Source: Candidatus Cloacimonadota bacterium (lineage in GTDB: Bacteria; Cloacimonadota; Cloacimonadia; Cloacimonadales; GCA-2742885). From it: a stretch of 64,000 bases of DNA. The position numbers were made by a program, and so were the translations under genes. This document shows, piece after piece, positions 1 to 64,000 of the stretch (position 1 is its first letter; each line of letters opens with the position of its first letter). The stretch spans positions 1 through 64,000 of the forward strand of contig PDOO01000032.1 of NCBI GenBank assembly GCA_002742885.1, in the 5' to 3' direction. The notes beneath the pieces were generated by a model. That model saw nothing but the letters and a program-made list of their open reading frames with translations, did not search any database and was not told the DNA's origin.

Positions 1-99
1 GATGACAAAGACGGCAAAGCTTGCGCCAGCGGTATTTACTATGTTCGCATGAATGCTGATAACTACAGCAAAACAAGCAAAATGCTTCTTATGAAGTAA
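1..99 (+). CDS. C-terminal end of a secreted protein with a FlgD-like sorting domain (5'-truncated)
   Basis: The frame is open from the window edge to a TAA at 97-99 and gives the last 32 residues of a larger protein. These contain a G-I-Y-Y-V-R strand and finish K-M-L-L-M-K. The same ending closes three other proteins here (3761-4108, 5893-7206, 24185-26686), where it forms the last strands of a FlgD-like Ig domain. In FCB-group bacteria such C-terminal domains are found on exported proteins and are thought to act in sorting or surface attachment. The passenger lies outside the window, so its function cannot be named. A strong terminator follows 32 bases downstream. Confidence 0.8.
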   Translation, partial: DDKDGKACASGIYYVRMNADNYSKTSKMLLMK

Positions 100-130
100 G
101 GTGATTTAAATTAAATCGTCAAAATGAACT

Positions 131-165
131 TACCCCTCTTCTGTTTTAGGAGAGGGGTATTTTTA
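131..165 (+). terminator. Intrinsic terminator after the upstream secreted-protein gene
   Basis: A perfect 9-bp stem (131-139 with 151-159, core CCCCTCT/AGAGGGG) closes an 11-base loop and is followed by a T-rich tract. It separates the truncated gene from the rpmH cluster. Confidence 0.85.
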
Positions 166-322
166 TATTGCCGTAATCTTTAATTATAATAGAGAAAGAG
201 TCTTTAAATATGGACTTGACATGTATTCTCTTATTTTTTTTTTTACACTGATTGAATCATGTAATTGTTTGATAAAAGAAGATTTTTTATAAAAATTATA
301 TAATTAAATAAAAGGAGCCGAA

Positions 323-457
323 ATGAAACGTACATATCAACCTCATAACAGAAAACGCAGAAATAAGCATGGCTTCCGTGCCAGAATGTCCACTAAAGGC
401 GGACGCAAAGTTCTTGCAAGAAGAAGAGCAAAAGGTCGTAAAAGACTTACTGTATAA
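323..457 (+). CDS. rpmH: 50S ribosomal protein bL34
   Basis: This 44-residue, very basic protein starts M-K-R-T-Y-Q-P and has the family's R[12 protein letters not shown] core and K-G-R-K-R-L-T-V tail, so it is complete. An AAGGAG Shine-Dalgarno sequence lies 7 bases before the ATG. It is a structural protein of the large ribosomal subunit. It is the first gene of the conserved rpmH-rnpA-yidD-yidC-khpB cluster. A TATAAT hexamer at 299-304 could be the -10 box of its promoter, but no good -35 lies at the right distance. The usual divergent dnaA is absent upstream, so the cluster does not sit at a canonical oriC arrangement here. Confidence 0.97.
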
Positions 458-494
458 TATATAAGGATTGGAATAGATTTGATATTTATTTCTT

Positions 495-839
495 ATGAAA
501 AAATATAACAGGATTAAGAAAACATCTGAATATGCCGAACTCTATTCCAATCATTTTTCATTTAAAGGAAGATATTTCATCCTGCTGGGGCAAAATAATT
601 ATCCCGATACCTTAACTGTAGGCATTGTAACCAGTAAAAAAGTAGGAAAGGCTGTTGTTCGTAATCGTAAAAGACGACAAGTTCGAGCTTTTCTTCTTGA
701 AAATCCTCATTTATGGTTATTGAATAAAAGAGTTGTTATAATTGCCCGAAAAACAGGTGTTACGGCAAACTGGAGTCAACTAAAAAAAGATTTAGGCGAA
801 CTTTTTCAAAGATTGAATAGATTTAAGGAAAAATCGTAA
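495..839 (+). CDS. rnpA: Ribonuclease P protein component
   Basis: The 114-residue basic protein assists the RNase P RNA in removing 5' leaders from pre-tRNAs. The RNR signature ([10 protein letters not shown], residues 52-61) is intact, preceded by the conserved strand with T-S-K-K-V-G. The length is typical. The ATG at 495 is the only sensible start because an in-frame stop lies 15 bases upstream; its ribosome-binding site is weak, so it may depend on read-through from rpmH 37 bases upstream. Its TAA overlaps the ATG of yidD (TAATG), indicating translational coupling. Confidence 0.95.
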
Positions 840-1048
840 TGAATTCAATCATTATTTTCACGATAAGAATTTATCAAAAATTTATTTCTCCCGTCTTGCC
901 TCCCTCGTGCAGATTTACACCTACTTGCAGTAATTACGCAATCATGTCTTTTAAAAAACATTCTTTTTTTAAAGCGTTGTTTCTGTCAGTTAAAAGAATA
1001 TTAAAATGTCATCCGTTTCATCCGGGAGGACATGATCCCGTCCCTTAA
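839..1048 (+). CDS. yidD: Membrane protein insertion efficiency factor YidD
   Basis: This 69-residue protein has the YidD/Hlp hallmarks: an amphipathic N-terminal helix ([10 protein letters not shown]), the R-F-x-P-T-C-S-x-Y-A core with conserved cysteines, and the C-H-P-F-H-P-G-G-x-D-P-V-P tail. It is known to aid YidC-dependent insertion of inner-membrane proteins. Its position between rnpA (1-base overlap) and yidC (14-base gap) is the conserved bacterial arrangement. Function is inferred from the family. Confidence 0.93.
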
Positions 1049-1062
1049 TTATCGGAGGAAAT

Positions 1063-2673
1063 TTGGAAAAGAAAACACTTTTGGCAATGGGTCTTATCCT
1101 GATTGTCTTTTTTCTCAGCAACGAATATATTTGGAAAGTTAAACAACAAAATTCAACAGGTATTGATTCTTTAAACTCAGTTAAAAATGAAATGCCTTTG
1201 GATAATAAAATTTCTGAAAAAGTATCAGCTGATAACAAAATATCTGATAGTAATGTAAGAGAGGACGATAATATCCTCTTGGAAAATGACGTTCTTCAAT
1301 TGGTCTTATCCAATAAAGGCGGTAATCTAAAGAAAATTATTCTGAAAGAATTCTTTTTGTCGGATAAAACTACAGAGATAAATCTTATCCCTGAAAACAA
1401 AGAACTTGCAAGTATTTATTTAATGTCGGATGACGGTAAGGAAAATCTTGATAATGTCATTTTTAAACACGATTTTAATTCCGATGAAAACAGCATAACT
1501 TTTTATGTAGAAAACTCCGAGAAAGAAATTCTTTTAAGCAAAAAATATACTTTGGGATCTGATTATGCCGTTGATTTTAATTTTATAAATAACGGTTACG
1601 CTGTTGTTAATAATTATAAAATAGGATTTAACGGCGGAATTTCCGATACGGAAGAATACTTAATTAAAAAACCTAAATTGAAGCAACGAGATTATAAAAT
1701 AATATACGAAAAAGAGAATTCGGTAGACTTTTTCAGGTTGCAGAAACTTAAAGAAATGCAAAGCGTGAACGGTATGATTGATTGGGTTGCAATTCGCTCA
1801 AAGTACTTTACTGCGGTTTTTCTTTCTTCCAAAGAAACGGATACTTATAAAATGTCAGCTTTCAGAATTAACAACAGTCCGGCATTTTCCGTCTCCGTAA
1901 AACCGACGAGCAACAGAACTCATTTCAACGATTCGTTTAAAATGTATTTCGGACCTGTTATTGATTCTCAATTAAAACAAGTTGATCCCGGTTTGGAAAG
2001 TATTGTTGAAAGGGGAAAATGGCTGGGAGGCATAAGTAAATTATTTTTATCTTACGTAAATATATTGCATAAGTTTATTCCTAATTGGGGAGTTTGTCTT
2101 ATCATATTTGCTCTTACGTTAAAAATAATATTATATCCTCTTACCCATAAAAGCTTTGAAGCTGCTCAGAAAATGCAGAAAATTCAACCGCAGTTAAAAG
2201 AGCTTCAGAAAAAGCATAAAGGCGATCCCAAACAATTACAAATTGAGAGTCAGAAACTTTACAAAGAACACGGGGTAAATCCTTTGGGCGGATGTTTGCC
2301 TATGCTTCTTCAAATGCCCGTATTTTTTGCATTGTACCCGGTTTTGAGATTTTCCATTGATCTCAGACAAGCAGGTTTTATGCTTTGGATAAAAGATTTA
2401 TCGGAACCTGATCCTTATTTGGTGTTACCGATTTTAATGGGGGTGTTTATGTTTATTCAGCAACAGCTTATGTCTAAGACACAGCAAGAAACAGCTGATA
2501 TGGATGACACCCAACTGGCTCAAATAAAGAGCCAAAAAATGATGGGATATATAATGCCCGTCATGATGTTCTTCATTTTCAAATCATTTCCGTCAGGTTT
2601 AGTCCTCTATTGGACGGTATTCAACGTATTCAGTATTATCCAACAATACTATGTGCAAAAAAAATTAAGCTAA
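1063..2673 (+). CDS. yidC: Membrane protein insertase YidC
   Basis: YidC inserts and folds inner-membrane proteins, alone or with SecYEG. The 536-residue protein starts at a TTG preceded by a strong GGAGGA. It has an N-terminal TM helix (about residues 5-22), a long periplasmic beta-rich domain (about 60-320) typical of Gram-negative YidC, and a five-TM catalytic domain (about 325-530). The K-I-I-L-Y-P-L-T segment carries a Lys where E. coli has the essential groove Arg, so the positive charge is kept. The cytoplasmic coiled hairpin (K-M-Q-K-I-Q-P-Q-L-K-E-L) and the P-V-F-F-A-L-Y motif are present. It is part of the rpmH operon and is followed after 14 bases by khpB. Confidence 0.96.
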   Translation: MEKKTLLAMGLILIVFFLSNEYIWKVKQQNSTGIDSLNSVKNEMPLDNKISEKVSADNKISDSNVREDDNILLENDVLQLVLSNKGGNLKKIILKEFFLSDKTTEINLIPENKELASIYLMSDDGKENLDNVIFKHDFNSDENSITFYVENSEKEILLSKKYTLGSDYAVDFNFINNGYAVVNNYKIGFNGGISDTEEYLIKKPKLKQRDYKIIYEKENSVDFFRLQKLKEMQSVNGMIDWVAIRSKYFTAVFLSSKETDTYKMSAFRINNSPAFSVSVKPTSNRTHFNDSFKMYFGPVIDSQLKQVDPGLESIVERGKWLGGISKLFLSYVNILHKFIPNWGVCLIIFALTLKIILYPLTHKSFEAAQKMQKIQPQLKELQKKHKGDPKQLQIESQKLYKEHGVNPLGGCLPMLLQMPVFFALYPVLRFSIDLRQAGFMLWIKDLSEPDPYLVLPILMGVFMFIQQQLMSKTQQETADMDDTQLAQIKSQKMMGYIMPVMMFFIFKSFPSGLVLYWTVFNVFSIIQQYYVQKKLS

Positions 2674-2687
2674 ATTAAGGATTTGAT

Positions 2688-3422
2688 ATGAAAACTATTG
2701 AAAGGAAAGGGAAAAGCGAATTTGCGGTGGTAACCGATTTTGCCAAAGAATTTGATATTCCCCGCACAAAATTAAAATATGAAGTGATTGATCAGGGATC
2801 GAAAGGTTTTTTTAATCTTTTCGGTGCCAAACCCGTAAGAATCAAATTTTTCTTGGAGGATAATTTTCAGGGCTTAAAATCATTTGTTTCCGAATTATTG
2901 GGAAAAATGAAAATTGAAACTGAATTAATCCAAATTAAAAATGAGAAAGACGGTATAAAAGTGATTATCACTGCTCCTGAGTTCAAAGGTTTTTTGATTG
3001 GAAAAGACGGCAAGATGCTTGACAGTATTCAGCACCTGCTTAACCGCTACATGAAAAAACATGATGAACAGTCGCCGACCGTAAATCTTGATGTAGATAA
3101 CTACAGACAGAAAAAAGTTGAAAAGTTGCTTTCCAGAGTAAGTTATATTTCTGACAGAGTCAGAAGCAGCGGGAAAAGTTTTACGATGGATCCGTTAATT
3201 GCGCAAGATCGTAAACTTATTCATCAATTTATTGAGCAACAACAGGACTTAAGGACATTAACTGTCGGAAAGGGAGCCAAGAAAAGAATCGTTATAATGA
3301 AAGATCAACCGAATCATTCTGGAAGGGAAAGAACTAATTTCAGCGATAACAGATCTTATTATCGGCAAAAGAAAACAGCCGGACGAGGTAACAAAAAAAT
3401 TCATCAAAATGAAAAAGAGTAG
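2688..3422 (+). CDS. khpB: RNA-binding protein KhpB/Jag (Jag-N, KH, R3H)
   Basis: Three domains are visible: a Jag-N module (residues 1-55, with the K-G-F-F-N-L-F-G loop), a KH domain (about 90-150, with the G-F-L-I-G-K-D-G-K loop), and an R3H domain (about 155-205, with R-K-L-I-H-Q-F, the R-x3-H motif). The last 35 residues are a basic, disordered tail. KhpB proteins bind RNA, usually with KhpA, and link translation or sRNA control to cell growth. The location directly after yidC is the classical SpoIIIJ-Jag arrangement. The usual next gene, mnmE, is missing; a 338-base gap follows instead. Confidence 0.92.
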   Translation: MKTIERKGKSEFAVVTDFAKEFDIPRTKLKYEVIDQGSKGFFNLFGAKPVRIKFFLEDNFQGLKSFVSELLGKMKIETELIQIKNEKDGIKVIITAPEFKGFLIGKDGKMLDSIQHLLNRYMKKHDEQSPTVNLDVDNYRQKKVEKLLSRVSYISDRVRSSGKSFTMDPLIAQDRKLIHQFIEQQQDLRTLTVGKGAKKRIVIMKDQPNHSGRERTNFSDNRSYYRQKKTAGRGNKKIHQNEKE

Positions 3423-3730
3423 AACTTTAAATACCGATTCATTACTTTTTTGTGTTGGTATTAACTTAAAATTCTCAGGAAATTGCTGAAATTCATTTTA
3501 TTGACTGAAAAATAAACCTGAGTAAAGATATGAAACTCAGATGAGATAATGTTCTGTGAATGATAGAAAAACAAATTCGAGGTTAATTTTTTATTGTTTA
3601 AGAGCGGTCTTAAGAGAGAATTAAGTTATATGTTTTACTTGTATTGATAAACCGACGGATTTATGAAAACTTTTAAATAACGTCGAAATTATGATTTTGA
3701 TAATTATGAAGAACAAGGTTATAATCTTTT
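3423..3730. other. Non-coding gap after khpB
   Basis: No ORF with a credible start is visible here. A weak AATACC/GGTATT inverted repeat lies just after khpB (about 3430-3462), and CTCAGG/CCTGAG arms lie near 3474 and 3518, but neither is followed by a T-run. No DnaA-box cluster or recognisable riboswitch was found. Confidence 0.5.
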
Positions 3731-3767
3731 AAAAAAAAAGAGCGGAATTTCCGCTCTTTTTTACTTC
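3731..3767. terminator. Bidirectional intrinsic terminator
   Basis: The AGCGG/CCGCT stem is extended by A-T pairs and flanked by an A9 run on the left and a T6 run on the right. It can end transcripts from both sides: the small FlgD-domain gene on the minus strand and any khpB read-through on the plus strand. Confidence 0.82.
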
Positions 3768-4108
3768 AAAATAACTACTTTAGTTAAATGAGTCATTCTT
3801 TCTGAGACAACAAATTGTACACTGTATTTACCGGCAGGCAAAATATTTCCTTGGTCATCTTTACAATCCCAGTCAAACGTATAAACTCCCGGTTGAGATT
3901 TATTTCTGCTGAAAGTCCGAACTGTTTCTCCGTTTGTATTTAAAATAATTAATCTTATTTCTGAATACTCTGTTGAAGTTACGGTTATTTTTACAAAATC
4001 TTCAGCAATATACGGGAAAATATCTAAGGAATTTGTTTTTTCCGAAAAAACAGAAAAAAGACTTCCTGTAATGGCTAAGACGATCAAAAGAATGAGATAT
4101 CTTTTCAT
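3761..4108 (-). CDS. Small exported protein that is essentially one FlgD-like Ig/sorting domain
   Basis: The 115-residue product has a signal peptide (residues 1-20). The rest is a single FlgD-like Ig module: the I-R-L-I-I-L-N-T-N-G-E-T-V-R strand, a W-D-C-K-D-D-Q-G turn, the L-P-A-G-K-Y-S strand and a V-V-I-L-K end. In other proteins of this window the same module is a C-terminal tag on a large passenger; here there is no passenger. It stands alone with its own terminator and a GGAGG-type ribosome site (TGGAGGAA) before the ATG. It could be a secretion accessory, a decoy, or a remnant of a larger gene. The intact signal peptide and reading frame argue against simple decay. Confidence 0.75.
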   Translation of the reverse strand: MKRYLILLIVLAITGSLFSVFSEKTNSLDIFPYIAEDFVKITVTSTEYSEIRLIILNTNGETVRTFSRNKSQPGVYTFDWDCKDDQGNILPAGKYSVQFVVSERMTHLTKVVILK

Positions 4109-4317
4109 TTTTCCTCCATAAATATTCTTTAATATTTATTTATGCCTGAATTGTTCCAAAAGTTATGTATTAAGTAAAAAAAATATTTAAGAAGTAAAAA
4201 TATTCGTAATATTGATATTATCAGGTAAAAGTAAGTTCTGATATTCTGAATTTATGAAGTTATACTTATTATTGTTTGCCTTTTGTCTTTTATGAAGACA
4301 TATTTAAGAGAAAAATT

Positions 4318-5184
4318 TTAATATGCTTTCATATTATCTATCAATCTTGTCGAACCTATTTTAACAGCCAATAAAATCCTTGTAGATTTATTGACAACGG
4401 TAACGTTTTGTAAGTTTATATTGTTTACAAATTCTATGTAATCAATTTTACCTTTGTTTTGGAAAATTATTTTTTCCATTTCAGGAATAATAAGTTTTGT
4501 TTTTATTATTCCTTTACCTATCAAATCTTTTGCTTTTAACAGAGATTTATAAAGACATAAAGCATTTATGCGTTCTTCCTCAGACAAATAGGAGTTGCGA
4601 GAACTCATTGCCAAACCGTCTTTTTCCCTGATAACAGGACATGATTTAACATTTACGTCTAAATTCAAATCTTCGGTCATTCTCCTTATGACGGCAATTT
4701 GTTGAAAATCTTTGTCTCCCATATACATATTATCAGGTTTAACAATATTTATTAATTTATTTACAATTGTCGTTACGCCTCTGAAATGTCCCGGTCTGGA
4801 AGTGCCGCAAAGATGTTCGGTCAAATGCTCTACATTGACAAATGTAGAAAAATTTTCAGGATACATTTCAGCGGAAGTCGGTAAAAATACATAATCTGTT
4901 TCATATTCCGACAAAAGTTCTATGTCTTTTTCTATATTTGAAGGATAAGAATCAAAGTCTTCATTTTCGCCGAATTGAGTCGGATTAACGTAGATACTGA
5001 CTGCAACTGCAGAGTTTTCTCTGCGAGCCGCTTCAACCAATGATAAATGACCTTGGTGCAAATATCCCATGGTCGGCACGAATCCGAGACTTTGAGTATT
5101 GCCGATTTTTTTTCTTATTGCTTTGAACTCGGCAATTGTCTTTATTATTTGAGGTTTAGTAAACTTCTTTAACTTTGTTTTCAT
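4318..5184 (-). CDS. panC: Pantothenate synthetase
   Basis: PanC joins pantoate and beta-alanine using ATP to make pantothenate, the coenzyme A precursor, in the cytoplasm. The 288-residue protein has the nucleotidylyltransferase motifs F-V-P-T-M-G-Y-L-H-Q-G-H near the N terminus, V-S-I-Y-V-N-P-T-Q-F, the P-x-H-F-R-G-V segment, G-D-K-D-F-Q-Q and the M-S-S-R-N-S-Y-L loop. The ATG at 5184 is preferred over an in-frame TTG at 5190; either overlaps the end of panD by about 30 bases, indicating coupled translation. Together panD and panC make the beta-alanine branch. panB and panE are not in the window. Confidence 0.96.
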   Translation of the reverse strand: MKTKLKKFTKPQIIKTIAEFKAIRKKIGNTQSLGFVPTMGYLHQGHLSLVEAARRENSAVAVSIYVNPTQFGENEDFDSYPSNIEKDIELLSEYETDYVFLPTSAEMYPENFSTFVNVEHLTEHLCGTSRPGHFRGVTTIVNKLINIVKPDNMYMGDKDFQQIAVIRRMTEDLNLDVNVKSCPVIREKDGLAMSSRNSYLSEEERINALCLYKSLLKAKDLIGKGIIKTKLIIPEMEKIIFQNKGKIDYIEFVNNINLQNVTVVNKSTRILLAVKIGSTRLIDNMKAY

Positions 5185-5512
5185 TGTCAACCGTAATTAC
5201 AACCGGATTATGATTTTCGGCTTCTTCCAAAGGCATATAACCGTAGTTAACCACTATTACTCTGTCTCCTTTATGAACCAAACGAGCGGCTGCGCCGTTA
5301 ATGCCGATGATTCCTGAACCGCTTTTGCCCTCAATAACATAAGTTTCAAAACGATTTCCGTTATCGCAATCAAAAATTTCTACTTTTTCGTTAGGTTTTA
5401 TGCCGGTTTTATCCAGAAGATCTTTATCTATGGTTATGCTTCCCACATAGTTTAAATCTGTTTGTGTTATTACAGCTCTGTGTATTTTAGATAAAAGCAT
5501 TGTTCTAAGCAT
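5156..5512 (-). CDS. panD: Aspartate 1-decarboxylase (pyruvoyl enzyme precursor)
   Basis: PanD decarboxylates L-aspartate to beta-alanine for pantothenate synthesis. The 118-residue proenzyme has the self-cleavage pair Gly24-Ser25 (Y-V-G-S), where Ser25 becomes the pyruvoyl group. It also carries the conserved K-I-H-R near the N terminus, N-x-x-R-F-x-T-Y, and the I-N-G-A-A-A-R-L segment. It is first in a two-gene operon with panC. A tRNA-Pro gene lies about 115 bases upstream on the same strand and might share a transcript. Confidence 0.97.
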   Translation of the reverse strand: MLRTMLLSKIHRAVITQTDLNYVGSITIDKDLLDKTGIKPNEKVEIFDCDNGNRFETYVIEGKSGSGIIGINGAAARLVHKGDRVIVVNYGYMPLEEAENHNPVVITVDNENKVKEVY

Positions 5513-5626
5513 GATTTATACTCCTTAATGGATCAAATTTCAGACAAAAAATTTTGTTTATTCAAAGATGTAAAGTATAATTTAAATGTTCCATGATAAT
5601 ATTGAATTTAAGGGCAGATAAAAAAA

Positions 5627-5704
5627 TGGTCGGGATGACAGGATTCGAACCTGCGACCTCACGAACCCCATTCGTGAACGCTAGCCGGACTGCGCTACAT
5701 CCCG
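5627..5704 (-). tRNA. tRNA-Pro (anticodon GGG)
   Basis: Read on the minus strand, the gene has a 7-bp acceptor (CGGGATG/CATCCCG), the D-arm G-C-G-C-A-G, a 5-bp anticodon stem CACGA/TCGTG around the loop ATGGGGT, a T-loop G-T-T-C-G-A-A-T and an encoded CCA. The anticodon GGG reads CCC and CCU proline codons. Confidence 0.95.
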
Positions 5705-5892
5705 ATGAGCCAATATTTAAATGAACTGTTTTTATGACAAGAAGAATTAATAAAAAAATAAAAAAACAGTGATATGAATATATCTAACATAAATTGTAAC
5801 TTTAACTTGACGAAAATATGCCATTGGTTTTATTCAAAAAAAATATAAGATATATCATATTTAAAAGCAATAAAGAAGGGAGGATTTTTATC

Positions 5893-7206
5893 ATGAATAA
5901 GAGAATTTTAATTTATTTAATGCTTATTTTCACCTGTCTGGGAGCAGTTCATAATTTTACGGTTAACGGACAGGAATCAATCACGGTCGCAGCTGGAGAC
6001 TCGATTAATATTTATTTTGAATTTGAAGAAGAAGGGGCAACTGCAACCGTAAATATAGAACCGGCAGCAGGGGGATTTGATTTACCGGAAATACCTATTC
6101 CCGAATTAACCGTAACAGACGGTATTTTTCCTGATGCAATCGGAGCAGACGGTATTTTTGAATATTCTTTGAGAAATTTTGTCAGCTTGCCTGAAATAGT
6201 CTCTCTTGTTATTACTTTGGAAGATAACGGGGTGTCAGATGAAGTTGAAATAGGTTTTGAACAGCTTGAATCGGATTTTTCTGTATCAGGCAGAGTTGAC
6301 AGAGAAAGCGCAATAGACATGCCTGTTTTTCCGGCTTTGATTTATACTTTTTACAACTCTGTTCCGGAAGACATAATATCTGTCTTGGATGAGCCGAACA
6401 TTGACGGGTTGTTGGAATATTTTTCATCTGATCACTTTATTGTCAGTGATGTTAACGGTTTTTGGGGAGATTACCAGCTTTTTGTTCCTGATGATATTGA
6501 AAACGTTCCTTGCGTAACCGGAGTTTTAAGCAGTTATACGGGTTCAGAAGAATATGTTCAGCCCGGTTTATCTTTTAATGAAATAAACGGACATGAAGAA
6601 GACGTTAATTTTTATTATGCTTTTCCTGATGCGATATTTAGCGGACAAATTGTGAACGGCAACGGAGAAACTGTCAGTCAAGCAGCAGTAACTTTATCAA
6701 AATCCGATGACCTTACCGAAACAATTTTCGATATTGCCGATTCTCTGGGAAATTTCAGTTTTGCCGTTATGAACGGTGATTATTGGCTTAACGTTGCCGC
6801 CCCGGGATACAGCATTTATCAGCAGGAATTAACAGTTGACGGAGAAGACATAAATCTTGAAATTCAGTTGGAAGATTTAGTCGGTATCGAAGATAATGCC
6901 GTTGTTGCCGATAACGGTTACTTAAAGATTTATCCTAACCCGTTTAATTTGTCGATAAATTCTCGCTCAAGCGAAGTCTCGATTCTTTTCGATCTTCCTG
7001 TTGCAGGAAACTCGAACTTGGAAGTTTTTAACGTGAAAGGGCAAAAAGTTCATGAAAAAACGGTTAAGGCTTTAAAAAATGAGAAGAATATCGTAAAATG
7101 GGATGTTTTAAATGAAAGTTATAATGCTGTAAGCAACGGAGTTTATTTTATAAAATTACGCTCCGGTAAAGTTACCAAAACAGGTAAAATGCTTATTTTG
7201 AAATAG
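5893..7206 (+). CDS. Secreted protein with carboxypeptidase-regulatory-like and FlgD-like C-terminal domains
   Basis: The 437-residue protein starts at the ATG at 5893, chosen because GGGAGG lies just upstream and a signal peptide (residues 1-26) begins there; a longer upstream reading is unsupported. Residues about 27-250 form acidic beta-rich domains with no motif recognised. Residues about 255-345 look like a carboxypeptidase-regulatory-like beta sandwich (F-S-G-Q-I-V-N-G-N-G-E-T-V, then G-N-F-S-F and G-D-Y-W-L-N-V-A-A-P-G-Y). The last about 85 residues are a FlgD-like Ig domain ending T-G-K-M-L-I-L-K. No catalytic residues are evident, so it is probably an exported adhesive or structural protein. 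It is a single gene with its own terminator. Confidence 0.85.
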   Translation: MNKRILIYLMLIFTCLGAVHNFTVNGQESITVAAGDSINIYFEFEEEGATATVNIEPAAGGFDLPEIPIPELTVTDGIFPDAIGADGIFEYSLRNFVSLPEIVSLVITLEDNGVSDEVEIGFEQLESDFSVSGRVDRESAIDMPVFPALIYTFYNSVPEDIISVLDEPNIDGLLEYFSSDHFIVSDVNGFWGDYQLFVPDDIENVPCVTGVLSSYTGSEEYVQPGLSFNEINGHEEDVNFYYAFPDAIFSGQIVNGNGETVSQAAVTLSKSDDLTETIFDIADSLGNFSFAVMNGDYWLNVAAPGYSIYQQELTVDGEDINLEIQLEDLVGIEDNAVVADNGYLKIYPNPFNLSINSRSSEVSILFDLPVAGNSNLEVFNVKGQKVHEKTVKALKNEKNIVKWDVLNESYNAVSNGVYFIKLRSGKVTKTGKMLILK

Positions 7207-7217
7207 ATTTAAATTCA

Positions 7218-7247
7218 AAAAGGTCGGGGAAACCGACCTTTTTTTAT
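7218..7247. terminator. Bidirectional terminator between convergent genes
   Basis: An AAGGTCGG/CCGACCTT stem with a short GGAAA loop is flanked by A5 on the left and T7 on the right. It serves the plus-strand secreted protein gene and the minus-strand M16 peptidase operon. Confidence 0.88.
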
Positions 7248-7287
7248 TCACAGAGCATTGCTTTTTAGGATATATTGAACAATTTTT

Positions 7288-9822
7288 TTAAGCATAAATA
7301 AGGGTATAAAGGTTTTCTTTCGCAAAATATTTATCGGCTATTTCATGGATTGATTCCAAAGATACGTTTTGCAAACGTTTTTCTCTTTCTAAATAATAAT
7401 CATAGGAGTAGCCTGTTGCAATTAAATAAGATAACGCCGATGACTGAGCTGACATGCTTTCCGACTCCATAAGTCTGGCGCCGCTCAGATATTTTTTGGC
7501 AACGGCAAGCTCATGTTCTGTAACCCCGTTCAGACGAATATCCTCCAAAATATGAAGTATATATTTTCGAGATTCTTCCTCTGTCTTTTTATCCACAATG
7601 GCAACCGCATGAAAAATTCCTAGTTCTTCTATGGAAAAAGATTCGAAATTCAAAGAATACGCAAATCCTTTTTTTTCTCTGATTTGTTCATACATTCTGG
7701 AGTTAAAATCTCCTCCTATAATTTGAGAAAGTACCCAAAAATCAGTATTTTTTTGAGGAATTTCCGAATTGCAGCCGAAACCTCCTATGCGAATAATGCT
7801 TTGATTTGATTTTTTATTTATGCGTTTAAAACAGGGCGTTGTTTTATCGGTAAACAGATTTCTTTTAATCGGAATTGACTTTGCCGGAATTTTTTGAAAA
7901 TTATCTTCAATTTGTTCCAAAACATCATCAAACTCAAAATCTCCGATAAGACAAAGCGTCATATTGGATGGATGATAAAATATTTCATGCCATTGTTTTA
8001 TTTTTTTTAAATTAACTTTTTTTAAATCTGATTTCATCCCGGTTCTGGACAGAAGATTACTTTTTTTGCCGAGCAGCATTTCTTTCCATAAATAATTGGA
8101 GTACTGAGGCGGATAATCTTTTATTCTTGAAATATTTCCGAGATATGTCCGCTTTATGTTTTCAATATGGTTTTTAGGGAAAACAGGAGTTAATACCGTA
8201 TCCGCCAACATGTTTATTGCCTTTGGCAAAGCTTCTCCGAAACATTTTATTTTTACGGAAGAAATTTCTTTTGAAGCCGATACATTGAAATTTATTCCTG
8301 CTGAAGAACATTCTCTGACAAATTGTTCGTAAGAGTTTTTTTCGTTTCCGTACATCATGCCGGCAGAAGTTATCAGATTTGTTCCTCGCATTTTCGGTGT
8401 TTCGTAAAGTTGAGATACATTGAAAGAAGCGGTAATTCCGACAGTGGGTTTTCCGATCACTTTTTTCATTAAAACATTGCATCCGTTCTCAAATTTATAT
8501 TGCCTGAACTCCGGATAAGATGAAAAATTCTTCCGGGAATTTCTGCGGATTACGGGATGATTTGTTGCAATTTCTTCTGAGATTTCTTGTTTGCCTGCAT
8601 AATAAATTTGCATAATATCAGGGTTGAGAAATTCTTTAATCACTTTTTTTATGTTTTTTGCATTTATATTTTTTATTTTATCCGGATAATTTAAAAAATT
8701 TTTGTAATCTCCGTTTACTTCTTCCGAACCGAGCGCAGTTCCCAAACTCTCTATATATTCAAAAGCATACCGATAGGAGAAAATTATTTCTTTTTTTTCT
8801 CTTTCAATTTCATCTGACCTCAAACCTCTTTCATATAATTTTGCATTTTCGTCTTTAAATATTTCAATAATTTTCTCAGGGTCAGTATTTTTCTTCGGTA
8901 AAACTATAATTGCCGATATGCCGTTTTCGACTCCGCAATAAGAATGAATATGCATTGAGTCTATCAAGGATTCTTTGGTGTAAAGTCTTTTGTAAAGTCT
9001 GGAATTTTGCCCGTACGCAAAAGCTTTTAAGGCGAGAGACAAAGAATGGTTACGCTCGTCTTTTTCTGATATTTCCGGAAATACAAAAGCCAGATAATCA
9101 TGTTCTGACTTTAATTTAATGCGATGAAGTCCCGGAGATGCAGGAAAATCTTCGTTTATGCTTATTTGAGGCTTAATGGTTTTCTCTTTCCAGTTACCGA
9201 AAAAATTATTTACGAACGGCTTTATTTCATCAAAAGATACGTCTCCGGAAATAACAAGAAAAGAATTATTCGGAGCATAATTGTGAGAAATATAGTCTCG
9301 AAGTTGATCAACAGTTGATTTCTGCAACACATCCTCATAACCGATAATGGGACGCTTGTAATTTGATTTTTTAAAATAATTTTCGGCAACCGAATCCGAA
9401 AAATAATCCAAGGGATCATTGGCGTGTTGTTTTAGTTCTTCCAAAACAACTTTTTTCTCCGATTTGAATTCTTCATCGGTAAATTTTGACGCGGTAACTA
9501 ATTGAGATAAAAAATCCAATCCTTGAGCAAAACAGTTTTTGGGCAAAGTAATATAAAAGCAGGTTGCGTCATAGTCGGTATAAGCATTTATTTCGCCGCC
9601 GAGTTCGGCAACTTCCTTCATAATTTTATTTTCCGGATATTTCTCGGTTGCTTTAAACACGAGATGTTCGCAAAAATGAGAAAATCCGGCAGTTTCGTCC
9701 GATTCTTTCAGACCTCCGACACGGACATATAATTGCATTGATATAAGGGGATGCGAATGATCTTCGGCGACAATTACTTTTAATCCGTTATTCAGATAAT
9801 CGGAGCGTATATTTTGTTTCAT
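7288..9822 (-). CDS. M16 family zinc metallopeptidase (pitrilysin-like, two tandem units)
   Basis: The 844-residue protein carries two M16 repeats. The N-terminal unit has the inverted zinc motif H-F-C-E-H at residues 49-53 (His49 and His53 ligands, Glu52 catalytic base), followed by the G-G-E-I-N-A-Y-T strand. The C-terminal unit (about 430-844) lacks H-x-x-E-H but keeps the R-x-Y arrangement (I-G-G-D-F-N-S-R-M-Y and G-F-A-Y-S), as usual in two-domain M16 enzymes. No signal peptide is seen, so it is probably cytoplasmic. Cys replaces the commoner Leu/Met inside the zinc motif. Its ATG overlaps the folE2 stop by four bases, and it is last in the apbE-folE2-M16 operon. The substrate is unknown. 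Confidence 0.92.
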   Translation of the reverse strand: MKQNIRSDYLNNGLKVIVAEDHSHPLISMQLYVRVGGLKESDETAGFSHFCEHLVFKATEKYPENKIMKEVAELGGEINAYTDYDATCFYITLPKNCFAQGLDFLSQLVTASKFTDEEFKSEKKVVLEELKQHANDPLDYFSDSVAENYFKKSNYKRPIIGYEDVLQKSTVDQLRDYISHNYAPNNSFLVISGDVSFDEIKPFVNNFFGNWKEKTIKPQISINEDFPASPGLHRIKLKSEHDYLAFVFPEISEKDERNHSLSLALKAFAYGQNSRLYKRLYTKESLIDSMHIHSYCGVENGISAIIVLPKKNTDPEKIIEIFKDENAKLYERGLRSDEIEREKKEIIFSYRYAFEYIESLGTALGSEEVNGDYKNFLNYPDKIKNINAKNIKKVIKEFLNPDIMQIYYAGKQEISEEIATNHPVIRRNSRKNFSSYPEFRQYKFENGCNVLMKKVIGKPTVGITASFNVSQLYETPKMRGTNLITSAGMMYGNEKNSYEQFVRECSSAGINFNVSASKEISSVKIKCFGEALPKAINMLADTVLTPVFPKNHIENIKRTYLGNISRIKDYPPQYSNYLWKEMLLGKKSNLLSRTGMKSDLKKVNLKKIKQWHEIFYHPSNMTLCLIGDFEFDDVLEQIEDNFQKIPAKSIPIKRNLFTDKTTPCFKRINKKSNQSIIRIGGFGCNSEIPQKNTDFWVLSQIIGGDFNSRMYEQIREKKGFAYSLNFESFSIEELGIFHAVAIVDKKTEEESRKYILHILEDIRLNGVTEHELAVAKKYLSGARLMESESMSAQSSALSYLIATGYSYDYYLEREKRLQNVSLESIHEIADKYFAKENLYTLIYA

Positions 9823-10595
9823 TTATTTCTCTCTTCCGCAACGCATGCGTAAGCATTATGATTATGTATTGATTCAAAATTTTCCGATTCAACGATAAAA
9901 GAGGTTATTCTTTTATCTGCTCTCAATTTAAGGGTTAAATCGCGTACTACGTCTTCCACAAACTTAGGGTTTTCGTAAGCTTTCTCCGTTACATATTTTT
10001 CGTCGGCTCTTTTTAGAAGAGAATAAATTTCGCAACTTGCCGTTTCTTCAACCATTTCTATAAGTTCTTCGAGCCAAACGTGATCTTCGTAAAAAACGGA
10101 AACCGTAACTTCTGAACGTTGATTGTGTGCTCCGTATTTACTTATTTTTTTGGAACATGGACAAAGAGACGTAACAGGCACCGTAACTTTCAGTTTAAGC
10201 TTATACTCTTCTTTGAGATATGCTTCAAAAGAACATTGATAGGACATTAACGATTCTTTTTGGGAAACGGGCGCTTTTTTCATCATGAAATAAGTAAACT
10301 TAATGGCTGTATAAGCTCGTTCCGCTTGTAACTCTTCTTTTATTTGAGCAAGAAAGTCAGGCAGATTGTCAATAAATGTTTCTTGATGAAACCGATTTAG
10401 AACTTCTATAAAACGACTCATGTGAGTTCCGCGATTTTGAGCATCCAAATCAACATAAATATCTATTTCAGCCGTAGTTTGTTGGGATCCTTTAATTCTG
10501 TCGCTCACAAGTATCGGATATTTTATGTTTTTTACTCCGACTTTTTCTATTATTACGTTACGTAAATCTTTTTCGCTTTGTATATCTTGTATCAT
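9819..10595 (-). CDS. folE2: GTP cyclohydrolase I type B (FolE2)
   Basis: FolE2 converts GTP to 7,8-dihydroneopterin triphosphate, the first step of folate (and queuosine) synthesis, and does not depend on zinc as FolE does. The 258-residue protein has the catalytic cysteine in T-S-L-C-P-C-S (Cys145), the A-H-N-Q-R-S segment around His157, the C-E-I-Y-S-L-L-K-R helix and the H-N-H-N-A-Y-A motif (244-250). Length and motifs fit the type IB family fully. It sits two bases after apbE and overlaps the M16 gene. Having only the type B enzyme would suit growth under zinc limitation; whether a folE exists elsewhere cannot be seen. Confidence 0.96.
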   Translation of the reverse strand: MIQDIQSEKDLRNVIIEKVGVKNIKYPILVSDRIKGSQQTTAEIDIYVDLDAQNRGTHMSRFIEVLNRFHQETFIDNLPDFLAQIKEELQAERAYTAIKFTYFMMKKAPVSQKESLMSYQCSFEAYLKEEYKLKLKVTVPVTSLCPCSKKISKYGAHNQRSEVTVSVFYEDHVWLEELIEMVEETASCEIYSLLKRADEKYVTEKAYENPKFVEDVVRDLTLKLRADKRITSFIVESENFESIHNHNAYACVAEERNK

Positions 10596-10597
10596 TA

Positions 10598-11590
10598 TTA
10601 ATTCTCCTTTTCCGGAAAAAGTTTCATTCCGGAGGTTTTAAGAGCGGTAATTTTATTGTTTGTTTCGTAATAAACAACAGCTTCGATGTTCCCCGATTTT
10701 TCTGCTAAATCAATTGCTTCCTGCGGTTTTAAAAGAAATAATGCCGTAGAAAAAATATCAGCTTTTTCTGCCGTGTCTGCCAGCACTGTTACAGAAACGG
10801 AGTTCTCGGACGGATATCCGGTAAGCGGATCAATTATATGATGATAACGTTTGCCGTCTTTTATAAAAAATCTTTCATAATCTCCGCTGGTTACAGTTGC
10901 TCCTGATTTTACGGTAACGGTTGCTATGATCTCATCGCTTTTTCTCGGATGTCTTATTCCTATGGTTTGTTCCTGATTATTTCCGAAAAATCTGATGTCT
11001 CCTCCTGCATTTACATAACCTGATAAAACCTTTCTTTTTCCCAGATAATCGGCAACTCTGTCTAATATAAATCCTTTTGCCGCGCTTCCCAAATTTATTT
11101 TAGTTCCTGCCGGTTTTTTCAGAAAATTTTCGTTGAATATTAATTTATCGAATCCGACTGTTTTCAAAGCGGTTTTAATTTCCTCTTCAGTCGGAACGTT
11201 TTCCTTTTCAAAATCCCAAATATCGGTTAATTCTCCTACGGTAACATCGTATCTTTTTTCGGTCATCTCGTATAATTTTTTTGCTTTGGTTAAAATTTTG
11301 CAAACATCTTTATCGGAAGCAAAAGAATCGGTTTCGGCATGATTTATTATGTAAATATAAGATTTTTCCCGATAAGCCGATAATTTATTTTCGTAATCTT
11401 CCATAAGTTGAAAAACTGAATCCGCAACTTCGTTTACATGCGGATTTTTCATCTCGAAAGAAAGGGTAACAACGGTATCCATTAACATTTTATTGGAAAA
11501 AAATTTGTAACTTTTATTCTGATAACGATAAAAGGAAAATCCGATTGCGAAAATCAGAACAATAACGGAAAAAATTTCTTTTTTATTCAT
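10598..11590 (-). CDS. apbE: FAD:protein FMN transferase (ApbE family)
   Basis: ApbE attaches FMN to a Thr/Ser of exported flavoproteins such as Rnf or Nqr subunits. The 330-residue protein has an N-terminal membrane anchor (about residues 5-22) without a lipobox cysteine. Then come the M-D-T-V-V-T-L segment, a G-S-A-A-K-G-F-I-L-D strand, V-N-A-G-G-D-I-R, and the H-H-I-I-D-P-L-T-G-Y-P and T-A-E-K-A-D-I-F-S-T-A motifs around the Mg/FAD site. It acts on the outer face of the inner membrane. It is first in the operon with folE2. Its flavoprotein targets are not in this window. Confidence 0.95.
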   Translation of the reverse strand: MNKKEIFSVIVLIFAIGFSFYRYQNKSYKFFSNKMLMDTVVTLSFEMKNPHVNEVADSVFQLMEDYENKLSAYREKSYIYIINHAETDSFASDKDVCKILTKAKKLYEMTEKRYDVTVGELTDIWDFEKENVPTEEEIKTALKTVGFDKLIFNENFLKKPAGTKINLGSAAKGFILDRVADYLGKRKVLSGYVNAGGDIRFFGNNQEQTIGIRHPRKSDEIIATVTVKSGATVTSGDYERFFIKDGKRYHHIIDPLTGYPSENSVSVTVLADTAEKADIFSTALFLLKPQEAIDLAEKSGNIEAVVYYETNNKITALKTSGMKLFPEKEN

Positions 11591-11703
11591 AAGACCTGCT
11601 GTTTTTCATAAAATATATATACTTAAAGTACCGCATATTTTTATCTTCTTATATTGTCAATTTGTTGATTTACGTCGGATTTAGGATAATATTTTAAATG
11701 ATG

Positions 11704-13641
11704 TCAATTCAGAAATAACCACTCAATCGAGAAGTTTACGTGATTTAACCAAGCAGGACGGCTTAGAATATAATCTCGATTAAGCAAATTATATCCTTCC
11801 AGATTAATTCTGAATTGTCGGGTTATTTGCAGAGAAATATAAGAGTCAAGAGAATAAGATTCGTCAAAAATATTGTTAAAATAAATATTTCTGTAATCAA
11901 TGCCGCCGTATTGATATATAATTCCGGCGGTAAGGAAGTTGTGATGCCGTAAGTTCCAAATAAATTTAAGATGCGTTTTCCAATTAATATAAGGTAATGT
12001 CTCAATATTTTCCAATAAAAGAGTTCCGGAGTTAATCCAGTTTCCGTCAAATAAAAGAATTTTGAATTTGTAGTTTGCTTGCCATTCCGCAAAAAAATAA
12101 TTAAACTTTTTGCCGAGATCATCGATCCCGGTTTGATAATGTATGGATTTATCTGTTTTATCCGTCCAAAATCCCATAAAAATCTTTGCGGCAAGCATAT
12201 CATTTTTAAAGTCAATTCCCGCTCCCGATTTATTAAGAGAAGAACTTAACTTAATCTTTTGCAAAGGAGAGTTATTGTAATATTCAATCGGTTCGTTATT
12301 AAGATATTCCGATTTTAGGAAAGGTCGAAAATTTTGATTTAAGGAGTATCCTGATTCAAAGCTGAAAGAATTTTTGTCTTTATTTATAATCCATAAGTTT
12401 ATTCCGAAATCTGCTTTGGATAATTCTGTACGAAAAATAAAAACACCGCCTGTCTCACCGTTAAATTCATGTTGAACGGAAATATCGAAAACTGTTTCGG
12501 CAAATGAGAATTTCTTACCAATAAGTCCCGTATTTTTTTCCTTTTTTAGATTTAAAGCAATCTCTTCTTTATCTGAATTTATCATATCCGCATCATAAAT
12601 ATTTTGTTTGTATTTAAGATAAAAATATTTATTTTCCCAGCCGGCAATAAATTCGTCCTGTTTAACGGAAGCCCAATCGTAATGTAAAGCATATTGTTCT
12701 CCCAAATTTAATCCGTTCAAATCAGAGCGATGATTTTTATATGAAATTTGATATTTCCCTCCGGCGTTTTTATAAGACATATACAAATCAAGATCAGTGC
12801 TTGAGTTGGTATTTTTATGTTTCGGAAAAGAACCTTCCGAGCCCAAAAAACCGAATGAAACATAAAGATTTTTTACGTCGAAAAGTTCATTTTTGCGGAT
12901 TCTTACCAAACTGTGCTGCATATTTACATCGCCTATTCCAAGATCAGTATCGGTAAAAGTAACAGGAAAAGCGTATTCGTAAGGTTCAAAACTCAACAGA
13001 TTAGCGGAATAATCAGCATGATGAAAAGGATAATTTGTTCTGAACTGCAAATGTTCGGCAAAGGGAGCAACGTTTTCCAAAAATCCGAATTTCCTTATTG
13101 CATAATCTGTGTAAAGAGGATCGGAATAATAATTGTAATTTTCTTTCAAAATTAGATTCGGCGCAATAAAAACAGCATTGTCTTCCTGATGCCATAAATC
13201 ATTTTTTAATTTATAAACTGAGTCTTTCAAAGCTGTAATCGAGAGAGTGTCCGATAAGTTTGTCGAAGCCTGTTCAAGTTGTTCCGTTTGAGTAAAAGAT
13301 TTTGAATAAAATTTCAATTCAAAAATCAATTCCGATGTAACGGGAGTTTCTCCCTGAAAGGCGGGAATAAAGTTTAATTCATTTGTCATTTCTTTAACCG
13401 TTTTATCCAAAGGAGACGGTTCTGAAATAATTTCTTTGCGGATGATTTCTCCGGAGTCTGTCAGTTCCGCTTTTACTTTTACGATAACCAAACTTAAGGA
13501 GTCGAATTCCGCCGGAAGCTCAAATATGTTATCTCCTGTGAGTCTTGCCGGTTTGAAATCTTTATTTTCTTCCGCAAAAAGGAAAGATAAGGCTAAAATA
13601 ACGTAACTTAAAAATATTTTTATAAATATATATTTTTTCAT
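11704..13641 (-). CDS. Outer-membrane beta-barrel protein with a TonB-C-terminal-like head
   Basis: The 645-residue protein has a signal peptide (1-23). Residues about 30-112 resemble a TonB C-terminal/energy-transducer fold: V-K-A-E-L-T-D-S-G-E-I, then L-N-F-I-P-A-F-Q-G-E-T-P-V and I-F-E-L-K-F. From about 155 to the end there are alternating polar/aromatic strands typical of a TonB-receptor-like or porin-like barrel, with L-E-G-Y-N-L-L-N-R-D-Y near the end, as in TonB-dependent receptors. No plug domain is visible. It is probably an outer-membrane channel or receptor with a periplasmic globular head. It stands alone on the minus strand. The head assignment rests on pattern only. Confidence 0.7.
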   Translation of the reverse strand: MKKYIFIKIFLSYVILALSFLFAEENKDFKPARLTGDNIFELPAEFDSLSLVIVKVKAELTDSGEIIRKEIISEPSPLDKTVKEMTNELNFIPAFQGETPVTSELIFELKFYSKSFTQTEQLEQASTNLSDTLSITALKDSVYKLKNDLWHQEDNAVFIAPNLILKENYNYYSDPLYTDYAIRKFGFLENVAPFAEHLQFRTNYPFHHADYSANLLSFEPYEYAFPVTFTDTDLGIGDVNMQHSLVRIRKNELFDVKNLYVSFGFLGSEGSFPKHKNTNSSTDLDLYMSYKNAGGKYQISYKNHRSDLNGLNLGEQYALHYDWASVKQDEFIAGWENKYFYLKYKQNIYDADMINSDKEEIALNLKKEKNTGLIGKKFSFAETVFDISVQHEFNGETGGVFIFRTELSKADFGINLWIINKDKNSFSFESGYSLNQNFRPFLKSEYLNNEPIEYYNNSPLQKIKLSSSLNKSGAGIDFKNDMLAAKIFMGFWTDKTDKSIHYQTGIDDLGKKFNYFFAEWQANYKFKILLFDGNWINSGTLLLENIETLPYINWKTHLKFIWNLRHHNFLTAGIIYQYGGIDYRNIYFNNIFDESYSLDSYISLQITRQFRINLEGYNLLNRDYILSRPAWLNHVNFSIEWLFLN

Positions 13642-14157
13642 AATTTTTTTCGTTTTATCTCGCTCAAAATTTTGTAATTTACCGTATTTAACTTAAATAA
13701 TGCAAAATAATCATCATCATTCATCTGAATATTTCCGACTTAACAAGCAGAAAAATAAATACGGGATATTTTTTGATATAGCTGTCAGTTTTGTAACTTT
13801 AATAGCTATAATGTGTTATGCCTGATTTTGACGGATTTCCGAACTTCCTTGGTTGAAATTTGCAAACCGCATAATGATATAAAAACAAGACGATATTTTA
13901 AATAATTGTATTTTCAGCAAGAGATAAATTACAGGAAGGGGAAAAATTAATTTATAAAATCAAATATCGGGGATGAATTACAATAAAAAGATAGACTGCT
14001 TGAATGATTTGATTGATTGATACGGATATCTGAGAACGGGGAAAGGAGAGGTTTTATGTTATCGATTCTGCTAAAAAATATAAATTATAATTTGTCTGAT
14101 GAACCTGAAAACATAAAACCTTTTACAATAAAAATTAATTATTTCTCCTCTGACTGC
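13642..14157. other. Long intergenic region with an inverted repeat and a possible micro-ORF
   Basis: This 516-base gap separates two minus-strand genes and should hold the promoter of the barrel gene. Near its left-hand end (14050-14060 and 14110-14120) lie 11-base inverted arms GGTTTTATGTT/AACATAAAACC with a 49-base spacer. A plus-strand ORF of 46 codons (14056-14196) begins after an AAGGAGAGG sequence but runs into the secretin gene on the other strand. Nothing else was recognised. Confidence 0.45.
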
Positions 14158-15324
14158 TTATTCTTTATTTATAAGTTTACTTTCAACTGCAGGTAAAGCT
14201 CTTCGATAATTCTTTACGTCTGATTTTAAGTCAATACGTCCTTTTTTTCTTTCCTCTATTGCCGGCAGAACGGAAGCTTTAATAAGAACAAGAAGTTCTT
14301 TAACCGTCGTCTGCTTTTTTTCATATCCGAAAACATAACGCAGTCCAAAGAACCACCAAGGAAGATCTTTGAGGAAAGGAACACCTCGGCGCAACAATTT
14401 TGTTTCTTTGGAAGTTAAGCCGCTGATAACTTTCTCTTCTCCGTTGTAAAGAGTGTGAGTTGTTTGGGTTTTATTCTTTTTAACAACCGTGCTTACCACA
14501 TCCGGTTCAGCAGTTGATCTTTCGGCTTCAACATTCATGTAAATTACAAAATCCCCGTCTTCAAGTTCAATAACTTCCGGAGTTACTTTGATAATTGTTC
14601 CTGCACTGTAAAAATTATCTGTGGTATTTCCGTCTTTGTCAATTTGTTTTATGGAAAAATCTTCACCGTCTTGAACCATGCCTTCTTTACCGGAAGTAAC
14701 TGTAATTGACGGTCTGGAAAGGATATGACCTTTATCATTCGCTTCAAAAGCATCAAACATGGCAGTTACGTCCATAGTCCCTTTTCCCATATCAATGCTT
14801 TTTTTAAAGCTTAATTGTAAAATTTTGTCTGTAACATTGCTTTTCGAGTTCAGGTTTGAATTGAAGTTCACTTTTCCTTTATGATAAGTTGACCAATCTA
14901 TTCCCATTTCTCGTAAAATATTTCTGTCTGCCTCAAAAAAAGTTATTTCAATTAAGACATCCGGAGTTGAGGGATCATGAGAATCTTTTTCTTCTTCCTG
15001 CAACGTTTTATTTGCGGCATCGTTTGATGCGGTGATAACCCAAGCATTGGGAGTAATGTTTAAATTTAATGAATTGGCTTCCAATATTGTGTTTAAAGCT
15101 AACTGCCAATGTAATTTGTCTATATCTATTCCGACATTTCCCTTAAAACCGGACATATCCGCTAAAACTTTATTCTCGGATTTCTTAAGATAATCATTCA
15201 GAAATAAAACAGCCTGTTTGAAAGGCAAATCTTTTTTAAAGGTAACCAAGTCTCCTGCTGAATATATCTCTTCCGAAATTAATAAAATCGGTAACAGCAA
15301 AATAAACAAAAATATTTTTTTCAT
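14158..15324 (-). CDS. Short secretin of a type IV pilus/type II secretion-like system
   Basis: Secretins form the outer-membrane gate of type II secretion and type IV pilus machines. This 388-residue protein has a signal peptide (1-16), an N0/STN-like region (about 25-95, ending in a W-V-I-T strand) and a C-terminal secretin domain (about 118-350). The secretin domain shows V-L-I-E-I-T-F-F-E-A, S-R-P-S-I-T-V-T-S-G, G-T-I-I-K-V-T-P-E-V and G-V-P-F-L-K-D-L-P-W-W-F-F-G. It is much shorter than PilQ or GspD (600 residues or more): the N1-N3 repeats and AMIN domains are missing. It is the last gene of a five-gene operon, 13 bases after the PilO/PilP-like gene. A GGAGG ribosome site precedes the ATG. 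Confidence 0.88.
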   Translation of the reverse strand: MKKIFLFILLLPILLISEEIYSAGDLVTFKKDLPFKQAVLFLNDYLKKSENKVLADMSGFKGNVGIDIDKLHWQLALNTILEANSLNLNITPNAWVITASNDAANKTLQEEEKDSHDPSTPDVLIEITFFEADRNILREMGIDWSTYHKGKVNFNSNLNSKSNVTDKILQLSFKKSIDMGKGTMDVTAMFDAFEANDKGHILSRPSITVTSGKEGMVQDGEDFSIKQIDKDGNTTDNFYSAGTIIKVTPEVIELEDGDFVIYMNVEAERSTAEPDVVSTVVKKNKTQTTHTLYNGEEKVISGLTSKETKLLRRGVPFLKDLPWWFFGLRYVFGYEKKQTTVKELLVLIKASVLPAIEERKKGRIDLKSDVKNYRRALPAVESKLINKE

Positions 15325-15337
15325 TAAAACCTCCGGT

Positions 15338-16372
15338 TTATTTAATTGCTAAACGCATTCTTTCCTGAACACCGTATCTGTTAACGGCAAAAACGGCTTC
15401 TTGTCTAAGCCAATCAATATTTTCAAGATAGCCGAAACGGACTCTGTCGCCTATATTTAAAATTTTAATAATACCGTTATTCCTGCTTTTAAGGAATACT
15501 CGTTCCGGGCTGAGAGCAACCATATCAACGCTTTCAATATCAAGCAAATCAAGAAAATCATCGTCTTTTTTATCGACTTTTTCATGTATTCTCGGAAAAA
15601 AAGGATTATAAGACAAACGGCGAACTTTATTTTTTCTTAATTTTATATTTGCCAAATTTTTACCGGTAGCGGTATAATAAGCTCTCAGTTCAATTGAAAA
15701 CTGAACTCTTCCTTCTTCCGATATATTCATTATATTTAAGGCAAGAGATTCAATAGTGTAAAAAGCAGGTTGTCTTTCCAATTGATCCAAAAATAAAAAA
15801 ATTTGATTAATGAAAGCTTTTCCGGTAAGAATATATTGGTTGTAAAAAACTTTCGAATCTTTTGTTTTTATTCCGCTTTCCGATAATCCGTAATCAAAAT
15901 GAAGAAATCCGGCATATTTATTAGCAATATCAAAGAGATAACTCAATGTTCCCGTAGGGGTGTCTTCTTTCATCATTATTTTATTGTTTAAAAAAACTTC
16001 TTCTTCTATTTTTAATAAATTTTCGTTAACAATATCCACTCTCATTAATTGAGTATTGGAATCTTCCAATTCTTTTTTGATTTTTTCTTTTTCTTTTAAT
16101 AATAATTGTTGTTTTTTGTCTAATCTTTTGTAATTCCAATAAGTTAATCCGACGATGGCAAGGAAAATTATAATTAAAATGATAAGGTTTCTGGTCCTTT
16201 TGTTTATTTTTTCTCCGGATGCGGAAAAAGAATAGTCTTTTTCTTGTGATTTTAAATCTTCCTTTACTTCGTTCTCTTCGTCGGAATTATTGTTTTTGTT
16301 TTTTTCGGAAATCATTATAAAAACATACCAAACACCGACAATAACTCCTGCAAATATCATTATTTTAAGCAT
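15338..16372 (-). CDS. PilO-PilP-like fused inner-membrane alignment protein
   Basis: In type IV pili, PilN and PilO dimerise in the inner membrane and PilP links them to the secretin. This 344-residue protein has an N-terminal TM helix (3-21), an acidic linker, a second TM helix (62-79), a coiled coil (80-105) and a PilO-like region (about 115-240). The tail (about 283-344) shows V-F-L-K-S, I-G-D-R-V-R-F-G-Y-L-E-N-I and Q-E-A-V-F-A-V-N, resembling the PilP homology region that contacts the secretin. Two TM helices instead of PilO's one place the N and C termini on the same side. The gene lies 3 bases after the PilMN fusion and just before the secretin. Assignment is by context and layout; sequence similarity is low. 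Confidence 0.65.
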   Translation of the reverse strand: MLKIMIFAGVIVGVWYVFIMISEKNKNNNSDEENEVKEDLKSQEKDYSFSASGEKINKRTRNLIILIIIFLAIVGLTYWNYKRLDKKQQLLLKEKEKIKKELEDSNTQLMRVDIVNENLLKIEEEVFLNNKIMMKEDTPTGTLSYLFDIANKYAGFLHFDYGLSESGIKTKDSKVFYNQYILTGKAFINQIFLFLDQLERQPAFYTIESLALNIMNISEEGRVQFSIELRAYYTATGKNLANIKLRKNKVRRLSYNPFFPRIHEKVDKKDDDFLDLLDIESVDMVALSPERVFLKSRNNGIIKILNIGDRVRFGYLENIDWLRQEAVFAVNRYGVQERMRLAIK

Positions 16373-16375
16373 AAA

Positions 16376-18982
16376 TCAAGCTCCGTACCGTTCAATTTTT
16401 TGTTGCGCCTGCTTTGAATAAGCGCTGGTAGGAAATTTTTTAACCAACGTTTCCCAAATTTTTACGGCATCATTTTTATTTTCGGCTCTCATAAAAGTTT
16501 TACCGAGCATAAAATATGACTCCGGCAATTTTTCTCTGTCATATCTTATTACATTTTGAAAACAATCTTTTGCCGAAGAATAGATTCCTAAAGCATAATA
16601 AGATTCTCCCAAATAGTAAGTCGCATTTACGATCAGAGGATTATCATTTTGTTCTATATAACTTTTGAAAGCTTCAACGGCTTCTCTGAAATTTTTTCTG
16701 TGGTAAAAATTTATCGCTTTTTTATAATCGGCATGAGTTATCATCAATTTATCTTGATCATAATTTTCGTTTACCGGTTTAAAATAAGAATCAGTATTTA
16801 TCATATTTGCGATATTTTCATTTATTTTCGGGGGAGAGGAGGAGGCTGATTTATCATTGGATTTTTTACCTGATTTTCGGTAATTCATCAGTTTTCTTTT
16901 TGCAATATCGGCATATTTTGATTTCGGATATTTTTTTATCAATTTATTCCAAGTCAAAACGGCTGAATCTTTTTTACCGATGCGAGCATAAGATTTTCCC
17001 AGCATTAAGAGAGCTTCCGGTTGCTTGGCTTTATTAATTTCCAAAACTTTATTAAACATTGATATTGCTTCTTTGAAAGATGAAAGTCCGAAATAACATT
17101 CTCCTTTAAAATATAAAGCATTCGGTTTTAATTTTCCGGGATTTGTTTCCAAAAACTTGTCAAATAAGGCAACGGCATCATTGTATTTACGATCAAAGCT
17201 CAACTTTACCGCCTCTTTATAAAGCGAATTCCCTTTTAAATTCGATTTAGCTTTTTTTCTCGACGGCATAACCGATTCGTCAGTTTTATTTTGCTTTTTC
17301 AGCTCTTTTTTGTTTTCTTTCTTATTTCCTTTTTTCCGGACATTATAAACTATTCCTTCTCGTTGCATATCCAAACGTTTGGTAATCAGCGGATCCGGCA
17401 TGTTAAAAAGAATATCGAAATCCCATACTTTATATGCTTCGATATCTCTCTGGACAACTTTCAAAATCTTACCGCCCGGGAAGAGTTGCGAAAGAGCAAC
17501 AATATTTATTCTTCTTGTTGTTGATCCCGATAATTTAAATTGATTTTTTTCTTTATGAAGATTTATTCCCCAAGTCAAAGAATTATTTAAAAAACCCTTT
17601 GATATTTCTTCTAAAATGAAGTGCCATTGATTTTTATTGCCCATGAACTTATGGACTCTCTCAATGTTCTTTTTCAATTCGGCAATACGTTTTTCTTTTG
17701 TTTTTATGGAATCAAGCAAAGGCTTATTAATGAGTATTCCGTTATGTAATGCTTGAATTTCGTTTTTCAAACGTTTAATATCTGAGTTTTCTTTCCAATT
17801 AAGCCTTACTGAAATCAGAGACATTGCAAGAATTAAAGTCAATACCAACAATCCTCCGAAACCTATGGAAAGATTGTTTTGGGTCTCTTTAATTGATTTT
17901 GGCAATAAATCGGGAATAAATATGTTATCGTTTTCGGGAAACAGTGTACTGAGAGCCAAGGATATCGGGATAATAAACTCTGATAATTCTTCTTCTCCGT
18001 ATTCTGATTCCCCGGCTTCAAACTCTTCTGTCTCAAGCTGCAGGGGTAAAAGAGGAATAATTTTAATATCGCTTTCAAATTTTTGTAAAGTGTTTAAAGT
18101 TTCTTCTTTATTTATATGACCGGCAACAAATATATGTTGAATATCCGGTAAATCCGATCCTGATTTTTCAAATCTGAATCTGGAATAAAGAGTATTTACT
18201 ATATCGTGACTCCTGAAACCTTCATTTATTATCGGCAAGGAAAAGATAATCATCTTGTCTTGCAACAAAGTGATACGAGAATAATTATCGCCTATGTAAA
18301 ATACTGCTGCTACCTCGTCTTCCGGTAAGTCATAATTAAAATTAACCATGTTTACCAGAGCAATTTCATCAGGTATAATATGAGAAAAATGAAAACTTTT
18401 ATTATTTAGATTGTTGGATAATTCGTAAAGGTTTTCCAATAAATTCATCGGCCCGTCGTTTACTATACCGACAACTTTATCATCATTTTTTTTCTTTATA
18501 TAAGAGAAGGTAGCCGTTTTGCTTATTTTAGTCCCGGAAAATGCTGTTTTTACTGTATCCAGTATTTTTTTCTTTTTTGCTCTCGGATCAATATCTAAAG
18601 TATTGTAAAACACGTTGTCTATATCAAGGTTTAATGAAATCGGAGCCTCATGAAAATCCATTTCCCGGGCAATATCTTCCAAAATATCCTTGAACGAATC
18701 TGTTTCATTTTCGTCTTCGACAAATTCCTCGTAAGGAGAATCATTTTTTTTCTCTTCCTCGTTTTCATATTTGAAATCATCGCCGTTTCCGAAATCGTTG
18801 AAATCAAAATCATTGAAATTTTCAAAGTTGCCTTCTGAGGAAAACTCTTTATCTTTATCGGTTACTAATGAATCCTTATAAAGACGGACAATTGATACTC
18901 TGTCTTTTGTTGCTTGCAACAACGCAACTTTTATATCATTACCGTCTTGATATATCCCAAATGCTTTTTTTATCTTTGCCAT
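16376..18982 (-). CDS. PilM-PilN-TPR fusion protein of a type IV pilus-like machine
   Basis: The 868-residue protein joins parts normally encoded separately. Residues 1-345 are a cytoplasmic actin-like (PilM/FtsA-type) domain interrupted by a very acidic insert (45-98). Residues 353-365 read I-F-I-P-D-L-L-P-K-S-I-K, the N-terminal PilN motif that PilM normally binds in trans. A TM helix follows (371-392), then a coiled coil (395-446) and a PilN ferredoxin-like domain (about 450-530). After a Lys-rich linker (540-585) there are two TPR blocks (586-700 and 751-868) that look like an internal duplication (Y-F-K-G-E-C-Y-F-G-L vs Y-Y-L-G-E-S-Y-Y-A-L). The TPRs would sit in the periplasm. It is third in the operon, between the PilT-like ATPase and the PilO/P-like gene. 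Confidence 0.75.
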   Translation of the reverse strand: MAKIKKAFGIYQDGNDIKVALLQATKDRVSIVRLYKDSLVTDKDKEFSSEGNFENFNDFDFNDFGNGDDFKYENEEEKKNDSPYEEFVEDENETDSFKDILEDIAREMDFHEAPISLNLDIDNVFYNTLDIDPRAKKKKILDTVKTAFSGTKISKTATFSYIKKKNDDKVVGIVNDGPMNLLENLYELSNNLNNKSFHFSHIIPDEIALVNMVNFNYDLPEDEVAAVFYIGDNYSRITLLQDKMIIFSLPIINEGFRSHDIVNTLYSRFRFEKSGSDLPDIQHIFVAGHINKEETLNTLQKFESDIKIIPLLPLQLETEEFEAGESEYGEEELSEFIIPISLALSTLFPENDNIFIPDLLPKSIKETQNNLSIGFGGLLVLTLILAMSLISVRLNWKENSDIKRLKNEIQALHNGILINKPLLDSIKTKEKRIAELKKNIERVHKFMGNKNQWHFILEEISKGFLNNSLTWGINLHKEKNQFKLSGSTTRRINIVALSQLFPGGKILKVVQRDIEAYKVWDFDILFNMPDPLITKRLDMQREGIVYNVRKKGNKKENKKELKKQNKTDESVMPSRKKAKSNLKGNSLYKEAVKLSFDRKYNDAVALFDKFLETNPGKLKPNALYFKGECYFGLSSFKEAISMFNKVLEINKAKQPEALLMLGKSYARIGKKDSAVLTWNKLIKKYPKSKYADIAKRKLMNYRKSGKKSNDKSASSSPPKINENIANMINTDSYFKPVNENYDQDKLMITHADYKKAINFYHRKNFREAVEAFKSYIEQNDNPLIVNATYYLGESYYALGIYSSAKDCFQNVIRYDREKLPESYFMLGKTFMRAENKNDAVKIWETLVKKFPTSAYSKQAQQKIERYGA

Positions 18983-18987
18983 TATCT

Positions 18988-20205
18988 CTACATCTTATGC
19001 CTGTAATAATTAAGCAAATCAAACAAACGTTTTTTGTTGTTTGCGTAAGAAATTGCCGTCTCTTTTGAAATTACTTTATTCATGAAAAGTCGGAATAAAT
19101 CTTGTTCCAATGAGATCATTCCGCTTTCTTTGCCTTCGGAAATCATCTGATAAATTTCAGAGATATTATCATTATTAATTGCTGCCGCAACGTAAGATGT
19201 TACGTTTAATATTTCTTTTGCCAAAACTCTTTTTCCGTTCAGAGCAGGAACGAGTTTCTGTGAAACTACGACGCTTAACACATCCGCCAGACGATTTCTG
19301 ACTCGAGCCTGTTCATTGACCGGAACTTCCGCAACTATACGGTGAATGCTTTCAACTGCGGATGCCGTATGTAAAGTAGAAAAGACCTTATGCCCGGAAT
19401 CGGTAATTTCAAGAGCGGTCATCATTGTTTCCGGATCGCGCATTTCTCCGATTACTATAATGTCAGGGTCTTGTCTCAGCGCCTCAATTGAACCTTCTTT
19501 GAAAGAAATAGTGTCTCTGCCTACTTCTCGGTGTCGTATAATACATTTATCTGATTGATGAACATGTTCCACCGGATTTCCGATTATAACTATATGCCCG
19601 GAATTTTTATGGTTGTTCATTGATATAATTGAATCCAACGTTGTGCTTTTGCCGCAACCGGTCAGCCCTGTAACCAAAATAAGACCTTTCTTTTCGAAAG
19701 CTAAATCAAATTTTTCGATTATTTTATTCGGGAAACCAAGTTCTCTGTAGTGAAAAGCCACCGGATTAATGAAACGAAAGTTGATTGCCAATTGATCAAA
19801 ATCCATGTAAGCATCAGCTCGAAATCTGTACAGTTGTCCTTCATGAGTCAATTGATAGGCAAAATCCGTATTTTGACTTATCATAAGTTGATCAAGCTGT
19901 CTTACCGTTAAAACGCTTAAAATAAAGGCAGACATCTCGTCATATCTGAAACGTCCCATATCGGGAACCGGATATTTATTGCCGTGAACCCTCATCCAGA
20001 CCATGTTTTTTGATCCGAACCCTCCAAAATCCAAGTCGGAAGCATTTTTTGAAATCATTCCTGCCAGAATATTATTCATTTTTTTTTCTGCTTCGGCTCT
20101 CCATTCAGGATGTTCATTCAACATCTCGGAAATAAGGTTTATTCTTTCTGTCCCTCTTGTAAGAGGAGGAAGTTTTGAAAATTCGTTTTGAAATGATAGA
20201 GACAT
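18988..20205 (-). CDS. PilT-like secretion/twitching ATPase with an altered Asp box
   Basis: PilT-family ATPases form cytoplasmic hexamers that retract type IV pili. The 405-residue protein has Walker A G-L-T-G-C-G-K-S-T (180-188), Walker B D-P-D-I-I-V-I-G-E-M-R-D, the His box (V-F-S-T-L-H-T-A-S-A) and a retraction-type C-terminal region. The Asp box, normally E-D-P-I-E, reads G-N-P-V-E, so its first two acidic residues are lost, while the Walker B Glu is kept. The gene lies between the YbgF-like lipoprotein (3-base gap) and the PilMN fusion (5-base gap). No pilin, PilB or PilC is in the window. A PilU-like accessory or a regulatory ATPase is possible. Confidence 0.88.
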   Translation of the reverse strand: MSLSFQNEFSKLPPLTRGTERINLISEMLNEHPEWRAEAEKKMNNILAGMISKNASDLDFGGFGSKNMVWMRVHGNKYPVPDMGRFRYDEMSAFILSVLTVRQLDQLMISQNTDFAYQLTHEGQLYRFRADAYMDFDQLAINFRFINPVAFHYRELGFPNKIIEKFDLAFEKKGLILVTGLTGCGKSTTLDSIISMNNHKNSGHIVIIGNPVEHVHQSDKCIIRHREVGRDTISFKEGSIEALRQDPDIIVIGEMRDPETMMTALEITDSGHKVFSTLHTASAVESIHRIVAEVPVNEQARVRNRLADVLSVVVSQKLVPALNGKRVLAKEILNVTSYVAAAINNDNISEIYQMISEGKESGMISLEQDLFRLFMNKVISKETAISYANNKKRLFDLLNYYRHKM

Positions 20206-20208
20206 ATC

Positions 20209-20952
20209 TTATTCCTGTTTCAATTCTTTAAGCAAATATTCAACCAGCTCTCTTCTTTCGTAAGCCGGATAACGTTTTAAAATTCTGCTGAGTTCAATAA
20301 CAGCTTGTTCGTTTTGTCCGTTTTTCTTATAAATAAGAGCAATTTTAACGTGTGAATCGGGAACTTTTGAGCTTCCCGGGAAAAAATCTATAACTTTTTG
20401 GAATTCATTTTTGGCGTATTCGTAATTTTCCAGAGAATAGTAACATTCTCCCAACCAGTATTGTGAGTTGGCTGCCAGTTTATGAGCAGGATACTTTTTT
20501 AAAAACTCGCGCAGATATTTTACTGATTCCGATAAATTACGATCTTCATACGCTTTCAGTCCTTTTTGATAGAGGGCTTTTGCATTTCCCTTGTTTCCTT
20601 CGGGAACAGGGGTTTTTCTCGGAGAGGGGCTTTTTTTTAGGGCTGTTGCGTTTTGGGGACTTTCGGAAATTCTCTTTCTTCTGTTTATCTCTTCTTTAAG
20701 AGAGTTTAATTGCTTTTGCATTTCATTTAATTGACCGGACAGTCGCATATAATTATCTTTTAACGACTTATTCGGCAAATCGGATAAACTGCTTAAATTA
20801 TCCAATTGAACAAAAATTGATTGAATATCTTTTTCAAGAGCAACTATTTTTTTATTTTGTCCTTTCACGGACTCTTCCAAATCACTAATTTGTTTTTGAT
20901 AAGAGCAAGAGCATAAAACAAAAACAAAAATCACGCTAAAAGCTATCCTCAT
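20209..20952 (-). CDS. YbgF/CpoB-like lipoprotein with coiled coil and TPR repeats
   Basis: The 247-residue protein starts at M-R-I-A-F-S (20952), chosen for its GAGG site and lipoprotein signal; an ATG 15 bases upstream is less likely. The lipobox is V-L-C-S-C, with the second Cys likely lipidated. Residues about 20-90 form a coiled coil, a Ser/Pro/Lys-rich linker follows, and the C-terminal half holds three TPRs (A-L-Y-Q-K-G-L-K-A-Y; S-Q-Y-W-L-G-E-C-Y-Y-S-L; A-L-I-Y-K-K-N-G). This is the CpoB/YbgF layout found with Tol-Pal, but here it heads the T4P-like operon, where TPR lipoproteins (PilF/PilW type) act as secretin pilotins. A pilotin role is therefore a good alternative. Confidence 0.78.
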   Translation of the reverse strand: MRIAFSVIFVFVLCSCSYQKQISDLEESVKGQNKKIVALEKDIQSIFVQLDNLSSLSDLPNKSLKDNYMRLSGQLNEMQKQLNSLKEEINRRKRISESPQNATALKKSPSPRKTPVPEGNKGNAKALYQKGLKAYEDRNLSESVKYLREFLKKYPAHKLAANSQYWLGECYYSLENYEYAKNEFQKVIDFFPGSSKVPDSHVKIALIYKKNGQNEQAVIELSRILKRYPAYERRELVEYLLKELKQE

Positions 20953-21221
20953 AAAGACCTCATGCAATAATTAATGAACTCTTGCAGTTTAAGTAGACCT
21001 GCAAAATCACACATGCCATTTATTGCTTAAATAATGTCAAGGAAATAATACTCTATGTCGAATTTTATTTGTAAAAGTGTAAATTATTTAATTTTTGCTA
21101 AAACACACTTTTGCCGGAACACATAAATATATAACTTGTCTTCGAACTCGATTAAGTGAAAATAAATTTTTCTATTTTACCGTTAATAAAAGAAATATGA
21201 ATAATAAACTGTTTGTCATGC

Positions 21222-21249
21222 AAAAAAAAGGAGAGCATTAAGCTCTCCT
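21222..21249 (-). terminator. Terminator of the rng-rplU-rpmA operon
   Basis: On the minus strand a GGAGAGC/GCTCTCC stem with a short loop is followed by T8. It lies 17 bases beyond the rpmA stop. Confidence 0.88.
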
Positions 21250-21265
21250 GCAATAATTTTAAATT

Positions 21266-21526
21266 TTATGCTCTTTCGGCGTAAACATTGATAAATTTTT
21301 TGCCTGCCGTTTTGGTTTCAAATTTAACAAAACCGTCAATCAAGCTGAAAATGGTATGATCTCTGCCGATTCCTACATTTTCTCCCGTATGAAATTTAGT
21401 TCCGCGTTGACGAACTATAATATTGCCTGCAAGCACGGATTCACCGTCATATTTTTTTACGCCGAGATACTTGGGATTGCTGTCTCGACCGTTCTTACTG
21501 CTTCCTACACCTTTCTTATGAGCCAT
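21266..21526 (-). CDS. rpmA: 50S ribosomal protein bL27
   Basis: The 86-residue protein begins [15 protein letters not shown], the family N terminus that reaches the peptidyl transferase centre. It continues with [19 protein letters not shown] and G-R-D-H-T-I-F. There is no N-terminal leader of the type cleaved in Firmicutes. It follows rplU by 12 bases, the normal bacterial arrangement. Confidence 0.98.
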
Positions 21527-21538
21527 TAGGATACCTCT

Positions 21539-21853
21539 TTAAAATAAAATATCTTTTACAAGAACTTCGGTATATTTTTGACGATGTCCCTGTTTTTTTG
21601 TATAACCTTTTCTTCTTTTCTTTTTGAAGACGATAACTTTTTTATCTTTACGATGCGCAACTACTTCAGCTACAACTTTTGCTTCCGCAACCTTAGGTTG
21701 TCCGACAAGAATATCCGAATCGTTGTTCAGTAAGACAACATCAGTCATTTCAACCTCGGCGCCTTCTTCGAGATAAGACAGAAAAGGAACTCTTAACTTA
21801 GCGCCTTTTTCGGCACGAATATGATGTCCTTTAAAATCTACAATGGCGTACAT
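21539..21853 (-). CDS. rplU: 50S ribosomal protein bL21
   Basis: The 104-residue protein begins M-Y-A-I-V-D-F-K-G and has the K-G-A-K-L-R-V-P segment, the H-R-K-D-K-K-V-I-V-F-K-K-K-R-R-K-G-Y-x-K-K-Q-G-H-R-Q signature and the T-E-V-L-V end. Two ATGs are adjacent; the second (21853) matches the family start and has the better spacing from AGGAG. It sits between rng and rpmA in the common rng-rplU-rpmA order. Confidence 0.97.
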   Translation of the reverse strand: MYAIVDFKGHHIRAEKGAKLRVPFLSYLEEGAEVEMTDVVLLNNDSDILVGQPKVAEAKVVAEVVAHRKDKKVIVFKKKRRKGYTKKQGHRQKYTEVLVKDILF

Positions 21854-21969
21854 CATTATCTCCTTTTATATCATCATTTTATTTATTTAATTTTTGTTAA
21901 GATTTCGTTTGATCGGGTTTTGCGAAATCTGTATTGAAAAAGACCAATAATTTCATTCCGGTTTCAATG

Positions 21970-23481
21970 TCAAGCATTATATCTTGATGTTATTTCTTTG
22001 CCGTTTTTTAAATCAAAAACAGTAAATTTGCCGGGAGAAAGAAGATCATCGGAAACCAATTCAATCTTGTTGTCTATGGCTGATAAATAGTCAGGCTGTC
22101 TGTCCAAAAATTCTTTTACGTTGGGGTGAACGGTGATCCTGAGTTCTTTTCCTTTTATGAAATATTCCGAGCGATAAAGCCAACGAAAAAGTTTCAGGGC
22201 AACCGAGTCTCTTGACATTACTCTTCCTGTTCCCTGACAGCAGGAACAATGTTCGGAATAGGTCGAAAGGAAATTCAATCTTGCCCGTTTACGGGTAACA
22301 TGCACTAAGCCGAGTTGAAAGAAGGGGTATATGTTGCTTTTAACCCTGTCTCTTCGCAGAGCTTTGCGGAGAGCATCCAAAACCTCTTGCCTTTGTTTTT
22401 CATCGTTCATGTCAATAAAATCAATTACGGTGATTCCGCTTAAATCTCGCAGACGCATTTGTCGGGCAACTTCTTCTGCTGCTTCGATATTCGTTTTAAG
22501 TATGGTTTGAGAATAAGAAGATTTCCCTGTAAAGCTTCCGGTATTGATGTCAACGGCAACCAAAGCTTCGGTTTGTTCTATGACGATATTTCCTCCGCTC
22601 GGCAAATAAACTCTTGCATTGAAAAGCGCTTCTATTTTCTTTTCTATGGAGAATGCGTCAAATACCGGAGAGTCTTCATTATAAAATTCTATTCTTTTGC
22701 ATAAATCAGGATCAACAGCTTTTAAAGCGGAGAATAATTTCTTTTTGAAATCTGCATTGTCAACAATAACTCGATCTATTTTGGAGCTGAACAAATCTCT
22801 TATAATTGTATTTATGAGATTTGTTTTGGAAAAAAGACAATACGGAGCCTTGGCATGTTCTATCTGTTTTTCTATATATTTCCATGTTTTTTTAAGACCG
22901 TTATATTCGTGGCGGAAATCCTCTTCGGAATTTCCTTCCGCTTCTGTTCTGACAATTAATCCGACATTGTCATCTTTTAAATCTTTTAATATTTGTTTTA
23001 TTCTTCGTTTTTCTGCGCCGTTTGAAATTTTGCGAGAAACGTTTAAATTGTTTCCGTTGGGCATATATACCAAAAATTTTCCCGGAATCGATAATTTACA
23101 GGTTAATCTGGCGCCTTTTTTATCTATCGGTCCTTTCTGAACTTGAACGATTATTTCCATCCCCGGTTTCAGATAGCGATTTATATGCCCGGAATCATTG
23201 TCGTAATTAACAAGTTTGCGTTCTTTTTTATCTTTTTCCGGTAAATCGAGAAAATCGGTCAGAATATCGGAATAATGCAAGAATCCGGTTCTGTCCAGAC
23301 CGATGTCTATGAATGCCGCTCCCATTCCCGGCAATACGTCTTTGACGGTTCCTTTGTATATATTGCCGACGATATGACCTTTTTCTTTCTTTTCCACAAG
23401 CAGTTCAACCAGCTTGCTGTCTTCGGTTACGGCAACTCTTGTTTCCAATGGATGAACATTTATTATAATTTCATTTAACAT
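21970..23481 (-). CDS. rng: Ribonuclease G/E family endoribonuclease
   Basis: RNase G/E cuts single-stranded AU-rich RNA and matures 16S rRNA. The 503-residue protein has the S1 region near the N terminus (V-G-N-I-Y-K-G-T-V-K-D-V-L-P-G-M-G-A-A-F-I-D-I-G), the N-T-I-I-R-D-L-F helix and V-D-I-N-T-G-S-F. The catalytic metal site appears as I-V-I-E-Q-T-E-A and V-I-D-F-I-D-M, and the zinc-link pair is C-S-C-C-Q-G-T-G. It lacks the long C-terminal degradosome tail of RNase E, so RNase G is the better name. It precedes rplU by about 110 bases and starts just left of the tRNA cluster, transcribed away from it. Confidence 0.95.
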   Translation of the reverse strand: MLNEIIINVHPLETRVAVTEDSKLVELLVEKKEKGHIVGNIYKGTVKDVLPGMGAAFIDIGLDRTGFLHYSDILTDFLDLPEKDKKERKLVNYDNDSGHINRYLKPGMEIIVQVQKGPIDKKGARLTCKLSIPGKFLVYMPNGNNLNVSRKISNGAEKRRIKQILKDLKDDNVGLIVRTEAEGNSEEDFRHEYNGLKKTWKYIEKQIEHAKAPYCLFSKTNLINTIIRDLFSSKIDRVIVDNADFKKKLFSALKAVDPDLCKRIEFYNEDSPVFDAFSIEKKIEALFNARVYLPSGGNIVIEQTEALVAVDINTGSFTGKSSYSQTILKTNIEAAEEVARQMRLRDLSGITVIDFIDMNDEKQRQEVLDALRKALRRDRVKSNIYPFFQLGLVHVTRKRARLNFLSTYSEHCSCCQGTGRVMSRDSVALKLFRWLYRSEYFIKGKELRITVHPNVKEFLDRQPDYLSAIDNKIELVSDDLLSPGKFTVFDLKNGKEITSRYNA

Positions 23482-23554
23482 ACTTAAATCCTTTTATTGT
23501 CAAGGAGCTTTTGTCTAATTTTGCGTCAAGATTATTCTTTTTTTTATTTTTTCC

Positions 23555-23584
23555 TTGACTCAAAATCAGGCTATCAGCTTTATG
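23555..23584 (+). promoter_or_regulatory. Possible promoter of the fMet/Met tRNA unit
   Basis: TTGACT at 23555-23560 is followed, after a spacer of 18-20 bases, by T-rich candidates for the -10 box (TTTATG/TATGAC). The tRNA begins 14 bases further on. The -10 match and spacing are imperfect. Confidence 0.35.
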
Positions 23585-23597
23585 ACCTCACGTTTGT

Positions 23598-23674
<77 letters not shown>

Positions 23675-23686
23675 ATTTTAAGAGTA

Positions 23687-23763
23687 GGCGGCATAGCTCA
23701 GTTGGTTAGAGCAACGGAATCATAATCCGTGTGTCCGGGGTTCGAGTCCCTGTGCCGCTACCA
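23687..23763 (+). tRNA. tRNA-Met (elongator, anticodon CAT)
   Basis: The cloverleaf has acceptor GGCGGCA/TGCCGCT, anticodon stem ACGGA/TCCGT around ATCATAA, a standard T-loop and encoded CCA. The CAT anticodon could also be a lysidine-modified tRNA-Ile2, but the body looks like elongator Met. It lies 12 bases after tRNA-fMet. Confidence 0.88.
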
Positions 23764-23771
23764 TTTTACTC

Positions 23772-23799
23772 GCTTATCTCAGATAAGCTTTTTTTTTGG
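23772..23799 (+). terminator. Terminator between the tRNA pairs
   Basis: A GCTTATC/GATAAGC stem with a TCA loop is followed by T9. It splits the tRNA cluster into an fMet-Met unit and an Arg-His unit. Confidence 0.82.
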
Positions 23800-23808
23800 A
23801 TGATTTGC

Positions 23809-23885
23809 GCGCCAGTAGCTCAACCGGATAGAGCAACGGCCTTCTAAGCCGTAGGTTTGGGGTTCGAGTCCCTGCTGGCGTGCCA
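23809..23885 (+). tRNA. tRNA-Arg (anticodon TCT)
   Basis: Acceptor GCGCCAG/CTGGCGT, anticodon stem ACGGC/GCCGT around CTTCTAA, T-loop T-T-C-G-A-G-T, discriminator G and encoded CCA. It reads AGA/AGG codons, the preferred arginine codons of this AT-rich genome. Confidence 0.95.
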
Positions 23886-23891
23886 TTTTAC

Positions 23892-23968
23892 GGTGGCTAT
23901 AGTTCAATCGGTAGAGCACTGGATTGTGGTTCCAGGCGTTGTGGGTTCGAGTCCCATTAGCCACCCCA
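23892..23968 (+). tRNA. tRNA-His (anticodon GTG)
   Basis: Acceptor GTGGCTA/TAGCCAC carries the extra G at -1 opposite C73, the identity element of tRNA-His. The anticodon stem CTGGA/TCCAG surrounds TTGTGGT, and CCA is encoded. It is six bases from tRNA-Arg. Confidence 0.96.
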
Positions 23969-23977
23969 CTTTTTTTT

Positions 23978-24004
23978 CGTAACCTTTGGTTGCGACTTTT
24001 TTTG
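23978..24004 (+). terminator. Terminator of the Arg-His tRNA unit
   Basis: A CGTAACC/GGTTGCG stem with a TTT loop is followed by T7 ten bases after tRNA-His. Confidence 0.75.
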
Positions 24005-24132
24005 TATCCGAACCTATTAACATTGATTGCCTTTATGCGCTTTCTATTGAAATAAACGAATGGGGCAATAATAAATTATGACCATTATTTAAATAATTTA
24101 AGAAATCTTAATTCAATCTGACATGTTATTAG

Positions 24133-24171
24133 ATAAAAAAAAGCCGGCTTTTATTCAAGTCCGGCTTTTTT
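24133..24171. terminator. Bidirectional terminator after the C10 peptidase gene
   Basis: An AAGCCGG/CCGGCTT stem is flanked by A8 on the left and T6 on the right. It lies 14 bases beyond the stop of the minus-strand peptidase gene and can also stop read-through from the tRNAs. Confidence 0.85.
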
Positions 24172-24184
24172 GATTATAACAGGG

Positions 24185-26686
24185 TTATTTTATTATTAAC
24201 ATCTTATTTGCGCTTGTCGTTTTAGGAGTTTTTAACTTATAGAAATATATTCCCGAACTCAACGGTTGATTATTGTCGTCTTTTCCGTTCCAATATATTT
24301 GATGATTGCCGGAACGGTTGTTTTCATTAGCCAATTGTTTTACTTTTTGACCCTTGATATTATATACCGAAATTTCGACAGGGGTTGCTTTAGGCAATGA
24401 ATAAGATATTGTCGAGCCTTGATGTCGGGATAAAATAAAAGGATTGGGATAGGAGTTTACCGATATATTATTTGGGTTATATTCGCTCGGTTCTTTTTCT
24501 GTAATATCTGAAGCTGTTATGCGAATTTTATCCAAATAAAGGCAGTTTCCGTTATCGTTAAGGGTTTGAAAACATATTTTAATGTCAGGCATATTTTGAT
24601 AATTATCCAGACTGAAAGAATATACATCTGCCCAATCATTTTCCGAAGCAGGGAAAAATCTGTTGTTTGTCGGAGCATGAGTAGCAAAATTTTCATCTGA
24701 GTTGTCCGATAGAACGGCAATGGATTCCCAAGTAACTCCGGCATCGGAAGAGATGAGTATTTCCAATTCATCGTTTTTTGCCGGAATTCTGTTGGCGTAA
24801 GCATGCATAAAACTGAGAGTAATATCTGTTTTATTCGTAAAATTAAGCAGAGGAGAAATTAATCGGTCTTTTTCGCCGATATCTTCATAAGCGTAAAAGT
24901 TTAAGCCGATTGATTTTGCTCCCGGTCCGTTTCCGTCAACAAAATAAACTCCGTCCCAAGATATGTAATCGTCTTCGCTTTCTGTTTCCCAGGCATCAAG
25001 CTGCAAAGGGATCTCAAAATCTTCAATAAAAGGAAGCGGAAGTCCGCCTGCATAAATTGCTCTTTTTTCCGTTTCATCCGTTCCGCTGTCGTTGGTTGCC
25101 GATAAGGAGATATGATACGGTTGGGCGACGGGGAAACTTATTTCGGGATTTTGGGAATGTTGATCCGTTCCGTTTAAGTATTCCGGTTCAAACTCATTTC
25201 CGTTTACCGAGAATTTCCATTCTATGGAAGTCGGAGAATTTAAGGAATTGTCATAAAGTATAATGCTTTGATCTGATTTAATGATCGAATCCTGCAAAGT
25301 AAAAGATGCAAGGGGAGCAAAGTTATCCGCAACATGGATGTAATTTTCCAGCGTTAAACTGTTTGTTCCTAATCTGTTGGTCGCGCTTAAAATAACATCG
25401 TAATCACCCGGCTCCGAATATACGATGCCTGTCGGATTTTTCAGGTTTGATTCGGTTGTTTCCGCACCGGGAAAATTCCATGTCCAATCATAAGGCGTAT
25501 ATAAGGTAAGATCCGTAAAATCAACCGGACTTCCGATATTTACATTTGTATAACTCGCTTCAAAATTTACTTCCGGTAAGTGATTGGGATAAATATTTAT
25601 TACGGCTGCTTGCCAATTGTTGAATGTTGAGGTTCTGGGATTGAGGTTATCAAGATAATAGAATCCGTTGAATAATCCGTCCCAACCCCAATTAAAGTGA
25701 AAATGATCATTTCCCTGATATCCGTCGCAGATAAAAGCATGACCGTATTCGCCCGAACCTGAATATTCCATCGGTAAATTTTGATCCAGATTCTCTTTCA
25801 GTATATTTTTCCATTCTTCTTCGGAATAATCTTCTTTATAACATATTGCTATATCATTGTTGTAATCAAAATATTGATTAAGAGCGTAAACCACGTTTTC
25901 TGTATAGGAACCTGAACCGTCAGTTCCGTAATTCATATCTACGGAGACTCCGCAATGATAACCCAATTGAGCCAAATCATCATTATAATCGGTAAGATAA
26001 TTCGGAATATTATCCCAGTTGTAAGTTGCGGCGGCAAAATTTGCCTCTTGGTAGCCGTAATTGCTGTAATAACCGTGTGAACCGGTTCCTTGAATCGGAT
26101 ATTTGTGATAATGCATTATTTGACTCATGGCGGTTGCCACGCATCCTACGGGTACATGACCGTCCACTCCGCCCGGATCTTCCGGACACATCGCATTATA
26201 GTATTTGCACTGATTCCAAAGAGATTTAACCAAAGGCTCCGCAACATCTCTGTTGCGTTCCGGAACGAAATCAGCTTGCGAATATTTTTCCCAAGCCGAA
26301 GAAATTTCAGCTGTTTTTTCTAATTTATTTGTTTCTATTTCTTCTATTTGAGCAGAATAAAAATCTAAAAATTGTCGGAGAGCCGGCGGAATAGTTTCAC
26401 CGGAAAAGCTTTGGCTTGAAGAGAATGCCAAAACAGGGAAAGCGGCATCAGAATTTGAAATAATGACGTAGCCTTTTTTATTTTCCCCGTTAAAAATATA
26501 AATTTGGTTATTCGATAAAGAAGAAAGCTCCGGGGTGTGATCCGAGGAACGAGATATATTAAGAATTTGATCCGATTCCGACAAAACATTTTTTGCCGTT
26601 TGTAAGGCTTGTTCCAAAGGTATCGGATTTGAATTGAGAATTGTTGATATTAAAATCAACAAAAATAAAAATGCTGTTTTTTTCAT
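24185..26686 (-). CDS. Secreted C10 family cysteine peptidase (streptopain-like) with PKD and FlgD-like domains
   Basis: The 833-residue protein has a signal peptide (1-19) and an inhibitory SpeB-type propeptide (about 20-145). The C10 catalytic domain follows, with the nucleophile in G-H-V-P-V-G-C-V-A-T-A-M (Cys182), the base in E-Y-G-H-A-F-I-C-D-G-Y (His316) and the H-F-N-W-G-W-D-G-L segment. Two PKD-like Ig domains follow (about 365-545, with W-x-F-P-G-A-E-T-T-E-S and W-K-F-S-V-N-G). A beta-sandwich of the MAM/jelly-roll kind (about 550-735) comes next, and a FlgD-like C-terminal domain ends N-K-M-L-I-I-K. It is an exported protease, activated by propeptide removal and probably retained at or sorted to the surface by its tail. 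It is a single gene with a GGAG site before the ATG. Confidence 0.93.
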   Translation of the reverse strand: MKKTAFLFLLILISTILNSNPIPLEQALQTAKNVLSESDQILNISRSSDHTPELSSLSNNQIYIFNGENKKGYVIISNSDAAFPVLAFSSSQSFSGETIPPALRQFLDFYSAQIEEIETNKLEKTAEISSAWEKYSQADFVPERNRDVAEPLVKSLWNQCKYYNAMCPEDPGGVDGHVPVGCVATAMSQIMHYHKYPIQGTGSHGYYSNYGYQEANFAAATYNWDNIPNYLTDYNDDLAQLGYHCGVSVDMNYGTDGSGSYTENVVYALNQYFDYNNDIAICYKEDYSEEEWKNILKENLDQNLPMEYSGSGEYGHAFICDGYQGNDHFHFNWGWDGLFNGFYYLDNLNPRTSTFNNWQAAVINIYPNHLPEVNFEASYTNVNIGSPVDFTDLTLYTPYDWTWNFPGAETTESNLKNPTGIVYSEPGDYDVILSATNRLGTNSLTLENYIHVADNFAPLASFTLQDSIIKSDQSIILYDNSLNSPTSIEWKFSVNGNEFEPEYLNGTDQHSQNPEISFPVAQPYHISLSATNDSGTDETEKRAIYAGGLPLPFIEDFEIPLQLDAWETESEDDYISWDGVYFVDGNGPGAKSIGLNFYAYEDIGEKDRLISPLLNFTNKTDITLSFMHAYANRIPAKNDELEILISSDAGVTWESIAVLSDNSDENFATHAPTNNRFFPASENDWADVYSFSLDNYQNMPDIKICFQTLNDNGNCLYLDKIRITASDITEKEPSEYNPNNISVNSYPNPFILSRHQGSTISYSLPKATPVEISVYNIKGQKVKQLANENNRSGNHQIYWNGKDDNNQPLSSGIYFYKLKTPKTTSANKMLIIK

Positions 26687-26849
26687 GTTTTCTCCAAAGT
26701 TTAAATTTAATTGAACAGATTAATTCAACGGATTTAAAACATTGATTATTTTACCCGTAATATTGTCCGGTTAATTTTTTGATACGTAAAATTTATAATT
26801 CAATATTGTTCTATAAAGTAATTAAGGATATTTGTATTTTTATCATTAC

Positions 26850-26884
26850 AATATAAAATATAAATGAAACGTAGAACATCTTGG
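26850..26884. repeat. Left copy of an imperfect direct repeat flanking the GC-rich island
   Basis: The A-T-A-T-A-A-A-A-T-A-x-A-A-A-T segment followed by GTAGAACATC recurs about 200 bases later (27050-27083), with roughly three quarters of positions matching. Confidence 0.5.
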
Positions 26885-26919
26885 ATTATAGGATTTAAAA
26901 TAAATACTGCACTTCTTTT

Positions 26920-27030
26920 AAACCGCCCCGCCGGCAAGCCGGCACCCCTCCGCAGGATGAGAATTTTAAGCCGTTTGCGCTTCGATTTCTCTCAACGCCC
27001 GGCATCTCGTCCCGGGACGGTAATTTTAAC
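26920..27030. repeat. GC-rich island with hairpins, probable degenerate interspersed repeat
   Basis: This 110-base patch is clearly GC-rich in an AT-rich genome. It has a GCCGG/CCGGC hairpin (26930-26943, loop CAAG), a C-A-C-C-C-C-T-C-C box with a decayed partner before A-A-T-T-T-T-A-A, and a perfect palindrome CGTCCCGGGACG (27008-27019). It resembles the GC-rich hairpin repeats scattered through many FCB-group genomes. The 504-base gap that contains it (26687-27190) otherwise holds only AT-rich sequence and the terminator at 27134. Confidence 0.55.
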
Positions 27031-27049
27031 CTTTTTTTATAATTACAAC

Positions 27050-27083
27050 ATATAAAATACAAATAAGATGTAAAATATCCCGA
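27050..27083. repeat. Right copy of the imperfect direct repeat
   Basis: This segment parallels 26850-26884 (A-T-A-T-A-A-A-A-T-A-C-A-A-A-T, then a GTA-AAATAT stretch). The two copies bracket the GC-rich island. Confidence 0.5.
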
Positions 27084-27133
27084 TCAAGAATTTATGCTTC
27101 CGACATTATAAAAACATTGTCAGGATAACATAT

Positions 27134-27161
27134 AAAAAAATCCCCGACTTTTGCCGGGGAT
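27134..27161 (-). terminator. Terminator of the 2-oxoacid:ferredoxin oxidoreductase operon
   Basis: On the minus strand an ATCCCCG/CGGGGAT stem with a CAAAAGT-type loop is followed by a T7 run. It lies about 30 bases after the gamma subunit stop. Confidence 0.87.
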
Positions 27162-27190
27162 GAATAATGTTTTTTATACCGTGAATAAAA

Positions 27191-27727
27191 TCAGGAAACC
27201 AATTCCATTCCTTTTTTAATTGCAGTAAGGTTCATGGCGAGGAGTTCAGGATTTTTCTTTGCAAGGAAAGAGGTCAAATCCGATTCTATCGTTTCATATT
27301 TGATGACTCCGGTTTTACCGATAATCATACCGATGGCAATCATATTAACAACTCTCGGACTTCCTATTTCTTTAGCCAAAGTATTCATGGGAGCTGCAAC
27401 AACGTCAACGCCTTCTCTTTTTACGCCGTGAGGACACATATCTGTATTATAAATAATAAGACCATTTTCGACCATATCCGGAGCGAATTTATCTATGGAC
27501 GGTTGGTTTAATGCAACCAAAATATTGGGAAAAGTTACGAGAGGAGAAGCTATGGGAGAATCGGCAATAACAACTGAAACGTTTGCTGTTCCTCCGCGCA
27601 TTTCCGGACCGTAAGAAGGAAGCCATGAAACTTCTTTTCCTTCTTTCATTCCCGCTTTAGCCAAGAATTTTCCTATTGTAAGCGATCCTTGTCCTCCGAA
27701 GCCGGAGCAAATCAATTCGTATTTCAT
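27191..27727 (-). CDS. 2-oxoacid:ferredoxin oxidoreductase gamma subunit
   Basis: The 178-residue protein belongs to the gamma (catalytic) domain family: C-S-G-F-G-G-Q-G-S-L-T-I-G-K near the N terminus, S-W-L-P-S-Y-G-P-E-M-R-G-G-T-A-N and the A-L-N-Q-P-S-I segment are diagnostic. It is the small subunit that completes the four-subunit enzyme oxidising a 2-oxoacid to acyl-CoA with reduction of ferredoxin. Its ATG overlaps the beta stop by one base. It is last in the delta-alpha-beta-gamma operon. Substrate choice (branched-chain vs 2-oxoglutarate) cannot be set from this subunit. Confidence 0.93.
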   Translation of the reverse strand: MKYELICSGFGGQGSLTIGKFLAKAGMKEGKEVSWLPSYGPEMRGGTANVSVVIADSPIASPLVTFPNILVALNQPSIDKFAPDMVENGLIIYNTDMCPHGVKREGVDVVAAPMNTLAKEIGSPRVVNMIAIGMIIGKTGVIKYETIESDLTSFLAKKNPELLAMNLTAIKKGMELVS

Positions 27728-28479
27728 TATTTTGCCTCCTCAACCGATCTGTCGCGGAAATTACCTAATTTGAAGAAAGGCAACATTTTTTCTCTTGCCC
27801 AATTTTTTGATTCAACCGGATCAAGTCCCCAGTTTGTCGGACAGGTTGAGATAAATTCAATGAAAGTAAATCCTCTTCCTTCTTTATTATATTGCAAAGC
27901 TTTTTTTACTGCTTTTTTGGCTTTCAGAATTTCAGCCGGAGAAAGCAAAGAAACTCTTTCAATAAAATAAGGGGCTCTCAAAGTGCTGAGAAGTTCGCAA
28001 ACTTGGATAGGATAACCTATATCGTCGGCATCTCTTCCGTAAGGAGAAGTGGAAGTTTTCATGCCGGGTAAAGTTGTCGGAGCCATTTGTCCTCCTGTCA
28101 TGCCGTAGATGGCGTTATTTACGAAGAAAGTGGTAATGTTTTCTCCTCTGTTGGCGGCGTGAACGATTTCGGCTGTACCGATGGCAGCCAAGTCTCCGTC
28201 TCCCTGATAAGTGAAAACATGCATATCGGGTCTGGCTCTTTTCATTCCTGTAGCAACTGCCGGCGCTCTTCCGTGAGCAGCTTCTGCCATATCGCAATTA
28301 AAAAATTTATAAGCAAATACTGAACATCCGACGGGAGCAACACCCATCATATTGTTTCTCATTTCCAATTCGTCCATACATTCGGCAATCAAGCGATGAG
28401 CTACTCCGTGAAGACAGCCGGGACAATAGGTAAACTGAACGTCGGTTAACGACTCGGGTCTTTTTGCTATAACCTGCAT
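27727..28479 (-). CDS. 2-oxoacid:ferredoxin oxidoreductase beta subunit (thiamine diphosphate-binding)
   Basis: The 250-residue subunit binds thiamine diphosphate through G-D-G-D-L-A-A-I-G followed by N-N-A-I-Y-G-M-T-G-G-Q. An F-T-Y-C-P-G-C-L-H-G stretch lies near the N terminus, and A-P-T-T-L-P-G-M-K-T-S-T-S-P-Y-G-R follows the TPP motif, as in the VorA/KorB family. It carries no ferredoxin domain. It pairs with the alpha subunit, which is 9 bases upstream. Confidence 0.94.
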   Translation of the reverse strand: MQVIAKRPESLTDVQFTYCPGCLHGVAHRLIAECMDELEMRNNMMGVAPVGCSVFAYKFFNCDMAEAAHGRAPAVATGMKRARPDMHVFTYQGDGDLAAIGTAEIVHAANRGENITTFFVNNAIYGMTGGQMAPTTLPGMKTSTSPYGRDADDIGYPIQVCELLSTLRAPYFIERVSLLSPAEILKAKKAVKKALQYNKEGRGFTFIEFISTCPTNWGLDPVESKNWAREKMLPFFKLGNFRDRSVEEAK

Positions 28480-28488
28480 TATTCCTCC

Positions 28489-29571
28489 CTATAAATATTG
28501 TTCTATCTTGGCTTTTACTTCCTCGGGCGTAAAAATTATTCCGCCTACTTTTCCGAGGAATTCGACATCAGCTTTACCGTTTACGGCAATTTTAACGTCT
28601 TCAAGCATTTGACCGAGATTCAATTCAAAAACGACAACTTTTTTGATTTTATCGGTTACGGCTTTTCTGACGGCATTGTAAGGATAAGGCCAAACAGTAA
28701 TCGGACGGATAAGACCGACTTTATGACCTTCGGCGTTCAATTGATCAACTGCTGATTTTACGATTCTGGAAGCTGTTCCGAAAGCAACACAAAGAATTTC
28801 GTTATCTTCTTTGATACAATATTCTTCATGGCGAGTTTCTTTTTCTTCTATTAATTTGTATTTTTCGCTGAGAGAGATAACGTGTTTTTCCAAAACATTG
28901 GGATCTATTTCCAAAGAGTTAACTTCATGATGATGATGTTTTTCTCCGTCTTCGTTAGGTCTCATGCACCAATCATGATGTTTATGGTCTTGAGTCGATA
29001 TTTCTTCATCGGACATTGTTTTTTTAAATTCAACCGGTTCCATCATTTGTCCCAACATACCGTCTGACAGAATCATTACCGGAATTCTGTATTGATCAGC
29101 TAAATCAAACGATAATTGAGCCATATCGGCAAATTCCTGAACAGTGCTCGGAGCCATAACTATGGTATGATAATCTCCGTGACCTCCGCCTTTGGTAGCC
29201 TGAAAGTAATCGCCTTGAGCAGGTTGAATATCGCCGAGACCCGGTCCTCCGCGCTGCACGTTTACGATTACCGCCGGAAGATTGGCTCCGGCAATATAAG
29301 AAACGCCTTCCATTTTCAAAGATATTCCCGGAGAAGATGAAGATGTCATCACTCTTTTTCCGCATCCTGCCGCTCCGTAAACCATGTTAATTGCTGCAAC
29401 TTCGCTTTCAGCCTGCAAAAAAGTTCCGTTTACTTTGGGTAATTGGCGAGACATGTATTCGATTAATTCGCTTTGAGGCGTTATCGGATATGCAAAATAT
29501 AAACGACATCCTGCTCTTATAGCAGCTTCAGCAACAGCTTCATTTCCTTTCATTAAGACTTTTTCAGCCAT
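28489..29571 (-). CDS. vorB: 2-oxoacid:ferredoxin oxidoreductase alpha subunit (VorB-like) with a His-rich loop
   Basis: The 360-residue subunit starts M-A-E-K-V-L-M-K-G-N-E-A-V-A-E-A-A-I-R-A-G and has Y-P-I-T-P-Q-S-E, Q-A-E-S-E-V-A-A-I-N-M-V and R-G-G-P-G-L-G-D-I-Q-P-A-Q-G-D. This layout is closest to the branched-chain (VorB) group. The linker between the PP-like domain and the C-terminal domain is unusually rich in histidine (D-H-K-H-H-D-W and K-H-H-H-H-E, about residues 195-220), where relatives have neutral or basic residues. The operon order is delta-alpha-beta-gamma. In an anaerobe the enzyme would degrade branched-chain amino acids, or run in reverse for synthesis. Confidence 0.9.
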   Translation of the reverse strand: MAEKVLMKGNEAVAEAAIRAGCRLYFAYPITPQSELIEYMSRQLPKVNGTFLQAESEVAAINMVYGAAGCGKRVMTSSSSPGISLKMEGVSYIAGANLPAVIVNVQRGGPGLGDIQPAQGDYFQATKGGGHGDYHTIVMAPSTVQEFADMAQLSFDLADQYRIPVMILSDGMLGQMMEPVEFKKTMSDEEISTQDHKHHDWCMRPNEDGEKHHHHEVNSLEIDPNVLEKHVISLSEKYKLIEEKETRHEEYCIKEDNEILCVAFGTASRIVKSAVDQLNAEGHKVGLIRPITVWPYPYNAVRKAVTDKIKKVVVFELNLGQMLEDVKIAVNGKADVEFLGKVGGIIFTPEEVKAKIEQYL

Positions 29572-29583
29572 ATCATCCTCCTT

Positions 29584-29787
29584 TTATTTCTCAACTGTAA
29601 TGGCAACGTCCGGACATGTTGCATAGCACATTCTGCATGCAATACATGAATCCTGATCAAAACATTCAGCAAAATGATAACCTCTTTCGTTAATATCTTC
29701 GCTGAAACGTATAATTTTCTTGGGGCATGCTTGGATGCAAAGTCCGCATCCCTTGCAATAATAAGAGTTTACTGTCATTCTTGCCAT
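29584..29787 (-). CDS. 2-oxoacid:ferredoxin oxidoreductase delta subunit (2x[4Fe-4S] ferredoxin)
   Basis: The 67-residue protein has two complete cluster motifs: C-K-G-C-G-L-C-I-Q-A-C-P and C-I-A-C-R-M-C-Y-A-T-C-P. It is the electron-carrying subunit that passes electrons to free ferredoxin. It is first in the operon, 12 bases before the alpha subunit, and has a GGAG-type ribosome site. Confidence 0.94.
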   Translation of the reverse strand: MARMTVNSYYCKGCGLCIQACPKKIIRFSEDINERGYHFAECFDQDSCIACRMCYATCPDVAITVEK

Positions 29788-29895
29788 TTCTGTCTCCTTT
29801 CTTTATAAGTTTTTTATTATTTTTAACCGTGTTTCAATATTTACCTTAAATATTGTCAACTTATCTTTTAAATTTGTTAAAATATTCGGCGAAAA

Positions 29896-30618
29896 TTATT
29901 TTTTTTCATCAACATCGTTTTTCGGAATATCATTATGCTCCGTTTCTTCGTTTTTTGATCTTTTAAGCAATTCCTTTTCAACCGTCTTCAAAAAAGCATT
30001 TTTCATTATGAAATAATATGTTCCGAAAGATATATTTATAAATGCGGTTAAGCAGCTTACGGCGAATAATCTGAGGGAAGAATCTCCGAAAATTTCTAAA
30101 CTTACAACAGACCACCATAAACTCGCGCTGTACATGATTAAAACAAAAATAAAAATAAATTTTTTCTTGGAACTGACAAGCTGTTCCGATAAATTTCTTG
30201 CTGATGCAAGATCCGTATTTTCATGAATTAAGATATGAACGGTAAAAAAATTTTTTAAAGCAAACTGTATTGCCGGGAAGACCAGAAGAAAAATTCTGTA
30301 CGTAAAATTAAAAAAATACCAAACTCCGAAATAAAGCAAATCCGGAAGACGTTTAAAAACTCGAGCAATGTATTTCCAGTTCAAATCATGGTATATCCAA
30401 GCTGAACCGGTTCCGCAGTAAGTAAACCAAGACACCAAAACAGATATTAAACCGAGAAACATCAATTTGGGGTTATACGTTGATCCGTCGAATTGAATCA
30501 AAGCTTTATTGACAGCGATATTAACCGAAAAATTCAACAAAACGATCATGGAATAGAAAATCAGGTTCTTTTTTATAAGTTTCAGACTTATTCTGAAAAT
30601 AATTGCCGCATCTTTCAT
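29896..30618 (-). CDS. Multi-pass inner-membrane protein of unknown function
   Basis: The 240-residue product has about five or six hydrophobic helices (roughly residues 15-35, 50-70, 90-120, 150-170, 180-205) with a charged, Glu/Lys/Asp-rich cytoplasmic tail. No enzymatic motif was recognised. The ATG at 30618 is preferred to a TTG two codons upstream because of its spacing from AAGG. It lies between vorDABC and mutM on the same strand, but gaps of about 90-110 bases on each side suggest separate transcription. Confidence 0.75.
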   Translation of the reverse strand: MKDAAIIFRISLKLIKKNLIFYSMIVLLNFSVNIAVNKALIQFDGSTYNPKLMFLGLISVLVSWFTYCGTGSAWIYHDLNWKYIARVFKRLPDLLYFGVWYFFNFTYRIFLLVFPAIQFALKNFFTVHILIHENTDLASARNLSEQLVSSKKKFIFIFVLIMYSASLWWSVVSLEIFGDSSLRLFAVSCLTAFINISFGTYYFIMKNAFLKTVEKELLKRSKNEETEHNDIPKNDVDEKK

Positions 30619-30714
30619 AATCAAAGCCTTAATAATTTTATCCGTTTAACAGGTCATTTTTATTCTGCAAAAAGAAAATTTTACTGATTTATGTCAAATT
30701 TTAAAAAGATAAAT

Positions 30715-31512
30715 TTATTTTTGACATTCCGGGCAGAAATAAGTGGAACGTCCGGCTTGTTTTATTTTGCTTATTTTATGGTTTTTCGGGCAAAAGTTTT
30801 TTTGATAAACCCGTAAGAAATTTTGGAAATTTCCTTTTTTCTCATCTACTCTGGCATAATCGGAAATGGTTGTTCCGTTTTCTCGGACGGCTTCTTTTAA
30901 GACTTCTTTGGTTTTTTCCGTTATTTTTTGCAGTTCATTTGTTTTTAGAGAATCGGCTTTTTTTTCAGGAGATATTCCGGCTCGATAGAGTAATTCGCAA
31001 ACATAGATATTGCCCAGTCCGGCAACCGTTTTTTGCTCAAGCAACACATTTTTTATCGGAGCTTTGCGTCTTTTCAGTTTATCTTTCAAATATGAAACAT
31101 TAAATTCGTCCGACAAAGGTTCCGCGCCTATTCGGGCAAAAAATTCTTCTGTATTTTTGTCGGAAATAATATCTATTTTCCCGAAAGTTCTGATGTCGTC
31201 AAAAACGATATGCCCGGATTTTTCGTAATCAAAGACAGATCTCGCATGTTTGCGATTTTGACTTAAATTTTCTTCGTAGATAATTTTTCCGGTCATGCGT
31301 AAATGTATGATGATTGAAAAATTCCGGTTTGTTTCAAAAACGATATATTTTCCTCTGCGGACGACTTTCTCGATCAAAAAAGGAAATTTCAACAAGGACT
31401 CCGGATCGCGCGCCGTGCCGGGTCGCAATTCTTTCAGGCTAATGATATTTCGGGGCGGAAGAATTTTATTTAATTCATCTGTAATGGTTTGCACTTCGGG
31501 TAATTCAGGCAT
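30715..31512 (-). CDS. mutM: Formamidopyrimidine-DNA glycosylase with a variant zinc finger
   Basis: MutM removes 8-oxoguanine and ring-opened purines and nicks the abasic site. The 265-residue protein has the catalytic P-E-L-P-E-V start (Pro1 after Met removal, Glu2), the R-R-G-K-Y-I-V-F lysine, a helix-two-turn-helix region with G-L-G-N-I-Y-V-C-E and a C-terminal zinc finger ending G-R-S-T-Y-F-C-P-E-C-Q. The first half of the finger reads F-C-P-K-N-H instead of C-x-x-C, so one ligand is missing or replaced by His with altered spacing. It overlaps the Fur-type gene by 8 bases, tying oxidative base repair to a peroxide- or iron-type regulator. Confidence 0.93.
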   Translation of the reverse strand: MPELPEVQTITDELNKILPPRNIISLKELRPGTARDPESLLKFPFLIEKVVRRGKYIVFETNRNFSIIIHLRMTGKIIYEENLSQNRKHARSVFDYEKSGHIVFDDIRTFGKIDIISDKNTEEFFARIGAEPLSDEFNVSYLKDKLKRRKAPIKNVLLEQKTVAGLGNIYVCELLYRAGISPEKKADSLKTNELQKITEKTKEVLKEAVRENGTTISDYARVDEKKGNFQNFLRVYQKNFCPKNHKISKIKQAGRSTYFCPECQK

Positions 31513-31924
31513 TTTTTGTGTCCTCCGACAAACATGAAGAGCAAATTCCTTTCAGGTTAATATGATGTTCGGTAATTTTATTGCCTTCTATTATTTTATT
31601 TTCCATAAAATTGAAACGTTGCTCTACATCAATTATTTTATCGCAAACAAGGCATTTGAAATGAGCATGAGGCATTCTGTTGTATTCATACCTCAATTCA
31701 TTTTCAAATACGGAAACAGTTTTAATCATACCTTTTTCCGAAAGAATTTTAAGCGTATTGTAAACGGTTGTCTTGGAAAGAGACGGCATTTCCGGCAACA
31801 ATAACTTATATATATTATCGGCAGTAGGATGTATTCTGTCCTGTTCAAGAATTTGAAGAATTTTTATTCTTTGTTGAGATGCCTGCAAGCCTTTATCTTT
31901 CAGCATTTGTCTGAAATTAAGCAT
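31505..31924 (-). CDS. Fur-family regulator, PerR-like
   Basis: The 139-residue protein has the winged-helix DNA-binding domain (Q-R-I-K-I-L-Q-I-L, then T-T-V-Y-N-T-L-K-I-L), the H-P-T-A-D-N-I-Y helix and the metal-site strand R-Y-E-Y-N-R-M-P-H-A-H-F. A structural zinc site is formed by C-L-V-C and C-S-S-C. The two C-x-x-C pairs and the overall pattern resemble PerR. However, the strand residue that is Asp85 in B. subtilis PerR is Glu here, as in iron-sensing Fur. It is transcribed with mutM. A PerR box lies 22 bases upstream of the ATG, so it probably represses itself. Confidence 0.9.
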   Translation of the reverse strand: MLNFRQMLKDKGLQASQQRIKILQILEQDRIHPTADNIYKLLLPEMPSLSKTTVYNTLKILSEKGMIKTVSVFENELRYEYNRMPHAHFKCLVCDKIIDVEQRFNFMENKIIEGNKITEHHINLKGICSSCLSEDTKNA

Positions 31925-31945
31925 ATCTTATACTCCGTTATAAAT

Positions 31946-31960
31946 TTATAATCATTACAA
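31946..31960. promoter_or_regulatory. PerR-box-like operator of the Fur-family gene
   Basis: The 7-1-7 inverted repeat TTATAAT-C-ATTACAA matches the Bacillus PerR/Fur consensus TTATAATNATTATAA at all but one defined position. It lies in the promoter region of the PerR-like gene, fitting autoregulation. Confidence 0.75.
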
Positions 31961-32233
31961 AAGAAAAATCGAAACAATCTGTCAATGTTTTTATGGATAA
32001 GCAACAATTAAAGTTAATAAAATAAGAGAAAAAGAAGTGAGTTGCCGAAACATTGTGCAATTGATTGCAGATGGTATTATGAAAAAGATCAAAAATATAA
32101 AACAGAAATCAAATCAATATAATCAGACCGGACTGACTAAATTTTCCGGACAGCTTTCTGCAGTTTCATTTATTGCGGAAAAATAAGCTTTGCATCAAAT
32201 CGAATTATTCTTTGCAGATTGTCGGTAACGAAA
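31961..32233. other. Non-coding gap between the PerR-like gene and prepilin peptidase
   Basis: The gap between the two genes (309 bases including the PerR box) shows no supported gene. A 35-codon plus-strand ORF (32079-32186) has no good ribosome site. TCCGGACAG near 32144 is preceded by a GACCGGACTG block, but no clean hairpin with a T-run is present. Confidence 0.4.
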
Positions 32234-33010
32234 TTATAGAAATAAAGATAAATACAGGTTTATTAAATAATTGCCGAAAAAGACGAAAAGTAAAGAGGCG
32301 GTAACCAGAAACGGACCGAAAGCAAATTTTCCTTCCCTTAAACTTTTGAAAGGCAGAACTGTAAGCAAGGCAATTAAGCTGGAAAAAAATACGGTAAACA
32401 ATACGCCTTTTGCTCCGAGAAAGGTTCCGACTGCCGCAATATATTTTATATCTCCTCCGCCCATTCCGACTTTTCCTTTTGCCTTAAAATAAAGATAAGA
32501 AATTCCGTAAAAAATCGAAAATCCGACAGCTCCTCCGATAAGAGAATCGGACAAAGTTATGTCGTTAAAAGAAGAAAAAGAGGCAATAATTCCGATTAAA
32601 ACCAAGCTTAGCGATAATTCGTCCGGAATAATTCTATAAAACATGTCTATAAAAAAAATGATTAGACCGATACTTGCAAAAATGAGGTATTTTCCGTAAA
32701 GAAAATTAAATTCTGAATGAAATTTAAGATAAAGAAGAATAAATATCAACGGCGTTAAAATTTCTATAAGGATATAATGCCAGTGTATTTTTTTTTGGCA
32801 ATAAGCGCATGAACCGCCGAGAAAAATCCAGCTTAAAACGGGAATGTTGTGATATGGTTTAATTGTTTTTTTGCAATGCGGACAATGAGAAGGAGGAAAA
32901 ATTACCGATTTCCCTTCCGGTATTCTGTGTACGCAGACATTAAAGAAACTGCCGAAAATAAGACCGAATAAGGTTATGAAAAAAAAAGAAATTGTTTCAA
33001 TTCCCGTCAT
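32234..33010 (-). CDS. pilD: Prepilin peptidase / N-methyltransferase
   Basis: This inner-membrane aspartyl protease cleaves and N-methylates type IV prepilins and pseudopilins. The 258-residue protein has the N-terminal G-S-F-x-N-V-C-x-H-R-I-P segment, the two-Cys-pair zinc loop (C-P-H-C and C-A-Y-C), a D-M-F-Y-R-I-I-P-D-E region with the first catalytic Asp, and the second Asp in G-M-G-G-G-D-I-K. Six to eight TM helices are expected. It overlaps the upstream 147-residue gene by four bases. It would serve the T4P-like operon at 14-21 kb. Confidence 0.95.
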   Translation of the reverse strand: MTGIETISFFFITLFGLIFGSFFNVCVHRIPEGKSVIFPPSHCPHCKKTIKPYHNIPVLSWIFLGGSCAYCQKKIHWHYILIEILTPLIFILLYLKFHSEFNFLYGKYLIFASIGLIIFFIDMFYRIIPDELSLSLVLIGIIASFSSFNDITLSDSLIGGAVGFSIFYGISYLYFKAKGKVGMGGGDIKYIAAVGTFLGAKGVLFTVFFSSLIALLTVLPFKSLREGKFAFGPFLVTASLLFVFFGNYLINLYLSLFL

Positions 33011-33450
33011 TCAGACCGCCAAAAAAAGTTATCGGAGCGACGGTAAATGCCGCCTTGTTGAAATTCAAATATTATTTTTGAGTTTTCGGAAGGTTTGTAT
33101 TCGATTGAAAATTCGGGTAAAACTCTGTTTTCGTTGTCGCCGTTTCCTTCAACATGAAAATTTCTGCTCCAAGTTGCCGTTCCGTCATTCACAAAATGCA
33201 AATTGAGATTCATTTTAAGCTTGGGGTTAAATTTGTATTCTATGCTGTTGGTGTAACGGGATTGATAAAAACTGTTGTTTCTTGAATCGAAAGAACTTGT
33301 AAAAGAAACGCTTTGACTCATTTTAATTTTATTGGGATTCAGCAAAGTCGGAACTTTGTAAACTTGATGGAACAAGCGTTCAGGTTTGATAGTTTCAGAC
33401 GATAAAGAAAAACAAAACATCAATAATGCCGAAATTGCAAGCTTATTCAT
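33007..33450 (-). CDS. Small exported beta-rich protein of unknown function
   Basis: The 147-residue product has a signal peptide (1-18). The remainder consists of alternating strands with many Asn/Ser/Phe residues (S-V-S-F-T-S-S-F; Y-T-N-S-I-E-Y-K-F; L-N-L-H-F; I-I-F-E-F-Q-Q), as in small outer-membrane barrels of about eight strands. The length is enough for such a barrel but no family was recognised. Its stop overlaps the pilD start, so the two are co-translated. A role with the pilus system is possible but unproven. Confidence 0.7.
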   Translation of the reverse strand: MNKLAISALLMFCFSLSSETIKPERLFHQVYKVPTLLNPNKIKMSQSVSFTSSFDSRNNSFYQSRYTNSIEYKFNPKLKMNLNLHFVNDGTATWSRNFHVEGNGDNENRVLPEFSIEYKPSENSKIIFEFQQGGIYRRSDNFFWRSE

Positions 33451-33634
33451 AATTATCTCCTTTTTTGATGTTTTAGAGGCATAACTTAATTTCTCGAAGA
33501 ATATTTCAAGAACGGTTAATTTTATGATTCATGATTCCAATATTTGTTTCGGGGCTTATCTTGTCCAAAGAAAAATAAATCCGCTCAAAATAAGACGGGT
33601 AAATCTCGTTCGGTCTGCTCTCTTTTTCTGTCTG

Positions 33635-33662
33635 TTGACGGGTTCGGGCAGTCGGATATAAT
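33635..33662 (+). promoter_or_regulatory. Distal promoter of the EF-G paralogue gene
   Basis: TTGACG (33635-33640), 16-base spacer, then a perfect TATAAT (33657-33662). It points at the gene starting at 33742. Confidence 0.65.
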
Positions 33663-33679
33663 TATTGCCTATTAGTTTA

Positions 33680-33708
33680 TTGACAGCAATTTGACTAAAA
33701 AATATTTT
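33680..33708 (+). promoter_or_regulatory. Proximal promoter of the EF-G paralogue gene
   Basis: A perfect TTGACA (33680-33685), 17-base spacer, then TATTTT (33703-33708). A start site near 33715 would leave a leader of about 27 bases, which also argues against the upstream TTG as translation start. Confidence 0.7.
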
Positions 33709-33741
33709 GAATATCGTAAAAATATATCAGGGAGTCAGTTT

Positions 33742-35796
33742 ATGAAAAAATATGATATGAAGAACATTCGAAATATTGCTTTTTTGGGATCAAGCGGAGC
33801 CGGTAAAACGACTTTGATTGAACAAATGCTTTTTAATTCTAAGATGACGACACGCCTCGGTAAAATAGAAGACAGTAACACTGTTACGGACTTTGATGCC
33901 GACGAAATTGAAAAGAAGATGTCGATCGCAATGGGTATTGCTCATGCTGATCTGAAAGATGTAAGGTTTAATTTTATAGATACTCCCGGTTATTCCGATT
34001 ATATCGGTGAATGTATCTCTGCCGTAACCGCTGTTGAAACAGTTGCTGTAGTGGCAAATGCTTCCGCAGGTTACGAAGTCGGTCTTGAAAGATCATTTGA
34101 GATTATTGCCGATAAAAAAAATACTGCTGCTATTATCGTAAACCGCATGGATAATGATCAGGCGGATTATAAAAAAGTTTTGGATCTTATTCAGGAAAAT
34201 GCCGAAATCACTCCGGCTCCCATCTTGATTCCGATCGGATCGGAATCAAAATTCGAAGGTGTTGCCGATGTCGTAAAAAATAAAGCTTTTATCGGCGGAA
34301 AAGTTGTCGATATCCCGTCCAATATTGCCGATGAAGTTGAAGAATATCGCATGAAGCTTACGGAAGCCGTAGCGGAAACCGATGAAGTGCTTTTGGATAA
34401 ATATTTTGAAGAAGGCGAATTAACCGGAGAAGAGCTTATTCAAGGCGTTAAAAAAGGTATTGTTGACGGAACGGTAATTCCCGTTTTTGCCTGCTCCGGC
34501 GGACAAAACATCGGAGTTGACGCTTTATTGAATGCTTTTGTCGAATACTTGCCGTCTCCTGCCGATAAAAATGTCAAAGAAATGGTCAAAGGAGACGAAG
34601 TTGAAGAAATTCAGCTTTCCGCCGACGGAAACACAATTGCTTATATATTTAAATCTTTCTCTGATCCGAATATAGGAGATATTGCTTATTGTCGCGTTTT
34701 CTCCGGAATATTGAAATCAGGATCGGAATATTTTATTCCTGAAAAAGACACGAAAGAAAAAGTCGGAAACATGTACTATCTGCAAGGCAAAAACAGATCA
34801 GATGCTTCCGGACTGCGAGCCGGAGAAATAGGCGGTCTCGTTAAGCTTAAGCACGGACGCGGATTTGATACTATCGTTGAGCAGGGCGAAACCGTAAAAC
34901 ATCCTGTCGTTGAATTGCCTGAACCCGTTGTATGGTCTGTTATAAAAGGCGTAAGTCAAAGCGATGACGATAAAATAGGTATTGTTATTCAAAGATTGCT
35001 TGACGAAGATCCGACAATGCATCAAGAATTTAACGACGAAACGCATCAGCATGTTATTGCGGCAGTGGGCGAACAACAGCTCAATCTTATTCTTAAACGC
35101 CTTAAATCCAGATACAAAGTCAACGCTGTAATGGAAAATCCCATTATACCTTATAAAGAAACAATTACGGGAAGAGTGGAAGACCAGCATTACAAGCATA
35201 AAAAACAATCCGGCGGACGCGGTCAATTCGGCGATGTTTACTTTAAAATAAGTCCAAAACCCAGAGGCGAAGGTTTTGAATTTGTCGATTCCATCGTCGG
35301 CGGCGTAATACCCAGCAAATTTATTCCTGCAATCGAAAAAGGTTGCCGCGAAAAGATGGAGCAGGGAATTATTGCCGGTTATCCCGTGGTTGACATAAAA
35401 GTCGAACTTTACTACGGAAGTTATCATGATGTCGATTCTTCTGAAATGGCGTTTAAAATTGCTTCAAGTCAATGTTTGAAAGAAGGTTTTGCCAAATGTA
35501 AACCTATTCTTCTCGAACCCATTCACGAAGTTGAAATTATTATTCCCAACGAATATATGGGTGATGTGATGGGTGATGTTTCCACGCGTCGAGGAAAGAT
35601 TATCGGAATGGAGCAGGCAGGCAAAAAACAAAACCTTAAAGCTCACATGCCTTTGGCTGAATTATTCGGTTATTTTGTTGCCTTGAAATCATTGACTCAG
35701 GGAAGAGGAATTTTTAAACAAAAATTTGACCACTACGAAAAAGTGCCTGAAGAAATTACCCAAAAGGTTATTGCCGCTTACGAAAGCGAAGAATAA
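33742..35796 (+). CDS. EF-G-like translational GTPase (paralogue of FusA)
   Basis: The 684-residue protein has the five-domain EF-G layout: G domain with P-loop G-S-S-G-A-G-K-T-T (16-24), G3 D-T-P-G-Y (80-84), G4 N-R-M-D, domain II, and domains III-V (G-G-R-G-Q-F-G-D-V, G-V-I-P-S-K-F-I-P-A and R-R-G-K-I-I-G-M in domain V). True EF-G has D-T-P-G-H, and the His is catalytic; here it is Tyr, as in the EF-G-like subfamily. It is therefore probably not the main elongation factor but a translocation, recycling or stress variant. The ATG at 33742 has GGGAG upstream and lies just behind two promoters. It is monocistronic with its own terminator. Confidence 0.92.
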   Translation: MKKYDMKNIRNIAFLGSSGAGKTTLIEQMLFNSKMTTRLGKIEDSNTVTDFDADEIEKKMSIAMGIAHADLKDVRFNFIDTPGYSDYIGECISAVTAVETVAVVANASAGYEVGLERSFEIIADKKNTAAIIVNRMDNDQADYKKVLDLIQENAEITPAPILIPIGSESKFEGVADVVKNKAFIGGKVVDIPSNIADEVEEYRMKLTEAVAETDEVLLDKYFEEGELTGEELIQGVKKGIVDGTVIPVFACSGGQNIGVDALLNAFVEYLPSPADKNVKEMVKGDEVEEIQLSADGNTIAYIFKSFSDPNIGDIAYCRVFSGILKSGSEYFIPEKDTKEKVGNMYYLQGKNRSDASGLRAGEIGGLVKLKHGRGFDTIVEQGETVKHPVVELPEPVVWSVIKGVSQSDDDKIGIVIQRLLDEDPTMHQEFNDETHQHVIAAVGEQQLNLILKRLKSRYKVNAVMENPIIPYKETITGRVEDQHYKHKKQSGGRGQFGDVYFKISPKPRGEGFEFVDSIVGGVIPSKFIPAIEKGCREKMEQGIIAGYPVVDIKVELYYGSYHDVDSSEMAFKIASSQCLKEGFAKCKPILLEPIHEVEIIIPNEYMGDVMGDVSTRRGKIIGMEQAGKKQNLKAHMPLAELFGYFVALKSLTQGRGIFKQKFDHYEKVPEEITQKVIAAYESEE

Positions 35797-35872
35797 ATTT
35801 ATTATTGCAACCGAGAGGAGAAGAACAAGCTTTTCCGTTCGGAGTCGCTTGATTTAACCATCTCGAATATTT

Positions 35873-35904
35873 AAAGGAGGTGAGGAAATTTGCCTCCTTT
35901 TTTT
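35873..35904 (+). terminator. Terminator of the EF-G paralogue gene
   Basis: AAAGGAGG/CCTCCTTT stem with a 12-base loop, followed by T7. Confidence 0.85.
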
Positions 35905-36082
35905 GTTGTAAAGCAGGATTGACCGAACAGCATTTATCGGGTTTTCGGGTTTAAAATTGAAATCTTAAAATTTTTCTTTTTAATATTGATATAACCGTTT
36001 TTCACCTCGTCGATTTTGCATTTTTACTTTACGACTTCAACCGGTATTTTTTGCCGGGAAAAATTAATTAACAGGAGAAATT

Positions 36083-36826
36083 ATGTCAGGACATAATAAA
36101 TGGAGTTCCATAAAACATAAAAAAGGCGCCGCCGATAAAAAAAGAGGAAAACTTTTTACCAAAATAGTGAAAGAAATTATTGTTGCTGCCAAAGAAGGCG
36201 GAGGCGACCCTGATTCCAATCCTCGTTTGAGAGTTGCTGTTCAGCTTGCTAAAAGCAACAACATGCCTAACAGCAATATAGAAAAAGCAATTAAAAGAGG
36301 AACCGGAGAACTTGAGGGAGCCGCTTACGAAGAATACACTTACGAAGGATACGGCCACAACGGAGTTGCCGTAATAGTAGATGTTATGACGGACAATAAA
36401 AACAGAACCGTTCCGGAAATAAGGCATATTTTTTCAAAATACGGGGGATCATTGGCTGAAAACGGAGCCGTTTCCTGGAATTTTGATCACAAAGGATTGA
36501 TTGTCGTTCCGGAAGGAGATCATAACGAAGAAGAATTTATGATGACGGCTCTCGATGCCGGAGCTGAAGACGTTACTTCGGAAGACGGATTTTTTGAAGT
36601 AATTACCGAAAAAACAGATTTGCACAGTGTTGCGGCTGCTTTGGAAAAAGAAGGTTTTGCCATTGAAAAAGTTGAGCTGACCAGAATACCTAAATCCACC
36701 GTAAATGCGGACGATGTTGCCGAAAAATTATTGAAATTGATTGAAATGCTCGAAGATAATGACGATGTGCAAAAGGTTTATGCTAATTTTGAAATTTCCG
36801 ATGAAGTTTTGGAAAGGTTATCTTAA
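36083..36826 (+). CDS. yebC: YebC/PmpR family protein
   Basis: The 247-residue protein starts with the signature [14 protein letters not shown] and continues with [35 protein letters not shown] and Y-E-G-Y-G. Members have been described both as transcription regulators (PmpR) and, more recently, as ribosome-associated factors helping translation of proline-rich stretches. It directly precedes ruvC with no gap, the usual bacterial neighbourhood. Confidence 0.96.
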
Positions 36827-37309
36827 TTGTTGATTCTCGGAATTGATCCCGGAAGCAGATTTTGCGGTTATGGATTAATTGAGGTTGAAAACAGAAAAAT
36901 TACGGCTGCGGGATGCGATGCAGTCAAAATTCCCGTTGAACTTAATCTTCCCGGGCGTTTAAATTTTCTCTATACTGAATTAACGAAAGTTATTCTGGAA
37001 TATAAGCCGGACGTTATGTCTGTGGAATCGATTTTTTATTCCAAAAACGTAAAATCGTCGTTTATATTGGGACATGTCCGGGGAGTTGTTCTGTTGCTGG
37101 GCGCTTTACATAAAATGTTTATTGCCGAATATACTCCGAAAGAAATTAAAAAATCGATTACGGGTAACGGCAATGCCTCTAAGCGACAGGTCGGTTATAT
37201 GGTTTCGCAAATCTTGAATATCAATAAAGAAAATCCGTCCGAAGATGCCATGGACGCTCTTGCAGCCGCTTTCTGTTATTATAATCGAGAAAAATTCAGG
37301 AGCTTTTGA
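36827..37309 (+). CDS. ruvC: Holliday junction resolvase RuvC
   Basis: RuvC cuts Holliday junctions symmetrically. The 160-residue protein starts with tandem TTG codons (L-I-L-G-I-D-P-G-S), supported by GGAAAGG upstream. It has the catalytic acids in I-D-P-G (Asp), S-V-E-S-I-F (Glu) and S-E-D-A-M-D-A-L-A-A (two Asp). Length is typical. It shares its junction with ruvA (TGATG). Confidence 0.96.
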   Translation: MLILGIDPGSRFCGYGLIEVENRKITAAGCDAVKIPVELNLPGRLNFLYTELTKVILEYKPDVMSVESIFYSKNVKSSFILGHVRGVVLLLGALHKMFIAEYTPKEIKKSITGNGNASKRQVGYMVSQILNINKENPSEDAMDALAAAFCYYNREKFRSF

Positions 37310-37914
37310 TGTTTGCCTTTCTTTGCGGAAAAGTTGTTGATAAACAACCCGGTTCTGTTGTGATTGATTGTAACGGAGTGGGATATGCGGTTGAAGTGCC
37401 TAACGGAACTTTTTCCGCTTTGCCGGCTGAAGGGGATACTTTTAAACTATTTATTCATTTTGCCATGAGCGAATCAGACGGAATAAGACTTTTCGGCTTT
37501 GCGTCGCCGGAAGAAAAGAAAATGTTTCAATTGCTGATAAGTATTTCCAGAATCGGTCCTAAAATAGGTTTGGCAATATTATCTGCTTTGAGCGTGAAAA
37601 ACATAATTCAATCCGTTTCGGATGAAAATGACGACCTTTTGGCAACAGTGCCGGGACTCGGTAAAAAATCAGCCAAGCGACTTATAATGGAATTAAAAGA
37701 CAAGGTTGACAAATTTAATGTTGTTCCGGAAATTTCTCCCGTCGCAAAACTTAATTCTGATCTTTTTAAAGAAGCGGAAGAAGCTTTGATAACTTTGGGA
37801 TATAAATCGTTTGCGATTCAAAAAGCATTTGCCGAAATGAAAAACGATGTCTTTTCCAATACTGAAGACATTGTGAAAAAAACCATAAAAATTTTATATA
37901 AGAACAGAAGTTGA
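37309..37914 (+). CDS. ruvA: Holliday junction branch-migration protein RuvA
   Basis: RuvA binds the junction as a tetramer and loads RuvB. The 201-residue protein has the N-terminal OB fold (residues 1-62), a double helix-hairpin-helix region (I-S-R-I-G-P-K-I-G-L-A-I-L and V-P-G-L-G-K-K-S-A-K-R-L) and a C-terminal RuvB-binding three-helix domain (E-A-L-I-T-L-G-Y). The ATG at 37309 is preferred over a TTG one codon upstream. ruvB is not in the window. Confidence 0.96.
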   Translation: MFAFLCGKVVDKQPGSVVIDCNGVGYAVEVPNGTFSALPAEGDTFKLFIHFAMSESDGIRLFGFASPEEKKMFQLLISISRIGPKIGLAILSALSVKNIIQSVSDENDDLLATVPGLGKKSAKRLIMELKDKVDKFNVVPEISPVAKLNSDLFKEAEEALITLGYKSFAIQKAFAEMKNDVFSNTEDIVKKTIKILYKNRS

Positions 37915-37919
37915 AAATT

Positions 37920-39239
37920 ATGTTGAATGTAAGATCAGAAGCTTATAAAATAATTGTTAAAGTCTTGAAAAATAACAGTTTCTCTGATTCTCTTCTCGTT
38001 AAGATGACAAAGAAACTTCACGAAAATAACGAAAGTTCGGATTTCTTTTATCAATTGGTAAAAGGCGTAATAAAAATGCGGGATAATCTGGAATATATAA
38101 TTTCTGCTTATACTGATGCGGATAAGTTTGCGAAAACTCAGATTCAAGTTAAAGCTTTGCTTTATATAGGATTTTATCAACTCCTCTATATGGATAAAGT
38201 TCCCGATCATGCTGCCGTGAACGAAACCGTTGAAGCTGCCAAAAAACAATTTTCTCCCAAAATTGCCGATTTTATAAATGCCGTTATGCGCTCTTACCTC
38301 AGAAACCCTGAAATTTCTTACCCGGAAAAAGTGAACGAAAGAATTGCCAAAGAATATTCTTTTCCCGTTCATATTGTTGATGTTTTTTTGGACTATTGGG
38401 GAGAGGAAGATGCAGAAATGCTCTGCATGTATTTTAACGAGGTTCCGAAATTATGCATGAGAGTAAATCAATTGGCGACGACCAGAGAAAAGTTTATAGG
38501 TTATTTTGCTCGTAAAAATATTATTGTAACCGAATCTGAGGCAAGTAAAAATATGGCTTTTACTAAACAGGCAAAAGAAGTTTTAAATGATGTCGCTTTC
38601 TCGGAAGGTTATTTTACGATTCAGGATATTTCGGCTGCTTTAGTTGTGGAATTAAGCGCTCTCGAAAAAAATATGAGCGTTTTGGATCTTTTTGCCGGTC
38701 CGGGAGGAAAGGTTACTTTTGCCGGAGAATTAATGAGAAATACCGGTGAAATTATTGCCGTTGACAAATTCCCCAAAAAAGTAAAAGAAATAAAAAAAAG
38801 CTGTCAGCGTCTGAAAATAGAAAACATGAGTTTTGTTGCTCAGGATTTTATGATGTACGGTCCCGTTGCGCCGGCTTACGACAGAGTAATGTTGGATGTC
38901 CCTTGCACCGGATGGGGAGTTTTTCAGAAAAAAGCCGAATTGCGTTGGCAAAAATCTCAGGATCTTGATTCAATTTTAAAAATTCAAAGCGAAGCTCTTC
39001 AACATGGAGCTAAATTCGTTAAACCCGGAGGCTGTCTGATTTACAGCACCTGCACTTTGAACAAACAAGAAAACGAAAAACAGGTAGAGAATTTTTTGGA
39101 AAGCAATAAAAACTTTGAATTGCTTGAAGCAGCTGATTTTATTCCCGAAAAATATACTTCAGGATCATATTTAAAAACAATTCCTCATATTCACAATATG
39201 GACGGCGCTTTTGCCGCCAAAATGAGAAAAACAGATTAA
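37920..39239 (+). CDS. rsmB: 16S rRNA (cytosine-C5) methyltransferase RsmB-like
   Basis: The 439-residue protein combines an N-terminal NusB-like RNA-binding domain (about 1-140) with a SAM-dependent RsmB/Sun/NOL1 methyltransferase domain. The SAM site is D-L-F-A-G-P-G-G-K, then A-V-D-K and D-V-P-C-T-G-W-G; the catalytic Cys is in Y-S-T-C-T-L. Family members make m5C967 of 16S rRNA. The ATG at 37920 lies just after the ruvA stop; a TTG at 37911 is an alternative. It is in the yebC-ruvC-ruvA operon. Confidence 0.92.
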   Translation: MLNVRSEAYKIIVKVLKNNSFSDSLLVKMTKKLHENNESSDFFYQLVKGVIKMRDNLEYIISAYTDADKFAKTQIQVKALLYIGFYQLLYMDKVPDHAAVNETVEAAKKQFSPKIADFINAVMRSYLRNPEISYPEKVNERIAKEYSFPVHIVDVFLDYWGEEDAEMLCMYFNEVPKLCMRVNQLATTREKFIGYFARKNIIVTESEASKNMAFTKQAKEVLNDVAFSEGYFTIQDISAALVVELSALEKNMSVLDLFAGPGGKVTFAGELMRNTGEIIAVDKFPKKVKEIKKSCQRLKIENMSFVAQDFMMYGPVAPAYDRVMLDVPCTGWGVFQKKAELRWQKSQDLDSILKIQSEALQHGAKFVKPGGCLIYSTCTLNKQENEKQVENFLESNKNFELLEAADFIPEKYTSGSYLKTIPHIHNMDGAFAAKMRKTD

Positions 39240-39250
39240 GGAGATTTTTT

Positions 39251-39832
39251 TTGGAGTTTTTTAAAAGTTTTTTATTGGCATTGTTAATGCTTTCGGTTGT
39301 TTGCATTATCGGTTTTTTCGGTTCAAATCTGGTAATGAAAATTATTACGGGACACGGCAATGAAGTAAAAGTCCCGAATATTGTCGGAAAAAATTTCGAT
39401 ACGGCAAGAAACAAATGCAAAAAATTAAAATTATACGTGCAGAAAACAGGTTCAAAGCACAGCAACGATATGGGGAAAGGAAAAGTTTTAAGCCAGAAGC
39501 CCGGTAAGGGAATGATGACGAAAATAGGCAGAACCGTTGAAGTGATTGTCAGTGAAGGTCCCGAGTTGGTTCGGGTACCGTTTTTGGACAACATTACTTC
39601 CAAAGAAGCAAGAGTAAGATTAAAGAATACGGCGTTGGAATTGGGACAAATAAAATATCGTTATTCTGAAGACGTGCCTAAAGGTAAAATAATTATCTCG
39701 ACTCCTATTGCCGAGGCGGAGGTTGCCAAGTACTCGGCAGTTAATATTATCGTATCTCTCGGAAAAGTTCCCAATACAACAAAAAAATCCAATAAATATA
39801 AGAATCTGCTGGATCGAGCAGGCTCTGATTAA
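39251..39832 (+). CDS. Membrane-anchored PASTA-domain protein
   Basis: The 193-residue protein starts at a TTG after GGAG. It has one TM helix (about residues 8-30) and two PASTA domains outside the membrane (about 38-105: V-P-N-I-V-G-K-N-F-D-T-A; 108-175: V-P-F-L-D-N-I-T-S-K-E-A-R), then a basic tail. PASTA domains bind peptidoglycan or muropeptides in kinases and PBPs; here there is no kinase or transpeptidase domain, so it is a stand-alone sensor or tether. It is in the rsmB operon, and a zinc-ribbon gene follows. Confidence 0.88.
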   Translation: MEFFKSFLLALLMLSVVCIIGFFGSNLVMKIITGHGNEVKVPNIVGKNFDTARNKCKKLKLYVQKTGSKHSNDMGKGKVLSQKPGKGMMTKIGRTVEVIVSEGPELVRVPFLDNITSKEARVRLKNTALELGQIKYRYSEDVPKGKIIISTPIAEAEVAKYSAVNIIVSLGKVPNTTKKSNKYKNLLDRAGSD

Positions 39833-39842
39833 GGAGAAAATC

Positions 39843-40103
39843 ATGTTTAAGCTTGATGAAAAGCATCTCGAAAAAGCAAAAAAAATTGTTTTAAATCACA
39901 GAAAGAAAAAAAGTTGCGACAAATGTTACGACCGCGGATATATCGGGGTTAACGAGAATAATTTGCTGATTACATGTCAAAAATGCGTTGATGTTGACGC
40001 TTCTATGGAAGAGTGGAAAAAATATGTAAATGATTATCCCGAATTAAAAGAATATTTCAGCGATTTATTTGAAGAAGAAGGCAACACGGAAGAAACTGAT
40101 TAA
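39843..40103 (+). CDS. Small zinc-ribbon protein of unknown function
   Basis: The 86-residue protein begins at the ATG at 39843 (AAGGAG upstream); a longer reading frame extends back into the PASTA gene but is not supported. It has a K/R-rich N terminus, two pairs C-D-K-C and C-Q-K-C 19 residues apart (spaced by Y-D-R-G-Y-I-G-V), as in DnaJ-type zinc ribbons, and an acidic tail. It is last in the operon, followed by a terminator. No function is known to me. Confidence 0.8.
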   Translation: MFKLDEKHLEKAKKIVLNHRKKKSCDKCYDRGYIGVNENNLLITCQKCVDVDASMEEWKKYVNDYPELKEYFSDLFEEEGNTEETD

Positions 40104-40112
40104 CGGAATTTT

Positions 40113-40148
40113 AAAGTCGATTTTCATTTCAGGAAATCGGCTTTTTTT
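40113..40148 (+). terminator. Terminator of the yebC-ruvCA-rsmB operon
   Basis: AAGTCGATTT/AAATCGGCTT stem (one G-T pair) with a loop of about 8 bases, then T7. Confidence 0.85.
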
Positions 40149-40245
40149 ATATTTAAATTTCTTTTAGTATGATTTAAATCTTGATATATCAATCTGTTAA
40201 ATAAATAAGGCTATATATGAATAAAAAACGTATAAAGGATTAATT

Positions 40246-42204
40246 ATGAGTTTTAAGTTTAACCCTCGAGAAAATTACGAGAAAACCCGAAAAGAAATCG
40301 GTTTTGTTGCGTTGAAAGAAGCTGACAGGGAAACATGGGAGAGAATCGGCTTTATGTCCGGTTTGGAAATTCATCAACAACTTGATACGGATAAAAAACT
40401 TTTTTGCCGTTGTCCCGTCGGTATTTTTCACGATTTTGAAGATTATGATGCGGAAATTATCAGACACATGCGACCTACTCTCAGCGAATTGGGCGAATAT
40501 GACGGAACAGCTTTGATGGAGTTTAAAACCAAAAAAGAGATAACTTATCGTATAAATAACGAAACTGCTTGTACATACGAGATAGATGACACTCCTCCTT
40601 TCCCGATGAACAGAGAAGCTTTAAAATATGCGGTTGAAATTTCTTTGATGCTGCATCAGTATATTGTCGGCGAAGTTCACATTACCCGGAAACAATATTT
40701 GGACGGTTCCATTCCTGCCGGTTTTCAAAGAACCGCCATTATCGGAGTGGAAGGTTCTTTTCCGATTAAAAATAAAAAAATAAGAATGATACAGATGAGC
40801 ATTGAGGAAGATTCCTGCCGTGAAATTTCGGATTATCGGCACAAGAGAATGTACATGACTGATCGTCTGGGAACTCCGCTTATAGAAATGGTTACTTATC
40901 CCGATATGATAAATCCTTATGAAGCGGCGGAAGCGGCTCAGTATTTGCGTTTTTTGGTTCGCAGTACGGGAAAAGTCCGAACCGGCATCGGAGCATCTCG
41001 TCAGGACGTAAACGTGTCTTGCAAAGGCGGAACCAGAATAGAAATAAAAGGTGTCGGACATATTGCCCGAATACCGGATTTGACTCACATAGAAGCTTTC
41101 AGGCAATGGGCATTATTGCATATAAGAGATGAAATTAAAAATCTCGCCAAGGAAAATTGGAAAATAGAATCCAAGGTCATTAATGATGAGTTAATTTCGG
41201 AAAATATGATTCAAAAGCCTGAAAATTGGCATTATATTTTGGTCAGACTTCCTGATTTCAGAGGCATTTTATCTCACTTTACTCAACCCGGTAAAATATT
41301 TGCCGACGAAATTTCGGACAGATTGAAAGTTATCTCTTGTTTGGAAAAACCGAATATGCATCATTCCGAAGAATTGGAACCTGTAATAAGCGAAGAAATT
41401 TGGGATATTCTTGCAAAAGAATTGCCGGGAAGCGAAAATGATGCTTATATACTTTTCCCTGCTCCCGAAGAAGATCGGGAAACCGCTTTGGAAACCGTTG
41501 AAGAGCGATGTCTTGCGGCTTTTGACGGCGTGCCGGAAGAAACCAGAAAATCTTTTGCCGACGGAACAACCGTTTTTGAAAGAGTTTTGCCGGGAGCCGA
41601 CAGAATGTATCCCGACACCGACAGCGCGCCTATTCCCGTTTCGGAAGATTTTATAGAAGATATAAGAAAACAATTGCCGGTTGAGTTGGAAAAACGCATT
41701 GCTCAATTTGAAGAATGGAAGCTTCCGACCGATACTTTTACCTATCTTTTCAGAAATAATCTGATGAAACTTATCGATGAAATAAGTTCAGATTTGAATA
41801 TTGATCCGCGTGAAGTCGGAAAACTTATGGCTCACAGAATAAAATTCAGAGAAAGAAAAGATCGTAAACCTTTTAATTATAAAATTTTGAAAAATCTTTT
41901 GGCTTTTGTTCAAAAAGAAAAGATTGAGTTTGAAATTGTTCCCGAAATGATAAAAGTTTTAATGAACAGCCCGGAAGAAGATTTTTCGTCAGTATTGAAA
42001 ACAATAAAATTCAACCGCTTTAAGCAAAATGAAATTACTTCCGAAATATCGGCAATCAGAGATAAACTCGCCTTAAAAAAGGATATTTCAAAAGAAAAAA
42101 TCGTTTCCGGCATTATGGGATTTTTACGTCCCCGGGCAATCGGAGATCTTTCTTTGGCGAAATTGAATAAAATTGTAACCGAAAACGTTGAAAGAGGAGA
42201 GTAA
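40246..42204 (+). CDS. gatE: Glutamyl-tRNA(Gln) amidotransferase subunit E (archaeal type)
   Basis: GatE phosphorylates the glutamyl group on Glu-tRNA(Gln) and transfers ammonia from GatD to make Gln-tRNA(Gln). The 652-residue protein has the GatB/E core (G-L-E-I-H-Q-Q-L-D-T-D-K-K-L-F-C-R-C-P; L-V-R-S-T-G-K-V-R-T-G-I-G; R-Q-D-V-N-V-S-C). It also has the GatE-specific parts: E-I-D-D-T-P-P-F-P, the AspRS-like insert with D-F-R-G-I-L, and A-D-G-T-T-V-F-E-R-V-L-P-G-A-D-R-M-Y-P-D-T-D. Bacterial GatB is about 480 residues and lacks this insert. The C-terminal tail region is helical and tRNA-binding. It is followed immediately by gatD. GatDE is otherwise known as an archaeal enzyme. Confidence 0.95.
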   Translation: MSFKFNPRENYEKTRKEIGFVALKEADRETWERIGFMSGLEIHQQLDTDKKLFCRCPVGIFHDFEDYDAEIIRHMRPTLSELGEYDGTALMEFKTKKEITYRINNETACTYEIDDTPPFPMNREALKYAVEISLMLHQYIVGEVHITRKQYLDGSIPAGFQRTAIIGVEGSFPIKNKKIRMIQMSIEEDSCREISDYRHKRMYMTDRLGTPLIEMVTYPDMINPYEAAEAAQYLRFLVRSTGKVRTGIGASRQDVNVSCKGGTRIEIKGVGHIARIPDLTHIEAFRQWALLHIRDEIKNLAKENWKIESKVINDELISENMIQKPENWHYILVRLPDFRGILSHFTQPGKIFADEISDRLKVISCLEKPNMHHSEELEPVISEEIWDILAKELPGSENDAYILFPAPEEDRETALETVEERCLAAFDGVPEETRKSFADGTTVFERVLPGADRMYPDTDSAPIPVSEDFIEDIRKQLPVELEKRIAQFEEWKLPTDTFTYLFRNNLMKLIDEISSDLNIDPREVGKLMAHRIKFRERKDRKPFNYKILKNLLAFVQKEKIEFEIVPEMIKVLMNSPEEDFSSVLKTIKFNRFKQNEITSEISAIRDKLALKKDISKEKIVSGIMGFLRPRAIGDLSLAKLNKIVTENVERGE

Positions 42205-42205
42205 A

Positions 42206-43588
42206 ATGAGTGAAAATGAACAAGGTTATCGCGGTAAAGCTCTCGAAGTTTTAAGAAAATTCAAGGTCAGAGTTTGGAGTAAAGCAAGTATCCTTTCATC
42301 TCGAGGAAAATTTGAGGGAATTATTCTTCCCCGTTCGGAAAATGATGATGATTTTCATATTGTTTTAAAATTAATAACCGGCTATAATATCGGAGTCGAT
42401 TGCAACACAATTACCGAAATGACGGAGCTGGGTTATCAACGGGCTGAATACAAAATTCCCGAAAAAGAATTTCCTTACAGTCCGGATAAACCCAATGTCA
42501 AACTTTTGGGTACGGGCGGAACCATCGCTTCCAGACTTGATTATCGAACAGGCGCCGTTATTCCGGCGTTTTCTCCCGGAGAACTTTACGGAGCGGTTCC
42601 GGAATTGGCGGATATTTGTAACCTTAACACCGAAAAAGTGTTTGCGGTTTTCAGTGAAAATATGGGTCCTAAACAATATTTGGCATTGGCAAAAGCGATA
42701 GGAGAAGAAATCAAAAACGGTATAGACGGAATAATGATCGGACACGGTACCGATACTTTGCATTATACTGCGGCGGCTCTTACTTTTATGGTTCAAAATT
42801 CACCTGTTCCCATCGTTCTCGTCGGTTCTCAAAGATCGTCCGACAGACCGTCTTCCGATGCGGCGTTAAACTTGATGCATGCCGCTTATGCCGCTGCTCA
42901 CGGCGATATTGCCGAAACCATGGTTTGCATGTTCGGACCTACTTCCGACGAATACGGTTTGTTGCACAGAGGAGTTCGGGTAAGAAAAATGCATTCTTCT
43001 TATCGTTCTACTTTCAGAACTTTGGGAGATGTTCCTTTGGCTGCGGTTACCCGGAATTCATTGACTCATATTACCAAAAAATACAACAAACGACGCTCGG
43101 ATCGAGAAGTAACGATTTTACCGTATTTTGAAGAAAAAGTTTCTCTTCTTTACTATTATCCTAATATGCAACCCGATGTCATAGATTCCTTGGTTGCAAA
43201 CGGTTATAAAGGAATTGTTATTGCCGGAACAGGTTTGGGACACGTAAATAAATCCGTTTACGATGCCGTGGAACGAGCTTCAAAATCCGGAGTTCATATC
43301 TATATGACGGTGCAAACTCTTTGGGGATATGCTCACATGTTTGTTTACGATACCGGACGAGATCTCATAGCAAAAGGTATCGTGCCGGCTGAAAATATGT
43401 TGCCCGAAACCGCTTACGTAAAACTGGGTTGGGCATTGGGACAAACCGACGATCCCGAAAAAGTACGTAAATTAATGCTTACTCCGGTCAGTTCCGAAAT
43501 AACTGACGGCGAACCTTATAACGGTTATCTGGTTTATCAGGGCGGTATCCCGGAAGTTGAAGAGTTCATAAGAAAAGTACATAAATAA
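42206..43588 (+). CDS. gatD: Glutamyl-tRNA(Gln) amidotransferase subunit D (archaeal type, asparaginase-like)
   Basis: GatD releases ammonia from glutamine or asparagine for GatE. The 460-residue protein has an N-terminal Tudor/SH3-like domain (about 1-75) and a type I asparaginase domain. Catalytic elements are L-G-T-G-G-T-I-A-S (nucleophile Thr) and G-H-G-T-D-T (second Thr-Asp pair), with S-D-R-P-S-S-D-A-A-L-N and H-S-S-Y-R-S-T-F-R downstream. Plain asparaginases are about 330 residues and lack the N-terminal domain. The ATG at 42206, two bases after the gatE stop, has GGAGAG upstream; a TTG at 42188 is rejected. The pair forms a compact operon with its own terminator. Confidence 0.95.
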   Translation: MSENEQGYRGKALEVLRKFKVRVWSKASILSSRGKFEGIILPRSENDDDFHIVLKLITGYNIGVDCNTITEMTELGYQRAEYKIPEKEFPYSPDKPNVKLLGTGGTIASRLDYRTGAVIPAFSPGELYGAVPELADICNLNTEKVFAVFSENMGPKQYLALAKAIGEEIKNGIDGIMIGHGTDTLHYTAAALTFMVQNSPVPIVLVGSQRSSDRPSSDAALNLMHAAYAAAHGDIAETMVCMFGPTSDEYGLLHRGVRVRKMHSSYRSTFRTLGDVPLAAVTRNSLTHITKKYNKRRSDREVTILPYFEEKVSLLYYYPNMQPDVIDSLVANGYKGIVIAGTGLGHVNKSVYDAVERASKSGVHIYMTVQTLWGYAHMFVYDTGRDLIAKGIVPAENMLPETAYVKLGWALGQTDDPEKVRKLMLTPVSSEITDGEPYNGYLVYQGGIPEVEEFIRKVHK

Positions 43589-43594
43589 AATATC

Positions 43595-43618
43595 AAAGCT
43601 CCCTTGGGAGCTTTTTTT
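43595..43618 (+). terminator. Terminator of gatE-gatD
   Basis: AAAGCTCCC/GGGAGCTTT with a minimal loop and T7 directly after the gatD stop. Confidence 0.88.
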
Positions 43619-43702
43619 AAGAAACAAAGTCAGACAATTTAGCGGTCTGCTTATCAAATTATGAGATGATATTTTTTCGATAAATCACGGAAAATATTTT
43701 TC

Positions 43703-43733
43703 TTGACAACATAAACTATAGTTTTTTTTATAA
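43703..43733 (+). promoter_or_regulatory. Possible promoter of the 109-residue gene
   Basis: A perfect TTGACA (43703-43708) is followed by TTATAA at 43728-43733, but the spacer of about 19 bases is longer than ideal. Confidence 0.4.
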
Positions 43734-43764
43734 GTTACGACATTCATAAGTCTGGGTAAACAGG

Positions 43765-43780
43765 TTTCGGCATGCCGAAA
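43765..43780. promoter_or_regulatory. Perfect 16-bp palindrome, candidate operator
   Basis: TTTCGGCATGCCGAAA is fully self-complementary and lies about 30 bases after the putative -10 box and 68 bases before the ATG at 43848. No T-run follows, so it is not a terminator. Confidence 0.5.
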
Positions 43781-43847
43781 GAGAAGTATGCTTATTGCAT
43801 ATTTTTACGAATTTGAAATTTATTTCTTGAAAAAAAGGGAGCTTATT

Positions 43848-44177
43848 ATGCAACAAGAAAAAATCAAAGATGTCTTGAAGGAATTGTTATCGGCAAACAT
43901 AAAACCTTCTCCGGATGAATCCGCAGACGATTTTATCAAACGAGTCAAAGAACATCATTTGCCTTTGGTAAAGAAAATTGCAGGTGCAAAGATGGGAGTA
44001 ATTGACGGTAATTTTGAGAATAAATCGAATGTTCCCGATGATATTGTCGAAAAAATAAATACCGGAAAATGTGTTTCGTTTACCGTTCCGGAAGATTCTC
44101 CGAATTACAAAGAAGTCAGAGAAAGTTTACATCAACTGTTGAAAGAATTGGGAGCCGAGGAAGTTACGGAAAATTAA
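43848..44177 (+). CDS. Small cytoplasmic protein of unknown function
   Basis: The 109-residue protein begins at the ATG at 43848 with GGGAGC upstream; an extension to 43788 lacks a ribosome site. It has no signal or TM helix, and is rich in Lys/Glu with predicted helices at both ends (I-K-D-V-L-K-E-L-L and Y-K-E-V-R-E-S-L-H-Q-L-L-K-E-L). A D-G-N-F-E-N-K and a single Cys (G-K-C-V-S-F) are in the middle. No family was recognised. It is monocistronic with its own promoter, palindromic leader and terminator, which suggests a regulated single-protein function. Confidence 0.75.
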   Translation: MQQEKIKDVLKELLSANIKPSPDESADDFIKRVKEHHLPLVKKIAGAKMGVIDGNFENKSNVPDDIVEKINTGKCVSFTVPEDSPNYKEVRESLHQLLKELGAEEVTEN

Positions 44178-44195
44178 AGGAAAATAAATTATTTC

Positions 44196-44222
44196 GGGGA
44201 CTGATTTTCAGTCCCTTTTTTA
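44196..44222 (+). terminator. Terminator of the 109-residue gene
   Basis: GGGACTGA/TCAGTCCC stem, TTT loop, then T7. Confidence 0.88.
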
Positions 44223-44235
44223 TTTGCTTATTTGA

Positions 44236-44263
44236 TTGACAAAAAACTTAATCGTTTTATTAA
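44236..44263 (+). promoter_or_regulatory. Possible promoter of the ChaN-like gene
   Basis: TTGACA (44236-44241), 16-base spacer, TATTAA (44258-44263, four of six consensus bases). Confidence 0.45.
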
Positions 44264-44360
44264 ATTATTTATTATCATATAACTTGAATATTCCTGAATT
44301 AATACACATGTAAAATACCGAAATAATCAGAGACGATTTTTCTTTATAAAAGGAGATGTT

Positions 44361-45230
44361 ATGACTAAAATTAACTTATTGATTCTTATTGCGTTTATTA
44401 TTGCGCTGTGTCGGGCGGAAGAAAAAGAAATGCATAAAATTTACGATACAAAATCAAACAAAGAAATAAATTTAAATGAATTGGCTTCGGAATTATCAAA
44501 TTATGACGTTATCTTTTTTGGAGAATCGCATAATTCAGCCGTATTGCACCGACTTGAAATAAAGCTTATCCGTGAATTTTATAAGGAAAATAAAAATCTT
44601 ATTATTTCGGCTGAAATGTTTGAAAGAGATACGCAATTATTTATTGATCAATACATTAACGGAGAAATAAAGGAAGATGAATTTCTTCAAAACTCTCGTC
44701 CCTGGTCAAACTATAGTACGGATTATCGCCCGATTGTCGAATTTTGCAAAGATAATAAATTGCAATTTATTGCTGCCAATGTACCGAGAAGATATGCCAA
44801 GCTCATTAATCTTCAAGGCGAAGATGCCGCAGAAAATCTTCCGGAAAACGAACAAAAATTTATTGCTTCTCAAATTAAAGCTTTGGATAACGAATATAAA
44901 AAACGTTTTTTTGCAACGATGAGTTCAAATATGATGCACGGCGGAAAAATGCCGATGAAAATGAATCTCGATAATCTTTATTCCGCTCAATGCGTAAAAG
45001 ACGACACCATGGCGGAAAGTATTGCCAAAGAAGCCGGTAAAAATAAAAAAATAATTCATATAAACGGAAAATTTCACAGCGATGCTCATTTGGGAACGGC
45101 AAATAAACTGCATCTGCTCAAACCGGGGTTAAAAATTGCCGTAATCACTGCTTTTGAGATTGAAAACCGCGATTTTGAGTTAACCGAAAAACAACGTAAA
45201 GACGGAGATTTTGTTATTTTGTTTAATTAA
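44361..45230 (+). CDS. ChaN-like (DUF399) exported haem-binding-type protein
   Basis: The 289-residue protein has a signal peptide (1-19; the Cys at 17 follows Leu, so the lipobox is poor). The body has the ChaN/Tiki-fold pattern: V-I-F-F-G-E-S-H-N-S-A-V-L-H near the N terminus, S-A-E-M-F-E-R-D, R-P-W-S-N-Y-S-T-D-Y-R-P, A-A-N-V-P-R-R-Y and H-I-N-G-K-F-H-S-D-A-H. ChaN of Campylobacter is a haem-binding lipoprotein for iron uptake. The conserved Glu/His residues would also suit metal binding in a protease-like fold. It is monocistronic, with a strong AAAGGAG site. Confidence 0.85.
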   Translation: MTKINLLILIAFIIALCRAEEKEMHKIYDTKSNKEINLNELASELSNYDVIFFGESHNSAVLHRLEIKLIREFYKENKNLIISAEMFERDTQLFIDQYINGEIKEDEFLQNSRPWSNYSTDYRPIVEFCKDNKLQFIAANVPRRYAKLINLQGEDAAENLPENEQKFIASQIKALDNEYKKRFFATMSSNMMHGGKMPMKMNLDNLYSAQCVKDDTMAESIAKEAGKNKKIIHINGKFHSDAHLGTANKLHLLKPGLKIAVITAFEIENRDFELTEKQRKDGDFVILFN

Positions 45231-45315
45231 AATAGTTTATGAAATATTTTGATAATGTTTTCTTTGAAACGATCAGGACTCGCAAAGAGCAATTTATTCC
45301 GCTTTATATCTCTGC

Positions 45316-45345
45316 TTGACAACTTTAATCTTCACAAACTTTTAT
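45316..45345 (+). promoter_or_regulatory. Candidate promoter upstream of the M23-pgsA-DUF58 operon
   Basis: A perfect TTGACA (45316-45321), 18-base spacer, then TTTTAT (45340-45345). It would give a leader of about 140 bases before the M23 gene, containing the hairpin at 45387-45455. Confidence 0.5.
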
Positions 45346-45386
45346 CTTCTTTTTTAATTGTAATGATATGAAAATAGGATTATTAT

Positions 45387-45455
45387 AAGGTTCTCGTTTT
45401 AAATTCGGCGAGTTATTGCAAACTTTCGGTTTGGCGCAAACGATAACCTTTTTTT
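45387..45455 (+). ncRNA. Structured leader or small RNA with terminator-like end
   Basis: Long arms AAGGTT-x-TCGTTT (45387-45399) and AAACGA-x-AACCTT (45438-45450) enclose an inner CAAAC/GTTTG hairpin, and T7 directly follows the outer stem. It lies between a promoter and the M23 gene, so it could be an attenuator or a short independent transcript. No known RNA family was recognised. Confidence 0.45.
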
Positions 45456-45492
45456 GCGAGAATTTTAAAATAAATAAGGAAGACGGAGCGAA

Positions 45493-46431
45493 ATGGCTAT
45501 ATTGAGAAAATGGTACATCAACATAAACAGTACCGACTCCGATAAAAAATTTTCTTTAAGTTTTTCCAAAAATTTTTTGACGGGAGCGCTTATTGCCTTT
45601 TTGTTTATATTATCGGCATTCGGGATGTTTTTCGTCAATTTAATGCAAAAACATGTTGATGCAACTGAATTGGAAAAAATAAAAGAAGAAAATATTGCAT
45701 TGAGATCTCGTTTATTGCAATTGGATAATAAACTTGATAAAATTATGATTGACATAAAGCTTCTGGAACTGTTGGAAAACAGTATAAGAGCTGAAAAAAA
45801 TCTTAAACAAATCAATGAAGAAATAAGAGCTTTGGGAACCGGAGGTATGCCGATAATTGATTCTTCTCTTGTAAAATACGGGCTTGATTTGTCAAACAGA
45901 TACAATGAGGCGATTCGTAAAATAAATCATTTGCAAAATAAGATTGAATTTGATACGGAATCATGTAAAAATTTGGCTGAAAATATTGCTTTGCAGGAAG
46001 AAATTTACCGAGCCACTCCTTCAATTTATCCCGCTTTCGGACGCATATCGGACAAGTTCGGCTGGAGAAGACACCCGGTTACCGGAAAGAGAAGTTTTCA
46101 TCGAGGATTGGATATTGCCAATGAGAGGGGAACTCCGATTTATGCTTCGGCGGACGGGGTCGTTAAAGCGACGGGGAGAAAAAAACTTTTCGGGAAATAT
46201 ATAACCATTGAGCACGGTTACGGTTATGCTACTAAATATGCTCATTTGCATAAATTTCTCGTTAAAAAAGGAGATAAGGTTAAAAAAGGTCAAATTATCG
46301 GGCAAATGGGGAATACCGGACGATCAACCGGAGATCATCTTCATTATGAAGTTATTTATTACGGCAGAAAAATAAACCCTTATCGATATTTAAATAAATT
46401 TGAATCGGATATTGATGTTGCAGGACATTAA
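45493..46431 (+). CDS. Membrane-anchored coiled-coil M23 (LytM) peptidase
   Basis: The 312-residue protein has an N-terminal cytoplasmic segment, one TM helix (about 30-50), a periplasmic coiled coil (about 55-150) and a C-terminal M23 domain (about 185-300). The zinc and catalytic residues are visible in F-H-R-G-L-D-I (His, Asp) and D-H-L-H-Y-E (His-x-His), so it should be an active endopeptidase of peptidoglycan cross-bridges. Coiled-coil LytM proteins such as EnvC and MepM work with FtsEX; FtsE/FtsX-like genes lie downstream in the same operon. Its C terminus overlaps thiN by 17 bases. Confidence 0.93.
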   Translation: MAILRKWYININSTDSDKKFSLSFSKNFLTGALIAFLFILSAFGMFFVNLMQKHVDATELEKIKEENIALRSRLLQLDNKLDKIMIDIKLLELLENSIRAEKNLKQINEEIRALGTGGMPIIDSSLVKYGLDLSNRYNEAIRKINHLQNKIEFDTESCKNLAENIALQEEIYRATPSIYPAFGRISDKFGWRRHPVTGKRSFHRGLDIANERGTPIYASADGVVKATGRKKLFGKYITIEHGYGYATKYAHLHKFLVKKGDKVKKGQIIGQMGNTGRSTGDHLHYEVIYYGRKINPYRYLNKFESDIDVAGH

Positions 46432-47077
46432 AAAAGCAATTCTCGTTACATTTTTCGAAAAAGAAATAAATCCTGTCATTTGGGAAAAATTCAGAAAAGA
46501 CGCTTTTCTTATTGCGGTTGACGGCGGTGCCGATTTGCTTATTGAATTGGGCGAGAAACCTGATTTGATGACAGGTGATTTTGATTCTGTCTCCCGAAAA
46601 GCAAATGAATTGTTTCGTGATGTAAAAAGATTGGAGTTTCCTGCCGAAAAAGATTTTACCGATACTGAATTGGCGATTGAGTATGCTTATGAAAATAATT
46701 TTCGGGAAATTATCGCAATTAATTCTTTAAACGGAAGACCCGACCAAATTTACGGATTGCTTTCCCATTTCAGATATGCGAAAAAAAAGAATATTGATTT
46801 GTTGATTTCCGATACCGTAAATCATATTTTTACCGTTAGAAAGTCGGAAATAATAAATTTGGATATTAATTCGACGGTTTCTCTCATTCCGCTCACTGAA
46901 GAGGCGGAAGTTGTTTCTACATCCGGTTTGAAGTATCCGTTATCAAATGAAAAATTATATAATTATAAAAACAGAGGAATCAGTAACGTTGCAATTAAAG
47001 AAGAAATTAAAATTGAAACTAAAAAAGGAATTTTGCTTGCGACGGTTGCATCAAAAGATAAATTCTTGAGGAAATAA
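46415..47077 (+). CDS. thiN: Thiamine pyrophosphokinase
   Basis: The enzyme transfers pyrophosphate from ATP to thiamine to give the cofactor thiamine diphosphate. The 220-residue protein shows A-V-D-G-G-A-D-L-L, P-D-L-M-T-G-D-F-D-S-V-S, F-P-A-E-K-D-F-T-D-T-E-L-A-I and N-G-R-P-D-Q, the standard TPK motifs. The ATG at 46415 is taken as the start; a TTG at 46400 is possible. The final A overlaps xseB's ATG. The cofactor would also serve the TPP-dependent oxidoreductase at 27-30 kb. Confidence 0.92.
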   Translation: MLQDIKKAILVTFFEKEINPVIWEKFRKDAFLIAVDGGADLLIELGEKPDLMTGDFDSVSRKANELFRDVKRLEFPAEKDFTDTELAIEYAYENNFREIIAINSLNGRPDQIYGLLSHFRYAKKKNIDLLISDTVNHIFTVRKSEIINLDINSTVSLIPLTEEAEVVSTSGLKYPLSNEKLYNYKNRGISNVAIKEEIKIETKKGILLATVASKDKFLRK

Positions 47078-47304
47078 TGGCAAAAAATTTAAAATTTGAA
47101 GAAGCATTAAACAGATTAAAAACTATTGTTGAGACGCTTGAAAACGGCTCCGATGATTTGGACGAAATAATGAAATTGTTTGAAGAAGGCTCAAAACTTG
47201 TTTCAGGATGCAACGATAAACTTAATAAAGCCGAACTTAAAATAAAAGTGTTAACAGAAAAAATGAATGAAACAAAATCTTCGTTTGAATCGGAGATGAA
47301 TTAA
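47077..47304 (+). CDS. xseB: Exodeoxyribonuclease VII small subunit
   Basis: The 75-residue, mainly helical protein has the family core F-E-E-A-L-N-R-L-K-T-I-V-E-T-L-E-N-G and L-D-E-I-M-K-L-F-E-E-G. It partners XseA in degrading single-stranded DNA. xseA is not in the window, though it is often adjacent; here xseB is followed by ispA, a common bacterial order. Confidence 0.94.
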   Translation: MAKNLKFEEALNRLKTIVETLENGSDDLDEIMKLFEEGSKLVSGCNDKLNKAELKIKVLTEKMNETKSSFESEMN

Positions 47305-47314
47305 AGGATGAAAA

Positions 47315-48220
47315 ATGGCAGCTAAAGACGATAAATTACAAGCAGTTTTTAAAAAAGATATTAAAGAAAAAAGGGAATTGATAAATATTACTTTGGACAG
47401 GTTTCTTCCTCGCAAAGACGAATATCCGAAAGAAATACATAAAGCTCAGCGTTATACTTTATTTGCCGGCGGAAAAAGATTGCGACCTTATTTGTGCCTT
47501 CAGTCATTCCTGCTGTTTTCCGATGACATAGATTTGGCTCGTCCTGTTGCCGGAGCCATTGAATTGCTGCACACTTATACTTTGATTCATGACGATTTGC
47601 CGGAAATAGACAATGACGATCTGAGAAGAGGACGCAAAACCTGTCATGTCGTTTACGGTCCCGCTTTGGCTTTGCTTGCCGGAGATTCTCTTATCTCTTA
47701 CGCTTTTGATTTGTTGGCAAGCTGTGAAGTCTCCGATAGCTTGAAGGTTGAACTTATCAGACAGTTTGCCCGTGAAACCGGAGCTTGCGGAGTTGTCGGC
47801 GGACAAATGAAGGATATTATCAGCGAAGGGAAAAAAATCACTAAAAAAGAACTGCAATACATTCACGACAATAAAACCGGTAAGTTGATCAGATTGCCCT
47901 TGCGTTTTGGAGCGATTGTCGCCGGAGCGTCAGAGGATGATGTTAATCGATTGGACAGATTCGGAGAAAAAATCGGTTTGGCTTTCCAGATTGCCGATGA
48001 TATTTTGGATATTGAGGGCAGTAAAGATTCTTTGGGCAAGAGCATCGGTAAGGATGCAAAGACCGAAAAAGCCACTTATCCGGCTTTATACGGTTTGGAA
48101 AAATCGAAAGCTATGGCAGCGAAGTTAATCAAAGAAGCTAAAGCTCTTTTGCAGCCTTACGGAGAAAAAGCTCTGCATCTTGAATTGCTGGCTGATTATA
48201 TCATAAGCAGAAATGTATGA
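47315..48220 (+). CDS. ispA: Polyprenyl (farnesyl/geranylgeranyl) diphosphate synthase
   Basis: The enzyme adds isopentenyl diphosphate units to allylic diphosphates. The 301-residue protein has G-G-K-R-L-R-P, the first Asp-rich motif D-D-L-P-E-I-D-N-D-D followed by L-R-R-G-R-K-T-C-H, and the second Asp-rich motif F-Q-I-A-D-D-I-L-D. A two-residue insertion in the first motif (D-D-x-x-x-x-D) marks the bacterial FPPS/GGPPS group. Chain length cannot be fixed from sequence alone. It follows xseB by 10 bases and overlaps dut by four. Confidence 0.94.
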   Translation: MAAKDDKLQAVFKKDIKEKRELINITLDRFLPRKDEYPKEIHKAQRYTLFAGGKRLRPYLCLQSFLLFSDDIDLARPVAGAIELLHTYTLIHDDLPEIDNDDLRRGRKTCHVVYGPALALLAGDSLISYAFDLLASCEVSDSLKVELIRQFARETGACGVVGGQMKDIISEGKKITKKELQYIHDNKTGKLIRLPLRFGAIVAGASEDDVNRLDRFGEKIGLAFQIADDILDIEGSKDSLGKSIGKDAKTEKATYPALYGLEKSKAMAAKLIKEAKALLQPYGEKALHLELLADYIISRNV

Positions 48221-48654
48221 TTTTCGTTGATATAAAAAAAACGCATCCTAAAGCAGAAATTCCTCGTAAAATGTCAGAGCTTGCGGCAGGTTATGATATT
48301 TATGCCTGTCTTGAAGAAGAAATTCTGATCAAATCGGGAAGACTTGCTCTTATTCCCTCCGGATTTGCTTTAAGTTTACCGCCCGGATACGAAGCTCAAA
48401 TACGCCCCAGAAGCGGTTTGGCTGCAAAATATCAAATCGGGGTTTTAAATTCGCCGGGAACTGTTGATGCTGATTATCGAGGTGAAGTTAAAATCATTCT
48501 TTTTAATTTCGGAGAGGAAGATTTTATCGTAAGGCACGGAGACAGAATTGCTCAAATCGTGATTGCGAAACATGAAAACGCAGAATTTAATCTCAGAGAC
48601 GAACTTGATGAGACTGTCCGAAATACGGGCGGATTCGGTTCTACCGAGATATAA
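48217..48654 (+). CDS. dut: Deoxyuridine triphosphatase
   Basis: Dut hydrolyses dUTP to dUMP, keeping uracil out of DNA and supplying thymidylate synthesis. All five motifs of the trimeric enzyme are present in 145 residues: A-A-G-Y-D-I-Y, R-P-R-S-G-L-A, G-V-L-N-S-P-G-T-V-D-A-D-Y-R-G-E, R-H-G-D-R-I-A-Q and the C-terminal N-T-G-G-F-G-S-T. It overlaps ispA by four bases. Confidence 0.97.
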   Translation: MIFVDIKKTHPKAEIPRKMSELAAGYDIYACLEEEILIKSGRLALIPSGFALSLPPGYEAQIRPRSGLAAKYQIGVLNSPGTVDADYRGEVKIILFNFGEEDFIVRHGDRIAQIVIAKHENAEFNLRDELDETVRNTGGFGSTEI

Positions 48655-48698
48655 ATGAAATAATAAAAATTTGTATTTGTGTATAACGGGAGTTTAGA

Positions 48699-49616
48699 GT
48701 GGAAATTAGCGAGAAGATGTTGATTGACCGAATAAACAGATTAAAAAAAGAAAAAAATGCCATTATTCTGGCTCACAATTATCAAATATCTGAGGTTCAG
48801 GAAACAGCTGACTTTGTGGGCGATTCTCTGCAATTGGCTCAGGAAGCCGAAAAGGTTGAGGCAGATATTATTGTTTTTGCCGGAGTAAAATTTATGGCGG
48901 AAACAGCTAAATTATTAAATCCGGAAGTAAAAGTGTTATTGTCGCACGGACAAGCCGGATGTCCCATGGCGGATATGATTACAGGCGAACAATTGAAAAA
49001 ATTTAAAGAGGAAAATCACGGATCTGTCGTTGTCTGTTACGTTAATTCCTCAATTGACGTAAAAGCAGAAAGCGATTTATGCTGTACTTCCTCAAATGCG
49101 GTTAAATTAATCAATGCTTTGCCGGAAGATAAAAAGATTCTTTTTGTGCCTGACAAAAATTTGGGAACCTGGTCGGCAAAACAGACCGGACGAAATATCA
49201 AAGTTTGGGAAGGATGTTGCAATGTTCATAATCATCTTGTTACTTTGTCCGACGTAAAGAAAGTTCGCTCCAAGTATCCCGGTTACAAACTTTTGGTTCA
49301 TCCTGAATGTCGAATTGAAGTTTGCGAAGCGGCGGATTTTGTTGCGTCCACTAAAGGAATGGCGGATTTTGTTGCGAAAAACGATAATGTTATTATCGGT
49401 ACCGAAGTCGGTTTGGTTGATGCTTTAAAGATTAAGTATCCGGGTAAAAATATTGTTCCTTTGAGTGAAAGAACTGTTTGCGTAAATATGAAAAAAACTG
49501 CTTTGGAAGATATTCTTTTGACTTTAGAAGAAGAAAAAAATGAAATTATTTTGGATAAAGATATTGCCGAAAAAGCTTTATCTGCTGTTGAAAGAATGTT
49601 GCAAATGTCCCGTTAA
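48699..49616 (+). CDS. nadA: Quinolinate synthase
   Basis: NadA condenses iminoaspartate with dihydroxyacetone phosphate to quinolinate for NAD, using a [4Fe-4S] cluster. The 305-residue protein starts at GTG after GGGAG and has A-H-N-Y-Q, G-D-S-L-Q-L-A, the three cluster cysteines (H-G-Q-A-G-C-P-M-A-D; the C-C-T-S-S-N-A region; W-E-G-C-C-N-V-H) and H-P-E-C-R. It has a 16-base direct DNA repeat coding A-D-F-V-A twice (49331-49376). nadB and nadC are not nearby. It abuts trmN6 with no gap. Confidence 0.95.
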   Translation: MEISEKMLIDRINRLKKEKNAIILAHNYQISEVQETADFVGDSLQLAQEAEKVEADIIVFAGVKFMAETAKLLNPEVKVLLSHGQAGCPMADMITGEQLKKFKEENHGSVVVCYVNSSIDVKAESDLCCTSSNAVKLINALPEDKKILFVPDKNLGTWSAKQTGRNIKVWEGCCNVHNHLVTLSDVKKVRSKYPGYKLLVHPECRIEVCEAADFVASTKGMADFVAKNDNVIIGTEVGLVDALKIKYPGKNIVPLSERTVCVNMKKTALEDILLTLEEEKNEIILDKDIAEKALSAVERMLQMSR

Positions 49617-50231
49617 ATGGAATTAAATCAAGTATTGCTTCCCTTCGGGAAAACGATATATCAGAGTTTAAAAGGTCAGCCGGTCTCATCGGATACCGGC
49701 TTTTTTGTTCAATATATTGCCGATCATTATTATTCCGAACGAGCTGAAGTTTTGGAATTGGGATCGGGATGCGGCATTATTTCTGTCATGTTGGGATTTT
49801 ACCGAGAGAAATTTAATATTCACGGAATGGACATTTTACCTGAACTTGTGAAATTATCGTCTCTTAACGCCGAAATTTGCGAATTGAAAAACGTTAATTT
49901 CGAAGAATGTGATTTAGTTGATTTTGCAGGAATCAAGCTTTATGATTTGATCATAACAAATCCGCCTTATTATGCCGAGGGAACGGGGCGTATTCCGCCC
50001 TGCGAAGAGAGAGCAATCGCCAGATTTGAGATCAAGTGTACGATGTCCGATGTTTTCAGAACGATTAAACGTAATTTAAAGCCGAACGGCTCAGCTTTTA
50101 TAATGTATCCTTTTGAACGTTACGAAGAATTAAGCGATAATGCCGAAAGAACAAAAATGATTAAAGTAAACGAAGAGATTTACGGGAAAAATAAAAATAA
50201 AAAAATAATTGTTGAGGTAAAACATGCTTAA
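49617..50231 (+). CDS. tRNA1(Val) (adenine-N6)-methyltransferase-like protein
   Basis: The 204-residue Rossmann methyltransferase has the SAM motif V-L-E-L-G-S-G-C-G-I-I-S and the catalytic N-P-P-Y (I-I-T-N-P-P-Y-Y). The segment after it (C-E-E-R-A-I-A-R-F-E) is characteristic of the TrmN6/YfiC group, which methylates A37 of tRNA1(Val). It follows nadA directly and overlaps the FtsE-like gene by 8 bases. Confidence 0.88.
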   Translation: MELNQVLLPFGKTIYQSLKGQPVSSDTGFFVQYIADHYYSERAEVLELGSGCGIISVMLGFYREKFNIHGMDILPELVKLSSLNAEICELKNVNFEECDLVDFAGIKLYDLIITNPPYYAEGTGRIPPCEERAIARFEIKCTMSDVFRTIKRNLKPNGSAFIMYPFERYEELSDNAERTKMIKVNEEIYGKNKNKKIIVEVKHA

Positions 50232-50832
50232 AATTGAAAATATCAGCATTAATTCGCAAAAAGACGAGCCTCTTCTTGAAATTAAAAAGTTTAATCTGAG
50301 TAAAGGGGAAAAAATTAATATTATCGGCAGGAATAAGACAGGTAAATCTTCTTTTTTGAAAATTCTTAAAGGAGATAAGAAGCCGGATTCCGGAGAATTG
50401 TCTTACGATGCAAAAAATCCTAAACATTTGAGGATTTTGGAAATTCAAATTTTACCCAGACTGGTTGACGAATATTCGGTTTGGCAAAATATTGTTTTGC
50501 CTTTGACAAAGATCACAAGCAGAGAAGAAAAAATAATTCAGGATTTTTGCAAAATATTTAAGCTTGTAGATTCCTTGGACAAAAGAGTCAAATATCTTTC
50601 GTTTTCAGAGAAAAAAGTTACCGAATTAATTCGCGCCGTTGTTCAGCTTCCTCATCTTATTTTGATAGATGATTTTGATGTTTTTTTTGATGATGTTACG
50701 AAATCTGATGCTTTGCGTCTGATTGAATATGCTGCGAGCGGAGGAACTGCGGTTGCAGCTTTCTCAAAGATCAGGGAAGAAGGTTTTGAAACTTATTACC
50801 GAATACAAAATAAGGAACTTCTTAAACTGTGA
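50224..50832 (+). CDS. Degenerate FtsE-like ABC ATPase
   Basis: The 202-residue protein is ABC-ATPase shaped and lies just before an FtsX-like permease, but key sites are altered. Walker A is intact (G-R-N-K-T-G-K-S-S, 35-43). The signature, normally L-S-G-G-Q, reads L-S-F-S-E-K-K (125-131). Walker B ends I-D-D-F-D (147-151), so the catalytic Glu is Asp. The H-loop His is missing (A-V-A-A-F-S-K). It can probably bind ATP but hydrolysis may be slow or absent. Overlaps with both neighbours (8 and 4 bases) show tight coupling. The role would be gating FtsX, not transport. Confidence 0.8.
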   Translation: MLKIENISINSQKDEPLLEIKKFNLSKGEKINIIGRNKTGKSSFLKILKGDKKPDSGELSYDAKNPKHLRILEIQILPRLVDEYSVWQNIVLPLTKITSREEKIIQDFCKIFKLVDSLDKRVKYLSFSEKKVTELIRAVVQLPHLILIDDFDVFFDDVTKSDALRLIEYAASGGTAVAAFSKIREEGFETYYRIQNKELLKL

Positions 50833-51614
50833 AAAAATATTATTTTCTGCAAATTTTTCCGATTTGTTTATTATTGGCGGTGTTGACAGCCGTAATCGTA
50901 AATATCGATAAAATGAAATTAGGGGAATATGAGTATTTGGAATCTATTCCCATAGTTGTTTATTCTTATGATTGCGAGTCTTTGGAAAATGAAACAGGCA
51001 AATTAACAAAATACGATTATGTCGGATCTGCCGTAATCGAATCTTCGGAAAGCATTACCGACAGTTTAATAAAAAAGTATGATCTTAAAAATATTAAAAA
51101 GGTTATCGGAAAAGTTTCTTTGCCCAATATAATGTATATTCGGATCATAGGCGAAAAATTCAACGAAAAAGCCAAAAACAATTTGCTGGAACAGCTCAAT
51201 AAGAAAGAAAAAGGCTTTGCTTTGGATTACAATGACCGTATTTGGGAGGAAAATAACAGAAGACTTGAACTTTTTAATACAGCTGAAAATGCGATTTTTC
51301 TTACTTTTTATTTGATTATTTTTTTAATTAGGGTTTTTATGAGAAATTATGCCGAACGCCGCAACGAGAAATATTGGACTGTTTATCTGCATGCCGGCGG
51401 TGATTTTAAAAGAGTAAAAAAGATGTTCCGGAAAAATTCTTTCTTGCCGATATTTTTGCCTGTTCTTTTTAATTTTACGGTTATTTTTTTATTTACCGGA
51501 AATTTTGAAGGATACGGTTTGACAAACATTCTTATTCTGCTGATTGTGCTTTTGATTGCTGATTTATCGGTATATTTCAGGCTTAATTTTATTTACAAAA
51601 GAGGAAACTTTTAG
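50829..51614 (+). CDS. FtsX-like membrane protein
   Basis: The 261-residue protein starts at GTG inside the end of the FtsE-like gene. It has a TM helix at 7-24, a periplasmic domain (25-150) and three TM helices (about 155-173, 208-228, 232-252), the FtsX topology. The intracellular loop with R-N-E-K-Y-W-T-V-Y-L-H-A-G-G is the FtsX/MacB coupling region. FtsX relays FtsE state to periplasmic peptidoglycan hydrolases at division; a candidate partner is the M23 protein encoded at the head of the operon. Similarity is low, so the assignment relies on topology and neighbourhood. Confidence 0.78.
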   Translation: MKKYYFLQIFPICLLLAVLTAVIVNIDKMKLGEYEYLESIPIVVYSYDCESLENETGKLTKYDYVGSAVIESSESITDSLIKKYDLKNIKKVIGKVSLPNIMYIRIIGEKFNEKAKNNLLEQLNKKEKGFALDYNDRIWEENNRRLELFNTAENAIFLTFYLIIFLIRVFMRNYAERRNEKYWTVYLHAGGDFKRVKKMFRKNSFLPIFLPVLFNFTVIFLFTGNFEGYGLTNILILLIVLLIADLSVYFRLNFIYKRGNF

Positions 51615-51617
51615 AAG

Positions 51618-52187
51618 ATGAAATATTTACCTAATGCTTTAACTTTATTGAGAATAAGTTTAGTGCCCGTTTTTTGGTTCTTTATGTTTTGGGCGGAATC
51701 AAATTTTAAAAACAGCGTAATTGCTTTAGCAACTTTTGTAATTGCCAGTATTTCCGATTATTATGACGGCATGCTTGCCAGAAAGTACAACGTTATTTCA
51801 AACTTCGGGAAAATAATGGATCCTCTTGCCGATAAAATATTGGTTCTTACGGCTTTGTTTGCTCTCGGTACGGAACCTTTATCCATGATCAATATTTATA
51901 TGATTTGGCTGATAGCTTTTCGAGAAGTCGTTATTACCGTTTTACGAGAAATTTACAAAAAGAAGAATATTATCATTGCCGCCAATAAAAGCGGAAAGTT
52001 AAAAACAGTTTTGCAAATGACGGGCATAATTGCCGCATTGCTGTGGTTTACTTTGGTTAAATCCGGAATTATTCCTGAAAAAGCCGTATCGGTTGCTGAT
52101 TTAATCTTTAACATTTATTTTGTTTTCGTAACCGTGATTACTGTTTGGTCAGGACTTACCTATGTTTTGGCGGTAAAGAAAAAATGA
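51618..52187 (+). CDS. pgsA: CDP-diacylglycerol-glycerol-3-phosphate 3-phosphatidyltransferase
   Basis: PgsA makes phosphatidylglycerol phosphate in the inner membrane. The 189-residue protein has N-A-L-T-L-L-R-I-S-L-V-P at the N terminus and the CDP-alcohol motif S-D-Y-Y-D-G-M-L-A-R..G-K-I-M-D-P-L-A-D-K, with four to five TM helices. Other CDP-alcohol transferases are possible, but the N-terminal signature favours PgsA. Its stop overlaps the next lipoprotein start (ATGA). Confidence 0.92.
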   Translation: MKYLPNALTLLRISLVPVFWFFMFWAESNFKNSVIALATFVIASISDYYDGMLARKYNVISNFGKIMDPLADKILVLTALFALGTEPLSMINIYMIWLIAFREVVITVLREIYKKKNIIIAANKSGKLKTVLQMTGIIAALLWFTLVKSGIIPEKAVSVADLIFNIYFVFVTVITVWSGLTYVLAVKKK

Positions 52188-53275
52188 TGTTAAAAAAAAT
52201 TATTTATTTTTTTCTGATTGCTGTTTTTTTGATTTTGGGATGCGATTCCGGAAAGAACAGCAAATTGCGAGTAAGCAAAAATAAAATTGATCCGAAAAAA
52301 CCTTTGGCTTGGGGAAGCAAGCAGGAAATTATTGTAATGTCCGACGAAGATGAATGGAAAATAACGGAAGACATTTTAAAAAGGTCATTGGAAAAAATTG
52401 TTGTAACCACCGAGGAAGAAAGCGTCTTTCAATTGCGAAAAGTGTCTTTTGACGGAATGGAGCAGTTTTATAAACATCGAAATATTATATTTTTAAGCAT
52501 TTTGGATTCCCAAAGCGATATTTCTGACTTTGTTCGCAAACATTTAGCGGCAAACTCATTTAAATCTGCCCAAGAACGCAAAGGCGGAATGTTTACGGCA
52601 GAAAATGTTTGGGCAAATGATCAACAGGTTGTATTTTTAATAGGTTCAGATTTGGAAAGATTGAAACAACTTGCCGATTTCTATAAAGACAGATTGTTTA
52701 AAACTTTTCGTAAACGCTGGGACGAAAGAATTTCGGCAAACATTTATTCGCGAGGGATTATTCCGTATTCCGCATTTTCCCGATATCCTTGGACTGTGCA
52801 GATTCCTAAGCATTACAGGGAGTTTCGCAGAAACGACGAAAACAATTTTATTTCTTACATTGCCAGATTAAAAGATAATCCCGACAGAATTATCGGTATT
52901 TATTGGGAAAAAGCCGAGACAAAACCTGATATGATTCAATGGATGCTGGACACCAGAGACCGAATCGGTTATGAATTTTATGAGGGAGATATTTATGACC
53001 GCAAAAAAACAGAGATGACCAAAATCAAATTGAACGATCAAATCAATGCCATTAAAATGTACGGACATTGGGGAAATTTAGAATTATTTGTAGGAGGAGC
53101 TTTTCGAGGTTACGGTTTTTGGAACGAAGAACAAAAAATATGCTATTTTATAGATAATTATGTTTATTTCCCGGAAGGGTATAAACTTGCAGGGTTGGAA
53201 GAACTTGAACTTATAGCAAAGACTTTTCAACCTAAAAAAATAAATAAGAAACAGAGTCTTAAACAGGAGAATTAA
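52184..53275 (+). CDS. DUF4837-like lipoprotein
   Basis: The 363-residue protein begins with a lipoprotein signal ending L-I-L-G-C. Two adjacent ATGs (52184, 52187) overlap the pgsA stop. The body begins with I-I-V-M-S-D-E-D-E-W and has R-N-I-I-F-L-S-I-L-D, Y-P-W-T-V-Q-I-P-K-H-Y, W-M-L-D-T-R-D-R-I-G-Y-E-F-Y and W-G-N-L-E-L-F-V-G-G-A-F, resembling DUF4837 proteins of Bacteroidota and relatives. Their function is unknown. The location after FtsX/PgsA and before a barrel gene suggests an envelope role. Confidence 0.75.
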   Translation: MMLKKIIYFFLIAVFLILGCDSGKNSKLRVSKNKIDPKKPLAWGSKQEIIVMSDEDEWKITEDILKRSLEKIVVTTEEESVFQLRKVSFDGMEQFYKHRNIIFLSILDSQSDISDFVRKHLAANSFKSAQERKGGMFTAENVWANDQQVVFLIGSDLERLKQLADFYKDRLFKTFRKRWDERISANIYSRGIIPYSAFSRYPWTVQIPKHYREFRRNDENNFISYIARLKDNPDRIIGIYWEKAETKPDMIQWMLDTRDRIGYEFYEGDIYDRKKTEMTKIKLNDQINAIKMYGHWGNLELFVGGAFRGYGFWNEEQKICYFIDNYVYFPEGYKLAGLEELELIAKTFQPKKINKKQSLKQEN

Positions 53276-53276
53276 G

Positions 53277-54029
53277 ATGAAAAAAATCAGCTTTTTATTG
53301 ATAATTTTCAGTTTATCCGACTTTTTGTCCGGGTATGAATTGAGAAGACTTGCAGATGTTCCGACAGCGGGAATTTTGCAGAGAGGAGAGAGTTCCGTTT
53401 TTACCAAACTTTATCGCAATAACGGAATGCTTATCGGTTCCGAGGTCGGTCTTTTCCCCAGATTTATGTTTGGAATAAGTTATGGGGGAGAGTCAATTGT
53501 AGGTAATGAAAAGCCTGTCTTTCACGATAAAGTAGAATTTAGTTTTAAGTTTCGCGCCATTGATGAAAGTCCGTCCGTACCGGCTGTTGTCATCGGTTAC
53601 AATTCTCAGGGACACGGCAGTTACATTGAAAGCGAAAAACGTTACGACATAAAATCAAAAGGTTTTTATTTAGTTACAAGCAGAAATTGGATTTTATGGG
53701 GAAATATCGGGTTACACGGAGGATTAAATTACAGTTTGGAAGACAAAGAAGACAATGACTTGAATTTCTTTTTCGGAGTCGATAAAACCGTCGGAAATAT
53801 GCTGACGCTTATTTGCGAGTATGATTTGGCTTTAAACGACAACGATGATCGAGTCAGCGAAGATGACAGATTTTCCGGAGCGGGGAAAGGTTATCTTAAT
53901 GCAGGAGCGGAAATTCGTTTTACCGATTATCTGAGTTTGCGTTTGAATGCTTACGATTTATTGGAAAACAGTCCCAACACTATCGGTTTTGATCGTTCTA
54001 TGATGATTATCTTCAATATGACTTTTTAA
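53277..54029 (+). CDS. YjbH-like outer-membrane beta-barrel protein
   Basis: The 250-residue protein has a signal peptide (1-18) and starts its mature part with L-A-D-V-P-T-A-G. Strands such as S-S-V-F-T-K-L-Y, R-F-M-F-G-I-S-Y-G-G, K-V-E-F-S-F-K-F and A-V-V-I-G-Y-N-S-Q-G, and a final M-I-I-F-N-M-T-F, fit a YjbH-type barrel of about 12 strands. It lies one base after the DUF4837-like gene and before the TPR lipoprotein. Function is unknown; related proteins are linked to exopolysaccharide or envelope assembly. Confidence 0.75.
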   Translation: MKKISFLLIIFSLSDFLSGYELRRLADVPTAGILQRGESSVFTKLYRNNGMLIGSEVGLFPRFMFGISYGGESIVGNEKPVFHDKVEFSFKFRAIDESPSVPAVVIGYNSQGHGSYIESEKRYDIKSKGFYLVTSRNWILWGNIGLHGGLNYSLEDKEDNDLNFFFGVDKTVGNMLTLICEYDLALNDNDDRVSEDDRFSGAGKGYLNAGAEIRFTDYLSLRLNAYDLLENSPNTIGFDRSMMIIFNMTF

Positions 54030-54032
54030 AAT

Positions 54033-55946
54033 ATGAAAAATAAAAATTATCTTATTCTCGCATTATTTTGCGCATTGATTTTTGCCGGATGCAGCTCAAA
54101 TAAATCGGTTAGTTCCGGAATTCCGAAAAGTTTGAAAGAGAATGCGGTAATAGAATATTCCATGGGCGATATGGCTCGTCTGGAAGGCGATCCCGTTTCG
54201 GCTGTTGTTTTATTGAGAAAAGCTTATAAAGAAAGTAATTGTAATCGAGTTATTCTGGATGATTTGATTGAATCTTACTGTTATCTTTCTCCCGAAGAAA
54301 TGCAAAGGTTTAATGATGTCCCGGATTTGATCTGCCAATATCTTACGGAAGTAAACTTTGACGAGAAAATTGCCGAAGATTTCGGAAGTATTTTATTTAG
54401 TCGTTTTCAGTTTGAAAAATGGGAAAATATTTTCAGCAAACTGATTGAAAAATATCCGAACGACAGCAGAATTATCAAGTTATTGATGTTTAAAGTTTCT
54501 CGAATTGACATTAAGCCTGAAGATTTTGACCTTATTTTTAATTTAAATCCGGATTCGACTCGCTGGGGAAAAATTGACCTTATTTTACAAGAAGAATTTA
54601 TCGGATTATTGAATTATATTGTCAATGCTTTCCCTGATCAGGCAGAAACTGTTTTGCGTAAATCTTACGAAACTTACGGAGCAAAAAGGATATTTCAGGA
54701 ATGGTTCCAATTTTATTTGGAACGAAAAAATTTTGATGCCGCAATTGCTTTAGCTGAAAAATATTTTGCTTGGGATCAGGAGTTGCAAAAAGCTTATTTG
54801 CCTATGTTGCTCAGAATTTATTTGAGTTGCGATAAATATGAAAAAATAAATGAATATCAAGCTTTTTGCCGTGATATTGAAGATGAAAATTTAATTCTGA
54901 TTTTTATTTCTGCCGCTGTTTATTCCGATAGAGCGGATATTGCTGTTGATTGTTTCAGAAAATATTTGAAAATTTCTAAAAATGAAGAAGATAAAAGAAA
55001 TGTTAAACACTTAATTTCAAGTTTTCTCTTGCAAAAAGGATTAAAGAAAGAGTGGATGAGACTTTACAAAGAAACCGATTTAAATATCCAATTATCGAAT
55101 TATTGCTATGCTTTGGCAGCCAATGATTCCTCGGGATCGAATAATTCGGAAGCTTATTTGGATTCTTTGACGGCTCTCGGATTGCCGAAATACAGAAAAA
55201 ATATTATTCTTGCCGATATTTTTGAATGTTTAAACAGACAAAATGACGCAAAAAAATATCTGAATTTATTAGATAAAGAAGATTTAACGGAAGAAAACGA
55301 TATTATATTAGCGACCTATCTTGCTTTTAAAGGCGAAGAATATGAAAAAGCCGAAGAATTTTCGTCTGCTTTGAATAATCCCGGATTTTCCGCTTTTATA
55401 AACGGAGAATGTCTGCAAAACCTGAAGAAATATTCTTTGGCTGCCGAATGGTATTGGAAAGCAGCTCATCAGGACTGTTTGAGTTTAGATAATTATTTTG
55501 TTATAGGAACATTTTTTGAAATGAGAGGAGAAACAGATAAACTTCTTGCCGTTTCCGAAAAATGTTACTCTCGATTTCCGGAAAACTCTTCCGCCATTAA
55601 TTATTACGGTTATTCATTATTGATTTATTCCGATAAAACGGAAAAAGCGAGAAAGCTTATCTACGAGGCATTCGAGAAAGATCCGGATAACCTCGGCATA
55701 AGAGACAGTATGGGTTGGTTGTATTATAAACTGGGAAAATATCAAACCTCAAAAGTATTCTTTGAAGAATTTATTTATAATGAAGTTACAAACAGCGAAA
55801 TAGCTTATCATCTCGGGGCGCTTTTTTTGAAGCTGTCCGAACCGGAAGAAGGGAAAAATATGCTGAATTTAGCGGTTAAGCTTAATAATCATAAACAGTC
55901 GGTTGAAAAAGCCGAGACAATGTTAAAATATTTAAATAAAAAGTGA
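54033..55946 (+). CDS. Large TPR-repeat lipoprotein
   Basis: The 637-residue protein has a lipoprotein signal with lipobox I-F-A-G-C. The rest is a helical array of TPR-like repeats. The clearest are at the C-terminal end (S-A-I-N-Y-Y-G-Y-S-L-L-I-Y and I-R-D-S-M-G-W-L-Y-Y-K-L-G-K-Y), with A-E-Y-S-M-G-D-M-A-R-L-E-G near the N terminus. It resembles periplasmic TPR scaffold lipoproteins used in envelope assembly. It is three bases after the barrel gene and 7 bases before DUF3098. Confidence 0.85.
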   Translation: MKNKNYLILALFCALIFAGCSSNKSVSSGIPKSLKENAVIEYSMGDMARLEGDPVSAVVLLRKAYKESNCNRVILDDLIESYCYLSPEEMQRFNDVPDLICQYLTEVNFDEKIAEDFGSILFSRFQFEKWENIFSKLIEKYPNDSRIIKLLMFKVSRIDIKPEDFDLIFNLNPDSTRWGKIDLILQEEFIGLLNYIVNAFPDQAETVLRKSYETYGAKRIFQEWFQFYLERKNFDAAIALAEKYFAWDQELQKAYLPMLLRIYLSCDKYEKINEYQAFCRDIEDENLILIFISAAVYSDRADIAVDCFRKYLKISKNEEDKRNVKHLISSFLLQKGLKKEWMRLYKETDLNIQLSNYCYALAANDSSGSNNSEAYLDSLTALGLPKYRKNIILADIFECLNRQNDAKKYLNLLDKEDLTEENDIILATYLAFKGEEYEKAEEFSSALNNPGFSAFINGECLQNLKKYSLAAEWYWKAAHQDCLSLDNYFVIGTFFEMRGETDKLLAVSEKCYSRFPENSSAINYYGYSLLIYSDKTEKARKLIYEAFEKDPDNLGIRDSMGWLYYKLGKYQTSKVFFEEFIYNEVTNSEIAYHLGALFLKLSEPEEGKNMLNLAVKLNNHKQSVEKAETMLKYLNKK

Positions 55947-55953
55947 GGAATAT

Positions 55954-56133
55954 ATGAAGCGTCTGCAATTTGGAAAAATAAACATTGTGCTTTTTGTTTT
56001 ATCCGTCATTTTATTGATTGTCGGATATGCGATTATGGCAACAGGGGATGATGAAATTTCTCCCGTTATACTGACTATTACCTATATTGTTTTACTTCCC
56101 CTTTCAATTTTGTATAAAGAAAAGAAAAATTAA
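55954..56133 (+). CDS. Small membrane protein, DUF3098 family
   Basis: This 59-residue gene starts at the ATG at 55954 with GAGGAA upstream and ends TAA overlapping the next ATG. It has F-G-K-I-N at the N terminus, one TM helix (about 11-30), then M-A-T-G-D-D-E-I-S-P and a second TM helix (about 37-54) with a basic tail. The F-G-x-x-N...G-Y-A-I-M-A-x-G pattern is that of DUF3098, a two-helix membrane protein often encoded beside ftsX in Bacteroidota. Here ftsX is five genes upstream in the same operon. Confidence 0.85.
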   Translation: MKRLQFGKINIVLFVLSVILLIVGYAIMATGDDEISPVILTITYIVLLPLSILYKEKKN

Positions 56134-57020
56134 TGAGGAAAGAGCTTTTAACGGACAAAGCGATTGCCGCAGCCGATAAATTCAATCTCAGAGCAAAGTT
56201 AATCGTCGAGGGATTTATTATCGGTTTGCACCGTTCTCCGTTTCACGGATTCAGCGTGGAATTCAGTGATCACAGGCAGTATATTCCGGGGGATTCTCTC
56301 AAAAACCTGGACTGGAAGATATTTGGCAAAACAGGTAAGTATTATATAAAAAGATATGAGGAAGAGACTAATCTGAAATCTTATATTTTGCTTGATTGCA
56401 GTAATTCCATGGGATTTTCTTCGGGAAATATATCAAAACTTAATTACGGAAAAATGTTGGCTTCGTCATTATCTTATTTAATGCTGAAACAACAGGATGC
56501 GGTCGGAACATTAATTTTTTCCGATGCGGTTGACGATTATATTGTTGCCAAAGCAAGACGTTCGTATCTGAACATTTTGATGAATAAATTCTATGAAACT
56601 AAACCGAACGGGAAAACCAATACGGCTGAAGTTTTACACAGTTTGGCGGAGAGAATACAAAAACGAGGTCTGATAATTTTGATTACGGATTTGCTTGATG
56701 ATCCGGAAAAACTTATGAACGGACTCAGACATTTCAGGTATCTTAAACACGAAGTAATTGTTTTTCATTTGATTGATAAAGAAGAAATTGAATTTAATTA
56801 TAAAAAAGAAACGGAATTTATTGATTCGGAAACAAAGGAAAAGGTTGTTGTTAATCCTTGGCAAATCAGAAAGCAGTATATAGACTCTTTTAAAGATTTT
56901 ACCGATAAAATAACCGGAGAATGCCTTAAATCGAATATTGAATACAATCAGATTAACACTTCTGTACCGATTGAGCAAAATTTATTGGCGTATTTTATCA
57001 AAAGGTCAAAATTAATGTAA
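56133..57020 (+). CDS. DUF58 protein (vWA-like)
   Basis: The 295-residue cytoplasmic protein has the DUF58 hallmark G-x-S-V-E-F-S-D-H-R-Q-Y-I-P-G-D-S-L-K-N-L-D-W-K, and a vWA-like region with L-L-D-C-S-N-S-M (MIDAS-type D-x-S-x-S variant) and L-I-T-D-L-L-D-D. Such proteins usually sit with a MoxR AAA+ ATPase and TPR/vWA proteins; no MoxR gene is in this window. It is last in the long operon, its ATG overlapping the DUF3098 stop. Confidence 0.9.
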   Translation: MRKELLTDKAIAAADKFNLRAKLIVEGFIIGLHRSPFHGFSVEFSDHRQYIPGDSLKNLDWKIFGKTGKYYIKRYEEETNLKSYILLDCSNSMGFSSGNISKLNYGKMLASSLSYLMLKQQDAVGTLIFSDAVDDYIVAKARRSYLNILMNKFYETKPNGKTNTAEVLHSLAERIQKRGLIILITDLLDDPEKLMNGLRHFRYLKHEVIVFHLIDKEEIEFNYKKETEFIDSETKEKVVVNPWQIRKQYIDSFKDFTDKITGECLKSNIEYNQINTSVPIEQNLLAYFIKRSKLM

Positions 57021-57183
57021 AATTTTTTTTTATATCTATTTAGCTGTAATTTATTTTAAGATAACCATTTATTTAATATTGCTTTTACCTTTGAAAAATA
57101 AAATGCAAAGAAATATTTGCTATTATCAATTAGTTTGTTATTATTAAGCAGTAAATAAAAAATATAAATTAAACGAGGTAATA

Positions 57184-57537
57184 ATGGAACATTTAACACT
57201 TGATACATTTAAAGAAAAAATTTTTGATTTTGAACAGGGAAAAGAGTGGAAGTTCAAAGGCGATAAACCCGCAATTATAGATTTCTACGCAAATTGGTGC
57301 GGTCCGTGTCGGATGGTGACTCCTGTTTTGGAAGAATTAAGCGAAGAATATGCAGGTAAAGTAGATATTTATAAGATTGATACGGAAGACCAGCAGGAAC
57401 TTGCGGGAATGTTCGGAATCAAGAGTATTCCTTCATTATTATTTATTCCGATCGGAGAACAACCTCAAATGAGTCAGGGAGCTTTTCCGAAAGAGCAATT
57501 CATTTCAATGATAAAAGAAATTTTAAAAGTCGGATAA
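57184..57537 (+). CDS. Thioredoxin
   Basis: The 117-residue protein has the active site W-C-G-P-C (38-42) and the cis-proline loop S-I-P-S-L-L-F. The N-terminal extension (F-E-Q-G-K-E-W-K-F-K-G-D-K-P) is typical of FCB-group thioredoxins. No signal peptide is present, so it acts in the cytoplasm. It stands alone behind a 160-base AT-rich promoter region and ahead of a bidirectional terminator. Confidence 0.94.
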   Translation: MEHLTLDTFKEKIFDFEQGKEWKFKGDKPAIIDFYANWCGPCRMVTPVLEELSEEYAGKVDIYKIDTEDQQELAGMFGIKSIPSLLFIPIGEQPQMSQGAFPKEQFISMIKEILKVG

Positions 57538-57575
57538 ATCCTGATTTTACGGTTTCTGAGCATAAAGAAAGAAAT

Positions 57576-57606
57576 AAAAACCTCCGTTTCGGAGGTTTTT
57601 TGTTTT
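57576..57606. terminator. Bidirectional terminator between thioredoxin and PorV-like genes
   Basis: AAAAACCTCC/GGAGGTTTTT perfect stem with a GTTTC loop, T-run on both strands. The two genes converge here. Confidence 0.9.
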
Positions 57607-57618
57607 TTCTTTTTATAA

Positions 57619-58569
57619 TTAAAAGTTGTATTTTATTGTCAGTTGATTGACAAAACCCAAGTCTCCGTAAGAGGAAACGGCATAGTCAAATAAATATTTG
57701 TCCCAATTCAAACCGAATCCGAAAGACATTCCTGAAAATAACTCGTAATCCCCTCCTGTTTTCCAGTCGGAAGCATTGGTTTTATAACCGACGCGCAAAT
57801 CCAATACGGGATGAATACGATATTCCGCACCCAATTTTCCGTAAGCATTATTGCGGAGAGGATAACATATATCAAGCAAACCTTTAAGTTTTTCGCTTTT
57901 TCGATAACAGAATCCTACAGCAATAACTTCGGGCATGCTTTCTTTAAATTTTGATTCGGTAAAATAAGATAATTGCGTTCCGAAATTTTTGGCGCTGATC
58001 CCGAGTTTCAGTTTTTTATTTGTGGTTTGATGCAAAACTCCGAAATCAGCCAGAAATGCGGTTGCCGTATTGTCGTCAATGGATTCAGAAATAAATTTCG
58101 CCGTTAATCCGAAAGTAAGAATACTGTTCATCTCGTAAGCGGAAGAGATGCCTAAAACAAGATCGGAAGCTCCGAAAGTTCCTGTTTTGCCTATATATTC
58201 ATTTTGATTGTTAACTTCCGTTTTATCTATGTCTCCGTTGGTCATGTATTGAGTAAATGCTCCTAAAATAATTTTATTGTTTAATCTTTTTGCGTAAGAA
58301 GCTGCTCCGCCTTGAAATCCTTCAAAATATTGCATAAAAGATACGGAAGCCGACGGACGCTTAATTTGAACAATTCCGGCGGGATTGTAATAAAGAGCTT
58401 CCGAATCATCGGATAAGCCGGTGTAGGAGTTCCCCATAGCGGCTGCTCTTGCCGAATAGTTAACATTTAAAAAATTGAATGCGGAAGTTCCGGCATCATC
58501 GTGTAAAGCAAATAAAAAGTTCATCGGAATAATCAGAATTGCGACAAGAACAAGTTTATTTATTTTCAT
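57619..58569 (-). CDS. PorV/PorQ-like outer-membrane protein
   Basis: The 316-residue protein has a signal peptide (1-22) and the PorV-family start A-G-T-S-A-F-N-F-L-N-V-N-Y-S-A-R-A-A-A-M-G-N-S-Y-T, then L-Y-Y-N-P-A-G-I. It is a 14-strand FadL-like barrel ending T-I-K-Y-N-F. PorV shuttles type IX cargo, but many PorV-like proteins in genomes without that system have unknown roles. The abundance of FlgD-like tails in this window makes an export role plausible but unproven. It overlaps ptsN by 14 bases and is last in its operon. Confidence 0.88.
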   Translation of the reverse strand: MKINKLVLVAILIIPMNFLFALHDDAGTSAFNFLNVNYSARAAAMGNSYTGLSDDSEALYYNPAGIVQIKRPSASVSFMQYFEGFQGGAASYAKRLNNKIILGAFTQYMTNGDIDKTEVNNQNEYIGKTGTFGASDLVLGISSAYEMNSILTFGLTAKFISESIDDNTATAFLADFGVLHQTTNKKLKLGISAKNFGTQLSYFTESKFKESMPEVIAVGFCYRKSEKLKGLLDICYPLRNNAYGKLGAEYRIHPVLDLRVGYKTNASDWKTGGDYELFSGMSFGFGLNWDKYLFDYAVSSYGDLGFVNQLTIKYNF

Positions 58570-59008
58570 ACTCCACTCCTTTCAATATTTCATAAATTTG
58601 ATCAACCGAATTTACGGAAAAAAGATTGTTTATGGTATCGGGTATATGTAAAAATTTTGATACGGCAGATAATATTTTCATATATTCGGAGGCATATTTT
58701 TCCGGAACGGCTACCATAAAAAGCAATTTAACGGGTTTATCGTCCAGAGAATTAAAATCAATGGTATTTTTCAAATGAAAAACGGCTATCGCTAAAGATT
58801 TTGCGACATTTGATCTTCCGTGAGGAACGGCTATACCGTATCCTATTCCGGTGGAGATAAATTCTTCTCTTTCTTTTACTGAAGCAAAAAACTCGTCTTC
58901 GTTTGTCAGAATATCGTTAAGAGCCAATAAATGCGCCATTTTTTTTAAACAGTCCCATTTATCCTTGGTTTCCGCATTAACTCTGATTAATTTTTTATCA
59001 AATAACAT
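58556..59008 (-). CDS. PTS EIIA-type phosphotransfer protein (PtsN-like)
   Basis: The 150-residue protein starts at the ATG at 59008 (GGGAG upstream); an extended start at 59026 is less likely. The phosphorylatable histidine is His63 in G-I-G-Y-G-I-A-V-P-H-G-R. Family members (EIIA-Ntr/fructose type) mostly regulate rather than transport sugar, and no EIIB/EIIC is near. It lies between cutC (11-base overlap) and the PorV-like gene. Confidence 0.88.
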   Translation of the reverse strand: MLFDKKLIRVNAETKDKWDCLKKMAHLLALNDILTNEDEFFASVKEREEFISTGIGYGIAVPHGRSNVAKSLAIAVFHLKNTIDFNSLDDKPVKLLFMVAVPEKYASEYMKILSAVSKFLHIPDTINNLFSVNSVDQIYEILKGVEYENK

Positions 59009-59756
59009 TTTTACTCCCGAGATCACTTTTTAATTTCATTATCAAACTCTTTAATTTTTCTGAAGAAGTCTCCAAATAAGAATTTTCGTCGTAATCTTTA
59101 AATCCGGTTAAATTTAATTTATTTCCTGAGGTCGAAAGATCTCTTCGGCAATTCGAAAAAGTTCCGTGTAATTGTTTCGCTCTGGTATATTTTATAAACT
59201 CAAGACAATTTTCCGGATTAATTCCCGCCCCGGGTAAAATCTCAATATGTTTAAAAGATTCTATAAGTTTTTTTATTTTTTCCTTTCCGGCAACAGCTGA
59301 ATATTCCCCTCCGGAAGTAAGTATTCTGGTAAAACCGCAATCTTCCAAAATTTTTGCCGATTCCGTTAAATCTTCGGTAAAATCGAAAGCTCGATGAAAA
59401 ACCAAATCAATATTTTCGGGAACAGCTTTTCTGATTTCCAAACATTTTTCTCTGTCAATAGTTGCATTATTTTTTAAAAAACCGATTACAATTCCGTCAG
59501 TTCCGCAAGACAAAAAATTATCGATTGAACGTCTCATCATCATAAACTCGGATTTATTGTAACAAAATCCGGACGGTCGCGGACGAATCATACACATTAC
59601 GGGGATTTCGGAAAAAGATTTTATGTAGTCCAAAAGAGCAATATCCGGGGTAAGACCGCCGAGTTCCAGCCCGCTGTTTAGTTCCAGTCTGTCAATTGCA
59701 AATTCGGAAGCAATCTCGGCGCTTTTGGCGGAAGCGATACAAATTTCCAATTTCAT
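58998..59756 (-). CDS. cutC: CutC family protein
   Basis: The 252-residue TIM-barrel protein has A-I-D-R-L-E-L-N-S-G-L-E-L-G-G-L-T-P, the M-I-R-P-R-P-S-G-F-C-Y segment, F-H-R-A-F-D and L-T-S-G-G, all CutC marks. It was first described as a copper homeostasis factor, but its biochemical activity is not settled. It shares overlaps with ptsN and is one base after the HDOD gene. Confidence 0.94.
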   Translation of the reverse strand: MKLEICIASAKSAEIASEFAIDRLELNSGLELGGLTPDIALLDYIKSFSEIPVMCMIRPRPSGFCYNKSEFMMMRRSIDNFLSCGTDGIVIGFLKNNATIDREKCLEIRKAVPENIDLVFHRAFDFTEDLTESAKILEDCGFTRILTSGGEYSAVAGKEKIKKLIESFKHIEILPGAGINPENCLEFIKYTRAKQLHGTFSNCRRDLSTSGNKLNLTGFKDYDENSYLETSSEKLKSLIMKLKSDLGSKNVI

Positions 59757-59757
59757 T

Positions 59758-60645
59758 TTAAGAACTCATAATCATTTCGGAAAAAGCAATGAATAATTTT
59801 GATTGACCGAGAAATTCATCGAATAAATCTTTTATATCTTCTTCTGAATAGTCTTTAAAAGTAAAAATGTCCATAATATTTTCAGGATGGCGAATCATTT
59901 CGGCGTTACTGACATTTTTGAAGCCTGTTAAATTGGAAATATAGGTTCCCGCATTCAATATATAAGCTCCCGTCTTATATTTCTGGACAGCTTTTTCAGG
60001 ATTACTGTAATTTATTATGTATGAAACAATATTTGTCGGCAAAGACCAATATCGCAATATTTTGGCTCCTTCTTCAACATAGTTGGTGTTTTGTATTTTT
60101 TTTTCCGTAAATGCGATGGTTTCATTTTCTGCAATTGAAGTTTCCAGAATTTTTTTGAAGTTCAGAGGCATGTACATATCCCAAAAAACGAATCCCAAAT
60201 CATGAAGAAGACCTGCAATATAAAGATTATTTTCAAGCTCATAGGAAGAAGTTTTGTCTGCGGAATCAAGGTAAGAAACAAGTTTTCGGGAAATAAATCC
60301 GGTTGCCAGAGAATGTTTCCAGAATTGGTCTATCTTTATAGAATTTAAACTCAAACCGCTGATCATGTTGGCAATATAAATAGTCATGGCAATATTTTTT
60401 ATTTCGCTGCGTCCCAATCTTGTAACTGCTGCGGATATTTCATTTATTTGGGCTCTTCCTCCGAATAAGGCGCTGTTGGCAAGAGATAAAACTTTTGCCG
60501 TTAAAATGGGATCGAATCCTATGATTTGCGCAACTTCTTTATTAGAAACTGAGTTATCGTCTATAGCCGTTAATATTTTGTTTAAAACGATGGGAACGCT
60601 GGGTAATTGTTCCAGCTCTTTTATCGGTTTTCCGTAAAAAGTCAT
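59758..60645 (-). CDS. HDOD domain protein
   Basis: The 295-residue protein is an HDOD domain (about 12-215): L-P-S-V-P-I-V-L-N-K-I-L, L-A-N-S-A-L-F-G, L-G-R-S-E-I-K-N-I-A and A-G-L-L-H-D-L-G. The last keeps an H-D pair, though HDOD proteins usually lack the full set of metal ligands and act as signalling scaffolds. A C-terminal helical region follows. No output domain is fused. It is in the recG-porV operon. Confidence 0.9.
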   Translation of the reverse strand: MTFYGKPIKELEQLPSVPIVLNKILTAIDDNSVSNKEVAQIIGFDPILTAKVLSLANSALFGGRAQINEISAAVTRLGRSEIKNIAMTIYIANMISGLSLNSIKIDQFWKHSLATGFISRKLVSYLDSADKTSSYELENNLYIAGLLHDLGFVFWDMYMPLNFKKILETSIAENETIAFTEKKIQNTNYVEEGAKILRYWSLPTNIVSYIINYSNPEKAVQKYKTGAYILNAGTYISNLTGFKNVSNAEMIRHPENIMDIFTFKDYSEEDIKDLFDEFLGQSKLFIAFSEMIMSS

Positions 60646-60711
60646 AATTGTTATTCCTTTTATTTTTGATTAGCTTTTTTTCTTAAATCGCATAGTGATA
60701 ATAAAATTTTT

Positions 60712-61305
60712 TTAGTCATATAATTTTGTTAAAATCAATATCAAATCAGAAATTTTCAAGTCGGAAATTTTTTTATCCCGATCAAAATCAGTTTTTAATA
60801 TTTTCAATAATTCCTTTACGGAAATTTGAGTCTCCTCAGGATATGATTTTCCGGATACGCAGATTTTTTCTTTTTGGGAATATGTTTTTTCTCCTGATTT
60901 TTGGATTTCTTTCATTATTTCATCGGTTTCGGATTTTTGGGACGGCGTTTCATATTCTTCAATATTTTTATGATCTTCTGCGTTTTGCGGAATTTTTTCT
61001 TCCTCAATACCGTCAAAAGCTTCCCGATATGCTTTGTAAGTTTTTTCCGGAAGGATCAGAAGTTCTCTCATCTCTTTTTCCGTAAAAATTTTCAAAAGTT
61101 TATCGTTATATTTTTCTTTATGTTCTTTTGCAATCAGACTGCGGAGATATTTTATTTTTTCCGAAACTTCTTCATCGGGATTTTGGGCATAAAGTTTTTC
61201 GCAGATAACCAAAGCATCAACATATTGATTTTGAGCTTCGTAGAGATGAGCCAAAGTCAATGTCGGTCCTATTTTTCGTGAAATATCAATTTCGTTTATC
61301 GGCAT
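60712..61305 (-). CDS. Unknown protein with an N-terminal TPR-like repeat
   Basis: The 197-residue protein has a single TPR-like pair at the N terminus (T-L-T-L-A-H-L-Y-E-A-Q-N-Q-Y-V-D-A-L-V-I). After it come a helical segment, a highly charged low-complexity middle (about 105-150) and a helical C terminus (L-K-I-S-D-L-I-L-I-L-T-K-L-Y). No signal or TM helix. No family was recognised. It lies between the ComEA-like gene (9-base gap) and HDOD on the same transcript. Confidence 0.75.
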   Translation of the reverse strand: MPINEIDISRKIGPTLTLAHLYEAQNQYVDALVICEKLYAQNPDEEVSEKIKYLRSLIAKEHKEKYNDKLLKIFTEKEMRELLILPEKTYKAYREAFDGIEEEKIPQNAEDHKNIEEYETPSQKSETDEIMKEIQKSGEKTYSQKEKICVSGKSYPEETQISVKELLKILKTDFDRDKKISDLKISDLILILTKLYD

Positions 61306-61314
61306 AAATTATCT

Positions 61315-61935
61315 TTAATCCTTTAATATGATTTTATCTTTTATTTTCTCGTAAGTTCTTTTACCGATGCCTTTTACTTTCATAATATCTTCTTTTGCGG
61401 TAAACTTTCCGGAAGTTTTTCTGAACTCTTCTATTCTTTTTGCTTTCTCGAGCCCTATCCCCTCCAAAAGGGTTAATTCATCAGCTCCCGCCGTATTTAT
61501 ATTTATTTTAATATTCAATTTTTCGACTGATTTCCGATAATTTACGGAAGCTTTGATTTCGTAATCTTCTTCTCCGAATTTTAAGAAACAGTCGCTTAAC
61601 TTTTTATAAGTTAAAGGTCCTATTCCTTTTACTTTCATAAGATCGGAAGTTTTTTGAAAACCGTAATTTTTTCTGAATTCCAATATTTTATCAGCTTTTT
61701 TCTCGCTTATGCCGGGAAGACAGAGTAAAGCTTTTTTATCGGCTGTCCTGATGTCCAGTATTATCTTGTAAGGTTCGGCAAATACAGAATCGGCAATTTC
61801 TTTTTCGGCTTTTTCATTGATTATTTTATTGCCGCTTATTTTAAGAATTATTCCGGTAAAAAGAAGAAACAAAACAAAAAAAAGAATTCTTTGCTCATCC
61901 GGGGTAATCCATCTTAAAAGCGGATTATTTTTCAT
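61315..61935 (-). CDS. ComEA-like membrane-anchored helix-hairpin-helix protein
   Basis: The 206-residue protein starts at M-K-N-N-P-L-L (61935); a longer start at 61965 reads into the M28 gene. It has a TM helix (about 20-37) and two double-HhH DNA-binding modules (about 65-115: L-C-L-P-G-I-S-E-K-K-A and V-K-G-I-G-P-L-T; about 145-200: L-E-G-I-G-L-E-K-A and V-K-G-I-G-K-R-T). Two ComEA modules in tandem are less common than one. ComEA binds incoming DNA in the periplasm during natural transformation; the T4P-like system here could serve the same process. It overlaps M28 by 11 bases. Confidence 0.88.
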   Translation of the reverse strand: MKNNPLLRWITPDEQRILFFVLFLLFTGIILKISGNKIINEKAEKEIADSVFAEPYKIILDIRTADKKALLCLPGISEKKADKILEFRKNYGFQKTSDLMKVKGIGPLTYKKLSDCFLKFGEEDYEIKASVNYRKSVEKLNIKININTAGADELTLLEGIGLEKAKRIEEFRKTSGKFTAKEDIMKVKGIGKRTYEKIKDKIILKD

Positions 61936-62809
61936 AAATCCAATCCGTAACGACCTGACCGACATTTTTAAGAGATTCAGCTGAACATTTATCCGGCGTG
62001 TCTTCTCTTGTGTGCCAATATTTATAATCGAAATCTATAATATTTACGGACGGAAAGCCTGCTTTCAGCAGATAATAATGGTCATCTATTATCGGATCTG
62101 AAATTTTTTTGGTAAAAGAGGAAATATCTCTTTTTTCGGCAAGAGTAAGCAGTTTCAAAACATATTGAGGGTTTTCGCTGTAAGAAAAATATTCCATTTT
62201 AATTTCCTGATCGGAATCGCCTACCATATCGATATTTATTGATGTCTCGGGACAATCAAGCAAAGGATTTTCCGAAAAATATTTTGATCCGCAACACCAT
62301 GATTCCGATTCGTTGTAAATTCCTCCGTCTTCGCCGTCAAAAAAGATCATGTCCACTCCGTGAAGAACAGGACGATTTTTTGATAAAATTTCGGCAATTT
62401 CCAATAATACGGCAACGCCCGATCCTCCGTCGTTTGCTCCGGGAACGGGTAATTTTCTGTCGGCTTCATTCGGATCTTTATCGGCGTATTTTCTGGTATC
62501 GTAATGGGCGGAAAGCAAAATTCTTCTTCCGAGATCAGGATAAAACTTTACTATGATGTTTTCGCCTTTTTGCGGTTCTCCAAATGCCGTAAAGTCAAAT
62601 TTTTGCGTCGTAACTTCGCCTCTGCATTTTTTCATGCTTAAAATGATAAAGGATCGGAGTTTCTCAATGCCTTCCGTTCCGGGATATCTGTCTCCCATAA
62701 GATGTTGACGCTTTATCAAATCCAAAGCGTTATTCCCGTCAAAATCGGGCGTCTTGTAATTCTGACAGCCTGACAACAATAAAAGTAAGAGCAATTTAAT
62801 GAATTTCAT
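61925..62809 (-). CDS. M28 family peptidase / glutaminyl cyclase-like lipoprotein
   Basis: The 294-residue protein has a lipoprotein signal ending L-L-L-S-G-C. The M28 zinc ligands appear in S-A-H-Y-D-T-R (His, Asp), G-A-N-D-G-G-S-G (Asp), F-D-G-E-D-G-G (Glu/Asp) and D-M-V-G-D-S-D (Asp). The W-C-C-G-S-K-Y-F segment after the acidic motif is closer to glutaminyl cyclases than to aminopeptidases, so it may make N-terminal pyroglutamate on exported proteins. It is anchored on the periplasmic or outer face. It follows recG by 61 bases. Confidence 0.86.
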   Translation of the reverse strand: MKFIKLLLLLLLSGCQNYKTPDFDGNNALDLIKRQHLMGDRYPGTEGIEKLRSFIILSMKKCRGEVTTQKFDFTAFGEPQKGENIIVKFYPDLGRRILLSAHYDTRKYADKDPNEADRKLPVPGANDGGSGVAVLLEIAEILSKNRPVLHGVDMIFFDGEDGGIYNESESWCCGSKYFSENPLLDCPETSINIDMVGDSDQEIKMEYFSYSENPQYVLKLLTLAEKRDISSFTKKISDPIIDDHYYLLKAGFPSVNIIDFDYKYWHTREDTPDKCSAESLKNVGQVVTDWIYEK

Positions 62810-62870
62810 GGCTTTCCCTTATGTGATTTCAGTAACCTTGTCATTTTCAGTCAATATGTCAAACTTAAAA

Positions 62871-64000
62871 TTAAATTTTAAAAAATTTTTCTCTGCTTTT
62901 GTATTCCCGATCATATTTAATTTTGATTATTTTATTTTTCTCAAGATTAAATTCATTATCTTCGGCAATAATCTTAAAAGCAATTTTGCGGGCTGTTTCC
63001 AAAATTTGTCTGTCTTTCGCTAAATTTGCAAAAGAAAAAGCAGGCAACCCTGATTGGATTGTACCGTAAAAATCTCCGGGACCTCTGATTTCCAAATCTT
63101 TTTCGGCAATATCGAATCCGCTGTTTGAAGCTGTCATTGCGGATAATCGTTCTTTTCCTTCTTTGCTTAATTTTTGATAAGAAATAAGATAACAAAAAGC
63201 TTGCTCTGCTCCCCTTCCGACTCTTCCTCGCAATTGATGCAATTGACTCAAACCGAACCTTTCGGCATGTTCTATTATCATGACGGAGGCATTGGGTACG
63301 TCCACGCCGACTTCAATTACCGTGGTGGCTATCAGAATGTTAAATTCCCCTCGTTTAAACGAGTTCATGATTTCGTCTTTGTCCCGGGTTTTCATTTTCC
63401 CGTGCAACAGAGCAGATTTGAATTGAGGATAAATATTATCTTTAATTTCTTCATAAAGGGAAACCGCATCCAACAAATCTGTTTTATCTGATTCCTCAAC
63501 CAAGGGGCAAACTATGTAAACCTGTCGCCCTTTTAATATTTCAGGTTCAATTTGAGAATAAACTTCATTTCTGCTGCGAAAAGAACGCCAAAAAGTTTTT
63601 ACGGGTTTTCTTGTCGGAGGCAATTCGTCCAATATGCTGACATCCAAATCTCCGTATGCCGTCATTGCCAAAGAACGGGGAATCGGCGTTGCAGACATGT
63701 GTAAAATATCGGGATGCTGATCTTTGGAAGCAAGCAAAGCTCGTTGTCCTACTCCGAAACGATGCTGTTCGTCAATCACTGCAAATCCTAGATTTTTGTA
63801 TTCAATCTTTTTTTGAATTAAAGCGTGGGTTCCGATTATAACTTGTATTTTCCCGTCTTTAACATCTTGAATTAAAGATTTTTTGCCTTTGTAATTACCG
63901 CCTTTTATCAGGCAACATGAAATATTAAGACCTGATTTTTTCAATAACTTGCTTAACGTTTTTGCATGTTGTTCAGCCAGAATTTCGGTCGGAACCATAA
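62871..64000 (-). CDS. recG: ATP-dependent DNA helicase RecG (5' part beyond the window)
   Basis: The visible 375+ residues are the C-terminal helicase half. They contain M-V-P-T-E-I-L-A-E-Q-H (motif Ia), D-E-Q-H-R-F-G-V-G-Q-R (motif II), M-S-A-T-P-I-P-R-S-L (motif III), E-V-G-V-D-V-P-N-A and Q-L-R-G-R-V-G-R-G (motif VI). RecG rewinds and reverses stalled forks. The N-terminal wedge domain and Walker A are upstream of the window edge on this strand. It heads the operon that runs through M28 and ComEA-like to porV. Confidence 0.95.
   Translation of the reverse strand, partial: MVPTEILAEQHAKTLSKLLKKSGLNISCCLIKGGNYKGKKSLIQDVKDGKIQVIIGTHALIQKKIEYKNLGFAVIDEQHRFGVGQRALLASKDQHPDILHMSATPIPRSLAMTAYGDLDVSILDELPPTRKPVKTFWRSFRSRNEVYSQIEPEILKGRQVYIVCPLVEESDKTDLLDAVSLYEEIKDNIYPQFKSALLHGKMKTRDKDEIMNSFKRGEFNILIATTVIEVGVDVPNASVMIIEHAERFGLSQLHQLRGRVGRGAEQAFCYLISYQKLSKEGKERLSAMTASNSGFDIAEKDLEIRGPGDFYGTIQSGLPAFSFANLAKDRQILETARKIAFKIIAEDNEFNLEKNKIIKIKYDREYKSREKFFKI

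Follow-up and report, generated by a model that had tools for sequence, protein, structure and literature searches.

Does a tight run of five genes that resembles part of a type IV pilus operon constitute a machine in its own right? The question is raised by the 64,000-nucleotide stretch analysed here (the window), from the genome of a Candidatus Cloacimonadota bacterium (G000), in which five minus-strand open reading frames occupy positions 14158..20952 with intergenic gaps of 3, 5, 3 and 13 bases (Table 1). A first, sequence-only reading had recognised this operon, and all five genes and their spacing were recovered in our analysis. The relation to type IV pili that it proposed is supported by predicted folds. 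We had to abandon its further proposal that the five proteins form a minimal machine: separate pilMNOPQ genes occur elsewhere in the genome, and in relatives the same block belongs to a larger system with its own PilB and PilC types (PilB2 and PilC2) and pilin-like subunits. We consider it likely that the operon encodes the envelope-spanning core and the PilT-type motor of a second type IV filament machine, distinct from the canonical pilus of this organism. Elsewhere this machine would comprise PilC2, PilB2, a small major pilin-like protein and often PilV-, PilW- and PilX-like minor subunits; here it would be split, with the major subunits on contig C17 and the PilB/PilC/minor-subunit locus either lost or missing from the assembly.

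Table 1. Features of the operon and of related ATPase fusions (window positions unless a locus is named)
Feature	Coordinates	Strand	Basis
TPR lipoprotein, YbgF/CpoB-like	20209..20967	-	Pfam TPRs, NCBIfam; likely start ATG at 20952
PilT-type (retraction-type) ATPase	18988..20205	-	NCBIfam, PDB profile, alignment, tree
MN, PilM+PilN+TPR fusion, 868 aa	16376..18982	-	Pfam TPRs, predicted folds
MN residues 1-349, actin-like PilM domain	17936..18982	-	predicted fold
MN residues 353-365, PilN-type docking motif around DLLP	17888..17926	-	sequence/fold
MN residues 375-541, PilN-like long helix and periplasmic alpha/beta domain	17360..17860	-	secondary structure and pLDDT only
MN residues ~586-698 and ~750-865, two TPR blocks	16388..17227	-	Pfam, NCBIfam
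OP, PilO+PilP fusion, 344 aa	15338..16372	-	predicted folds
Short secretin, 388 aa	14158..15324	-	PF00263
Receiver-PilT fusions	L127:12039-13589, L128:1505-3055, L130:4802-6340, L132:5751-7298, L134:5453-6994		Pfam on two, tree

The host genome (2.17 Mb, 53 contigs, 93.6% complete) contains a canonical type IV pilus cluster at C53:86595-100658. This cluster has clear copies of PilM (PF11104, 172.8 bits against a cut-off of 27), a secretin (PF00263), PilB and PilT (PF00437), PilC (PF00482) and three N_methyl pilins. PilN, PilO and a PilP/GspC-like gene, whose family matches are below the cut-offs (PilO 21.0 of 22 bits; PilN E 0.011; GspC_delta E 3.5e-6), stand in this order between PilM and the secretin. 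The canonical PilA carries the usual kind of leader and a GFTLIE motif, and this pilus should need a prepilin peptidase. Between pilB and the secretin of the cluster lies a 784-aa lipoprotein-like protein (C53:89638-91992). Because of this canonical set, the window operon must be viewed as additional and divergent, not as a replacement. Genome-wide searches returned the canonical PilB, the canonical PilT, the window ATPase and one match under the cut-off for PF00437, two secretins for PF00263, and the single canonical platform for PF00482. Dedicated PilB2 or PilC2 genes were not found by the PF00437 and PF00482 searches, and at 93.6% completeness their loss is indistinguishable from an assembly gap. 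The earlier statement that pilins, PilB and PilC are absent thus holds for the operon and fails for the genome, which has the canonical set and also two intact leaderless pilin-like genes on C17 (about 28196-29221).

The ATPase probably belongs to the PilT type. Its nearest NCBIfam family is PilT/PilU, with a score just under the cut-off (pilT_fam, 306.5 bits against 319.1); the Pfam T2SSE domain is present (PF00437, E 2e-37), the best PDB profile match is PilT, and the Walker A and B motifs and the His box are intact in the alignment as judged by eye. The protein shares 51-64% identity with 16 aligned relatives (61-64% with the copies of G002, G003, G005, G007 and G013), and the relatives share 34-38% with the canonical PilT of G000. 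In a tree of a subset of the collected ATPases, read without row AT_L047 (a PilB2 fragment), the second-system ATPases form their own clade beside the one canonical PilT row; the only other canonical row is one PilB, and a long-branch warning makes the placing of the canonical rows and the receiver fusions unsure. These fusions join a receiver domain to a PilT-type ATPase next to PilC2 and PilB2 in five Cloacimonadota genomes, and they form one clade of the tree. Such fusions, present in sister families, point to a second motor regulated by a two-component system.

The MN protein is predicted to adopt an actin-like PilM fold with a groove for the PilN peptide, and predicted folds bear out the proposed fusion of PilM to PilN. 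The sequence N-[LFIVM]-[LIV]-P occurs at the position of the docking motif in 45 of 70 related ORFs. Pfam recognises only TPRs in MN, and outside these repeats no Pfam or NCBIfam family scored above cut-off. A PDB profile search with the MN alignment gave solely TPR-type matches among the best 60 of 148 rows, and hhalign against the canonical PilM of G000 gave no signal (prob 0.5). The link between MN and PilM is one of predicted fold, and sequence profiles do not connect the two. Alignments of 51 of the 70 MN relatives and 47 of the 61 OP relatives were used for structure prediction. GspL of type II secretion also has a PilM+PilN make-up, so that the fusion has a precedent. The C-terminal extension of MN is variable: among the best 80 of 441 stretches described below, it is missing in 40 of 59 loci. 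In two of four extended MN proteins scanned, the PilN-like part is followed by a SPOR (peptidoglycan-binding) domain and then by the TPRs (L115:11218-13569 and L038:8206-10458). The extension is probably an envelope tether.

The predicted structure of OP shows the ferredoxin-like core of PilO and the beta domain of PilP/GspC. Fold matching places PilO at residues 133-235 and the PilP/GspC-HR fold at residues 279-344, in agreement with the proposed PilO+PilP fusion. For OP nothing scored above cut-off in Pfam or NCBIfam, the PDB profile search with its alignment gave no relevant match, and hhalign against the canonical PilO of G000 gave a weak one (prob 26). The secretin is indeed short and devoid of most N-domains: it matches PF00263 (E 1.2e-25) and STN only below threshold (E 0.05), whereas the other secretin of G000 has STN and Secretin_N above cut-off. 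The idea that the TPRs of MN replace these domains as a bridge is unsupported, because secretin length is much the same at loci with an MN extension (median 397 aa, n=19) and at those lacking it (median 424 aa, n=40).

The first gene encodes a TPR lipoprotein as suggested, of the YbgF/CpoB type (tol_pal_ybgF, 91 bits against an NCBIfam cut-off of 90.1); its supposed likeness to a pilotin was not borne out (type_IV_pilW, 17.1 bits against 154). Among the stretches from 20 relatives, a homologue adjoins the ATPase only in G007 (L029). Downstream of the operon, beginning about 500 bases from it, the window encodes a 645-aa protein (11704-13641) with a signal peptide and a barrel-like appearance by eye. 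It has no Pfam match and is absent from the best two blastp matches (E 1e-3) per ORF in the 20 relatives' stretches. We set it aside as a member of the system.

What does the block look like in other genomes? Of 58 genomes searched, 43 (counting G000) contain MN relatives that span the PilM/PilN part, as classed by hand from match ranges; in the other genomes the matches cover the TPRs only or there are none. When GTDB species genomes were scanned with an ATPase profile, 441 stretches were confirmed, of which the best 80 were retained. These come from Cloacimonadota, Ignavibacteria, Kryptonia, 'Bacteroidetes' MAGs, KSB1, LCP-89, Calditrichaeota and others. Within these 80, all 59 loci with the complete set of four genes have them in the order ATPase-MN-OP-secretin. 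PilB2 is present in 53 of the 79 relatives' loci and PilC2 in 51. The fullest order reads small pilin-like gene, PilC2, PilB2, PilV-like, PilW-like, PilX-like, ATPase, MN, OP, secretin. PilB2 lies upstream of the ATPase on the same strand and within 9 kb in 46 loci, with at least two minor-subunit genes between them in 28 and none in 18.

In the families nearest to the window the system is split across loci. G003 and G007 carry PilC2-PilB2, three minor-subunit genes and a receiver-PilT fusion on another contig, each amid other genes; G002 has PilC2-PilB2 and a partial receiver-PilT fusion on another short contig. G008 (99% complete) has solely PilB2/PilC2-type matches, the best being 1.2e-19 for PF00482 and 7.3e-100 for PF00437, compared to about 1e-34 and 1e-128 for canonical copies in other genomes. 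Since G008 is without canonical PilB/PilC matches, the second system does not appear to require a canonical pilus. G040 (also 99% complete) contains the core together with a platform match of canonical type only.

Several other genes were observed at these loci. In many Cloacimonadota loci two further genes lie between the minor-subunit genes and the ATPase (L064:8004-9765, L115:8215-9978): one encodes a membrane protein of roughly 300 aa that looks like a sensor kinase by eye, the other a response regulator of 283 aa. The secretin is followed in a Cloacimonadota genome by an LVIVD-repeat, lipoprotein-like protein (L064:15616-17415) and in an Ignavibacteria genome by a protein of 1855 aa with Big_1/invasin-like repeats (L063:15068-20635). 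The latter two are possible surface or tip partners.

The putative major subunits begin with Met-Gly, a third residue that is mostly Gln or Thr, and Gln-Gln, followed directly by a hydrophobic helix. We collected 53 distinct majors by the motif Gly/Ala, any residue, Asn/Gln, Gln and two hydrophobic residues, placed anywhere in the first 45 residues; the constancy of their N-terminal letters is therefore partly a product of selection. The absence of a leader was no criterion, and all 53 begin at the helix with no class III signal peptide. The start calls agree with the upstream DNA: a GGAG, AGGA or GAGG motif precedes the conserved Met in 44 of the 53, and the open codons up to the preceding in-frame stop number fewer than five in 28 and fewer than ten in 42. 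In L030, L122 and L146, which offer an alternative start upstream, the ribosome-site motif sits before the conserved Met. For the two C17 copies, of which one (MGTNQ...) is more divergent, the frame stays open for 7 and 16 codons upstream, so that the choice of start relies on the ribosome-site motif and the comparison with relatives. The PilV-, PilW- and PilX-like genes start like the majors, at the helix. Between PilB2 and the ATPase, 95 ORFs remained after regulators had been removed by a crude letter test. In 87 of these, at least one of them a lipoprotein, the helix lies within 8 residues of where the first start codon places the N-terminus; in 3 it comes later and in 5 there is none.

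These proteins appear to be pilins by their position beside PilC2 and PilB2, their size, the N-terminal helix, the accompanying PilV/PilW/PilX-like set and weak profile matches. The majors match no Pfam family above cut-off (a C17 copy reaches 15.5 of 27.3 bits for ComP_DUS, E 0.034). The nine rows of a PDB profile search included geopilin (the best, E 0.0088, N-terminal half only), PilA5 (1.7) and PilE1 (8.8); other weak matches of the subunits were to GspG (0.11) and PilV (0.089), and hhalign of a major against the PilA of G000 aligned the helix only. The leaderless-pilin profile matched 38 of 43 core-bearing and 6 of 15 core-less genomes among 58 order-level genomes (Fisher one-sided p 0.0005, relatedness ignored); G008 is one of the five core-bearing relatives in which this search gave no match. 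In the phylum of G075, the major-subunit profile matched 101 of 296 genomes.

Type IV pilins are described as defined by the class III signal peptide, with prepilin peptidase among the conserved parts of the machinery (PMC10191384, PMC4471445). Profile searches of 37 other system-bearing genomes (those from the non-Cloacimonadota loci, completeness not given) matched the peptidase family PF01478 in 10 and N_methyl in 12: both are present in 9, the peptidase alone in 1, N_methyl alone in 3 and neither in 24. In 13 of these 24 a leaderless major subunit lies inside the locus itself. We lean towards the view that the window operon is the core of an FCB-wide branch of type IV filament machines with leaderless pilins and no prepilin peptidase. 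It is unlikely that Met-Gly is instead a two-residue leader cut by an unrecognised peptidase. Gly2 is indeed present in all 53 majors (the motif allowed Gly or Ala), like the -1 Gly of class III signals, but PF01478 is unmatched in 27 of the 37 genomes, the minor subunits have Gly at varied distances or lack it, and the class III leaders described in PMC4471445 range from 6 to 26 residues.

How does the system compare to known ones? With type IVa pili it shares the PilM, PilO and PilP folds, a PilN-like part, the secretin, the PilT-type ATPase and, in relatives, PilB and PilC types; it differs by fusing PilM to PilN and PilO to PilP, by subunits without class III leader and by a prepilin peptidase that often goes undetected. 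The HR fold of GspC from type II secretion matches the C-terminus of OP, but the operon differs by its PilT-type ATPase and PilN-type docking motif, and neither Pfam nor NCBIfam gave a GspL, GspM or GspC family match for it. We therefore rejected type II secretion, a system described as having lost the PilT-type ATPase (PMC10191384). The 'T2SS' of Cytophaga hutchinsonii is also a divergent type IV filament system, from a related phylum, with PilN/M/O/P-like proteins by HHpred; as described, it differs by encoding a prepilin peptidase of its own (CHU_3197) and by a GspG-like major pseudopilin, and the account names one secretion ATPase and no PilT (PMC5553014). According to Denise et al., the Bacteroidetes 'T2SS' groups with T4aP, apart from the remaining T2SS, and could represent a new system (PMC6668835). 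The genome description of Melioribacter roseus (Ignavibacteriae) gives pilT, pilQ, pilB and pilC, reports neither pilA nor pilD, and regards the set as probably incomplete, with no mention of leaderless subunits in the account used here (PMC3534657); judged by this description, it is what a leaderless system predicts. Searches of open-licence PMC papers listed no account of such a machine or of bacterial pilins lacking a leader.

Other readings of the operon were weighed against a second filament machine. There is a very slim chance that the five proteins alone form an independent machine for secretion or uptake, with the TPRs bridging to the secretin. The core does stand alone in the window and no second PilB or PilC was found in the assembly; this reading is contradicted by the PilB2 and PilC2 genes in most relatives' loci and on other contigs of G002, G003 and G007, by the pilin-like pair on C17 and by the similarly short secretins where there is no TPR extension. 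The canonical PilB and PilC, as the only ones detected in G000, could in principle serve the core as well, which would then be an alternative retraction and channel module for the extension ATPase, platform and pilins of C53. We consider such sharing improbable, since C53 has its own PilM, PilN, PilO, PilP-like, secretin and PilT genes, since G000 contains leaderless pilins, and since G008 has the second system with no canonical PilB/PilC matches.

The missing PilB2 and PilC2 may also be read as a sign of decay, with the PilB/PilC locus lost and the core disappearing, and the canonical-type platform match of G040 is consistent with this notion. Against it, the five ORFs and the pilin genes are intact, the catalytic motifs are conserved and the ATPase retains 61-64% identity to five relatives. 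A decaying remnant is thus improbable too. For the second filament machine we propose that PilB2 acts on PilC2 to polymerise pilin-like subunits from the inner membrane. The PilM domain would hold its own PilN motif in cis and couple the motors to a periplasmic PilN-PilO-PilP ring, which would dock on the secretin. Disassembly would be driven by the PilT-type ATPase, so that the filament may extend and retract, possibly in adhesion, surface motility or DNA uptake. Since the subunits start at the membrane helix (Met-Gly-Gln-Gln...), no prepilin peptidase step would be needed.

If this is true, a step thought common to the whole superfamily is dispensed with in this branch. Because type IV pilins are, by the accounts available, defined and found via the class III leader and its peptidase (PMC10191384, PMC4471445), a widespread system that lacks both would escape the usual searches. 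Such a system would explain reported pilus motors without pilA and pilD, and would make the purpose of leader removal and N-methylation testable.
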